The notes under the pieces are model-generated. The model worked only from the letters and a program-made list of their open reading frames with translations, made no database searches and was not told the origin of the DNA. A program made the translations under genes and the position numbers. Below, in pieces: positions 1 to 41,883 of a DNA stretch of 41,883 nucleotides. How positions within the stretch are numbered: the stretch's first letter is position 1; each line of letters opens with the position of its first letter. Origin of the DNA: Bacteroidota bacterium (lineage in GTDB: Bacteria; Bacteroidota; Bacteroidia; M30B66); contig CANHIS010000001.1 in assembly GCA_947460255.1 (NCBI GenBank), forward strand, positions 76,113 to 117,995, written 5' to 3'.

Positions 1-1
1 A

Positions 2-1237
2 TCCTTTAAACTTGGAGAAATTACTCTTGCTCAAGTTTATTCAGGGATGAAAGGAATGGTTGGAATGATCACAGAGACATCGAAGCTCGATCCAGAAGAA
101 GGTATTCGCTTCCGCGGATATAGCATTCCGGAGCTTCGCGACATGCTTCCAAAAGCACCAGGTGGAAACGAGCCACTTCCTGAAGGTATTTTCTTCTTGA
201 TGCTTACTGGAAAATTACCAACAGAAGAACAAACTACTTCGTTAAGTCGTGAATGGGAAGAAAGAAGTCAAGTTCCTCCGCATGTTTTTGCAGCACTTGA
301 CGCGCTTCCATTATACACGCACCCAATGACTCAGTTTAGCATCGCAATTCTGGCAATGCGCACTGAATCTGTTTTTGCCCACGAATACGAAAAAGGCATC
401 AACAAGAAAGATTATTGGGATCCAATGTTCGAAGACTGCATGAATCTTATTGCTCGTCTTCCGCGCGTTGCCGCCTACATTTACAGAAGAACTTATTTCA
501 ACAACCAGCAAATTGAGCCGCTAAAAGGCGCAGATTGGTCGGCGAACTTTGCTCATATGATGGGACACGACAGCAAAGAAGTTGCCGAATTGTTCCGTCT
601 TTACATGACAATCCATACCGACCATGAAGGCGGGAATGTGTCTGCACACAGCACCCACCTTGTTGGCTCTGCATTGAGTGATGCCTATTATTCTTTTTCA
701 GCTGGAATCAACGGTTTGGCGGGTCCATTGCATGGATTAGCCAATCAAGAAGTTATTCGTTGGATTCTAGAACTTCAAAAAGATCTTGGTGGCGGACTGC
801 CTTCTAAAGAACAAATCGAGCAATACGTAAACAAAACTTTGTCGGAAGGAAAAGTTGTTCCAGGTTACGGACACGCGGTGCTCCGAAAAACAGATCCGCG
901 TTTCGAAGCTCAAATGGAATTTGCTAAGAAATATATGCCTGATGATGATATTTGTAATATCGTTTGGCGCGTATATGATGTTGTTCCGGGGATTCTTGGA
1001 TCAATCAAAAAGATCCAAAATCCTTGGCCAAATGTAGATGCTCATTCAGGTGCGTTGTTGCTTCATTATGGCATCAAAGAATATGACTTCTTCACTGTAC
1101 TTTTCGGCGTTTCGCGTGCTTTAGGCGTTCTTGCCCAATTAACTACTAGTCGTGCAATGGGCTTACCGATTGAGCGTCCAGGTTCTATTACATCTGAAGG
1201 TCTACTCAAAAAGATTAATGCTGCAAAAGCAGTTTAG
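2..1237 (+). CDS. gltA: Citrate synthase, mitochondrial-like type I (5' partial)
   Basis: Condenses oxaloacetate and acetyl-CoA to citrate in the TCA cycle. The reading frame is open from base 2, with 15 in-frame residues before the first ATG at 47, so the gene continues off the left edge; perhaps 15-30 residues are missing. The catalytic triad of the family is visible, counted from the ATG at 47: His229 in GPLHGLANQE, His276 in VPGYGHAV and Asp331 in NVDAHSG. Segments such as LDPEEGIRFRGYSIPE, DHEGGNVSAH and LFGVSRALGVLAQL closely resemble, from memory, animal mitochondrial citrate synthase rather than the hexameric type II enzyme of many bacteria. The gene converges with dedA across a symmetric terminator. 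Function is very secure; the symbol gltA is used by role, not by orthology to the E. coli type II enzyme. Confidence 0.96.
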   Translation, partial: SFKLGEITLAQVYSGMKGMVGMITETSKLDPEEGIRFRGYSIPELRDMLPKAPGGNEPLPEGIFFLMLTGKLPTEEQTTSLSREWEERSQVPPHVFAALDALPLYTHPMTQFSIAILAMRTESVFAHEYEKGINKKDYWDPMFEDCMNLIARLPRVAAYIYRRTYFNNQQIEPLKGADWSANFAHMMGHDSKEVAELFRLYMTIHTDHEGGNVSAHSTHLVGSALSDAYYSFSAGINGLAGPLHGLANQEVIRWILELQKDLGGGLPSKEQIEQYVNKTLSEGKVVPGYGHAVLRKTDPRFEAQMEFAKKYMPDDDICNIVWRVYDVVPGILGSIKKIQNPWPNVDAHSGALLLHYGIKEYDFFTVLFGVSRALGVLAQLTTSRAMGLPIERPGSITSEGLLKKINAAKAV

Positions 1238-1259
1238 TCGACAAGATAATTGAAACAAA

Positions 1260-1296
1260 AAGGGCTGCAGAATTCAACTTCTGCAGCCCTTTTTTT
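1260..1296. terminator. Bidirectional intrinsic terminator between gltA and dedA
   Basis: A perfect 12-bp stem has arms AGGGCTGCAGAA (1261-1272) and TTCTGCAGCCCT (1279-1290) around a 6-base loop. A T run follows at 1291-1296, and an A run precedes the stem (1257-1260). It can therefore stop transcription from both convergent genes. Confidence 0.85.
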
Positions 1297-1312
1297 ATGT
1301 GATTTCCTATGA

Positions 1313-1969
1313 TTATTTTTTAGAAAAACGGTGACGTAAATAAGCCACAACCATCGGCATGATCGACAATAAAATAATGCCCAACACTACAGCTTCGAAA
1401 TGTTTTTGGAAAAACTCAAGATTTCCTAGAAAGTATCCTGCCAGCGACATCGAAGTAATCCACAACATTCCGCCTGCAACATCATATGGAAGAAACTTTT
1501 TTCGGTATTCCATCTGCCCTACTCCAGCCACGAACGGTGTAAACGTGCGAACAATTGGTACAAATCGCGCCATAATAATTGCCTTTGTACCATACTTTTC
1601 GAAAAACGAATGGGTTTTATCTATGTATGCTTGCTTCACCAAACTTCGCCCTCGAAATTTCCAGTTCACTACTTTAGCGCCAGCAAATCGCCCGATGGCA
1701 TAATTTAAGTTGTCGCCCAATACTGCCGCAACAAAAAGCAAAGCAATTAAAACTACAATGCTTAATTCTGAACCTGGACGGGCACAAATGGCGCCAGCTG
1801 CAAAAAGTAACGAATCACCTGGTAGAAATGGCATCACCACCAAACCAGTTTCCACGAATATGATAAGAAACAAAATGGCATAAATCGTAACGCCATAATC
1901 AAGAACCAATTGATCTAAATGGTCATTGATATGCAAAATAAAATCAAGCAACGAGGTAAGTAGTTCCAT
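1313..1969 (-). CDS. DedA family membrane protein
   Basis: DedA/VTT-domain integral membrane protein, 218 residues, the usual family length. Characteristic stretches are an ETGLVVMPFLPGDS segment near residue 40, a DNLNYAIGRFAG helix near residue 85, and FVPIVRTFTPFVAGVGQM near residue 140, which carries the conserved Arg and Gly-rich re-entrant region. Several hydrophobic spans and a basic C-terminus (RHRFSKK) fit an inner-membrane protein. Members of this superfamily act as scramblases or flippases, and some recycle undecaprenyl phosphate; which substrate this one uses cannot be read from sequence. It lies 16 bases downstream of rdgB, last in the dnaG-rdgB-dedA group, but a perfect -7 element in the gap suggests its own promoter too. 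Confidence 0.9.
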   Translation of the reverse strand: MELLTSLLDFILHINDHLDQLVLDYGVTIYAILFLIIFVETGLVVMPFLPGDSLLFAAGAICARPGSELSIVVLIALLFVAAVLGDNLNYAIGRFAGAKVVNWKFRGRSLVKQAYIDKTHSFFEKYGTKAIIMARFVPIVRTFTPFVAGVGQMEYRKKFLPYDVAGGMLWITSMSLAGYFLGNLEFFQKHFEAVVLGIILLSIMPMVVAYLRHRFSKK

Positions 1970-1976
1970 AGATCGA

Positions 1977-1984
1977 CAAAAGTA
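1977..1984 (-). promoter_or_regulatory. Putative -7 element for dedA
   Basis: TACTTTTG on the minus strand is an exact match to the Bacteroidota -7 consensus TAnnTTTG. It lies in the 16-base rdgB-dedA gap, 7 bases before the dedA ATG. A TTG lies upstream with a 22-base spacer, longer than ideal. Transcription from here would give a leader of only a few bases. Confidence 0.4.
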
Positions 1985-1985
1985 G

Positions 1986-2567
1986 CTATTTGCTTGTCTT
2001 GTCGCTGAGCCAAGTGCTAAATAACTCTACAGCGCGCGATCGATGGCTAATGGCATGTTTTACTGAAGCTGGTAAAACCGCGAACGAATCATTGTAGCCT
2101 TCAGGTATAAAAAGTGGATCATATCCAAACCCGCCTGATCCTTCAATCGACAAGCCGATTCGCCCCTTAACCTCTCCCTCAAAACAATAAGAAACCCCAT
2201 CGATTACACAGGCAATCACAGTGATAAATCGCGCTGATCGATCTTCGCAAGAAGCCATTTCATGTATCAATTTCTCATTGTTCGCCAAAGCATCTCTGGA
2301 TCCAGAATAATGTGCAGTATCCACGCCTGGTGCGGCATTCAAACAAAGCACCTCTAATCCTGTGTCATCAGAGAAACAGTTCCTGCCTGTTCGTTTATAA
2401 AATGTCTCAGCCTTTTGTAGCGCGTTTCCGCGGATGGTTCCAGAAGTTTCAGGAAGTTCCTCAGTAAATTGAACATCCGATAAACTCAAAATTTCCAGTC
2501 CAGCTGGCACAATCGCACGAACTTCTTCAAGTTTGTGGGCATTGTTAGTTGCGAAAATCAATTGCAT
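1986..2567 (-). CDS. rdgB: XTP/dITP diphosphatase (RdgB/HAM1 family)
   Basis: Hydrolyses non-canonical purine triphosphates (dITP, XTP, ITP) to monophosphates, keeping deaminated bases out of nucleic acids. It has 193 residues, the normal length. The family signature is complete: N-terminal FATNNAHKLEEV (phosphate-binding Asn and Lys), FSDDTGLEV near residue 65 (metal-binding acidic pair), GGFGYDPLF near residue 144 and SHRSRAVE near the C-terminus. It starts 35 bases after the dnaG stop and ends 16 bases before the dedA start, so all three are probably co-transcribed leftward. Pairing a nucleotide-pool sanitising enzyme with primase is functionally sensible but may only reflect local order. 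Confidence 0.95.
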   Translation of the reverse strand: MQLIFATNNAHKLEEVRAIVPAGLEILSLSDVQFTEELPETSGTIRGNALQKAETFYKRTGRNCFSDDTGLEVLCLNAAPGVDTAHYSGSRDALANNEKLIHEMASCEDRSARFITVIACVIDGVSYCFEGEVKGRIGLSIEGSGGFGYDPLFIPEGYNDSFAVLPASVKHAISHRSRAVELFSTWLSDKTSK

Positions 2568-2602
2568 GGTGCAAAGAAAACCAAATTGGATGCACCCAAA
2601 AA

Positions 2603-4591
2603 TTAATTGTAGTTCAGTCGCTTTGAAAATTCATCCTTGGCCGACTGTAATAATTTGATCTCTTCTAAAATCTCATCCATCCGCTCGCCGTCGTCATTAC
2701 CAAGTCGACCCAATTCATCATCAAGCGCCTTTTTCATTAAAACTACATGCCTCATTTTGAACGAATACACAGCCTCCAAAACACCCTTCTTCAATAAGTC
2801 GGACTCCATCGTAATGAAAATCTGGTGGTGATTCTTCCACAAATCACTCAGCACATATTTGTCTGTCGTCAAGTCGATCACAGTCGTCGAAATCACTTCA
2901 TCAGGATGGTTCAACAATTCAGGATCTTCAGGATAATCTTCTTGAGATCGCGCAAGGAAATACTGATATAACTTCAAATATGCAGGATTCTCAGGCAAAA
3001 GCTGGTCTGCCTCCAACTCCGAAAGGATGAAATCTCCCACGCGGTGCGAAAACTCAACCTTCGCCCCTTCCTCATTCAGTTCATCAAAATAAATTAGCTG
3101 ATTGGCGTACTTCACTAAAATTCGAATCAGATCTTTTTCCTGAGCATCCACACGATAATCGCCCGATACATCCTGTTTAATCTGCGGATCTGACGGACCA
3201 TCAGGCCCAAAAAGATCATCTGGTGGCGCGTCGTAAGGGGATTGAGATGCTTTTTCGGTGAAATTACTTGGTGGTCGTCGTTCCTGTTTCGACTTGATTT
3301 GCTTGTTGAGCTCAAAAATGAGCGTCTGCTCGTCCATTGCCAAACGCGACGAACATTCCTTTAAATACAGCGACCTTAACACCGGATCAGGAATCAATGC
3401 CAACGAACCAATAATCTCGCGAATCATTCCTGCTTTGCGGATTGGATCATTTCCAGCTTCCTCTGCTAAAATGGAAGTTTTGAACTCGATGAAATTCCGC
3501 GCTTCCGACTTGATGTAATCCTTGATAAACACCGGTGAATTCTTCCTCGCGAAGGAATCTGGATCTTCGCCATCGGGAAACAAGACAATTTTCACGTTGA
3601 GCCCTTGCTCAAGAATCATGTCTAATCCTCGAAATGAAGCTTTGATACCAGCTGCATCACCATCGTAAAGGATCGTTACATTCTCAGTGTATCGGCGAAG
3701 CATCCTCACTTGTTCGTTGGTGAGAGACGTTCCAGATGATGCTACAACATTCTCGATTCCAGACTGGTGCAACGAAATTACATCTGTATAACCTTCCACC
3801 AAAAGTGCTTCATCAAGTTCCGAAATCGCCTTTCTGGAATGGTAAATCCCATACAATACGGCACTTTTGTGGTAAACCTCCGATTCAGGTGAGTTTAGGT
3901 ATTTCGCTTGCTTCTTGTCGTTGGTGAGAATCCGCCCACCAAATCCAATCACACGACCCGACAAATTCTGAATAGGGAACATCACCCGGTTCTTGAATCT
4001 ATCGAACATTCTTCCGTCTTCGCGCTCAATCGACAATCCAGTTTTCACTAGGAATTCTTTCTGATACCCTTCACGAATCGCCGAATCGGTGAGGTGCGCC
4101 CACTGGTCAGGCAAAAAACCCAATCTGAACTTTCGGATCGTATCCTCGGTGAAACCGCGCTCCTTGAAATAACTTAAGCCAATGGCACGACCGGTTTCAT
4201 CTTCATGAAGCAGCGTTTCCATGTGCGATGCTGACCATTCGTTGAGTAACAGCATCGACTCCCGTTCGCGGAGTTCTTCCTTTACTTCTTCGGTTTGATT
4301 TTCTTCCTCAACATTGATCTGGTATTTCTTAGCGAGGTAACGAATGGCTTCCGGATACGACAATTTCTCATGATCCATGATAAAACGCAACGAATTGCCT
4401 GCCTTTCCACACCCAAAACACTTGTAAATTCCACGCGCTGGCGACACATTGAATGAAGGCGTTTTCTCGTTGTGAAATGGACACAATCCCTGCATGCTGC
4501 TTCCGCGGCGCTTCAACGCTACAAAATCACCAACAACTTCCTCTATTCGAGCAGCATCGATAACCTGTTCTATGGTACGGGGTGAAATCAT
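2603..4591 (-). CDS. dnaG: DNA primase
   Basis: Synthesises RNA primers at the replication fork. The N-terminal CHC2 zinc finger is intact, with Cys37, His40, Cys58 and Cys61. The RNA-polymerase core is followed by a TOPRIM domain with EGYTD near residue 265 and DGDAAG near residue 315 for metal binding. The C-terminal part, after a polar proline-rich linker near residues 435-475, is the variable region expected to bind the DnaB helicase. At 662 residues it is typical for Bacteroidota. It is the first gene of the leftward dnaG-rdgB-dedA group and is divergent from the polyprenyl synthase across a 63-base gap. A near-consensus TAACTTCG lies just before its ATG. Confidence 0.97.
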   Translation of the reverse strand: MISPRTIEQVIDAARIEEVVGDFVALKRRGSSMQGLCPFHNEKTPSFNVSPARGIYKCFGCGKAGNSLRFIMDHEKLSYPEAIRYLAKKYQINVEEENQTEEVKEELRERESMLLLNEWSASHMETLLHEDETGRAIGLSYFKERGFTEDTIRKFRLGFLPDQWAHLTDSAIREGYQKEFLVKTGLSIEREDGRMFDRFKNRVMFPIQNLSGRVIGFGGRILTNDKKQAKYLNSPESEVYHKSAVLYGIYHSRKAISELDEALLVEGYTDVISLHQSGIENVVASSGTSLTNEQVRMLRRYTENVTILYDGDAAGIKASFRGLDMILEQGLNVKIVLFPDGEDPDSFARKNSPVFIKDYIKSEARNFIEFKTSILAEEAGNDPIRKAGMIREIIGSLALIPDPVLRSLYLKECSSRLAMDEQTLIFELNKQIKSKQERRPPSNFTEKASQSPYDAPPDDLFGPDGPSDPQIKQDVSGDYRVDAQEKDLIRILVKYANQLIYFDELNEEGAKVEFSHRVGDFILSELEADQLLPENPAYLKLYQYFLARSQEDYPEDPELLNHPDEVISTTVIDLTTDKYVLSDLWKNHHQIFITMESDLLKKGVLEAVYSFKMRHVVLMKKALDDELGRLGNDDGERMDEILEEIKLLQSAKDEFSKRLNYN

Positions 4592-4638
4592 GAGCCTGCG
4601 AAGTTAATCAAACCGCCGCGGTGGATTGTTAAATCACC

Positions 4639-4646
4639 TACTTTTG
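4639..4646 (+). promoter_or_regulatory. Putative -7 element for the polyprenyl synthase gene
   Basis: TACTTTTG matches TAnnTTTG exactly and ends 8 bases before the ATG at 4655. No good -33 TTG lies at the usual spacing. If used, the transcript would begin about 5 bases before the start codon. Confidence 0.4.
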
Positions 4647-4654
4647 CCGCGATC

Positions 4655-5629
4655 ATGATGAGCATTGATGAAATTAAGGCCCCGATAAACCGGGAAATGG
4701 AAGCTTTCGAACTGAGGTTCAGAGATTCAATGAAAAGCTCCGTGCCACTGCTCGACAAAATCACCTATTATATTGTAAAGCGCAAGGGGAAGCAAATCCG
4801 CCCCATGTTCGTGTTTCTTTCTGCAGGAATTTGTGGAGGAATTACCGAAAGTACATACCGTGCCGCTTCACTGATAGAACTGCTTCATACAGCAACTTTG
4901 GTGCATGATGATGTGGTGGACGACTCCAACGAGCGTCGTGGATTTTTCTCCATCAATGCCTTATGGAAGAATAAAATTGCAGTGCTGGTGGGCGATTATC
5001 TCCTTTCGAGAGGCTTGTTACTTTCGGTAGATCATGGAGAATTCGACGTGCTTCGTATCGTGAGTCATTCGGTGCGCGAAATGAGTGAAGGAGAACTCTT
5101 GCAAATTGAAAAGGCACGCAGACTCGACATTCAGGAAGATGTATATTTCGAAATCATCCGAAAGAAAACGGCCACATTGATTGCTTCATGTTGTGCTTCA
5201 GGCGCCGCTTCCGCGGGATGTACTCCCGAACAAGTGGAAACCATGCGCCAGATCGGAGAAAATATCGGCATTGCCTTCCAAATTAAAGACGATCTTTTCG
5301 ACTATGAAAGTGGTGGAGCAATCGGTAAGCCAACAGGGATAGATATCAAGGAACGAAAGATGACACTTCCATTGATTTACACTTTGGCAAATTCTGATGC
5401 AAAAAGCAGAAGCAAAATCATCAACATTGTAAAAAACCACAACACCGAAACGGGCAAAGTGGAGGAAGTAATTCAGATGGTTAAAGCAGGAAACGGGATG
5501 CGGTATGCAGAAGAAAAAATGCGAGAGTACCGCGACAAAGCACTCGAAATGCTCAAGCAATTTCCTGAAAATGAATACAGCAGATCGTTTATTGAGTTGA
5601 TTCGTTACACTGTTGATCGAAACAAATAG
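4655..5629 (+). CDS. Long-chain polyprenyl diphosphate synthase
   Basis: Trans-isoprenyl diphosphate synthase (IspA/IspB superfamily) that adds isopentenyl units to an allylic diphosphate. It has 324 residues. The first aspartate-rich motif is DDVVD at 85-89 and the second is DDLFD at 212-216; GKPTGIDIKERKMTLP follows. Residues 80 and 81, the fifth and fourth before the first motif, are the small Ala and Thr. In this family that favours long products, such as the menaquinone side chain, over farnesyl diphosphate. The exact chain length is not readable. ATG codons at 4655 and 4658 are adjacent; either may be used. The gene is divergent from dnaG. Confidence 0.93.
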   Translation: MMSIDEIKAPINREMEAFELRFRDSMKSSVPLLDKITYYIVKRKGKQIRPMFVFLSAGICGGITESTYRAASLIELLHTATLVHDDVVDDSNERRGFFSINALWKNKIAVLVGDYLLSRGLLLSVDHGEFDVLRIVSHSVREMSEGELLQIEKARRLDIQEDVYFEIIRKKTATLIASCCASGAASAGCTPEQVETMRQIGENIGIAFQIKDDLFDYESGGAIGKPTGIDIKERKMTLPLIYTLANSDAKSRSKIINIVKNHNTETGKVEEVIQMVKAGNGMRYAEEKMREYRDKALEMLKQFPENEYSRSFIELIRYTVDRNK

Positions 5630-5656
5630 TATTACGCGACCTGAACTGAAATCATA

Positions 5657-5664
5657 TAACTTTG
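5657..5664 (+). promoter_or_regulatory. Putative -7 element for the bacilliredoxin gene
   Basis: TAACTTTG is an exact TAnnTTTG match, 23 bases before the ATG at 5688, a normal leader length. No clear -33 TTG is present. Confidence 0.45.
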
Positions 5665-5687
5665 TTGCTTCTTAAAACACAATCATT

Positions 5688-6104
5688 ATGTATCCAGAAC
5701 AAATCGTAGCACCCATGCGTCAAGAGCTTGTAGGTGCCGGCTTCGAAGAACTTCGTACCTCCGAACAAGTGGACGGCGTTCTGTCGAAAGATAGCGGAAC
5801 AGTGCTAGTTGTAGTTAATTCAGTTTGTGGCTGCGCAGCCGGAACAGCTCGTCCGGGCGTTCGACTTGCACTCGACAAAGCCGATAAAAAACCATCACAA
5901 TTAACCACTGTTTTTGCAGGCAACGATGCCGAAGCTACTGCTCGTGCAAGAAATTATTTCGCACCATATCCACCATCATCGCCGGCAATGGCATTGTTTA
6001 AAGATGGGAAATTGGTTCATTTCATCGAGCGTCACCACATTGAAGGCAGATCTGCTGAAATGATTGCAGACAATCTTTTGATGGCATTCGACCAATATTG
6101 CTAA
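5688..6104 (+). CDS. BrxA/BrxB family bacilliredoxin
   Basis: Thioredoxin-fold disulfide reductase of the YphP/YqiW family, which removes bacillithiol from protein cysteines after oxidative stress. It has 138 residues, close to the usual 140-145. The diagnostic redox motif Cys47-Gly48-Cys49 sits in NSVCGCAAGTARPG after the first beta strand. The conserved HFIERHHIEGR segment near residue 105 and a C-terminal Tyr-Cys are also present. Bacteroidota make bacillithiol, so the substrate is plausible, but the bsh synthesis genes are not in this window. It stands alone, with a -7 element upstream and a terminator downstream. Confidence 0.9.
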   Translation: MYPEQIVAPMRQELVGAGFEELRTSEQVDGVLSKDSGTVLVVVNSVCGCAAGTARPGVRLALDKADKKPSQLTTVFAGNDAEATARARNYFAPYPPSSPAMALFKDGKLVHFIERHHIEGRSAEMIADNLLMAFDQYC

Positions 6105-6118
6105 TTCACTTTGAATTA

Positions 6119-6161
6119 GAAACAAAAAAAGCAGCTCCAAACGGGCTGCTTTTTTTGTTTC
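6119..6161. terminator. Bidirectional intrinsic terminator between bacilliredoxin and gatC
   Basis: GCAGC (6131-6135) pairs with GCTGC (6145-6149), with possible extra C-G pairs inside the loop. It is flanked by a mirror-image A7/T7 tract, and the symmetry continues to GAAAC/GTTTC. It serves both convergent genes. Confidence 0.82.
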
Positions 6162-6181
6162 ACTGAATATGTTGATAACAG

Positions 6182-6475
6182 TTATTCGCTGTCAACGAAT
6201 CGAGGCACTCTAAAATAATCTGAATCTTTCTTGGGTGCATTCTTCAAACCCTCATCTTGTGTAATGTCGATTTTCACTACATCCTCACGAAGCACATTGG
6301 TTTCATCCACCATGTAGATGAGAGGTTCTACACCATCTGTATTTACTTCACTGAGTTTTTCTACAAAGCTCAAAATACGATTAAGGTCGTGAACCATTTC
6401 CTTTCCTGTTTCCTCATCAAAACTCAAACGAGAAAGATGGGCTAACTGGTCGATAAGTTGTTGATCTACATTCAT
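6182..6475 (-). CDS. gatC: Asp-tRNA(Asn)/Glu-tRNA(Gln) amidotransferase subunit C
   Basis: Small stabilising subunit of the GatCAB amidotransferase, which converts misacylated Glu-tRNA(Gln) or Asp-tRNA(Asn) to the correct aminoacyl-tRNA. It has 97 residues, the usual length. Family features are QLIDQLAHLSRLSF at the N-terminus, a DLNRILSFVEKLSEVNTDGVEPL core, and a C-terminal stretch ending in a YFRVPRFVDSE-type tail that wraps the partner subunit. gatA and gatB are not in this window. It overlaps the upstream alpha/beta hydrolase gene by 4 bases, so the two are translationally coupled. Confidence 0.93.
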   Translation of the reverse strand: MNVDQQLIDQLAHLSRLSFDEETGKEMVHDLNRILSFVEKLSEVNTDGVEPLIYMVDETNVLREDVVKIDITQDEGLKNAPKKDSDYFRVPRFVDSE

Positions 6476-7242
6476 ACTTTTTCTTTGTAGCGGGCATTAA
6501 GCCATGGATTCAAAATTTGATTGAATTCTTTAGGACGTTCCATCATTGGCGCATGGCCGCACAAGTCGATCCAAAAAAGTTGGGAATCGGGCAATAATTT
6601 GTGGAATTCTTCGGCAACATCGGGCGGAGTAACGGTATCGTTTTTTCCCCAGATTAAACAAACCGGCATTTTAAATTTATTGAGTTCTTCCGACATGTTG
6701 TGGCGGATAGCAGATTTCGCTAAGGCTAAAATTCGGATGAGTTTTTCTTTGTTATTTACAATTTCGAACACTTCGTCAACCAGTTCTTTGGTTGCAGTTT
6801 CTGGATCGTAAAAAGTGTAAGCCACTTTGGTTTTGATGAAATCATAGTCTTCGCGACGTGGGAAAGAACCACCCATAGCATTTTCGTAAAGACCAGAACT
6901 ACCAGTGAGGATCATTGAATGCACATTGTCAGGATGCTCGAGCGAATACACCAATGCAACATGCCCACCAAGTGAATTTCCGAGGAGGTTGATTTTGCTA
7001 AATCCTTTGAATTCTACAAAGCGATGGATGTATGCAGCCAAACTTTTCACATGTGTATCGGGAATTGGCAGATCATATATAGGCATCATTGGAATTACCA
7101 CGCGGTAATTGGCGCTAAACTGCTCGAGTACTTCTTTAAAATTACTCAATGCCCCGAAAAGGCCGTGCAGAATAAGCAATACGGGACCATCACCATCTTC
7201 GATGTACTTGAATTCCCCTTCCTGTTGCAGTTCCTGTTGCAT
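6472..7242 (-). CDS. Alpha/beta hydrolase
   Basis: Alpha/beta hydrolase-fold protein of 256 residues with no signal peptide, so probably cytoplasmic. The oxyanion-hole motif HGLFG starts at His26 and the nucleophile elbow GNSLGG carries Ser90. An acidic residue follows in WGKNDTVTP and the catalytic His in CGHAPMMERP near the C-terminus, so the triad looks complete. The order resembles C-C bond hydrolases and proline-iminopeptidase-like esterases; the substrate cannot be told. It overlaps gatC by 4 bases and is divergent from mraZ. The best promoter in the window, with both -33 and -7 elements, lies just upstream. Confidence 0.88.
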   Translation of the reverse strand: MQQELQQEGEFKYIEDGDGPVLLILHGLFGALSNFKEVLEQFSANYRVVIPMMPIYDLPIPDTHVKSLAAYIHRFVEFKGFSKINLLGNSLGGHVALVYSLEHPDNVHSMILTGSSGLYENAMGGSFPRREDYDFIKTKVAYTFYDPETATKELVDEVFEIVNNKEKLIRILALAKSAIRHNMSEELNKFKMPVCLIWGKNDTVTPPDVAEEFHKLLPDSQLFWIDLCGHAPMMERPKEFNQILNPWLNARYKEKV

Positions 7243-7264
7243 GCGAAATAACTAATGAAACGCC

Positions 7265-7293
7265 CAAAAGTAACAAAATCCATGTGAAATCAA
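7265..7293 (-). promoter_or_regulatory. Bacteroidota-type promoter for hydrolase-gatC
   Basis: On the minus strand a TTG (7293-7291) is followed by an 18-base spacer and then TACTTTTG (7272-7265). This matches the TTG/TAnnTTTG pattern known from Bacteroides and Flavobacterium. The start codon at 7242 leaves a leader of about 18-20 bases. Confidence 0.65.
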
Positions 7294-7481
7294 GGAAGAT
7301 TGTGGATTCAATTGTGTTTTAGCCTGAAACAGACAGAATAATCTTTTTGCTGGACCTAAAAACAGAAGAATCAACTTAACTTAGCTCCCACATCTTACCA
7401 CTCTATAAAATCCTTATTTAACGGGCTATTTAAATTTTCATCTCAGAATAATAACTAATTTTGAAACCAAGTTATCAACAA

Positions 7482-7506
7482 TGTGGTAAATTGTGGTAAC
7501 CTGTGT
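7482..7506 (+). promoter_or_regulatory. Candidate MraZ operator, three 10-bp-period repeats
   Basis: TGTGG (7482-7486), TGTGG (7492-7496) and TGTGT (7502-7506) are direct repeats with an exact 10-base period. The first two share TGTGGTAA and lie 43-67 bases before the mraZ ATG. Known MraZ proteins bind short G-rich direct repeats spaced one helical turn apart and repress their own operon. Position and spacing fit that; the assignment is inference. Confidence 0.6.
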
Positions 7507-7517
7507 TTTTAATTCTA

Positions 7518-7525
7518 TACTTTTA
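7518..7525 (+). promoter_or_regulatory. Putative -7 element of the dcw promoter
   Basis: TACTTTTA matches TAnnTTTG at all but the last base. It lies 23 bases before the mraZ ATG and 11 bases after the last TGTGG-type repeat. A TTG at 7491-7493, inside the repeats, could be the -33 element with a long 24-base spacer. Confidence 0.4.
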
Positions 7526-7548
7526 CCTCCCAAATCATAAACTGTATA

Positions 7549-8016
7549 ATGACCGAGTACACCGGAAAATATCTGTGTAAGGTTGATGCAAAAGGCCGCG
7601 TAATGCTTCCTGCTTCACTATTGAAGCAATTCTCGGAAGGCAAGCGTGACCATTTTATCCTCAACAGGTCATTGTTTACCAGTTGTATCGATTTGTACAC
7701 CACCGATTCCTGGAAACAGCGAACCGATGACATCCGCAAACTGGATCCTTACGACCCAGAAAACGATCGATTCATTCGTCAATTCTATGGTTCTGCAGTG
7801 CATCTCGATTTAGACTCGGTAAACCGGATGTTGATTCCACGCTCACTGGTTGAGTTAGTTGGAATTACCACCGAAGTCCTTTTCAGCGCTAACCTGGAAA
7901 ACTTCGAAATGTGGTCGCCTACAGTTTACGATCAAGTGCATGGGACATCTGATCCAAATGCTTTCCACTCCCTGGCTGCCAAAGTCATGAAAGGGATTCG
8001 AAACACTGGAGCATGA
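7549..8016 (+). CDS. mraZ: Transcriptional regulator MraZ
   Basis: First gene of the dcw cluster. MraZ is a ring-forming DNA-binding protein with two AbrB-like SpoVT domains that represses its own operon. It has 155 residues, typical length. The first AbrB half is GKYLCKVDAKGRVMLPASL at residues 5-23 and the second is VHLDLDSVNRMLIPRSLVELVG near residue 84; both carry the family's DxKGR/DxxxR-x-x-x-P pattern. The candidate operator lies directly upstream. The stop codon overlaps the start of rsmH by 4 bases. Confidence 0.96.
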   Translation: MTEYTGKYLCKVDAKGRVMLPASLLKQFSEGKRDHFILNRSLFTSCIDLYTTDSWKQRTDDIRKLDPYDPENDRFIRQFYGSAVHLDLDSVNRMLIPRSLVELVGITTEVLFSANLENFEMWSPTVYDQVHGTSDPNAFHSLAAKVMKGIRNTGA

Positions 8017-8918
8017 CCTACCATACACCCGTTCTTTTACATGACTGTATAGAAGGACTCCACTTGAAGCCCGATGGAACTTACGTCGATGTGACTTTCG
8101 GTGGAGGTGGACACAGCAAAGCCATTCTCGAAAAACTTGGCCCGAATGGTAAACTCTACGCATTCGACCAAGATCCGGATGCCGCAACCAACGTTCCTAA
8201 CGACCCAAGATTCACGCTCATTCAACAGAACTTCAGATTCATGAAGAATTTCTTGAGAATGTACGGTGCACTTCCGGTAGACGGGATTTTGGCAGACCTT
8301 GGAGTTTCATCATTTCAATTCGACACTCCAGGGAAAGGTTTTTCGATTCGATTTGATGCCCCATTAGACATGCGTATGAACCCCAATGCGGGGTCAAGTG
8401 CCGCCGATATTCTTATGAATTATTCTGAAGAAGAACTTCGAAGAGTATTCAAAGAGTATGGCGAATTGCATGAAGCTGGAAAACTTGCTCGACATTTCAT
8501 TAACGCTCGCGCCGACAGAAAGCCCGACACCACCGCCAAACTACTCGACCTGATTCGCCCATTTATGAAAAGAGGCCAGGAACATCAGTTTGCGGCCCGC
8601 GTGTTTCAAGCTTTTAGAATCGAAGTGAATGACGAAATCGGAGCGTTGAAAGACTTTCTCAAACAAAGTCTCGAAACATTGAAGCCAGGCGGAAGACTTG
8701 TTGTGATGAGTTACCACTCCCTCGAAGACAGACTTGTAAAAAATTATATCCGGAACGGAAAGTTCGAGGGAGAAGCAGAGAAAGATTTTTTCGGAAACGT
8801 GAAAGTCCCACTCAAGGCCATCAACCGGAAACCTATACGCCCCGACGAAAAAGAACTTCTTGAAAACAACCGCTCGCGAAGTGCAATTCTGCGCATCGCC
8901 GAACGAACCGAAATATGA
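8013..8918 (+). CDS. rsmH: 16S rRNA (cytosine(1402)-N(4))-methyltransferase
   Basis: SAM-dependent methyltransferase acting on C1402 in the ribosomal P site (formerly MraW). It has 301 residues. The N-terminal YHTPVLLHDCIEGL and the VDVTFGGGGHSKAIL SAM-binding loop near residue 27 are diagnostic. LADLGVSSFQFD near residue 94, RVFQAFRIEVN near residue 198 and the C-terminal NNRSRSAILRIAER complete the family profile. It overlaps mraZ and ftsL by 4 bases each (ATGA junctions), so translation is probably coupled through this part of the cluster. Confidence 0.97.
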   Translation: MTYHTPVLLHDCIEGLHLKPDGTYVDVTFGGGGHSKAILEKLGPNGKLYAFDQDPDAATNVPNDPRFTLIQQNFRFMKNFLRMYGALPVDGILADLGVSSFQFDTPGKGFSIRFDAPLDMRMNPNAGSSAADILMNYSEEELRRVFKEYGELHEAGKLARHFINARADRKPDTTAKLLDLIRPFMKRGQEHQFAARVFQAFRIEVNDEIGALKDFLKQSLETLKPGGRLVVMSYHSLEDRLVKNYIRNGKFEGEAEKDFFGNVKVPLKAINRKPIRPDEKELLENNRSRSAILRIAERTEI

Positions 8919-9313
8919 ACAGATTAAAGAAACCTAACGATTCAAAACAGAAGGCTGCCCCACAAAAGGTTGGCCCGATCTTCCGTTGGCTTTCTGACAT
9001 CATGGATGGAAGCTTCCTTTCAGGAGACGGCACCTCGAAAAATGTTCCGTTTGCGCTCTTTATCTGTTTGCTCGCTGGGTTCTATATCGCGAATACCTAC
9101 AATGCTGAGAGAACGGTTCGTCAAAATGCCCGATTGATCAAAGAAGTAAAGGATCTGCGCAGCGAATATATCACCCTGAAATCTGAACTAGTTTTTAATT
9201 CAAATCCTAGTCAGGTTGCACAAAAGCTCGCTCCAGAAGGAATTGTGGAAGCAAAAGAACCACCTCAACATCTCTTTCTCGAAAAACCAACCTTTAAAAC
9301 AAAAAAACCCTAA
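8915..9313 (+). CDS. ftsL: FtsL-like cell division protein
   Basis: Small bitopic divisome protein of 132 residues. It has a cytoplasmic N-terminus of about 43 residues, one transmembrane helix near residues 44-62 (FALFICLLAGFYIANTY), and a periplasmic coiled coil rich in charged residues (about 68-95). It ends in a short tail. Sequence is weakly conserved in this family; identity rests on topology and on its place between rsmH and ftsI, exactly where ftsL sits elsewhere. FtsL with FtsB activates FtsWI. It overlaps rsmH by 4 bases and ends 8 bases before ftsI. Confidence 0.85.
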   Translation: MNRLKKPNDSKQKAAPQKVGPIFRWLSDIMDGSFLSGDGTSKNVPFALFICLLAGFYIANTYNAERTVRQNARLIKEVKDLRSEYITLKSELVFNSNPSQVAQKLAPEGIVEAKEPPQHLFLEKPTFKTKKP

Positions 9314-9321
9314 ACACCCAA

Positions 9322-11415
9322 ATGCAAAACGAACGCGACATAGCACTAAGACTCAGGATAGTTTACCTGACGGCTGTGCTATTTGGCATTGCCATCGTGG
9401 TTCGGGCATTCATGATTGGTGTTGTTCAACGCGAACAGTGGTTAGCGAAAAAGGAAAAAGAGGTACTTCGTTATCACACCGTGGAAGCTTCGCGCGGAAA
9501 CATTTATGCAGACGACGGCAGCCTACTTGCTACCTCACTTCCTATTTATACAGTTCGTCTGGATTTTAAAGTTGATCGCCTACGAAAAATCTTCCCAGAA
9601 AAAGTTGATTCTCTAGCAAACGGACTGCATCAGATTTTTCCCGAAACACCAGCTTCTGAATTCAAGCAAGAACTTCGAAAGGGCTACCGGGCAAAATCTC
9701 GTTCAGCATTGGTTCGAAAAGACATCAATTTCAAGCAACTCTCCGAAATGCGCAAACTGCCCATATTGAAAGGCAGAGCGAAAAATGGGATGATTTTGGA
9801 AAGCCAAGAGAGACGAGTAATGCCGTTTAGAAGTTTGGCTTACAAAACACTTGGAAACATCTACGACCAAGGGAAACTCACCGGACTTGAAGCCTATTAT
9901 AACGTTTACCTAAAAGGAAAAAATGGCAAACGACTAAAGCAAAAAATGTCGGGTGGTGTTTGGAAAGAAGTGAATAGTGAAAATGAAATCGAACCCAAAG
10001 AGGGTTCCGATATTGTTACTACGATCGATGTTCAACTTCAAGATGTTGCAGAATCAGCACTTCGAAAACAACTGCTGATTAACAAAGCCGAGCAAGGTTG
10101 CGTGGTGCTCATGGAGGTAAAAACTGGGCATATAAAAGCTATCTCCAATTTAACCCGCTCCAAGAGCGATAGCTCAAGATACACTGAAGAAAGCAATCTA
10201 GCAGTTGCAGCAAAATGGGACCCAGGTTCTACATTCAAACTAGCGTCTGTTCTGGCACTTATTGAAGATGGATTGGCAGATACGAATGAAATATTCGACA
10301 CACAAGGCGGTGTGATTCGCTATTGCAATCACTCTATATACGATTCCAAAGAAGGTGGTTATGGAAGAATTTCCCTTGCCGATGCGTTCATACAATCTTC
10401 GAATGTTGGAATCATCAAAGCTGTAATGAAAGGTTATCAGCGCCAGCAGAAAAAATTCATTGAACGTATGAGGGCATTCCACCTAGGAATTCCATCAGGC
10501 ATCGATTTAACCGAAGAAAAACAACCAACCATATTCTATCCTGGACACGAAAAGTGGTCTTGCTTATCGATGCCAAGTTTAGCAATGGGTTACGAAATAC
10601 TTCTTCCGCCAATCCAAATGCTTGCGTTTTACAATGCGGTAGCTAATGATGGAGTGATGGTAAAACCTCAACTGGTTTCAGAAATTCGTCACAATGGTAA
10701 AACCGTTAAAAGATTTGATCCTGTAGCTGTTGATTCCTCCATTTGCTCAAAAGCTTCCATAAGAAAAATAAAACCCTTAATGAAGGGGGTTGTGGAAAGA
10801 GGAACGGCAAAAAACCTACGCAATCCATACTACCAAATCGCTGGAAAAACAGGCACTGTGAAGAAAAAATTCATGGTAGACAAAGTGGAGAAAAAAAGCT
10901 ATCGAGCTTCTTTTGCAGGCTTTTTTCCTTACGACAACCCCAAGTATTCTTGCATTGTAGTCATTGAAAACCCATCACAGGCAGGCTTTTACGGCAATAT
11001 CGTAGCCGGGCCTGTTTTCAAAGAGGTGGCGGATAAAGTTTATGCACGCAGTCGTGAAATGCATCAAGGTTATGTAAAAGTGCTTGCGGCTAGCGAGATT
11101 AAGCCAGAAATAAACCCAGGCTTCACCGAAGATCTTCGCGTGATTGCTTCAAATACTGGCTTAAAGGTTTCGATGCCAGAAACACGCTGGACGCGCATCC
11201 GCCAATCTGGCGAAACCCTTGTGGCAAAACCTGAAAGCTTTAATAACAAACTCATGCCCGACGTTACCGGAATGGGCTTGAGAGATGCAATTTTCTTGCT
11301 CGAGAATATGGGCATTAGCGTGAAGCCTAGCGGTAAAGGAAAGGTAAGAAAGCAATCAATCCCAGCGGGAAGCCGCGTGGGCAGGAACTCACATGTAATC
11401 ATCGAACTGGTATGA
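9322..11415 (+). CDS. ftsI: Penicillin-binding protein FtsI (PBP3) with C-terminal PASTA domain
   Basis: Septal transpeptidase that cross-links peptidoglycan with FtsW. An N-terminal transmembrane anchor (about residues 12-30) is followed by the dimerisation domain and a transpeptidase domain. The active site is complete: Ser303-x-x-Lys306 (STFK), Ser359-Ser360-Asn361 and Lys509-Thr510-Gly511. Residues from about 640 to 697 form one PASTA domain (MPDVTGMGLRDAIFLLE onward), absent from E. coli FtsI but found in related proteins of other phyla. At 697 residues it is longer than the proteobacterial enzyme because of this. It overlaps murE by 4 bases. Confidence 0.96.
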   Translation: MQNERDIALRLRIVYLTAVLFGIAIVVRAFMIGVVQREQWLAKKEKEVLRYHTVEASRGNIYADDGSLLATSLPIYTVRLDFKVDRLRKIFPEKVDSLANGLHQIFPETPASEFKQELRKGYRAKSRSALVRKDINFKQLSEMRKLPILKGRAKNGMILESQERRVMPFRSLAYKTLGNIYDQGKLTGLEAYYNVYLKGKNGKRLKQKMSGGVWKEVNSENEIEPKEGSDIVTTIDVQLQDVAESALRKQLLINKAEQGCVVLMEVKTGHIKAISNLTRSKSDSSRYTEESNLAVAAKWDPGSTFKLASVLALIEDGLADTNEIFDTQGGVIRYCNHSIYDSKEGGYGRISLADAFIQSSNVGIIKAVMKGYQRQQKKFIERMRAFHLGIPSGIDLTEEKQPTIFYPGHEKWSCLSMPSLAMGYEILLPPIQMLAFYNAVANDGVMVKPQLVSEIRHNGKTVKRFDPVAVDSSICSKASIRKIKPLMKGVVERGTAKNLRNPYYQIAGKTGTVKKKFMVDKVEKKSYRASFAGFFPYDNPKYSCIVVIENPSQAGFYGNIVAGPVFKEVADKVYARSREMHQGYVKVLAASEIKPEINPGFTEDLRVIASNTGLKVSMPETRWTRIRQSGETLVAKPESFNNKLMPDVTGMGLRDAIFLLENMGISVKPSGKGKVRKQSIPAGSRVGRNSHVIIELV

Positions 11416-12875
11416 GACTATTGAAAGATCTGCTCTATAAAGCTGGTGCAATTGAAATTCATGGCTCAACGAATTTGGCAGTGATGTCGATTACAGCCGA
11501 TTCTAGGGAAGTTCAAAAAAACGGGCTGTTTGTAGCAGTGAAAGGGACAAGAAGTGATGGACATGCCTACATCGATCAAGTGATTGAATCGGGCGCCATT
11601 GTAATTGTTTGCGAAACGCTTCCAAACGATATAAAAGAAAAAGTAACATACGTTTTAGTTAAAGATCCATCTTTTGCTTTGGCGGTGATTGCTTCAAATT
11701 TCTATGACAATCCATCCGAAAAACTTCAAGTAATTGGTGTTACCGGAACAAACGGAAAAACAACCACCACAACCCTACTCTTCGATCTTTTCACTTCCAT
11801 GGGCTACCCTTGCGGTTTGCTATCAACAGTGGTGAATCGAATTGGAACCGAAGTCATCCCATCAACACACACCACTCCCGATGCAGTGCAATTGCAAGTT
11901 TTGCTCGACAAGATGGTAAAAGCCGGATGTGCTTACGTGTTTATGGAGGTAAGTTCACATGCAGTGGTGCAAAATAGAATTGCTGGCGTGACCTTCAGTG
12001 GAGGAATTTTCACCAACATCACCCACGATCATCTTGATTATCATCAAACCTTCGACAATTACTTGGAAGCCAAGCATGGCTTTTTCATGTCGTTGAGTTC
12101 GGATGCCTTTGCATTGATTAACCGAGACGATGAAAATGGTGACCGGATGGCCCTTGATATTCGATCAGATATTAAAACTTTCGGGCTCTCACAAGCATCT
12201 GATTTTCATTGCAGGATTCTCGAGAAGCAGCTTGGAGGCATGATGCTTCGTATAGACGAGCAGGATATCTGGACGCATTTGATTGGAACTTTCAATGCTT
12301 ACAATCTTTTGGCGGTTTACGGAACTGCAATTCTTTTAGGGGAAGACAAAATCCGAATCCTTACCGCACTGAGCAATTTGCGTAGTGTGGAGGGTCGATT
12401 CCAATATTTAAAATCCTCCGAAGGAGTAACTGCCATAGTTGATTACGCGCATACGCCCGATGCACTTCAAAACGTGTTGAATACTATTCGTGACATCAGA
12501 ACTGGCAACGAACAAGTGATTACGGTGGTTGGGTGCGGAGGTGATCGCGACAAAACAAAGCGTCCACAAATGGCAAATATCGCCGCTGTGATGAGCGATA
12601 AAGTGATCTTGACCTCCGACAATCCGCGCAGTGAAGATCCTGCAGCAATTATTCAGGAAATGCGCGCCGGAGTTGATCCTGCAGAAAGCAGAAAAGTGCT
12701 GTATATCACTGATCGTCGCGAAGCTATTAGAACTGCCAGCATGATGGCCCAAAACGGCGACATCATCTTGGTGGCAGGAAAAGGACATGAAAAATACCAG
12801 GAAATCAAAGGGGTGAAACATCCATTCGACGACTTGGCAGAACTCAACGAAATTTTTAATCAAACCGGGAACTGA
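11412..12875 (+). CDS. murE: UDP-MurNAc-L-Ala-D-Glu:meso-diaminopimelate ligase
   Basis: Adds the third residue of the peptidoglycan stem peptide in the cytoplasm. It has 487 residues. The Mur-ligase ATP loop GTNGKTT is at 112-118. The specificity motif DNPR at 403-406 is the version that selects meso-diaminopimelate over lysine, so the wall should be the mDAP type expected of Gram-negatives. [10 protein letters not shown] near residue 345 is also conserved. It overlaps ftsI by 4 bases and shares one base with mraY. murF, which would add D-Ala-D-Ala next, is not in this cluster. Confidence 0.97.
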
Positions 12876-14131
12876 TGCTGTACTACCTGTTCGATTTCCT
12901 CGATTTGAATTACGACTTCCCAGGAGCTGGAGTATTCCAGTTCATCTCTTTTAGAGCGGCGATGGCGTTAATTACTTCCTTAATCATTTCGATGGTTTTT
13001 GGGAAACGAATCATTCAATTCCTACAGTTGAAGCAAGTTGGAGAAATTATTCGTGACCTTGGCCTTGCCGGACAAATGTCGAAGCAAGGAACCCCAACCA
13101 TGGGTGGCTTGATCATCTTGGCTTGTATCCTTATCCCTACATTACTTTTTGCAAAACTTCACAATATTTATGTGATCACTTTGCTCATTGCAACTGTCGG
13201 CTTTGGGCTAATTGGCTTCCTCGACGACTACATCAAGGTTTTCAAAAAGAACAAGGAAGGTCTTGCTGGAAGATTTAAAATTGTAGGTCAAGTTGGAGTT
13301 GGGTTGCTCGTTGGAGCAGTACTTTACTTCCATCCAGATGTTACCATCAGAAGAGAAATAGTAGGTTCCGACAACAAGATTACCGTTCCGGGATATTCTG
13401 ACCTTGAGATTTCGATTCTCAACAGCAAAGCGGTAAAGTACGTTGATGCAAAAGCACCCATCACTACGATTCCATTCGTAAAAAACCACGAATTCAATTA
13501 CGCTAAAGTGATTTCGGTTTTTGGTGAGGATTATGAAAACTATGCTTGGTTAGTATTTATACCAATGGTGATTTTCATTGTAACGGCGGTTTCAAATGGC
13601 GCAAACATGACCGATGGATTGGATGGCTTAGCTGCAGGCACTACCGCCATCATTGGTTTCGTGCTCGCGATCTTCGCCTACATCTCAGGAAACATCTTCT
13701 TTGCCGATTACCTCAACGTAATGTACATCCCCGATTCGGGCGAAATTGTGATTTACATGAGCGCATTCGTTGGTGCGTGCGTTGGATTTTTATGGTACAA
13801 CTCTTACCCAGCTCAAATTTTCATGGGCGACACTGGCAGTCTAGCCTTGGGTGGAATCGTTGCGGTTGTTGCAATTGCGCTGCGTAAAGAACTACTAATA
13901 CCGATTCTCTGTGGGATTTATCTAATCGAAAACCTAAGTGTTGTAGCCCAGGTAAGCTATTTCAAGTACACTAAAAAGCGATTTGGCGAAGGCCGCAGAA
14001 TCTTGAAAATGGCACCGTTGCATCACCATTACCAAAAGCTCGGTTGGCATGAAGCTAAAATCGTTTCTCGGTTTTGGATTGTAGGCGTTGCCCTTGCTGT
14101 ACTTACCATTATAACTCTCAAACTACGTTAA
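12875..14131 (+). CDS. mraY: Phospho-N-acetylmuramoyl-pentapeptide-transferase
   Basis: Polytopic membrane enzyme that transfers phospho-MurNAc-pentapeptide to undecaprenyl phosphate, making lipid I. It has 418 residues, against about 360 in E. coli. Catalytic motifs are present: LDDY with Asp117/Asp118, [10 protein letters not shown] near 244, [12 protein letters not shown] near 311, and the [15 protein letters not shown] loop near 370. The extra length is mostly an extracytoplasmic loop of about 70 residues (153-223) where E. coli has about 30. The ATG overlaps the murE stop by one base, and the stop overlaps the murD ATG by one base. Confidence 0.97.
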
Positions 14132-15477
14132 TGAAATCCTCCCTAAAACATATCAGTATTCTTGGTGCCGGCGAAAGTGGTACTGGTGCTGCTATACTTG
14201 CAAAAAAGCAGGGATGGGAGGTATTTGTTTCAGATTTAGGTGCCATTTCCGACAAGTACAAGACAGAACTTCAAACTGCTGGTGTTGCATTCGAAGAAAA
14301 ACAACACTCCGAAGCACGTATTCTTGATGCGGAAATTATTGTGAAAAGTCCGGGAATACCCGACAAAGCGCCACTTATCGTGGAAGCGCACAAACGTGGT
14401 ATCGAGGTAATTTCAGAAATCGAATTTGCTTCTTGGTACAACAACGCCAAAACGATTGCCATCACTGGCACGAACGGTAAAACCACTACAACACTTCTCA
14501 CATATCATATCCTTAAGAAAGCAGGCTTAAATGTTGGTCTTGCAGGCAACGTTGGGAAGAGTTTTGCAAGACAGGTTGCAGAAAACAACTTCGATTATTA
14601 TGTACTCGAATTGAGCAGTTTCCAGCTAGATGGCATGTTCAAGTTTAAGGCCGATGTGGCAGTGCTCCTGAACATCACCCCCGATCATCTCGATCGTTAC
14701 GATTATGCATTAAGCAATTATATTTTTTCAAAGTTCAGAATCCTCCAAAACATGGATGAGAACTGCACTTTCATCTATTGCTCCGACGATTTAACGGTAA
14801 CCGAAAACTTAAAATCGCACCACGAAAAAGTGCGTTTGCTGCCGTTTTCTCTTCAACCCCTTTCGGGGGAAGGTGCATTCATTCAGAACGACCACATTCA
14901 TTTTAACATTCAACCAGATCCATTCAATATGTCAATTTTCGACCTAGCCCTTCAGGGGAAGCACAACCAGTACAATTCTATGGCAGCCGGAATTGCCGCA
15001 AGAGTTTTCGAAATCCGCAAGGATATCGTGAGAGAAAGTCTCATGGACTTCGAAAACATCGAGCATCGACTTGAATTCGTAGCCAAAGTGCATGGTATTG
15101 AGTTCATTAACGACTCAAAAGCAACCAATGTAAATTCTACTTGGTACGCCCTTGAATCAATGTCGAATCCAGTAGTGTGGATTGTAGGCGGAGTAGACAA
15201 AGGGAACGACTATGAAATGCTCGAAGAACTTGTTCGTACACGTGTAAAAGCAATTGTTTGCATGGGGAAAGACAATGCAAAAATTCACAAAGCATTCAGT
15301 GGAGTTGTGAGCAGCATTGTGGATGCAGGAAGCGCCACAGAAGCTGTAAAGGCAGCTTATCTTCTGGGCAAAAAGGGCGATACAGTGCTTCTTTCTCCTG
15401 CCTGCGCAAGCTTCGACCTCTTCGAAAATTATGAAGACCGCGGCCGCCAGTTTAAATCAGCAGTTCGCGAGCTTTAA
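14131..15477 (+). CDS. murD: UDP-MurNAc-L-Ala:D-glutamate ligase
   Basis: Cytoplasmic Mur ligase adding D-glutamate to UDP-MurNAc-L-alanine. The start at 14131 is chosen because it gives the normal N-terminus (SILGAGESGTGAAILA) and a TAATG junction with mraY; an upstream ATG at 14074 lies inside mraY and adds unrelated residues. The resulting 448 residues are typical. The ATP loop GTNGKTTT begins at residue 113, followed by ELSSFQLDG, NITPDHLDRY and EHRLEFV. NDSKATN (about 328) and the C-terminal LSPACASFDLFENYEDRGRQF are diagnostic for MurD. Confidence 0.96.
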   Translation: MKSSLKHISILGAGESGTGAAILAKKQGWEVFVSDLGAISDKYKTELQTAGVAFEEKQHSEARILDAEIIVKSPGIPDKAPLIVEAHKRGIEVISEIEFASWYNNAKTIAITGTNGKTTTTLLTYHILKKAGLNVGLAGNVGKSFARQVAENNFDYYVLELSSFQLDGMFKFKADVAVLLNITPDHLDRYDYALSNYIFSKFRILQNMDENCTFIYCSDDLTVTENLKSHHEKVRLLPFSLQPLSGEGAFIQNDHIHFNIQPDPFNMSIFDLALQGKHNQYNSMAAGIAARVFEIRKDIVRESLMDFENIEHRLEFVAKVHGIEFINDSKATNVNSTWYALESMSNPVVWIVGGVDKGNDYEMLEELVRTRVKAIVCMGKDNAKIHKAFSGVVSSIVDAGSATEAVKAAYLLGKKGDTVLLSPACASFDLFENYEDRGRQFKSAVREL

Positions 15478-15500
15478 TCAAATAACAACAGCAGCTAAAA

Positions 15501-16652
15501 ATGAAAATGCCAGTAATATATGCAAAGGGTGACCGCACGATTTGGATCGTCGTGCTTCTACTAACCCTATTGTCGGTGCTGGCGGTGTATACTTCTACAG
15601 GTACATTGGCTTATGCTAAGCAAGGTGGCGACACTGAGCATTACTTAATTAAGCACACAGTACTTGTACTTTCTGGTTTATTCCTGATGTACATCACCCA
15701 TTTAGCGAACTACAAAATATTCTCGCGCATTGGTCAGCTCGCCATTTGGGTTGCTGCACCATTGTTGGTTTTAACGCTCATGGGCGGAGAAATAAACGAT
15801 GCAAGTCGATGGTTAACAGTTCCGATAATCAACGCTAGTTTCCAAACATCCGATTTGGCAAAGCTCGCGCTCATCATGTACCTCGCACGTTTGTTGTCAA
15901 GAAAACAAGAACAAATCAAAGAATTCAAAGAAGCATTCGTGCCTTTATTGGTGCCTATTTTTCTCACATGTGGCTTGATTCTACCTGCCAATTTCTCAAC
16001 AGCTGCATTACTTTTCCTCACCAGCATGGTTTTATTGTACATCGGAAGAGTAAATTTAAAATACATCCTTGCTTTGGCTGGCGTTGGTATTGTTGCGTTT
16101 GCACTATTTATAGTTGTTGCCCTCAATTTTGACCTTCCAGGCCGTATTGGCACTTGGAAGGCTCGTATTGAAAATTTTTCATCGCCAGATTCTGAAGGAA
16201 ACTATCAAGCAGAACAAGCAAAAATCGCCATTGCAAATGGTGGCTTAATTGGCATGGGACCAGGAAAAAGTGAGCAGAGAAACTTCTTGCCACATCCCTA
16301 CTCCGACTTCATTTTTGCAATTATTTTAGAAGAAGGAGGGGTTTTGTTTGGATCGTTCGTGGTATTGCTTTACCTCATCCTATTTCTTCGGGTAATTAGG
16401 ATGGTAAAATACAGTCCGCAGTCGTTTGCAACATTCTTGGCAGTTGGTTGTATGCTGATGTTGCTATTTCAAGCATTCATTAACATGGCTGTGGCTGTGA
16501 ACTTATTTCCAGTAACAGGCCAGGCATTGCCGCTTGTAAGTATGGGTGGAACTTCCATTTGGTTTACCAGTATTGCGATTGGAATGATTTTATGTGTGAG
16601 CCGTTATTGTGTAAAAGACGGTGGAAAGGAGGAGGTAGATGAAATCGCATAG
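15501..16652 (+). CDS. ftsW: Septal peptidoglycan glycosyltransferase FtsW
   Basis: SEDS-family membrane glycosyltransferase that polymerises lipid II at the septum as partner of FtsI. It has 383 residues and about ten hydrophobic spans. Conserved features are DASRWLTVP near residue 98, the NGGLIGMGPGKSEQRNFLPHPYSDFIFAIILEE-type extracellular loop near 250-280 (seen here as IGMGPGKSEQRNFLPHPYSD), and a C-terminal LPLVSMGGTSIW near 342. Position between murD and murG identifies it as FtsW rather than RodA. It starts 23 bases after murD and overlaps murG by 14 bases. Confidence 0.94.
   Translation: MKMPVIYAKGDRTIWIVVLLLTLLSVLAVYTSTGTLAYAKQGGDTEHYLIKHTVLVLSGLFLMYITHLANYKIFSRIGQLAIWVAAPLLVLTLMGGEINDASRWLTVPIINASFQTSDLAKLALIMYLARLLSRKQEQIKEFKEAFVPLLVPIFLTCGLILPANFSTAALLFLTSMVLLYIGRVNLKYILALAGVGIVAFALFIVVALNFDLPGRIGTWKARIENFSSPDSEGNYQAEQAKIAIANGGLIGMGPGKSEQRNFLPHPYSDFIFAIILEEGGVLFGSFVVLLYLILFLRVIRMVKYSPQSFATFLAVGCMLMLLFQAFINMAVAVNLFPVTGQALPLVSMGGTSIWFTSIAIGMILCVSRYCVKDGGKEEVDEIA
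16625..16632 (+). promoter_or_regulatory. Shine-Dalgarno-like sequence before murG
   Basis: AAAGGAGG ends 6 bases before the murG ATG, inside the end of ftsW. It is the only strong match to the 16S anti-SD noticed at a start codon here; other starts have A-rich leaders. It encodes ftsW residues, so it may be chance. Confidence 0.35.
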
Positions 16653-17742
16653 CTTTATTGTTTCGGGCGGAGGAACAGGTGGTCATATATTTCCAGCTGT
16701 TGCTATTGCCAATGCCATTCGCAAGCGAGAACCGGATGCAAAAATACTCTTCGTTGGCGCGAATGGGAAGATGGAGATGGAAAAAGTGCCTGCCGCTGGT
16801 TATGAAATCGTTGGGTTGAACATCACTGGTATCAAACGATCGTTTACGCTGTCGAACCTTTTGGTGCCCATCAAATTGTGGAAAGCACTTCGTCATGCAG
16901 CAGCAATCTTAAAATCTTTTAAGCCAGACGCAGTGATCGGTGTTGGTGGATATGCATCTGGAGCTGTATTGTATGCAGCATCTGGCAGAAACATCCCAAC
17001 ACTTATTCAGGAACAGAACTCTTTCCCGGGCATCACCAACCGCATTTTGTCGAAACGGGTAAATAAAATTTGTGTGGCGTATGATGGAATGGAGAAATTC
17101 TTTCCTCCCCAAAAAATCATCATCACAGGCAACCCCGTAAGAAGCGAAATACTTCAACCAGTAATTAATCGGGAAGAGGCATTCAAATTCTTCCAATTGG
17201 ATGAAACCAAATTCACAGTTCTTGTGATTGGTGGTAGCCTTGGTGCAAGATCGATTAACGAAGCCATGGCAAACAGTGTAAAAAAGCTCACTGAAAATGG
17301 CATTCAAATAATTTGGCAAACCGGAAAAGGCAATGCCGAAACAGCACAAACTGCAGCATTAGAAGCGGGTGTGGATAACGTTAAGGTTCATGAGTTTATT
17401 CAACGTATGGATTTAGCCTATGCCTGTGCAGACCTTGTGGTATCGAGAGCTGGTGCAATTGCAGTGTCGGAATTGTGCTTGGTAAAGAAGCCAAGCATTT
17501 TGATTCCTTTCCCATTTGCAGCAGAAGACCATCAAACCAGCAATGCCAAAGCACTCAGTGAAAAAGGTGCAGCAATGCTCGTTCGCGACGATCAAGTTAG
17601 AGATAAACTGGGCCTAGAAATCCTCACACTCTACAGCGACGAAATCAAGCGAAACGAAATGAAGGCACAAATTGCAGCTTTTGCTAAACCTGCTGCAGCA
17701 GAATTAATTGTTGACGAAATTTTCAAGTTGATCAAAGCATAA
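16639..17742 (+). CDS. murG: UDP-GlcNAc:lipid I N-acetylglucosaminyltransferase
   Basis: Peripheral membrane GT-B enzyme (family GT28) that converts lipid I to lipid II. It has 367 residues. The N-terminal acceptor loop GGGTGGHIFPA starts at residue 10; GVGGYASG near 95 and IQEQNSFPGITNR near 118 form the rest of the lipid I site. The C-terminal UDP-GlcNAc half has GGSLGARSINE near 195, a SRAGAIAVSE segment near 270 and PFPFAAEDHQTSNAK near 290. It overlaps ftsW by 14 bases and ends 2 bases before murC. Confidence 0.97.
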   Translation: MKSHSFIVSGGGTGGHIFPAVAIANAIRKREPDAKILFVGANGKMEMEKVPAAGYEIVGLNITGIKRSFTLSNLLVPIKLWKALRHAAAILKSFKPDAVIGVGGYASGAVLYAASGRNIPTLIQEQNSFPGITNRILSKRVNKICVAYDGMEKFFPPQKIIITGNPVRSEILQPVINREEAFKFFQLDETKFTVLVIGGSLGARSINEAMANSVKKLTENGIQIIWQTGKGNAETAQTAALEAGVDNVKVHEFIQRMDLAYACADLVVSRAGAIAVSELCLVKKPSILIPFPFAAEDHQTSNAKALSEKGAAMLVRDDQVRDKLGLEILTLYSDEIKRNEMKAQIAAFAKPAAAELIVDEIFKLIKA

Positions 17743-17744
17743 CC

Positions 17745-19130
17745 ATGAATCTCGAAGCAGTAAAATATGTTTATCTCCTCGGAGCAGGCGGCATCGGAAT
17801 GAGCGCCCTGGGTAGATATTTTCTGCACCGAGGAATTCCTGTGGCTGGTTACGACCGTACCTCAGTAAGCTTCACTGATCAATTGCAAAAAGAAGGCATG
17901 CAACTCGTTTTTGAAGATCGTGCCGAACTCATCCCAGAATCGCTTTTTGCAGATGATGTAAAAGATAACGTGCTGGTTATTTACACACCAGCAATTCCTA
18001 AAGAGAACATCATACTAAACACCTTAATCAATAGAGGTTTCAAATTATACAAACGCGCCGAAGTACTTGGAATATTGTCGAAAGGCCATCCAACGCTTGC
18101 CGTTGCAGGAACCCATGGAAAAACCACCACTTCAACTTTGGTGGCGCATATTTTAAAGTCGGCAGCACTCGCTCCGGTTGCATTTCTGGGTGGTGTTTCA
18201 GTGAATTACGGTACAAATTATCTCAGTGGGAACAATGATTCTTTTCTAGTGGCCGAGGCTGATGAATACGATCGTTCGTTTTTGCAACTTTTCCCAGATA
18301 GTAGCATCATTACCTCAACAGATGCCGACCATCTGGATATTTACGGAAAGGCCGATGCTTTGCTGGATTCATTTGCACAATTTGCTCGACAAACTTCCGA
18401 GGACGGTGTTCTTCTTGTTAAAGCAGGCTTGAATCTGCCCAACGACATCCTCGAAAGAGCGATCACTTACCACACCACCGAAAATGCTGATGTTATGCTC
18501 GCTGATTGCATACTGGTGGGCGATAAATACCAATTCAGTATCAAGATTGGGAAATATGAAATTACCAATCTGGAATTAGGCCTTCCAGGGATGCACAATG
18601 TCGAAAATGCTATAGCTGCAGCAGCTATTTGCTACTTCAACGGTGTTTCTGAAGACCAAATCCGCATTGCATTGAAAAGCTTTAGCGGTGTAAAACGTAG
18701 GTTTGAATATATCATTCGCCGCGATGATTTAACTTTCATAGACGACTATGCGCATCATCCTGAAGAGCTTCGAGCTTGCATTGGTTCGGTGAAAGCTATT
18801 TATCCAAACAAAAAAATAACAGGAGTATTTCAGCCGCATTTGTACAGCAGAACACGCGATTTTTACGATGGTTTTGCAGCAAGCCTTTCGATGCTCGATG
18901 AAGTAATTCTGCTCGATATCTATCCTGCACGTGAACTTCCGATCGAGGGTGTTTCATCGGCCGCATTGTTAGAAAAAATATCACATCCCGCGAAGCGCCT
19001 TGTTTCAAAGACCGAACTAGTTGATGTGATAGCAACTCTTCAGCTTGAAGTATTGCTCACCTTGGGCGCAGGAGATATTGACGCCCTTGTTGAACCGATT
19101 CATGAACGTTTAAACACCATGAATCGATGA
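17745..19130 (+). CDS. murC: UDP-N-acetylmuramate:L-alanine ligase
   Basis: First Mur ligase of the stem-peptide pathway. It has 461 residues, normal length. The N-terminal Rossmann motif GAGGIGMSALGR near residue 12 and the ATP loop GTHGKTTTS beginning at 122 are MurC-specific (His in the loop instead of the Asn of MurD/MurE). AEADEYDRSFLQL near 175, FSGVKRRFEYI near 313 and DDYAHHPEELRA near 335 complete it. It starts 2 bases after murG and overlaps ftsQ by 4 bases. Confidence 0.97.
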   Translation: MNLEAVKYVYLLGAGGIGMSALGRYFLHRGIPVAGYDRTSVSFTDQLQKEGMQLVFEDRAELIPESLFADDVKDNVLVIYTPAIPKENIILNTLINRGFKLYKRAEVLGILSKGHPTLAVAGTHGKTTTSTLVAHILKSAALAPVAFLGGVSVNYGTNYLSGNNDSFLVAEADEYDRSFLQLFPDSSIITSTDADHLDIYGKADALLDSFAQFARQTSEDGVLLVKAGLNLPNDILERAITYHTTENADVMLADCILVGDKYQFSIKIGKYEITNLELGLPGMHNVENAIAAAAICYFNGVSEDQIRIALKSFSGVKRRFEYIIRRDDLTFIDDYAHHPEELRACIGSVKAIYPNKKITGVFQPHLYSRTRDFYDGFAASLSMLDEVILLDIYPARELPIEGVSSAALLEKISHPAKRLVSKTELVDVIATLQLEVLLTLGAGDIDALVEPIHERLNTMNR

Positions 19131-19933
19131 GCCGAAATCAAAAAATCTTCCAATTTACCATTCGTATTTCTGCGCTATTGGCTGTGTTAGTGCTATTCAT
19201 TTTCATCAACCAGAAAAGAAAGCACTTCCAAGTAACAGATGTGAAAGTGGAAATTCCAGGCGACACAACCCTGAAATTTCTAACCGAAGAAGATGTACTG
19301 GGAATTCTTAAAGACAAACAAATTGCGTTTAAAGGCACATCCCTATCTGATCTAAACATCAATGCCATTGAAAAAGCAATCCAAATGCATCCAGCGGTGA
19401 AAGCCGTAACCGTTTGGAATACACAAGATGGCATACTCTCGATAGAAGTCATTCAAAGGAATCCAGTGTTGCGTGTAATGGACTTACTCAACGACAATTA
19501 CTACATCGATGAGGATGGCAATTTCATGCCTGCACAACAAAACTTTACCGCCCGTGTACCCGTTGCTACTGGCTTCATTACGGACCGATTTCACCAAAAA
19601 AACATGTCGATTTCTGAAGTTATAAAAGATGACTCCTTATCAAAATCGGCCATCACCGACGACCTATTTAAATTCATTAGTTTGATACGCCAAGACAGTT
19701 TCCTTACCGCGCTTACGGAGCAATTTTACGTAAACATGGAAGGTGAAATTGAAATTGTACCCAAAGCTGGTCCCGAAACAATCCTCCTCGGCAATGCAAT
19801 GGATGCTGAAGATAAGTTGAACAGAATGAGGCTGTTTTACACAAAGGGATTGCCCTCTGCAGGATGGAACACATACAAAGCCATCAACCTCAAATACAAG
19901 GAACAAATTATTTGCACCAAAAAAACACTATAA
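19127..19933 (+). CDS. ftsQ: Cell division protein FtsQ
   Basis: Bitopic divisome scaffold of 268 residues. A basic N-terminus leads into one transmembrane helix (about 11-27). A POTRA domain follows (about 35-105; FLTEEDVLGIL, INAIEKAIQMHPAVKAVTVW) and then the beta domain with VIQRNPVLRVMDLLNDNYYIDEDG near 115-135, the pattern that defines FtsQ/DivIB. FtsQ recruits FtsL-FtsB to the septum. Placement between murC and ftsA agrees. It overlaps murC by 4 bases and ends 3 bases before ftsA. Confidence 0.92.
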   Translation: MSRNQKIFQFTIRISALLAVLVLFIFINQKRKHFQVTDVKVEIPGDTTLKFLTEEDVLGILKDKQIAFKGTSLSDLNINAIEKAIQMHPAVKAVTVWNTQDGILSIEVIQRNPVLRVMDLLNDNYYIDEDGNFMPAQQNFTARVPVATGFITDRFHQKNMSISEVIKDDSLSKSAITDDLFKFISLIRQDSFLTALTEQFYVNMEGEIEIVPKAGPETILLGNAMDAEDKLNRMRLFYTKGLPSAGWNTYKAINLKYKEQIICTKKTL

Positions 19934-19936
19934 ACC

Positions 19937-21232
19937 ATGGACTCAGAAATCATTGTCGGTCTGGATATCGGAACCACCAAAATTGTAGCAATGGTGGGGC
20001 GCAGAAACGAGCATGGGAAAATTGAAATTCTCGGCTACGGCAAATCCACCTCCATTGGAGTGAAACGTGGCGTTGTTGCTAACATCGAACGCACGGTTCA
20101 AAGTATTCGCACTGCGGTGGAAGAAGCGGAGAACAATTCGGGGGTTGAAATCAAACTTGTAAACGTTGGTATTGCAGGCCAACACATCAAAAGTATTCAG
20201 CACCACGGTGTGATGATGCGGAAGAATTTTGAGGATGAGATCACCCAAAAAGACATCGACACATTAACGCAAGACATGTTCAAATTGGTGATGCTTCCTG
20301 GTGAAGAAATCATCCATGCCCTTCCACAGGAGTACAACATCGACAACGAGAAAGGCATAAAGGAACCTCGTGGGATGTGCGGAATTCGCATGGAAGCCAA
20401 TTTCCATATCATCACAGGCCAAATTGCAGCAGCCAAAAACATTTACAAATGCGTAACTCGCGCCGAGCTTGAAGCAACCAGCCTAATTCTTGAACCACTC
20501 GCATCTGCAGAAGCGGTGTTAAGTCCAGAAGAAAAAGAAGCTGGAGTTGCACTTGTCGACATTGGAGGTGGCACAACGGATATCGCCATCTTCCAAGAAG
20601 GCATTATTCGTCACACAGCAGTGATCGCGCTGGGCGGAGATATCATTACCGAAGACATCAAAGACGGCTGTTCGATTATTAAAGATCAGGCTGAAATGCT
20701 GAAAATTCGTTTCGGTTCTGCATTGGCGTCAGAAAGTCGCGACAACGAAATTGTTTCAATTCCGGGTCTCCGGGGAAGAGATCCGAAAGAGATCAGCCTG
20801 AAAAACCTTGCAAATATCATTCAGGCGCGCATGGAAGATATCATTGAGCATATCTATTATGAAATCAAAAATTCAGGTTTCGAAAAGAAGCTCATCGCTG
20901 GAATTGTAGTTACTGGTGGAGGTGCAAAACTGAAACACGTAGCACAACTGATTGAATACATGACAGGCATGGATACGCGCATCGGATATCCAAATGAACA
21001 TCTTGCGAAAGGTGTCGAAGAAGTGGCTTCGCCGATGTACGCAACAGCTGTAGGCTTGGTAATTAAAGGCTTCGAAAACAGCGATTTGATGCGTGAAAGA
21101 ATGGATCCGCAAGCGGAAGAAAAAGAAAAGAAAGGACTCAAACCACGCAGCTCGAAAGGCGGCGGGCTTTTCAGCAACTTCCTCGAAAAAACGAAGCAAT
21201 TCTTTGAAGACGACAACAACAGAAATTCTTAA
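19937..21232 (+). CDS. ftsA: Cell division protein FtsA
   Basis: Actin-like ATPase that tethers FtsZ to the membrane. It has 431 residues. Phosphate loops are GLDIGTTKIVAMVG at residues 8-21 and VDIGGGTTDIAIF near 207; the adenosine motif VVTGGGAKLKHV lies near 324. FtsA's 1C-domain insertion is present. After a charged linker (about 385-405), the C-terminus carries an amphipathic helix, LFSNFLEKTKQFFED, the expected membrane-targeting sequence. It starts 3 bases after ftsQ and ends 39 bases before ftsZ. Confidence 0.97.
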   Translation: MDSEIIVGLDIGTTKIVAMVGRRNEHGKIEILGYGKSTSIGVKRGVVANIERTVQSIRTAVEEAENNSGVEIKLVNVGIAGQHIKSIQHHGVMMRKNFEDEITQKDIDTLTQDMFKLVMLPGEEIIHALPQEYNIDNEKGIKEPRGMCGIRMEANFHIITGQIAAAKNIYKCVTRAELEATSLILEPLASAEAVLSPEEKEAGVALVDIGGGTTDIAIFQEGIIRHTAVIALGGDIITEDIKDGCSIIKDQAEMLKIRFGSALASESRDNEIVSIPGLRGRDPKEISLKNLANIIQARMEDIIEHIYYEIKNSGFEKKLIAGIVVTGGGAKLKHVAQLIEYMTGMDTRIGYPNEHLAKGVEEVASPMYATAVGLVIKGFENSDLMRERMDPQAEEKEKKGLKPRSSKGGGLFSNFLEKTKQFFEDDNNRNS

Positions 21233-21271
21233 TAAATACCCAATTGTTCAACAACCAAAACCACAATTATC

Positions 21272-22768
21272 ATGACTGAGAAGAAAGAAATTAATTTGAC
21301 CTTCGATCTGCCGAAAGATCAGAGTTCAATCATTAAAGTAATCGGTGTAGGCGGAGGCGGCAGCAACGCTGTGAACCACATGTTCCGTCAGGGAATCCGC
21401 GGAGTAGAATTCATCGTTTGCAACACCGATGCTCAAGCGCTGGATGCTAGTCCGGTGCCATCACGCATTCAACTTGGCTATACACTCACCGAAGGGCGTG
21501 GAGCGGGATCAAACCCTGAAAAAGGGAAAAATGCAGCCATCGAAAATATCGACGAGCTAAAGACAATCCTCGGCAAAGGAACCAAAATGGTATTCGTAAC
21601 TGCAGGAATGGGTGGCGGAACAGGAACAGGTGCTGCGCCTGTGATTGCTGCTGCTGCAAAAGAAATGGGCATCCTCACGGTTGGAATCGTTACGATCCCA
21701 TTCATGATGGAAGGAAACAGAAGAAAACAGCAAGCTGAAGACGGACTCAACGAACTTCGCAAAGCTGTAGATACATTGCTCGTTATTTCAAATGATAAAC
21801 TTCGCGAAATCTGTGGAAACATGGCACTTAGTGCAGCTTTCGCACAAGCAGATAACGTGTTAACTATTGCAGCGAAAGGTATTGCTGAAATCATCACAGT
21901 GGCTGGCTACATCAACGTGGATTTCGCCGATGTACAAACCGTTATGACCAATGGTGGTTCTGCCATCATGGGCTCTGCTACTGCCGAAGGTGAAAACCGT
22001 GCAATGCGTGCAGTTGAATTAGCACTTTCTTCGCCGTTATTGAACGACAACAGAATTACCGGTGCGAAACACATTTTGATCAACATCACAGGAGGTTCGA
22101 AAGAAGTTTTGATGGATGAAATGAGTGATATCATCAATTATGTACAAGATGAGGCAGGCAAAACTGCTAACGTAATTTTTGGTACAGGACACGATGAAAC
22201 ATTGGGCGAAAAAATTAGCGTAACACTTATTGCAACTGGGTTTGACAACAAAGAACAAAACCTAGAACGTGTTATAAATCAACTGGAGCCTACAAAAGCA
22301 AATGAATCGAAAGTATCACCTGAAATGGTAAAGAATTTCGATGATAAATTTGTGAATACGCCTCCTGCACAAATGGAGTCTAAAGTTCTGCCTATGCCAA
22401 AAGCAGATCCAGATGAGAGTTTGTTGATTCGTGATAAAGTATCAGGAAATCCATACCTAGATGGCATCACATTGAAGCAGATTCCTGAAAGTCAACTTCA
22501 AGAAGAATCCATCAATGATGATGAAGACAACCTTCGTCGCTCAAAAGAAAGACTTGAAAATCTGAAGTCGCTTGGTGGGAAATTACGTTCTCCAGCTTCG
22601 GTTTCTGACATGGAAAGCCTTCCGGCATTTAGAAGAAAGGGTGTTAAATTGGAAACAATAAATCATTCATCCGAAACAACGCAATCTCGTTACGTGCTTT
22701 CTGAAAACGACGACAAGAAAATCGAAATTCGTCAAGGAAATACTTACCTACACGATAGTGTAGATTAA
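21272..22768 (+). CDS. ftsZ: Cell division protein FtsZ with extended C-terminal tail
   Basis: Tubulin-like GTPase forming the Z-ring. The nucleotide-binding GVGGGGSNAVNHM begins near residue 25, the tubulin signature GGGTGTGAAP lies near 115, and the T7 synergy region NVDFADVQTVM near 215. The globular core ends near residue 320. A polar linker of about 110-130 residues leads to the conserved binding peptide, read here as ESLPAFRRKG with LPAFRRK at 450-456. Unlike E. coli FtsZ, another 42 residues follow, ending in YLHDSVD. At 498 residues it is long, as is common in Bacteroidota. A strong hairpin lies just downstream. Confidence 0.97.
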   Translation: MTEKKEINLTFDLPKDQSSIIKVIGVGGGGSNAVNHMFRQGIRGVEFIVCNTDAQALDASPVPSRIQLGYTLTEGRGAGSNPEKGKNAAIENIDELKTILGKGTKMVFVTAGMGGGTGTGAAPVIAAAAKEMGILTVGIVTIPFMMEGNRRKQQAEDGLNELRKAVDTLLVISNDKLREICGNMALSAAFAQADNVLTIAAKGIAEIITVAGYINVDFADVQTVMTNGGSAIMGSATAEGENRAMRAVELALSSPLLNDNRITGAKHILINITGGSKEVLMDEMSDIINYVQDEAGKTANVIFGTGHDETLGEKISVTLIATGFDNKEQNLERVINQLEPTKANESKVSPEMVKNFDDKFVNTPPAQMESKVLPMPKADPDESLLIRDKVSGNPYLDGITLKQIPESQLQEESINDDEDNLRRSKERLENLKSLGGKLRSPASVSDMESLPAFRRKGVKLETINHSSETTQSRYVLSENDDKKIEIRQGNTYLHDSVD

Positions 22769-22778
22769 ACAAACAATC

Positions 22779-22816
22779 GTTCGGATTTCAGATTGTGGTT
22801 TTTCTGAAATCCGAAC
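22779..22816 (+). terminator. Strong hairpin after ftsZ, possible attenuating terminator
   Basis: A perfect 14-bp stem has arms GTTCGGATTTCAGA (22779-22792) and TCTGAAATCCGAAC (22803-22816) around a 10-base loop. The tract after it (TTTAACATGCTTTT) is only moderately T-rich, so termination may be partial. It sits between ftsZ and the yqeY-like gene. Confidence 0.55.
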
Positions 22817-22833
22817 TTTAACATGCTTTTATT

Positions 22834-23283
22834 ATGAGTCTTGAAATAAGAATCAACGAAGACATCAAAGCGGCCATGCTTGCACGCGAAAAAGACAAGC
22901 TTGAAGCCTTACGCGCGGTTAAATCGGCGGTATTGATGGCGAAGACAGAAAAGGCGGGCGGCGTTTTGGATGAAGAAACGGAGATGAAGATGCTTCAAAA
23001 AATGGTGAAGCAGAGAAAAGAGGCGGCTGAAATTTATATTTCACAAAGTCGTCAGGACATGGCGGATGCAGAGCTATTTCAAGCAGGTGTAATTGAAGCA
23101 TATCTTCCAGCTCAGCTTTCGGCAGCTGAAATAGAGGAGGCGCTGAAAGGCATTATTGCAGAAACAGGAGCAACATCGGCAAAAGAAATGGGTAAAGTTA
23201 TGGGGCTTGCAACACAGCGCTTGTCTGGTAAAGCAGACGGGAAGTTAGTTGCTCAGCTCGTTAAAGAAATGTTGAATAAATAG
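22834..23283 (+). CDS. GatB/YqeY domain-containing protein
   Basis: Free-standing YqeY domain of 149 residues, related to the C-terminal tRNA-binding tail of GatB. It begins LEIRINEDIKAAMLAREKDKLEALRAVKSAV and carries KMLQKMVKQRKEAAEIY near residue 50. AYLPAQLSAAEIEE follows near residue 88 and a conserved GKVMGLATQRLSGKADGKLVAQLVKE C-terminal segment near 119. The cellular role is not settled. It lies 65 bases after ftsZ, behind a hairpin, so it may be read through from the dcw operon at reduced level. It converges with the patatin gene. Confidence 0.92.
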   Translation: MSLEIRINEDIKAAMLAREKDKLEALRAVKSAVLMAKTEKAGGVLDEETEMKMLQKMVKQRKEAAEIYISQSRQDMADAELFQAGVIEAYLPAQLSAAEIEEALKGIIAETGATSAKEMGKVMGLATQRLSGKADGKLVAQLVKEMLNK

Positions 23284-23315
23284 TAGAGTAAATTGGTTGT
23301 TGTTTAATAAAGTAG

Positions 23316-23346
23316 AGGCCCTTGGAAACTTGGGCCTTCGCTTTTT
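23316..23346 (+). terminator. Intrinsic terminator after the yqeY-like gene
   Basis: AGGCCC (23316-23321) pairs with GGGCCT (23332-23337) around a 10-base loop, followed by TCGCTTTTT. The T run touches the stop codon of the convergent patatin gene (23345-23347). Confidence 0.6.
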
Positions 23347-25612
23347 ATTGTCGAAGAAGCTTTCTTAGTTTTTTAAAAGCCAGCGTATTCTCGGGCCGGT
23401 TTAAAGCTTCTAAAATTTTCTTCTTTTCTTTTGTGGTTAGATGAAAGTTCATGGAGATTTCTTGTTGTTCTCCGAATGCCGAATTTAAATCGAATTCAAC
23501 CAATTCAATTTTCCCACGGTACCAAGATTGAGCGTACATTAAAAGCTGCTCGTGCTGATAATCTTGTACTCTAAACATATTTTCATACACACTCCCCAAA
23601 GGTGAAGTTATCAATTCGAGGAAAGTACTTTTGTCGCGGGTTTTCAAGTCAATCGCTTTGTGGTTTTCACGAACCTGTAGAATGATCACACGATCAGTAT
23701 TAGCTGCTATCCAATTTCGAAATTCATATAAGTATCGAATTGCGGTTCGGGTGCCATAATTGTCTCTAAATCCTGCATCCATCACTTCCAAAATTGGTTT
23801 CGATGGCAAAGCCACGGAAGGCAAAATGTAAGGAAAGGTTGCATTCATTCGAATGGCAGTGGAAAAGCGAAGATCATCAGCACCATGCTGTCCAAATAAC
23901 CGAGAAAACTCGATGTCTTCTGGGAGATTCCTAAAAACTGTACCGGTTCTTACAGAGTTGAAAGTGAGGTAACTAATAGGCTGTGAACTGATCAACATCC
24001 GCCGGCCATCATTGATGATTGAAGGGGAAAAAACCATCATTGGAATCAATCCAGCTTTTTCAACCGCGCGATAATCTCTAATCGACTTGTTCAAGACAAA
24101 ACCGGTATTCTCATGGAGCGCTTTTTCAAATTCAAAACCACGGTCACGTGTATATTGGTGGTTTCCGAAGCGAACAGATTGAAAACGAAAAAAGACATCG
24201 TTTACTGCCAGCGAAAAACCAACAGGATTTAGAAGGTCTTTCCCAACATTTTCGGCATATGCAACATCATAAAAATTCTGAATTCTTCCGGTTCTATTTC
24301 TCAAATGAAGCTCACGCAGATAAGCTGCTCCAATCATTCCACCCGAAGATCCAGTAATGAGATTCGCACTTTTTAGCAAACGACCTTGACAAAATGAGTC
24401 AGCCTTTTGCAGCGCTGCAAAAGTCCAAAATGCAGCTTTCAAACCACCGCCCGATACATTCATCAAAACCAGAGTAGGCTTGCCATTCTTGCCAACAGGT
24501 GCTTGAAACTTCCAGTTTTGCAATTGTTTAATTCCTTCTCGTGCATCACGTTCAACCTGCACCTTTCGAGCGTTGTCGAAAAGCATGCTGTCGGGAATTT
24601 CTGCAGGTTCGCCTTGGTAATTTAAGCCATATGCTTGGTTTCGTTTCCCAAAAAACTCATAGCCAGAAAGGTAATTCAAGCCGAGTAAAAGCAGCAATGT
24701 CGCAGTAAATGACCAGTCTCTCAACCACGTAATTACTGCACTTGCTAAAAGCAACAACATGGTTAAAGCAAGAAAAATACTTGCTCCTGCAGGAATCATA
24801 AAAACGGGCGAATCTCTAAACAAGCCCAAAAGAAGGATAATGAACAAGACCGAAAATTCATACACACCTGCAGCCAAATGGTTTCGCCGGAAAACCTTTT
24901 CTACACGTTCTTCTTCATAATGCGAAACATCACGCGCAAGGCTTATTTTAAAAGGGTGAGCTAGATAACTCTTCACATTTCGCAGCGTATTAGACCTGGA
25001 TTTGGAAAATACATTTACCCTGATTAATCTGTTCTTTTTTATCGGGATATCACCTTGCTTTTTAGAGAGGTCAACACCAAAAAACAACAGAATATCGCGG
25101 CTTGCTGTATAGAAATAGGTTAAGCTAAAAACGAAAAAAAGGCTGGCGCCAACGAAAAATCCTGAAAGGTTTAGAAGAATGTCGGTAAGAGAAAAAACTT
25201 CGTTGCTAAGTTGAAACGAAATGTTCATCCAGCCATAAACAAACATAAATCCTAATGGGATCAATGAATTGTTGATGGTGTACTTTACAAACGGCCGACT
25301 TAAACTTGCCAAAAATGGGAATTGCCGGCAATTTACAAGGTAACTTGAGATCTGAAAGGCCATTTGGAATGCACCAAAAGAAACGCCCAATACGAGGTGC
25401 GAGAAAAAACTCACTTTGCCTAAGTATTCAGGATCGAGAAACAAGAGCGGAACGCCGTAATTTACTCCAAATGAACGCGTTACTGATGCAAGTAACATCA
25501 ACCAAAAGAGCATCAACAAAGGGTTCGACCTGAAATGAATCAGCACCAACTGGATTGGAAAAAAACCTACAATTCGACTATAAATGGTCTGCATATAATT
25601 ACGCAAGATCAT
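23345..25612 (-). CDS. Membrane-embedded patatin-like phospholipase
   Basis: A 755-residue protein with two parts. Residues 1 to about 335 contain about eight hydrophobic spans in two groups (about 15-190 and 250-325) and a positively charged stretch near 200-240. The C-terminal part (about 375-755) is a patatin-type acyl hydrolase. It has an oxyanion-hole motif SGGGLKAAFW near 390, the nucleophile in GSSGG (Ser423) and the dyad Asp612 in DAGFRDNYG. The Ser-Asp dyad is complete, so activity on lipid acyl esters is expected; the substrate is unknown. The membrane part has no recognised family here. A near-consensus TAGTTTTA lies 10 bases before the ATG. It is a single leftward gene. Confidence 0.85.
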   Translation of the reverse strand: MILRNYMQTIYSRIVGFFPIQLVLIHFRSNPLLMLFWLMLLASVTRSFGVNYGVPLLFLDPEYLGKVSFFSHLVLGVSFGAFQMAFQISSYLVNCRQFPFLASLSRPFVKYTINNSLIPLGFMFVYGWMNISFQLSNEVFSLTDILLNLSGFFVGASLFFVFSLTYFYTASRDILLFFGVDLSKKQGDIPIKKNRLIRVNVFSKSRSNTLRNVKSYLAHPFKISLARDVSHYEEERVEKVFRRNHLAAGVYEFSVLFIILLLGLFRDSPVFMIPAGASIFLALTMLLLLASAVITWLRDWSFTATLLLLLGLNYLSGYEFFGKRNQAYGLNYQGEPAEIPDSMLFDNARKVQVERDAREGIKQLQNWKFQAPVGKNGKPTLVLMNVSGGGLKAAFWTFAALQKADSFCQGRLLKSANLITGSSGGMIGAAYLRELHLRNRTGRIQNFYDVAYAENVGKDLLNPVGFSLAVNDVFFRFQSVRFGNHQYTRDRGFEFEKALHENTGFVLNKSIRDYRAVEKAGLIPMMVFSPSIINDGRRMLISSQPISYLTFNSVRTGTVFRNLPEDIEFSRLFGQHGADDLRFSTAIRMNATFPYILPSVALPSKPILEVMDAGFRDNYGTRTAIRYLYEFRNWIAANTDRVIILQVRENHKAIDLKTRDKSTFLELITSPLGSVYENMFRVQDYQHEQLLMYAQSWYRGKIELVEFDLNSAFGEQQEISMNFHLTTKEKKKILEALNRPENTLAFKKLRKLLRQ

Positions 25613-25996
25613 GGATTTGATGTAAAACTAACGTTTCAAATGCATCTAATCGCACATTCAATTTTACCTATACGACAATGAATTTGCAGAGCAGCATTTA
25701 CTACACTTTGTAAAAGAGCTTTCTACAAATTATACAACCATCTAACTGAGTGATGAATAGCTTGATTTATTCACCAGAATGGCAATTTTCTTTCCCACCA
25801 AAACGACAATCAAACACAAGCTAACCTACTGTATTTCAGACATATAAAAAATCAACGCCTCCATTGGCGGGCTTTCCTTCGAAATTGTTATCTGAAACTT
25901 ACATGACACAACAAAACCAGTAACTGCAAGGCTTTCGAAAGCGTATCCAAGTTAGCGATTCAAAACCCGCAAGGGCCAAAAGAAGGCTATACTTTC
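25613..25996. other. Divergent intergenic region, patatin/adhesin
   Basis: 384 bases with no credible ORF or RNA gene. It holds a TAGTTTTA -7-like element for the patatin gene (minus strand, 25630-25623) and a bulged hairpin TTTGTA/TACAAA (25707-25729). It also holds a short stem CGCC/GGCG (25856-25869) and a perfect 12-base palindrome GCTTTCGAAAGC (25931-25942), 54 bases before the adhesin ATG. A weak TATACTTTC abuts that ATG. Confidence 0.5.
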
Positions 25997-28900
25997 ATGT
26001 TGAAGAAGCACATCATATTTTGCATTCTCGCACTTATCTGCCTAACGGATTATTTGTCCGCACAAGGAAGTAATACGTGCGTTGGTGCTACAGCTTCTCA
26101 AATATCCTTACCGTTTTCAGCCAACAATCAAAGCACATGTGGCGATGTAAATGACTTTAACGGTCAAAATGCATGCGTTACCTCAACTACGGGCAATTAC
26201 TACGGTGGCCAAGATTGGCTTTACGCATTTACACCTGTTACCGATGGTTACATTACGGTCCTTCTGAACGACATTCAATCAAGCGGCTGGGCGTATCCAA
26301 CACTTTCATTATTCGATGGCTGTCCAGGAACTCCAGGTGCCTGTATGGCTTGGGCACAAGGAAGCACTTGGTCGGGTGGTGCAACATTGCTTCAACAAGT
26401 ACAGGCTGGAACCACTTATTATATCGAAGTGGATGCTTACACTTGGGGAACGTACTACGCAAATTGTTACCAGTTTGATCTTTCAATAAACTTTAGTGGA
26501 ATTGCCGTTCAGCCCAGCTGCACAAATATGAACTTCAATACAGGCAACTTAAATGGATGGTACGGCACCACAGGAAGTGCAATCACGGGTGTGGTTGGAG
26601 CAATTACACCAACTTACAATGCTACAAATCTAGGCATCGTTAACAACCGACAAACCATCATGACAGGAGGTGTGGATGCGTGTGCTGGCTTTCCAAGGGT
26701 AGATCCTACAGGTGGACCATTTTCAGTACGCCTTGGCAATAATGGCACTGGAGCCAATGCTGAACAATTGCTACAAACATTTGCTGTTAACCCATCCAAT
26801 TCTTCATTTACTTACCGATATGCTGTGGTTTTTGAAGACCCGGGTCATTCATCCGAAGAACAACCGTTTTTTAGAGCATTGCTCAGAGACCAAAACGGCG
26901 AGATTATTCCATGCTCCGATTTTATCGTTTCGGCCGCAGCGAACCTCCCAGGATTTTTCGATTCTCCTAATTGTGCAGGCGTGCGATACAAACCTTGGAG
27001 TTCAGTAAACGTTGATCTAACCAATTACCTTGGTCAAAATGTAACGGTCGAATTCACTACTGGAGATTGTAGTCAAGGTGGACATTATGGTTATGCATAT
27101 ATCGATGCAAACTGCGCTCCCTCAATCTTAGCAGAACTAGGCGATACTATTTGCCCTGGCCAATCAACCACACTTAATGCCCCTTCTGGCTACCAAAGTT
27201 ACTCTTGGTCGCCTAGCGGAAGCACTGCACAATCAATTACCGTAACTCCAGCATCGAGTACCACATACACACTTAATCTCACAGCATTTAATGGTTGCAC
27301 AAGTACATTTCAAATTCCAGTTGTTGTATCACCAGTTCCATTAGTAAGCTTCACCTTTCAAGCACCTGCCTGCGATTTGCCAGTGCTGCTTCAAAATACC
27401 TCAACAATAGCATTTGGATCAATCGTATCTCAAACTTGGTCTATTCCGAACGGAAACCCTTCCACCTCAATACAACAAGATGTAAATGTTACTTTTCCAA
27501 CAACAGGCGCAGGCACATATCCCGTAAGTTTATCAATTACCACAGATCAAGGCTGCAATGCGAGTTTAGCCCAGAACATTATAGTTCCGCCATGCGAGTT
27601 TAGAGCAACGATCACAGGCGACACAATTTGTTTGGGAAGTTGCTATACAATGACTACCAGCACCAATTATGGCGCTCCACCTTACACTTACTTATGGTCC
27701 GATGGTAGTACACAAAGTTCGTTAACTGTTTGTCCAAACTCAACTTCAATTTACACGGTTACTTTAACAGATGCAAATGGAGAAACAGCAAACGATACCG
27801 CACAAATTACGATTGCTCCAGAGGTGACATTTAATCACACCATGGAAAATCCATTGTGTGCTGGGCAATCTAATGGAAGCATTTCGGTGCAACCAATCGG
27901 ATATACACCGTTCACATTTAGCTGGAACAATGGCTCAACAAGCAGCACGCTCAACAACATTAGCGCAGGAACATTTCAACTAACTATTGAAGACCGATTT
28001 GGCTGCCCATCCGATACGACCTTCATTTTGACTCAACCCTCCGTTATAACTGCCATTGCCAGTCCGTCTGCAACATTGTGCAACCAATCGAACGGAACAA
28101 TTCAAGTATCAGCTCAAGGTGGCACACCAAGCTACACGTACAGCTTAAACAACGGAAACCTACAAACAAATAGCGACTTCTCTAATCTTCAAACAGGCAA
28201 TTATTCGATCACAATTTCAGATGCGAATAGCTGCCTAATTAATGTAAACACAGTTGTTCAATCCACAAGTTTCCCTACGGGGATGAGCCTACTTGGTGAT
28301 CAACCAACATGTGGAATCAGCAATGGCAGTATTCAACTTTCAAATATCCAAGGCGGAGTCGCACCATTTACTGTGAGTTTGAACGGAGGTTCTTCACAAA
28401 CGATTCCTAACAATGAATACACTTTCAATAATCTCAATGCTGGAAGCTTCCAAATTGCTGTTGTAGATGCCAATGGATGCGCCTTGGATTCGACAGCAGT
28501 GCTCACAATGATTAATGGACCAACAGGTTTATCTTTAGCCGTACAACCATCCACTTGTGGCCTAAACAACGGCGCCATACAAATCACACAAGTAATTGGA
28601 GGTACCCCAACATACAACTATCTAATGAATGGTTCTGCAGTTGGATCGCAAACCAATTTTTCGGCGTTGGCACAAAACACGTATTCTTTTTCGGTAATTG
28701 ATCAGAATGGTTGTTCTGTCGATACTTCAATTGTTCTTCAGGCTCTTCCAAATTTAACCTCTTCAGCTTTGGTTTTATCAAACGTAAACTGCAATGGAGG
28801 AAATGATGGCCAAGCGAGTGTTTCAATCCAATCTGGTAACCCGCCCTACAGCATAACTTGGAGCAATACGCAAGTTGGCAATACGGCAAACAACTTAATT

Positions 28901-30922
28901 GCTGGAAGCTATTCAGTACTTATAACAGATGACGTTGGGTGTTCGAATACCCATGAGATTTCAGTTATTGAACCAGACCCACTCAGCTTTGAAGTTATAA
29001 ACACCCAACCCACGTGTAACCAGAACAACGGAAGCATTCAAGTTATTGATGTAGTGGGTGGATCCGAGCCATTTAATTACTCAATCAATGGCGTAGCCTC
29101 TTCTACAGGACTTTTTTCTGAACTACTTGATACCACCTATGTGATTACGGTAACAGATAGTCTAGGGTGTTCTTCCTCAAGATCTGTTTTACTAGCCATG
29201 CCAACTGCACCAACTGCAATTAATACTTCATCAAGCGATGCATTTTGTGGTAATGCAAATGGATTGATATCACTATTAAACATCAGCAGCGGGATTGCAC
29301 CATTTGAGCTTTCTTTTCAAAATGAAAACTTTATTCCTATTACCTCATTTCCAGTGCAATTTCAAAATCTCGACAACGGGAATTATTCAATCCGAATCAG
29401 AGACGTTAATGGGTGTGAAATAGCTACAAGTCAAGCTATAGAGCAACACCCAGGCCCTTCAATTGCTGAACTTCTGATGCAACCAGCCACTTGTGACTTA
29501 AACAATGCCACAATGGAAGTTCTATCGGTTTCGGGAGGAACAGCTCCTTATTTATTCAGTTTTAACAATGCAAGTTATACGTCCATAAATATTTGGGAAA
29601 ACCTTGCTCCATCGCAACATTCGGTTGTAATTAAAGACAACAATGGATGTTTACTCGATACATTCTTAACGATTCCTGCATTGGAAAATGTAAGCGCCAA
29701 TGCATTTATCATTCAACCTGTCTCCTGTTTTGGGTATTCGGATGGTGCATTGCAAGCAGTTCCAACCTCTGGATTTTCTCCTTTTAATTTCATTTGGAAC
29801 AACGGCAATTTTGGTGAAGTCGCAGATAGCTTGTCGACAGGAACCTATTCAGTTACAGTAACTGATTTGAATGGTTGTACTAAAACCTATTCAATAAACC
29901 TTCCAAATCCAGATCCTCTTTCTATAAATGTAACTGGACCTGATTATGTTTGTGCGGGAGATGCAATAACATTGAATGCAACTGCTGAAGGAGGAACAGG
30001 TCACCTTGAAATTCAATGGCCTTTATATTCTCATGCCGAAGAAGCCATAACAATTACACTGCAAACTTCAGGGTTTATTGAGGCTCGCGTAACTGATGAA
30101 AATGGCTGCCCAGCAAGTGATTCTCAAATGGTTCAAATGCGGCAGCTTCCAGAAGGACAACTTTTGCCCGACATGGCGGAAGGTTGCGCACCAGTCTGCA
30201 TTAACTTTTCATACTTTCAAACGGCGGGCGATTCGATTCAAAACTATTTGTGGAGTTTTAATCAATCTGTTTCTGGAAGCAATAATGCGTTAAACAAACA
30301 ATGCTTTTCGTTGCCGGGATCGCCCGAAATTACATTACAAGTGATCGACATTCACGGTTGTTCGAGTGTATTAAATGCAGACGGATTGGTGCAGATTCAT
30401 CCTAATCCGGTAGCTGCATTTTCGAGAACTCCATTAGAGGCAGATATTGTAAATCCCGAATTTAGATTCTTTAATGAAAGCACTGATGCTGTGACATTTC
30501 GCTGGGGCTTTGGAGATGGAGCAATGTCCCTTCAAGAAAATCCGACACATACTTACGCCGACACAGGTAACTATGAAGTTTGTTTAAAAGTTACAAGTGG
30601 ATTCGGCTGCGTCGACTCAACCTGCGACGATTTAGACGTTGATCCATTTCCAACTGTTTACGCTCCAAACGTTTTTACTCCCAATTCGGATGGTCACAAT
30701 GAGAATTTCAAGATTGTAGTAACCTACGCAACCAAGTTTAGGTTAGAAATTTACGACCGTTGGGGCGAACTGATCCATGTCTCTACTGATCCAGACAAGG
30801 GTTGGGATGGAACCTACAAAGGCAATGAAGTTCAAGAAGATGTGTATGTATGGCGCGCCTATGTAACCAACTCAATGAATTGGAACAAGGAGCTTATTGG
30901 ACGAGTAACTGTGGTCGAATAG
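25997..30922 (+). CDS. Secreted SprB-repeat adhesin with gliding-motility (T9SS) C-terminal domain
   Basis: A 1641-residue surface protein. A signal peptide (about 1-22, MLKKH...LSAQ) is followed by a PPC-like beta domain (about 24-168) and a MAM-like or jelly-roll region (about 170-375). Then come an Ig-like domain (378-447), a PKD-like domain (448-533) and another Ig-like domain (534-612). Nine SprB-type repeats span about 617-1320. An Ig-like domain and two PKD-like domains (the second with FRWGFGDGAMSLQENPTHTY near 1500) follow. The last ~88 residues (APNVFTPNSDGHNENF...YDRWGELI...GWDGTYKGN) are the CHU_C domain used as a type B sorting signal for type IX secretion. A role in adhesion or gliding is inferred; no enzyme domain is seen. 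The stop codon directly abuts that of the convergent ftcD. Confidence 0.93.
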   Translation: MLKKHIIFCILALICLTDYLSAQGSNTCVGATASQISLPFSANNQSTCGDVNDFNGQNACVTSTTGNYYGGQDWLYAFTPVTDGYITVLLNDIQSSGWAYPTLSLFDGCPGTPGACMAWAQGSTWSGGATLLQQVQAGTTYYIEVDAYTWGTYYANCYQFDLSINFSGIAVQPSCTNMNFNTGNLNGWYGTTGSAITGVVGAITPTYNATNLGIVNNRQTIMTGGVDACAGFPRVDPTGGPFSVRLGNNGTGANAEQLLQTFAVNPSNSSFTYRYAVVFEDPGHSSEEQPFFRALLRDQNGEIIPCSDFIVSAAANLPGFFDSPNCAGVRYKPWSSVNVDLTNYLGQNVTVEFTTGDCSQGGHYGYAYIDANCAPSILAELGDTICPGQSTTLNAPSGYQSYSWSPSGSTAQSITVTPASSTTYTLNLTAFNGCTSTFQIPVVVSPVPLVSFTFQAPACDLPVLLQNTSTIAFGSIVSQTWSIPNGNPSTSIQQDVNVTFPTTGAGTYPVSLSITTDQGCNASLAQNIIVPPCEFRATITGDTICLGSCYTMTTSTNYGAPPYTYLWSDGSTQSSLTVCPNSTSIYTVTLTDANGETANDTAQITIAPEVTFNHTMENPLCAGQSNGSISVQPIGYTPFTFSWNNGSTSSTLNNISAGTFQLTIEDRFGCPSDTTFILTQPSVITAIASPSATLCNQSNGTIQVSAQGGTPSYTYSLNNGNLQTNSDFSNLQTGNYSITISDANSCLINVNTVVQSTSFPTGMSLLGDQPTCGISNGSIQLSNIQGGVAPFTVSLNGGSSQTIPNNEYTFNNLNAGSFQIAVVDANGCALDSTAVLTMINGPTGLSLAVQPSTCGLNNGAIQITQVIGGTPTYNYLMNGSAVGSQTNFSALAQNTYSFSVIDQNGCSVDTSIVLQALPNLTSSALVLSNVNCNGGNDGQASVSIQSGNPPYSITWSNTQVGNTANNLIAGSYSVLITDDVGCSNTHEISVIEPDPLSFEVINTQPTCNQNNGSIQVIDVVGGSEPFNYSINGVASSTGLFSELLDTTYVITVTDSLGCSSSRSVLLAMPTAPTAINTSSSDAFCGNANGLISLLNISSGIAPFELSFQNENFIPITSFPVQFQNLDNGNYSIRIRDVNGCEIATSQAIEQHPGPSIAELLMQPATCDLNNATMEVLSVSGGTAPYLFSFNNASYTSINIWENLAPSQHSVVIKDNNGCLLDTFLTIPALENVSANAFIIQPVSCFGYSDGALQAVPTSGFSPFNFIWNNGNFGEVADSLSTGTYSVTVTDLNGCTKTYSINLPNPDPLSINVTGPDYVCAGDAITLNATAEGGTGHLEIQWPLYSHAEEAITITLQTSGFIEARVTDENGCPASDSQMVQMRQLPEGQLLPDMAEGCAPVCINFSYFQTAGDSIQNYLWSFNQSVSGSNNALNKQCFSLPGSPEITLQVIDIHGCSSVLNADGLVQIHPNPVAAFSRTPLEADIVNPEFRFFNESTDAVTFRWGFGDGAMSLQENPTHTYADTGNYEVCLKVTSGFGCVDSTCDDLDVDPFPTVYAPNVFTPNSDGHNENFKIVVTYATKFRLEIYDRWGELIHVSTDPDKGWDGTYKGNEVQEDVYVWRAYVTNSMNWNKELIGRVTVVE
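27845..29935 (+). repeat. Nine tandem SprB-type repeats with period-four organisation
   Basis: Protein-level repeats, each opening with a Cys then NG and closing with a D-x-N/x-GC motif. Opening Cys positions are 621, 695, 772, 854, 932, 1007, 1084, 1166 and 1244. Spacings are 74, 77, 82, 78, then 75, 77, 82, 78. Repeats 1, 5 and 9 share the F/I-x-W-N/S-N form; the others share Y-x-x-N and a GG-x-x-P/Y core. The array thus reads A-BBB-A-BBB-A. Confidence 0.85.
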
Positions 30923-32614
30923 TTAAGCCTTAGCAATTACTTGATGCACTATGGCAAGGACTTCAGACTCTTTTTGATTGGTCTTTTCGACCAATTCATC
31001 GCAAGCACGAAGTATTCTTTCCACATAAACTTTGTCATCGTAACCGGCACAATTAATCTTCACGTTTAGCCACGCACCCATTACAGCTGTTCGCGCGCAT
31101 AGTGCTCCAACACCAGCATCCGAAACCGAATTTGGATTCCCTTTCAGGGCCATTTCACAAATAACGTCCATCGAATCGAAGGCCAATTGCATCACCCTGA
31201 AAGGCGTTTCAATTGCATGTAAAGTGGCAGCTTGGATAGCCGATTTGCGGATCAACTTTTCTTCTGGAGAACTATTGGCCAAACCAAATGCATCCATGAT
31301 TTTATTGAACGCACGGGTATCTTCGTCCACCATTTTCAACAACTCCTTTTGAAACTTCGCGGCATTTTCAGCCACATCGGAAAACTCCTTCCAGCGTGAA
31401 TCCCAACCACGTTTATGTGAGCTCAAGTTGGCAACCATTCCCGCCAGAGCGATTCCTAAAGATCCAACATAGGCAGCGATTGATCCTCCTCCAGGAGCCG
31501 GCGATTCTGAAGCCGTTTCTTCAACGAATGCCTTTAGACTCATGCTTACCAGTTTTTCGCTGGCAGCATCTTGAAGTAGATATTCAATGATGCGGTTTTC
31601 TGGCTCAAATGGACCTAACTCATCGAGCCCCATTGACTTTACAGCAATTTTTATAAGTTCCTTTTCGGAAACACCTGTTGAACGATGTTGCTTTTCAAGA
31701 AAATACTTGCCCGCGTCGAGCATACATTGCAAAGGAATCAAACCAACCAGCTCAGAACCAGTAACTCTAATTCCGCGCGCATCTGCTTTTTTACACACTT
31801 CATCAAAAGCAACGTGAACAGGAGTTGCCCGAATGTTTGTGAGGTTCATTGATATTTGTGCAACGCCATATTCTTCAATAAACCAACCGATCGCCTTTAC
31901 TGCCTTCAGTGTTCCGGGAATGTTTACAGGATTGCCTTCAGCATCCTTCACAATTTTACCCGTTACTGGATCACCGTCTCTTAAAACCCTTCCGCGTTCG
32001 CGCACATCAAATGCAATTGAATTGGCTCTTCTAACCGAAGTAGTATTCAGGTTCACATTGTAGGCAATCAAGAAATCGCGCGCTCCAATTACAGTTGCAC
32101 CAGCTTTAACATGCATTTCTGACGGACCAAAATCTGGCCTCCATTCTGGAAGATGGATCTTCTTGAAAAAGCCTTCATATTCGCCTGCACGAATTTCACT
32201 TAGGTTATTTCGACCTTCAATTATTGCAGCAGCTTCATATAAATAAACCGGAATCGAGAGGCTATCACCTACTCTTTTGGCCAATTTTCTTGCGTACTCT
32301 GCAGTTTCTTCCATGCTAATACCCGCAACAGGAATAAGCGGGCAAACATCGGTAGCTCCCATTCGGGGATGTTCTCCCTTGTGTTTACTCATATCGATGA
32401 TCTCCGAAGCCTTCTTGATGGCAAGAAAAGCAGCATCTATAACTGGGCCGGGTTCGCCTACGAAAGTGACTACCGTTCTGTTGGTTGCTTTTCCGGGATC
32501 GACGTTTAACAAACGAACGCCTTCAACAGATTCAATTTCGTCGGTTATCTGCTTAATAATATTGAGATTAACGCCTTCTGAAAAATTCGGAACACATTCT
32601 ATGAGTTGTTGCAC
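30923..32614 (-). CDS. ftcD: Bifunctional glutamate formimidoyltransferase / formimidoyltetrahydrofolate cyclodeaminase
   Basis: Moves the formimino group of formiminoglutamate (a histidine breakdown product) to tetrahydrofolate, then releases ammonia to give methenyl-THF. The N-terminal transferase part starts QQLIECVPNFSEGVN and contains KGEHPRMGATDVCPL. The C-terminal cyclodeaminase part contains ESPAPGGGSIAAYVGSLG and the helical NPNSVSDAGVGALCA region. The GTG at 32614 is chosen (563 residues): it gives the family N-terminus and lies 19 bases after a perfect -7 element. The frame continues upstream only to a TTG at 32656, which would sit before that promoter. No hut genes are nearby. It converges on the adhesin gene with no base between the stop codons. 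Confidence 0.93.
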   Translation of the reverse strand: MQQLIECVPNFSEGVNLNIIKQITDEIESVEGVRLLNVDPGKATNRTVVTFVGEPGPVIDAAFLAIKKASEIIDMSKHKGEHPRMGATDVCPLIPVAGISMEETAEYARKLAKRVGDSLSIPVYLYEAAAIIEGRNNLSEIRAGEYEGFFKKIHLPEWRPDFGPSEMHVKAGATVIGARDFLIAYNVNLNTTSVRRANSIAFDVRERGRVLRDGDPVTGKIVKDAEGNPVNIPGTLKAVKAIGWFIEEYGVAQISMNLTNIRATPVHVAFDEVCKKADARGIRVTGSELVGLIPLQCMLDAGKYFLEKQHRSTGVSEKELIKIAVKSMGLDELGPFEPENRIIEYLLQDAASEKLVSMSLKAFVEETASESPAPGGGSIAAYVGSLGIALAGMVANLSSHKRGWDSRWKEFSDVAENAAKFQKELLKMVDEDTRAFNKIMDAFGLANSSPEEKLIRKSAIQAATLHAIETPFRVMQLAFDSMDVICEMALKGNPNSVSDAGVGALCARTAVMGAWLNVKINCAGYDDKVYVERILRACDELVEKTNQKESEVLAIVHQVIAKA

Positions 32615-32633
32615 GGCTGAAATTTTGGAAATG

Positions 32634-32641
32634 CAAACGTA
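32634..32641 (-). promoter_or_regulatory. Putative -7 element for ftcD
   Basis: TACGTTTG on the minus strand is an exact TAnnTTTG match, 19 bases upstream of the GTG at 32614. It argues for the GTG start over the TTG at 32656. Confidence 0.45.
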
Positions 32642-32710
32642 ATAAGAATGGATCAAATGAGATAATTCTCACAATTCTATAGATCAATTCCTTTGAAAAG
32701 CTTTTGAAAA

Positions 32711-35188
32711 CTACTTCATTGGTCGCCCCTTTGCCACTGGAACCGCACTTAAAGGATCGTCGGGCCATGCATGTTTTGGGTATCGACGTTTAAGTTCCTT
32801 TTTTACTTCGAAATACGTATTGTTCCAAAAACTCCGCAAATCGCTCGTCACCTGAACAGGCTTATAACCGGGCGACAATAAGTGAAGTACTACCGATGTT
32901 TTGCCATTGTTGATTTTCGGCGTATCAGTCATCCCGAAAAGTTCTTGAAGTCGAACAGCCAAAATCGGAATTCCACCATTCATCAAGTACTCAATTTTGA
33001 TAGTAGAGCCAGTTGGAACAGCCATTTTCTCAGGAGCCAATTGGTTGATTTGTTGCTGAAAATCCCAGCCTAAAAAAGCCAATAACGCATCTTTCAAAAG
33101 GATTCGCTTTAAATCATCGGATTTTTTAACGTTTCCATAGTAACTGCCCAACCATGAATGATTGTTTTCGAGCAATGCTTCAGTTGAAACGTCGGGCCAT
33201 TCTTGGTCGGGATTCCACTTTTTCAAGGAAGAAATCCTGCACTGCAACTGATGGAACGATGCTTCAAAATCAAGAAGTTGAAGCCCTTCCTTTTTCACAG
33301 CTTTAGAAATAGCAATTGAAATCAGTTCGGGATTTGGATTTGGAAGTGGCTTTGATTGCAAGACTATGGATCCGATTCTAAGATCTTTGGTAGCCACGAT
33401 TCCTCCTTTGTGGGTGTCCCAAGTAAGAATTTCCCTTTCAACCACCAGTGGAAGCAAGTCTTTCGGATTTAAAGGCGCTGCCATAAAAATCTTTCCTAGT
33501 CCTTCGCGCATATCCATGTGAGCTACGGCCAACCAAGGCTCATGGGCCAAACTGTCTTGATACGACGCCTGTGCTAACTTTCCATTGGCAAGCTGAAACT
33601 GTGCATTATTTCCAGGTCGAGCAGACGCAATTCGTTCAGGATAGGCATAAGCTAGGAGCAAGCCCGTTTCGAAGGGATCAACCGATGCATTGCTTTCTTG
33701 AATTCCTAACATGCGTCGATAATTCTCTGCAATTTTCGCAATTCTGGTTAGCCGTTTACCAATAGAGTTACGGCTTCTGTCGCGCCTCAATACTTCAACT
33801 CTCAAGTTGATATCAATTCCTGAATCCTTTCCAAGCGGGTCACGCTCTTCCAAAACTGCAGCGATATCTGTTGCTAATTGACGCGCTTCATCACTTTTCG
33901 CCATCAACAGCATATGCGCAATGCGAGGATGACAAGCCAATCGATGTAAATCTTTTCCATGAGAAGTAATTTTACCTTCATCGAGAGCTGAAAGCTGATG
34001 TAGCGTCTCAGAACCACTTAAAACTGACGCTTTGGGCGGTTCGGTAAGCCAAGTTAACGACGAAATATCTTTCACTCCCCAATGCGCCATGTCTAACATT
34101 AGAGACGTGAGGTCTGCCTCCAAAATTTCGGGCATTCGGTGATCGGCTAGGCGCTGATGATCTGCCATCGACCACATTCGGTAACAAACGCCAGCACTTA
34201 AACGACCAGCACGACCAGCTCTTTGATCGGCAGAATCTTTTGAAATGGTTACCGTTTGCAGCTTCGATAATCCTGATGCTGGATCGAATTTAGAGATCTT
34301 TCCAAAGCCAGTATCCACAACAATCTTCACACCTTCAATAGTTAAAGAGGTTTCTGCAATGGATGTGGCCAATACAACTTTCCGCTTCCCATTTTTATTG
34401 GGCATTATTGCCGCATATTGCTGATTGGGTGGCAATTGCCCAAACAACGGATGAATTGAAAAACTCGGAAGTGCTTTCTCGAGAATCTCGGCACATTTTC
34501 GAATTTCCCCTTCCCCGGGGAGAAAAACCAGCGTGTCTCCATCATTTTCTTGAACTGCTGAAACAACGGTTCTTGCAGTGGTTTCGGGTAAGAACATTTC
34601 ATCTGTTGGCCCAACATAACGGATTTCAACTGGATACTGCCGACCTTTACTTTCGATGATTGGCGCATCTAGCAGACTGCTCAACTTAGGAAGATTCAAA
34701 GTAGCCGACATAATGAGGATTCTCAAGTCCTGCCGAAGTACAGTTTGAGTTTCTCGACAAAGTGCGAGTGCTAAATCTGCATGCAAACTCCGTTCATGAA
34801 ATTCATCGAAAATCACCATTCCTACGCCTTCAAGCGCATTGTCGGATTGTAACATTCTCGTTAGAATACCTTCTGTGAGAACCTCAATCTTGGTTTGTGC
34901 ACTTACCTTGCTTTCAAAACGCACACGATACCCGATGGTTTGCCCCAGCTCGTCGCCATGCAGTTGAGCCATTCTTTGTGCGATGGTTCGTGCGGCAAGC
35001 CGGCGAGGTTCGAGCATAAGAATTTTCTGATCGCCAAGCCAAGGTTGATTGAGCAATGTGAGTGGCAACAGTGTGCTTTTACCAGCTCCAGGAGGTGCGG
35101 TAACAATCAATGTTTGCCTAACTTGAAGCGAGCGCTGAACTTCTTCAATGATGTCTTGAACGGGGAGATGTTGAGAATCTGAATGCAA
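32711..35188 (-). CDS. hrpB: ATP-dependent helicase HrpB
   Basis: DExH-box helicase of the HrpB family, 825 residues, typical length. Walker A is APPGAGKS (31-38), motif II is DEFH (128-131), SATLN lies near residue 160, and the DTGFGKISKFDPASGLSKLQ/QRAGRAGR region near 290-330 is motif V-VI. A helicase-associated domain and the HrpB-specific C-terminal domain follow (ending near KHAWPDDP). The role in bacteria is poorly defined; RNA metabolism is assumed. The only available start is TTG at 35188: no in-frame ATG or GTG exists between the upstream stop and the Walker A motif. It lies 77 bases downstream of the TylF-type gene and 96 bases upstream of the ftcD GTG. Confidence 0.94.
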   Translation of the reverse strand: MHSDSQHLPVQDIIEEVQRSLQVRQTLIVTAPPGAGKSTLLPLTLLNQPWLGDQKILMLEPRRLAARTIAQRMAQLHGDELGQTIGYRVRFESKVSAQTKIEVLTEGILTRMLQSDNALEGVGMVIFDEFHERSLHADLALALCRETQTVLRQDLRILIMSATLNLPKLSSLLDAPIIESKGRQYPVEIRYVGPTDEMFLPETTARTVVSAVQENDGDTLVFLPGEGEIRKCAEILEKALPSFSIHPLFGQLPPNQQYAAIMPNKNGKRKVVLATSIAETSLTIEGVKIVVDTGFGKISKFDPASGLSKLQTVTISKDSADQRAGRAGRLSAGVCYRMWSMADHQRLADHRMPEILEADLTSLMLDMAHWGVKDISSLTWLTEPPKASVLSGSETLHQLSALDEGKITSHGKDLHRLACHPRIAHMLLMAKSDEARQLATDIAAVLEERDPLGKDSGIDINLRVEVLRRDRSRNSIGKRLTRIAKIAENYRRMLGIQESNASVDPFETGLLLAYAYPERIASARPGNNAQFQLANGKLAQASYQDSLAHEPWLAVAHMDMREGLGKIFMAAPLNPKDLLPLVVEREILTWDTHKGGIVATKDLRIGSIVLQSKPLPNPNPELISIAISKAVKKEGLQLLDFEASFHQLQCRISSLKKWNPDQEWPDVSTEALLENNHSWLGSYYGNVKKSDDLKRILLKDALLAFLGWDFQQQINQLAPEKMAVPTGSTIKIEYLMNGGIPILAVRLQELFGMTDTPKINNGKTSVVLHLLSPGYKPVQVTSDLRSFWNNTYFEVKKELKRRYPKHAWPDDPLSAVPVAKGRPMK

Positions 35189-35265
35189 GGGAAAATGATG
35201 AGCGCTGCAAGTTAATTAACGTTCCACATTGGCTTGGAAAGTTCCCTTGTTTGGCGAAAGTTCGG

Positions 35266-36006
35266 TTATGCTTTTTGGATGTAATACTTGATGTAATTGT
35301 CTCTTTCAATCCTAATTGGCTTCTCTGGTTTGTTGGCAAAAAAGCCATCAATTGCCTCAGTTGCAATGGTGTAAATTGGATCGAGATACTCATCAAACAA
35401 AATAAACCCACCTTTATTTAGTCTCGGATAGAAGAACTCCAAACAGGTGATGTATGAGCTTGCAAGATCGCAATCTAAATGCACAAAACTGTATGAGTGG
35501 TTATTGTAGGCAGGTAAACTATTCTCGAAATATCCTTTAACCAAATGAAGATTTTGGGTATTTGTGCGGGTGAGCTTCAGTTTTTCTTTAATCAATGAAA
35601 CAGAAGTTTGCTGAAACATCTCGGTTTCTAAATCAATGTGACCAGTTGTATCCTTTTCACTTTCAACAGTTGCAGCTTCTCCAAAGCCTTCAAAGGAATC
35701 GAATCCATAAATTTCTCTTGGATCTTCGAGCTTATTCATCATGTAGGTAACTGGCACAAGCGTAGCGCCTTGAAAAACTCCGCACTCTGCAATATCACCT
35801 TTCACCTGTTTGGATGCTTGCAACAAATGCATGATAATATTTATGTTGGCACTTCCACCATTGCTTGGACTTTCAAATGACTTCACACGGTTAGGTAATT
35901 TCACATTGTATATTCTTCCTAACCAATAATTCCAATTTGGAAGATCGATGTTTTGAGCTAAAGGCCTCAAGCATACTGCAAGGATGCTCTTTATTTGTTT
36001 CCGCAT
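35266..36006 (-). CDS. TylF/MycF-type O-methyltransferase
   Basis: SAM-dependent methyltransferase of 246 residues, TylF family (macrocin O-methyltransferase). The SAM loop GDIAECGVFQGATL is at 70-83, an IYGFDSFEGFGE segment lies near 108, and FVHLDCDLASSY near 175 supplies the acidic metal and substrate residues. GGFILFDEYLDP follows near 202. Members methylate sugar hydroxyls in antibiotics and surface glycans. As the last gene of the leftward operon glycosyltransferase-amidotransferase-methyltransferase-TylF (3 bases after the previous gene), it probably O-methylates a glycan residue. Confidence 0.88.
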   Translation of the reverse strand: MRKQIKSILAVCLRPLAQNIDLPNWNYWLGRIYNVKLPNRVKSFESPSNGGSANINIIMHLLQASKQVKGDIAECGVFQGATLVPVTYMMNKLEDPREIYGFDSFEGFGEAATVESEKDTTGHIDLETEMFQQTSVSLIKEKLKLTRTNTQNLHLVKGYFENSLPAYNNHSYSFVHLDCDLASSYITCLEFFYPRLNKGGFILFDEYLDPIYTIATEAIDGFFANKPEKPIRIERDNYIKYYIQKA

Positions 36007-36009
36007 GAT

Positions 36010-36909
36010 TTAGATTTTTTTGAAAAGACCTTTTAATGCATCACCCTTTCCAGTTGCACTTAATGTGGCATTCATCGATTTCTTGATTAAACCTAAGAGA
36101 GCACTGGTCTCAAAACGATTTCTGAGTTTTTCGTCTTTTGAATTTTCTGAGATAAAAGCTGTTCCTTCACGAGTTTCTTCTGCTGTAGCGGGTTTCTTAC
36201 TAGATAAAAAACGAGTTACACTGATTCCTGTGGTTTGAATCTCAACTTTACGCAATAAATGTCTTCTCATCAAATTTTCTAACGTTGATGGAGTAAAGTA
36301 GGAAAGGTGTTCTGGCCAACCGATTACATTGTATTTGGGTCCGAGATAATATCTCAACGTTGAATTAAAATTGGGCGTTGTGATATAAAAAAGACCGTCT
36401 TTTCTAAGCAATTTTGAAATATTCTCTACCTCAGAATTTGGAGTATTGATATGTTCAATCACTTCAAATGAGGTAATTACATCAAAGCTTTCGAGCGAAT
36501 AATTCTGTGGATTGAGCGGGCCTTTGTGCATTGTAATCCCCTTCGATTCACAAATTTCGATAGCCTTATCGGTGAATTCTGTTCCAAACACTTCCCATCC
36601 GCGCTCTTTTGCAACATCTAAAAAAAAACCAATTCCGCAGCCAACATCGAGCAGGCGATTGGTTTTTCTAACTTTTTCGAACTGATCAAGAATTTCGTGG
36701 TATCGTTTGATTGTGATGGGACTGAGATAATCGTTTCGTCCGTAGCCCTTGTAATATTCTTCTAGTTCATCGAGCGTTGGATTTGCGGAGGAAAAAACCA
36801 TTCCGCAGTCCTTACATCGTGTTAGAGTTGCTAATTCATATCCCTTTAAAGGCTTGATATTATTGCTTCCGCAAAGCACGCAGGATGTTAAATGTTTGTG
36901 CATACTCAT
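36010..36909 (-). CDS. Class I SAM methyltransferase with N-terminal zinc ribbon
   Basis: A 299-residue methyltransferase of the Methyltransf_23 type. An N-terminal zinc ribbon uses Cys10, Cys13, Cys32 and Cys35. The SAM-binding motif LLDVGCGIGFF starts at residue 86, followed by DVITSFEVIEHI near 143 and FYITTPNFNSTLRYYLG near 170. The last 80 residues are variable. Proteins of this shape are frequent in capsule and O-antigen loci, where they methylate sugars. It overlaps the upstream amidotransferase gene by 4 bases and is 3 bases from the TylF gene. The acceptor cannot be told. Confidence 0.85.
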   Translation of the reverse strand: MSMHKHLTSCVLCGSNNIKPLKGYELATLTRCKDCGMVFSSANPTLDELEEYYKGYGRNDYLSPITIKRYHEILDQFEKVRKTNRLLDVGCGIGFFLDVAKERGWEVFGTEFTDKAIEICESKGITMHKGPLNPQNYSLESFDVITSFEVIEHINTPNSEVENISKLLRKDGLFYITTPNFNSTLRYYLGPKYNVIGWPEHLSYFTPSTLENLMRRHLLRKVEIQTTGISVTRFLSSKKPATAEETREGTAFISENSKDEKLRNRFETSALLGLIKKSMNATLSATGKGDALKGLFKKI

Positions 36910-38042
36910 CCGGCAATTGCTTTTTTAACTTTACGAAAAGCTCTCACATAAGGCCGAAGTCGATCATACCAATGTAGAATAGAAGGATAATCGGTGTGAG
37001 CCTTAACAGGAAGTGCCATAATGGCTTCAAACTCATTTTCTGTTATGCCTAGCTTTTTGATCAAGTATTCACGGTCTTCCAATAGAAGTTCTTCGGTTGG
37101 ATAAGGGTTTTTCTTGATTTCATCTTGAGCTTCTTCACGCGTAATTTGCCCTGAGCAGATTAGTGTGCTTAGGTGTGATTTACGTTTGTCGACACCAAAT
37201 TTTTTATACAGGATATAGCCTTGATAGAAACGGGTAAATATATTCTCGTAGTGTTTCCCGCCATAATCGCGCCATCCAAGTTCTTCCTGAATGAATTTTT
37301 TAACGGCCGATTTTTCGTAATCAATCCAATTTAGTGGTGAATATGTCTTCAGCCCTCTAATCTTCATCAAGTACCAACCACGTGTAACGCCTAGATAAGG
37401 GAACGTTTTCAAGGGCACTTTTCCAAACTGTTTGTGAATCGCCTTCATGTTGATGATGTCATACTTGAAGTGCGTAAATGTTGGAGGTAGCCAGCCTTCT
37501 GTAACTGTATTGTGCCCTGTTAGGATATGCTTGATGCCTTTATCGATGGCTATTTTGAAAACTGCAGCGGCATAAGCATTATCTGTTGGCACATCGATGT
37601 CGAGTACAGATGCTTTCATGTAGGAAAGCTGTAAGTCTTTGATTTCGTTCCAATCAATTACATACGTAAAAAGGTCGAAGCCAAGTTTTTTAACAAGATT
37701 TTCGATGTTCATTACAGAAAGCTCGGTGTTCCATCCGTTATCAACATGTAAAATCAATGGTCGAAGTCCCCATTCCTTTGCTTTGTATGACAAATAAGTT
37801 GAGTCTACCCCTCCACTAACGCCGATTAAGCAGTCATATTCGCGATTCTTTCCCCAGTTTTTAATCTCTGCTAACATGTTCTGAAGCGATTTTTCAGCTT
37901 CATCACCACGCTTTACTGTTTTGCGTGCCATGTCATCATAAATATGACATACTGAGCAAACACCCTGATTATCAAATGTAATTGCTGGATAATCGTTCGT
38001 GTCGAGAATGCAGCGTGAGCAAACCTGGTAGTTTTGTTTCAT
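36906..38042 (-). CDS. N-acetyl sugar amidotransferase (WbpG/PseA-like)
   Basis: ATP-dependent amidotransferase of 378 residues that converts a sugar N-acetyl group to an acetamidino group. An N-terminal zinc-binding set (Cys8, Cys11, Cys29, Cys32) precedes the PP-loop SGGVDS at 76-81, which activates the substrate by adenylation. TGHNTVTEGWLPP near residue 165 is strongly characteristic. In Pseudomonas WbpG, ammonia comes from dedicated HisH and HisF paralogues; both are found here on the opposite strand at 39365-40746. It overlaps the glycosyltransferase gene by 4 bases and the next methyltransferase gene by 4 bases. Confidence 0.92.
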   Translation of the reverse strand: MKQNYQVCSRCILDTNDYPAITFDNQGVCSVCHIYDDMARKTVKRGDEAEKSLQNMLAEIKNWGKNREYDCLIGVSGGVDSTYLSYKAKEWGLRPLILHVDNGWNTELSVMNIENLVKKLGFDLFTYVIDWNEIKDLQLSYMKASVLDIDVPTDNAYAAAVFKIAIDKGIKHILTGHNTVTEGWLPPTFTHFKYDIINMKAIHKQFGKVPLKTFPYLGVTRGWYLMKIRGLKTYSPLNWIDYEKSAVKKFIQEELGWRDYGGKHYENIFTRFYQGYILYKKFGVDKRKSHLSTLICSGQITREEAQDEIKKNPYPTEELLLEDREYLIKKLGITENEFEAIMALPVKAHTDYPSILHWYDRLRPYVRAFRKVKKAIAG

Positions 38043-39313
38043 CCTTGTAGCGCCTCTTCTAAGAAGTTCAGGTAATTTTTAGGTGCCGAAAAATACTCAT
38101 TATAGATTTGATAAGCGTTTTTTCCACGCTGTATTCTTTCACTTTCTGTTAAAATTGCCCATTTTTCAAGTGATTCAGAAATTGTATTTGCACTTGCATC
38201 AATAGGCAGTAACACCCCGTTGAACTGATCTTTCACAATTTCAGCAACTCCGCCAACATTTACAGACAAAACTCCGATTCCATGACCCATGGCTTCCATC
38301 ATTGAAACGGGCAAACCTTCTGAACTACTTGTACAAATCAATAAATCAGGATGTTGTGACTTAAAAAAACTAAAAACTTGTGCTTTTGTGAATTCTCCTT
38401 CGAATGAAAATGTAATATTTGATTTGCCTTCAAGTTTCAACTCAGCAAGTTCTTGAAGCCTTTTATTTCCGTCGGGAGCATTGCCAATATGAGTCCAGTG
38501 CACCTTTAAATTCTGGATTCTCTCTAGTGCTTCAACAATTTTCTCGAGCCGTTTCACGGGATCTATAAACGCCAAAGAAACAATGTGCAAGCAATTGCTA
38601 GGCGAGACCTTTATCTGAGGAACTGGTAACTCATCAGTGCCCAAATAGGATTTTTTGATTTTACGAGGATCGATTCCAGGCAGCTTGTTTAGCGTGTATT
38701 GCCTTCCAGCTTCGGATATGGCATAAATTCCATCGATAGTTTGTGCGACCCAAGGCCTGAGTGGCAGATAATTCCCTGCGCTCCGTTCAAAAAAGCAGTC
38801 CCAGCCATGAATCCTAGTGATAGCCTTATAATTGGTATTCGATTTTTTAACCGCTGCGAATGCAGCTGTAACATAGTAAAACCAATAGGAATAAAGAGTA
38901 ACCTCATTTGCTGAATGGTTGTGAAATTTGAGTAGGGCTGTCAACTCGGATTCGAACTTATTGGCCATAGATCGAAAGCCAATCAAGGTTTTTAGATGAA
39001 ATGCACCGAATTTTTGATTGTAAGAACCATTTACAAATTTGCTTTCTAGGCGATTAATCGAATCGAACGACTGGCTAAGTGCCAAGATTTTATCGGCCTT
39101 TCCAGTATTAATTTTCATCTCCACTAATTCTGCGTTATGTGGCAATTTGTATCGTTGAATGGAGCGATCCACCCGATGGCTTTCTGGAATGATGATGTAA
39201 ATCCTTTTAAAATGCTGGGCGATAATAAAAAGCTCAGTTTCCAAAAATGGCTCTCCGTTGCCAAATGGATAATCGGTAACAACTAAATAGAGGTATTTTC
39301 GATTGTCCTTCAT
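38039..39313 (-). CDS. GT4-family glycosyltransferase
   Basis: Glycosyltransferase of 424 residues, GT-B fold. The start at 39313 (KDNRKYLYLVVTDYPFGNGEPFLETEL) is chosen because the frame's upstream extension to a TTG at 39472 overlaps hisH antisense and adds unrelated residues. The C-terminal donor site contains SLAFIDPVKRLEKIVEAL near 250 and LICTSSSEGLPVSMMEAMGHGIGVLS near 330-355, which carries the E-x7-E pattern of retaining GT4 enzymes. No signal peptide, so it acts at the cytoplasmic face on a lipid-linked glycan. It is the first gene of the leftward operon and is divergent from hisH across 51 bases. Donor sugar unknown. Confidence 0.88.
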   Translation of the reverse strand: MKDNRKYLYLVVTDYPFGNGEPFLETELFIIAQHFKRIYIIIPESHRVDRSIQRYKLPHNAELVEMKINTGKADKILALSQSFDSINRLESKFVNGSYNQKFGAFHLKTLIGFRSMANKFESELTALLKFHNHSANEVTLYSYWFYYVTAAFAAVKKSNTNYKAITRIHGWDCFFERSAGNYLPLRPWVAQTIDGIYAISEAGRQYTLNKLPGIDPRKIKKSYLGTDELPVPQIKVSPSNCLHIVSLAFIDPVKRLEKIVEALERIQNLKVHWTHIGNAPDGNKRLQELAELKLEGKSNITFSFEGEFTKAQVFSFFKSQHPDLLICTSSSEGLPVSMMEAMGHGIGVLSVNVGGVAEIVKDQFNGVLLPIDASANTISESLEKWAILTESERIQRGKNAYQIYNEYFSAPKNYLNFLEEALQG

Positions 39314-39317
39314 GAGG

Positions 39318-39325
39318 TAAAGGTA
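39318..39325 (-). promoter_or_regulatory. Putative -7 element for the glycosyltransferase operon
   Basis: TACCTTTA on the minus strand matches TAnnTTTG except at the last base, 4 bases before the ATG at 39313. No -33 TTG at normal spacing. Weak. Confidence 0.25.
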
Positions 39326-39352
39326 ATATGATAGCGAGTGAATGGCAATTCG

Positions 39353-39360
39353 TACTTTTG
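39353..39360 (+). promoter_or_regulatory. Putative -7 element for hisH-hisF
   Basis: TACTTTTG, an exact TAnnTTTG match, ends 4 bases before the ATG at 39365. Use of this element would place the transcript start at or next to the A of the ATG, implying a leaderless mRNA. No -33 TTG at normal spacing is seen. Confidence 0.4.
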
Positions 39361-39364
39361 ACTC

Positions 39365-39979
39365 ATGATTGCAATTATAGATTACGACATGGGAAATATT
39401 GGGTCTGTTGCCAATATGCTCAAGAAAATTGGTAAAAAGTCGGTTATTACTCGTGATCCAGAGATGATTCAAACTGCAAGTAAACTCATACTACCGGGAG
39501 TTGGGGCATTCGATAGCGGGATGGAACAATTAGAAAAATATGGCTTAATCGAGCTTATCAAACAAAAGGTGCTGATTGAAAAAACTCCAATTTTAGGTAT
39601 TTGTCTTGGAGCGCAACTCATGCTAAATAGCAGTGAAGAAGGAGTTAAGCCGGGGCTTGGTTTGGCAAAAGGATCAGTAATTCGGTTTCATTTTTCACCA
39701 GAATTGAAACTAAGAGTACCCAATATGGGGTGGAAACCAATCGTCTTAGCAAAAACAAATCAATTGGTGAATACATTGCCCGAAGCCCCGAGATTCTACT
39801 TTGTACATTCATATCATTTCCAAATGGAGAATGAAAAAGATCATTTGTTAATGAGCGAATATGGCTATCCATTTTGTTCTGCATTTCAGAATGAAAACAT
39901 TGCTGGGGTTCAGTTTCACCCAGAGAAAAGTCATAAATTCGGAATGGCCTTGTTACGTAACTTCGCAGATCAGAATTAA
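39365..39979 (+). CDS. hisH: HisH-like glutamine amidotransferase (HisH2)
   Basis: Class I glutaminase of 204 residues that releases ammonia from glutamine for a synthase partner. The triad is complete: Cys80 in GICLGAQ, and His185 and Glu187 in QFHPEKSHKFG. The oxyanion-strand region PNMGWKP (119-125) is also present. By sequence it is a HisH. Its setting, 5 bases before a divergent HisF and beside an N-acetyl sugar amidotransferase, and without any other his gene, points to surface-sugar acetamidino formation rather than histidine synthesis. The symbol denotes family; a separate biosynthetic hisH probably exists elsewhere. Confidence 0.92.
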   Translation: MIAIIDYDMGNIGSVANMLKKIGKKSVITRDPEMIQTASKLILPGVGAFDSGMEQLEKYGLIELIKQKVLIEKTPILGICLGAQLMLNSSEEGVKPGLGLAKGSVIRFHFSPELKLRVPNMGWKPIVLAKTNQLVNTLPEAPRFYFVHSYHFQMENEKDHLLMSEYGYPFCSAFQNENIAGVQFHPEKSHKFGMALLRNFADQN

Positions 39980-39984
39980 TTGCT

Positions 39985-40746
39985 ATGTATCAATCGAGAG
40001 TTATTCCAGTACTGCTTTGCAATCTTGAGGGGAGTTTGGTAAAGACGCAAAGATTCAAAAAGCCTATTTATGTGGGTGATCCTGTAAATGCAGTTAAGAT
40101 TTTCAATGACAAAGAAGTTGACGAGTTAATTTTCTTGGATATCACCGCCACAAGTCAAGGCAGGAAACCAAATTTGAAATACATTAAAGAAATTGCAACT
40201 GAGGCATTTATGCCTTTGTGTTATGGAGGAGGTTTAACAAATATAGACGACATCAGAGCTGTAGTAAAAGCAGGAATCGAGAAAGTTGCCATCAATTCAG
40301 CATTAGAAAAAGACCCTGATTTAATTTCGAGATCGGCAGATATTTTAGGAAGTTCATCAACAGTAGCGTCTATTGATGTTAAAAAAGACATCTGGGGAAA
40401 GTATAGAGTTGCTGTTAAAAATGCATCCAAAAACCTAGCAATCCCAGTATTGGAATTTGCTCAAATGCTTGAAAAAAAAGGGGCCGGCGAGATTGTTTTG
40501 AATTCTGTTGACCGTGATGGAACAATGGAAGGTTTCGACTTAAAATTGATTGAAGAGATATCTCAAAAAATAAGCATTCCTTTGATTGCTTGCGGAGGAG
40601 CTGGGAACATTGCACATTTAAAGCAGGCTATACAAGCAGGTGCATCGGCAGTTGCTGCTGGAAGCATGTTCGTTTTCCAAGGAAAACACAGGGCTGTATT
40701 AATTTCCTACCCTTCGCAAAAAGAATTGAGTGGATTAAATTCCTAA
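39985..40746 (+). CDS. hisF: AglZ/HisF2 family acetamidino modification protein
   Basis: TIM-barrel HisF paralogue of 253 residues. Barrel features are clear: GDPVNAVKIF, ELIFLDITATSQGR, CYGGGLTNIDDI, VASIDVKK (Asp131, matching Asp130 of HisF), DGTMEGFDL and CGGAGNIAHLKQA. The canonical IPCLDV strand is replaced by IPVLLC, so residue 11, the catalytic Asp of imidazole glycerol phosphate synthase, is Leu. This fits the HisF2 group, thought to channel ammonia from HisH2 to a sugar amidotransferase instead of making imidazole rings. It starts 5 bases after hisH. Its stop codon directly abuts that of the convergent FkbM gene. Confidence 0.9.
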   Translation: MYQSRVIPVLLCNLEGSLVKTQRFKKPIYVGDPVNAVKIFNDKEVDELIFLDITATSQGRKPNLKYIKEIATEAFMPLCYGGGLTNIDDIRAVVKAGIEKVAINSALEKDPDLISRSADILGSSSTVASIDVKKDIWGKYRVAVKNASKNLAIPVLEFAQMLEKKGAGEIVLNSVDRDGTMEGFDLKLIEEISQKISIPLIACGGAGNIAHLKQAIQAGASAVAAGSMFVFQGKHRAVLISYPSQKELSGLNS

Positions 40747-41721
40747 TTATTGGAATTGATAAGGTTTAATTAATTCAAGTATTTCTTTGTCTTTAACAAA
40801 CAAGAAATCGTTTGAAATAAAATTATGATTCAACACATTATCTGGGCAAATAGATAAAAACCTATTGCTTTCATCAGGCTCAGCTTTTTCCAGAACAGTG
40901 TAGCCTTTCTGACGCATATTGGTGAAGATTTTTTGGATATGCTCTTTCTTTTCGTTGATCTCAATAAGAAGTGTTGGAGAAATGGAATCAATTAATCCAT
41001 GGGCACCATTGAGCGCTTCTATCTCATGGCCTTCAATGTCCATTTTAATATATGCCTTTGTATCTGTATTCAACAATGATGCAAAAATGGTATCTAATTT
41101 TCTTACTTCGATTGTGAGAACATTGGTGATGGTGATGTAATCTTCTTTTGCTATATCAGCATTTAGAGTAGAGAGGTAAGAAGATGAATCGAAGTAGAAT
41201 TTTTTTTGTTCATCATTGTTGGAAACGCCATAAGTAAGCAAATCGTAATTTGAAAAGTTATTCATTCTACAACGCTCCAGATTAATTTGATTGGTTTCGT
41301 CGTTAGGTTCTATCATTACTACCTTCATATTCTTGCTGAGTGCAGTTAGCGAACGCATTCCAAGGTTAGCTCCACAATCGATAAAAATTGAATTCTGGCG
41401 ATGTTTTGCTTCAAAATGGTTTACAATGATATCTTCAATCATGTTTAAACCTCTGTCGTGCCATTTATAACCCAAGGCTACGTGCATGGTCTTCTGGTTG
41501 TCTTTATGAATTCTTGTGACAACTTCTTTTCCATTATAAAGGCGAATAGTCCAATCAAATTCCCGATTGGGAATAACGACATGTCGATTCAGAAGCTCTA
41601 CTACAGAATAAGGAGCTCTTTCGAATACATAATTGAATAAAGACATGAAAGGTTTAATCTTTATCAGATTATTGATAATTGCGAAAAAAGCAACTCTGAT
41701 GAAGGTTCGGATTCTTTGCAT
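40747..41721 (-). CDS. FkbM family methyltransferase
   Basis: SAM-dependent methyltransferase of 324 residues. The SAM loop FIDCGANLGMRSL lies near residue 113, followed by VVMIEPNDETNQINLERC near 134, the LDTIF segment near 210 and YIKMDIEGHEIEALNGA near 225, the most diagnostic FkbM block. The first ~100 residues include a short hydrophobic stretch (about 8-25) that could be a peripheral membrane contact. FkbM proteins O-methylate sugars and polyketides; in this glycan locus a sugar target is likely. It converges with hisF with no intergenic bases. A perfect -7 element lies about 60 bases upstream. Confidence 0.88.
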   Translation of the reverse strand: MQRIRTFIRVAFFAIINNLIKIKPFMSLFNYVFERAPYSVVELLNRHVVIPNREFDWTIRLYNGKEVVTRIHKDNQKTMHVALGYKWHDRGLNMIEDIIVNHFEAKHRQNSIFIDCGANLGMRSLTALSKNMKVVMIEPNDETNQINLERCRMNNFSNYDLLTYGVSNNDEQKKFYFDSSSYLSTLNADIAKEDYITITNVLTIEVRKLDTIFASLLNTDTKAYIKMDIEGHEIEALNGAHGLIDSISPTLLIEINEKKEHIQKIFTNMRQKGYTVLEKAEPDESNRFLSICPDNVLNHNFISNDFLFVKDKEILELIKPYQFQ

Positions 41722-41781
41722 TGGGATTTTTTAGCAGGGAAAAGAAATATTTCCTTGTAAATAAATTAAAGGCTTACTTGC

Positions 41782-41789
41782 CAAAGGTA
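41782..41789 (-). promoter_or_regulatory. Putative -7 element for the FkbM gene
   Basis: TACCTTTG on the minus strand matches TAnnTTTG exactly. A TTG lies upstream with a 23-base spacer. The leader to the ATG at 41721 would be about 57 bases. Confidence 0.4.
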
Positions 41790-41834
41790 TGGAATTGAAA
41801 AAACATTTAAAACAAAATGATCAGTCTAGCTTAA

Positions 41835-41883
41835 TCAATCGTCAGCACTGTAAATGTCAATCAACTTGTCGGTGTAGTGGCTG
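41835..41883 (-). CDS. Possible 3' end of a leftward gene (partial)
   Basis: On the minus strand the frame entering from the right edge reads SHYTDKLIDIYSADD and then TGA at 41837-41835. The other two frames close quickly or look non-coding. The composition resembles the C-terminus of a real protein, and leftward genes fill this locus, but 15 residues cannot identify it. Confidence 0.35.
   Translation of the reverse strand, partial: SHYTDKLIDIYSADD

Follow-up and report, generated by a model that had tools for sequence, protein, structure and literature searches.

Results

Gene and Domain Layout of the Locus

The window analysed here is a stretch of 41,883 nucleotides from a Bacteroidota bacterium. 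It was found that positions 25997 to 30922 of the forward strand form one ORF encoding a protein of 1641 aa, which combines a SprB-type stalk with a type B C-terminal domain of the type IX secretion system (T9SS). A Pfam search of the protein returned nine SprB stretches (E ≤ 1), PKD domains, and a C-terminal CHU_C domain. The match to PF13573 (SprB repeat) reached 159 bits in tandem, compared with a curated cut-off of 28, which places the protein in this family. When the genome was scanned with PF13573 at E ≤ 0.001, eight of the nine repeats were recovered and repeat 7 was missed. At the C-terminus, the type B sorting domain was recognised by PF13585 (49.6 bits, cut-off 27) and by TIGR04131 (54.2 bits, cut-off 35), so that the Pfam and NCBIfam profiles both identify a T9SS type B cargo. 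The sorting signal predicts a surface protein. To define the repeats, a cut was set 14 residues ahead of each opening cysteine, which places the nine repeats at 27815-29908. The initial annotation described the array as A-BBB-A-BBB-A; a weak A-like SprB domain (residues 534-606) lies ahead of repeat 1, and the full order is A-A-BBB-A-BBB-A. The features are listed below.

25997-30922, + strand: whole gene, 1641 aa, multidomain; full-length orthologues in five other genomes
26066-27136 (residues 24-380), + strand: N-terminal region, putative binding head; 180 of 360 alignment columns invariant among the six orthologues
27137-27814 (residues 381-606), + strand: further Ig/PKD-like stretch, whose last domain (residues 534-606) is the weak A-like SprB domain
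27815-28036, + strand: repeat 1, type A (W core)
28037-28267, + strand: repeat 2, type B, phase 1; partner of repeat 6, the weakest pair
28268-28513, + strand: repeat 3, type B, phase 2, 82 aa; partner of repeat 7 (3+7 support 95/89)
28514-28747, + strand: repeat 4, type B, phase 3; partner of repeat 8 (4+8 allowed by the AU test)
28748-28972, + strand: repeat 5, type A, phase 4; partner of repeat 9 (5+9 support 97/85)
28973-29203, + strand: repeat 6, type B, second copy of phase 1
29204-29449, + strand: repeat 7, type B, second copy of phase 2, 82 aa; fell short of the E 0.001 threshold in the Pfam genome scan
29450-29683, + strand: repeat 8, type B, second copy of phase 3
29684-29908, + strand: repeat 9, type A, second copy of phase 4
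29909-30166 (residues 1305-1390), + strand: next Ig-like domain; the repeat model gives 8-17 bits in five of the six orthologues and no match in the sixth
30416-30622 (best stretch residues 1474-1542), + strand: PKD domain PF18911 (Pfam)
30662-30871, + strand: CHU_C / T9SS type B sorting domain; PF13585 (best stretch residues 1556-1625) and TIGR04131

The N-terminal region may be a binding head. It had no PDB sequence match up to E 1, and its structure model, with a mean pLDDT of 50.8, was too poor to use. The array was modelled as a chain of beta domains (an Ig chain) with a mean pLDDT of 79.4 and a pTM of 0.33, a value at which the orientation (twist) of the domains is not to be read from the model. 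In both sequence and fold, the solved chains closest to the array belong to the grappling hook protein GhpA (PDB 9flp and others). The best fold match had a Z of 11.9 and an rmsd of 10.8 over 289 residues, and it is the Ig chain that is matched, not its shape. The sequence match consists of nine stretches, the best at 52 bits, with a large composition bias. Aside from GhpA, PF06832 (BiPBP_C, Penicillin-Binding Protein C-terminus Family) matches repeat 3 at 28319-28483 (residues 775-829) with 38.5 bits against a cut-off of 26.8. The W-less B-type SprB domain and BiPBP_C may have related folds.

SprB is the main gliding adhesin of Flavobacterium johnsoniae. The window protein resembles it in that F. 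johnsoniae SprB is highly repetitive and has a T9SS type B C-terminal domain, and the Pfam repeat is named after it. According to the available parts of two papers (PMC9143113, PMC9870892), however, F. johnsoniae SprB is 6497 aa long, compared with 1641 aa here, and a gene for a PorP-like carrier, sprF, adjoins it. In the genome of the window protein, PorP_SprF had ten matches, none of which lies on the same contig (C1) as the window protein. Because of this, the 1641-aa protein is probably not SprB proper but a T9SS type B stalk protein. A likelier sprB-sprF pair of the genome is a 3089-aa SprB array (L052, on contig C25) followed by a PorP_SprF gene at C25:21759-22577. Among the nearest genes scanned around the array gene, those with Pfam matches are FtsA and FtsZ on one side and FTCD and HrpB on the other. 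Beside the array gene, on the FtsA/FtsZ side, is an ORF of 755 aa (23345-25612, reverse strand) for which neither Pfam (E ≤ 1e-5) nor NCBIfam (E ≤ 0.001) gave a match.

Repeats Four Positions Apart Are More Alike than Neighbours

The opening cysteines of the nine repeats are residues 621, 695, 772, 854, 932, 1007, 1084, 1166, and 1244, and that of the next domain is residue 1319. The spacings reported in the initial annotation (74, 77, 82, 78, 75, 77, 82, and 78 residues) are correct and are followed by 75 to the next domain. The motifs on which it paired the repeats were also found: the W core in repeats 1, 5, and 9, with PDPLS after repeats 5 and 9; APF, a longer repeat, and GP-S/T after each of repeats 3 and 7; and LNN with ALPN or ALEN in repeats 4 and 8. 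Repeats 2 and 6 share CNQ in the window copy, but the other five orthologues do not retain this likeness. In three orthologues (L004, L005, and L006), a simple W-core pattern picks out one of the B repeats as well. In the window copy, the linkers are specific to position, with SFPT or TAPT opening repeats 3 and 7, GPT or GPS opening repeats 4 and 8, and ALPN or ALEN before repeats 5 and 9. The repeat lengths run 77-78, 81-82, 78, and 75 residues, twice over, in the window copy and in the five orthologues.

The likeness of repeats was measured by global alignment scores of all repeat pairs, and p values were obtained by permuting the repeat order. In the window protein, the mean score of repeats four positions apart (lag 4) is 114.5, compared with 69-92 at lags 1-3 and 5-7 (p 0.011); lag 8, the single pair 1/9, equals the lag-4 mean. 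Averaged over the six orthologues, lag 4 scores 127.4, compared with 59-95 at the other lags (p 0.0003). Since the six orthologues have a common ancestry, the latter p value is a better estimate, not six independent tests. Thus, the likeness of repeats n and n+4 claimed for this array is borne out by scores, permutations, and shared lengths. The array has the marks of a domain super-repeat, in that domains four apart are more alike than neighbours and both linkers and lengths depend on position.

The pairs are not equally clear. Among the 15 ways of pairing the B repeats, 2-6/3-7/4-8 is the best in five of the six orthologues and in the mean, and it is the second best in the window copy, whose own top pairing is 2-8/3-7/4-6. 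Repeat 1 of the window copy scores 120 with repeat 3, 114 with repeat 9, and 94 with repeat 5, and the identities in this copy are 48% for 4/6 and 30% for 2/6. At the DNA level, no trace of a block was seen: the identity between repeats n and n+4 is 49-55%, which does not stand out from the 47-61% spanned by all pairs.

Orthologues and Repeat Tree

Five further genomes, all belonging to the family group of the window, were found to encode full-length orthologues of the 1641-aa protein, at 49-70% identity. All six proteins have nine repeats, with ten aligned opening cysteines whose spacings agree within one residue, and their arrays align without internal gaps. The expectation that orthologues would have repeats in multiples of four was therefore wrong, as the window copy and the five orthologues have exactly nine. 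Because all of them keep nine repeats at this degree of divergence, the putative four-domain block duplication is old. Among the six orthologues, 127 of the 700 array columns are invariant, whereas the N-terminal region keeps 180 of 360 and the C-terminus 45 of 91. Since counts and lengths are static while so few columns of the array are invariant, selection appears to constrain length and the geometry of the junctions more strongly than the sequence. A more distant match, with 26% identity, lies in an Ignavibacteria bin.

A tree was built from 54 repeats (nine from each of the six orthologues) and 79 columns. In the best tree, the support is 96/89 for 1+5+9, 97/85 for 5+9, and 95/89 for 3+7. 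Thus, the clustering predicted in the initial annotation was recovered for 1/5/9 and for 3/7, whereas 2/6 and 4/8 form no clades. In the AU test, a 4+8 clade costs 0.9 log units (p 0.46) and a 2+6 clade 1.2 (p 0.47), while a 2+4 clade is 11.6 log units worse (p 0.106). The neighbour groups that had been named as evidence against a block are disfavoured, 2+3 costing 24.0 log units (p-AU 0.048) and 6+7 costing 26.4 (p-AU 0.052), and the neighbour clades 3+4 (p 0.016) and 7+8 (p 0.017) are rejected. Therefore, the n/n+4 pairs are supported or allowed, and neighbours are not favoured.

These tests bear on the simplest alternative, namely that the repeats were added one by one and resemble each other by chance. 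The window copy taken alone would leave some room for it, with a p of only 0.011 and a weak 2/6 pair. The p of 0.0003 over the orthologue means and the rejected 3+4 and 7+8 clades largely refute it at the level of the orthologue set, and I consider it very improbable.

The duplication of a four-domain block agrees with the tree, the AU tests, and the shared lengths and linkers, but the A-BBB frame first proposed for it does not fare as well. A 1+5 clade is only 1.15 log units worse than the best tree (p-AU 0.47), so the frame of the block is uncertain. Since repeats 5 and 9 pair in the best tree and have common linkers on both sides, which repeat 1 lacks, the copying of repeats 2-3-4-5 into 6-7-8-9 is the more likely frame, as a preference.

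Periodicity of Four in Other SprB Arrays

Is this common in SprB arrays? A SprB-type match was found in 140 of 149 sampled genomes of the class. I analysed two samples of arrays. Sample 1 consisted of 60 hand-picked stretches, nearly all among the listed matches of the window protein in 40 genomes, plus the six orthologues. Sample 2 consisted of 60 hand-picked stretches among the listed matches of another query, 600 aa from an array without a lag-4 peak, in genomes absent from sample 1. The lag of four had been fixed beforehand by the finding in the window, and sample 2 was drawn after sample 1 had shown lag 4. The genomes of the two samples differ, but some family groups and orthologous arrays are common to both. 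There were 72 contiguous runs of at least nine repeats in sample 1 and 62 in sample 2. Leaving out the six window orthologues gave 128 arrays, and leaving out 17 runs of 9-11 repeats gave the 111 arrays of the main test. For each array, the mean similarity per lag was scaled by the spread of all pairs, and the excess of a lag over its two adjoining lags was taken.

In the 111 arrays, 28 of 34 family groups have a positive excess at lag 4 (Wilcoxon p 4.5e-6). The corresponding numbers are 20, 22, and 21 families for lags 2, 6, and 8 (p 0.065, 0.039, and 0.069) and 7, 6, and 13 families for lags 3, 5, and 7. In sample 2 alone, 18 of 24 families are positive at lag 4 (p 0.001). The excess is also found with stricter array clusters (59/84, p 8e-7) and with a coarse clustering at 45% identity that puts 91 of 134 arrays into one cluster (20/28, p 0.0068). 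Counted by genus it is positive in 35 of 45, by genome in 47 of 70, and by single array in 74 of 111, and among arrays of at least 24 repeats it is positive in 21 of 25 families. When any one family is left out, p stays below 1e-5. These results suggest that stalks of SprB-type domains tend to be patterned in fours.

The trait is not universal. The lag-4 peak is absent in six of the 34 families. A best lag at p ≤ 0.05 was found in 78 of the 111 arrays: lags 1 and 4 in 23 arrays each, lag 2 in 12, lag 3 in 10, lag 6 in 4, lag 5 in 2, and other lags in 4. In the family group of the window, 5 of 13 other arrays are lag-4 positive, two of them strongly (L057 and L059). As for the other long arrays of the window genome, the lag-4 excess is -0.16 in L051, which has no peak there, and 0.57 in L052, in which no lag is significant (p 0.79).

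Control Families

Two other domain families were analysed as controls. HYR was sampled in the 149 genomes already drawn for SprB (40 stretches, with 18 runs of at least nine domains in 8 families). Their mean similarity declines from lag 1 on, and a lag-4 excess is found in 7 of 18 arrays (p 0.88) or, at the family level, where this control is weak, in 5 of 8 (p 0.47). For PKD (20 stretches, 13 runs), the excess is found in 8 of 13 arrays (p 0.58). Thus, a lag-4 peak was not found at the group level in these small control sets, whose stretches were chosen from the best-scoring ones among the matches listed. SprB differs from HYR and PKD pooled (128 vs 31 arrays, Mann-Whitney p 0.0016, arrays not independent). 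In the sampled Bacteroidota of the class, SprB arrays tend to fours, and in length also to twos, beyond chance and beyond the two control domain families.

Individual control arrays have periods of their own. Against the trend of its family, a 25-domain HYR array (L182, G143:C12) has a period of four (z 5.9 at lag 4 and 6.3 at lag 8). Two PKD arrays of the family group f2, L222 (G010:C39) with 35 domains and L224 (G092:C91) with 56, have a strict period of three, with z 8.9 and 9.2 at lag 3, recurring at lags 6 and 9.

Copy-number changes were examined between orthologous arrays. In well-aligned ones, the changes are 4 repeats (L173), 6 (L058), 3 and 4 (L094/L163), and 1 (L059/L057). L052 has a change of 3, in a split run. 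In weakly aligned pairs, changes of 1, 2, 3, 4, 6, and 8 were seen, and several pairs did not align at all. A strict change in fours was rejected. As 6, 3, and 1 occur besides 4, four is therefore favoured but not compulsory.

It may be that the fours reflect nothing but a habit of duplication, in which recombination copies about 0.9 kb, equal to four repeats, with no structural meaning. The indels of 4, 6, 3, and 1 repeats agree with such a habit, as does the finding that several domains are commonly duplicated at once in domain repeats, the unit differing by family (the available part of Björklund et al. 2006, PMC1553488). On the other hand, HYR arrays of the same class, whose units are of similar length, lose similarity from lag 1 onwards, and a period of three occurs in two PKD arrays; therefore, a fixed DNA length does not explain the fours. 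The SprB lags 3 and 5 also lie below their neighbours. I consider this account rather unlikely, and it is compatible with the reading preferred below.

Where the Signal Lies and Whether It Has One Origin

In the 23 arrays whose best lag is 4, linker columns (Q82, P83, E6, and P7) account for several of the largest gains at this lag. The gain of the core glycine G36 is as high as those of the linkers, and there is a small gain across most of the core; the sparsely filled end columns are noise. In the 111 arrays, the core between the two cysteines alone has a lag-4 peak in 26 of 34 families (p 7.5e-5), and the junctions alone have one in 24 of 34 (p 3.6e-4). When repeat length alone is considered, 30 of 34 families peak at lag 2 (p 1.6e-6) and 21 of 34 at lag 4 (p 0.044). 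The signals of core, junction, and length fit blocks copied whole, with lengths also alternating. This alternation of lengths in the 111 arrays, where neighbours are less alike than average, stands apart from the lag-4 sequence signal.

The phases of different arrays were also compared. Among lag-4 arrays of different families, the phases match best under a cyclic shift in 53 of 240 pairs, where 40 are expected (p 0.018, pairs not independent). In the 128 other arrays, the four phase profiles of the window do not follow one another in cyclic order, with 710 forward steps against an expectation of 702 (SD 22) and 683 reverse steps. Because the phases of the window are not found in order elsewhere, the fours in SprB arrays look mostly independent. 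Either they arose many times, or the phases drifted past recognition.

Two alternatives are concerned here. One does without block duplication: the likeness of positions would come from selection, imposed by a four-domain period of the fibre with packing specific to each phase. The linker gains in the 23 arrays, the periodicity of length alone, and the weak register of phases between families point in this direction. The core, however, carries the lag-4 peak as well, as expected of copied blocks, and the super-repeats of titin are attributed to recursive duplication in the available part of PMC10665226. I regard selection without duplication as unlikely. The other alternative is an ancestral SprB tetrad handed down to all arrays, with no separate event in this one. 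It could explain the slight over-representation of cyclic order among the 240 pairs but not the failure of the window's own profiles to follow one another in the other arrays, and it seems quite improbable.

Discussion

A Probable Stalk of Fixed Length, Likely Grown by One Block

I prefer the reading, with a probability of roughly 0.73, that the window array is a stalk of fixed length grown by one duplication of a four-domain block, and that it is one case of a tendency of SprB arrays to fours. The array would be the stalk of a surface protein secreted by the type IX system with a type B signal. Repeat 1 would be an older A domain, and repeats 2-5 (B-B-B-A) would have been copied once to give repeats 6-9, before the split of the genera carrying the orthologue. 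Since then, the copy number would have been static, and repeat lengths would have changed by one residue at most. A four-domain block would be copied along with its junctions, and the new junction would fit best if the phase is kept. As for why the number is four, about a quarter turn per domain together with alternating junction lengths would suffice.

In view of the lag-4 peak in other arrays, a structural period in SprB stalks has become more plausible. A stronger version is an intrinsic four-domain structural repeat across the SprB stalks of Bacteroidia, made for example by about a quarter turn per domain and alternating types of junction, so that independent arrays settle into fours, duplicate them, and keep them. 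This remains a tentative idea, which I hold to be doubtful. If it is true, SprB would be a bacterial counterpart of the titin super-repeats, and the window array would be a frozen example with two periods. The period of four, not seen in the small HYR and PKD sets, leads to a direct prediction, namely a four-domain repeat in structures of tandem SprB domains. It also suggests that the copy numbers of SprB-type proteins should be compared in blocks. SprB-type arrays are widespread in the sampled class, and so their layout matters.

Comparison with Known Systems

Super-repeats are known from eukaryotic muscle proteins. To my knowledge, the layout of the SprB-type Ig-domain chain has not been established, and I know of no partner lattice for SprB stalks. 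No report of super-units in SprB arrays was found in the open-licence PubMed Central literature, as judged mostly from titles and abstracts.

The A-band super-repeats of titin are the closest in kind, according to the available part of PMC10665226. They are made of tandem Ig-type domains in which like positions are alike. Their linkers depend on the position in the super-repeat and affect how the domains are spaced and rotated, and recursive block duplication is invoked, as is proposed here. They differ in the greater length of the blocks, which comprise 11 domains in the C-zone and are taken to mirror the period of the thick filament, whereas the SprB unit is four. Nebulin has one favoured unit of seven domains, found with the same kind of autocorrelation test as used here (Björklund et al. 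2006, PMC1553488). The repeats of that study are mostly in eukaryotes, and its available part contains no SprB result.

Among bacterial proteins, GhpA of Aureispira sp. CCB-QB1, the best PDB match to the window array in sequence and fold, is likewise a long chain of Ig-like domains but has 5898 aa, compared with 1641 aa. Periscope proteins also have a tandem-domain stalk, which sets the distance of the head from the cell. Their stalks are variable in length, as far as the available part of PMC8201768 describes them, in contrast to the nine repeats of the window stalk in all six orthologues.

Individual SprB arrays in the survey had further features. L145 (G081:C1), with 58 repeats, has a very strong alternation of even and odd repeats, with z 7.5 at lag 2, z 11.7 at lag 4, and negative values at odd lags. 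In L153 (G109:C4), an extra pair of cysteines (NGGCDG with LCAGTY) was seen by eye in some repeats, and its two members seem to co-vary along the array. This extra pair possibly forms a second disulfide.
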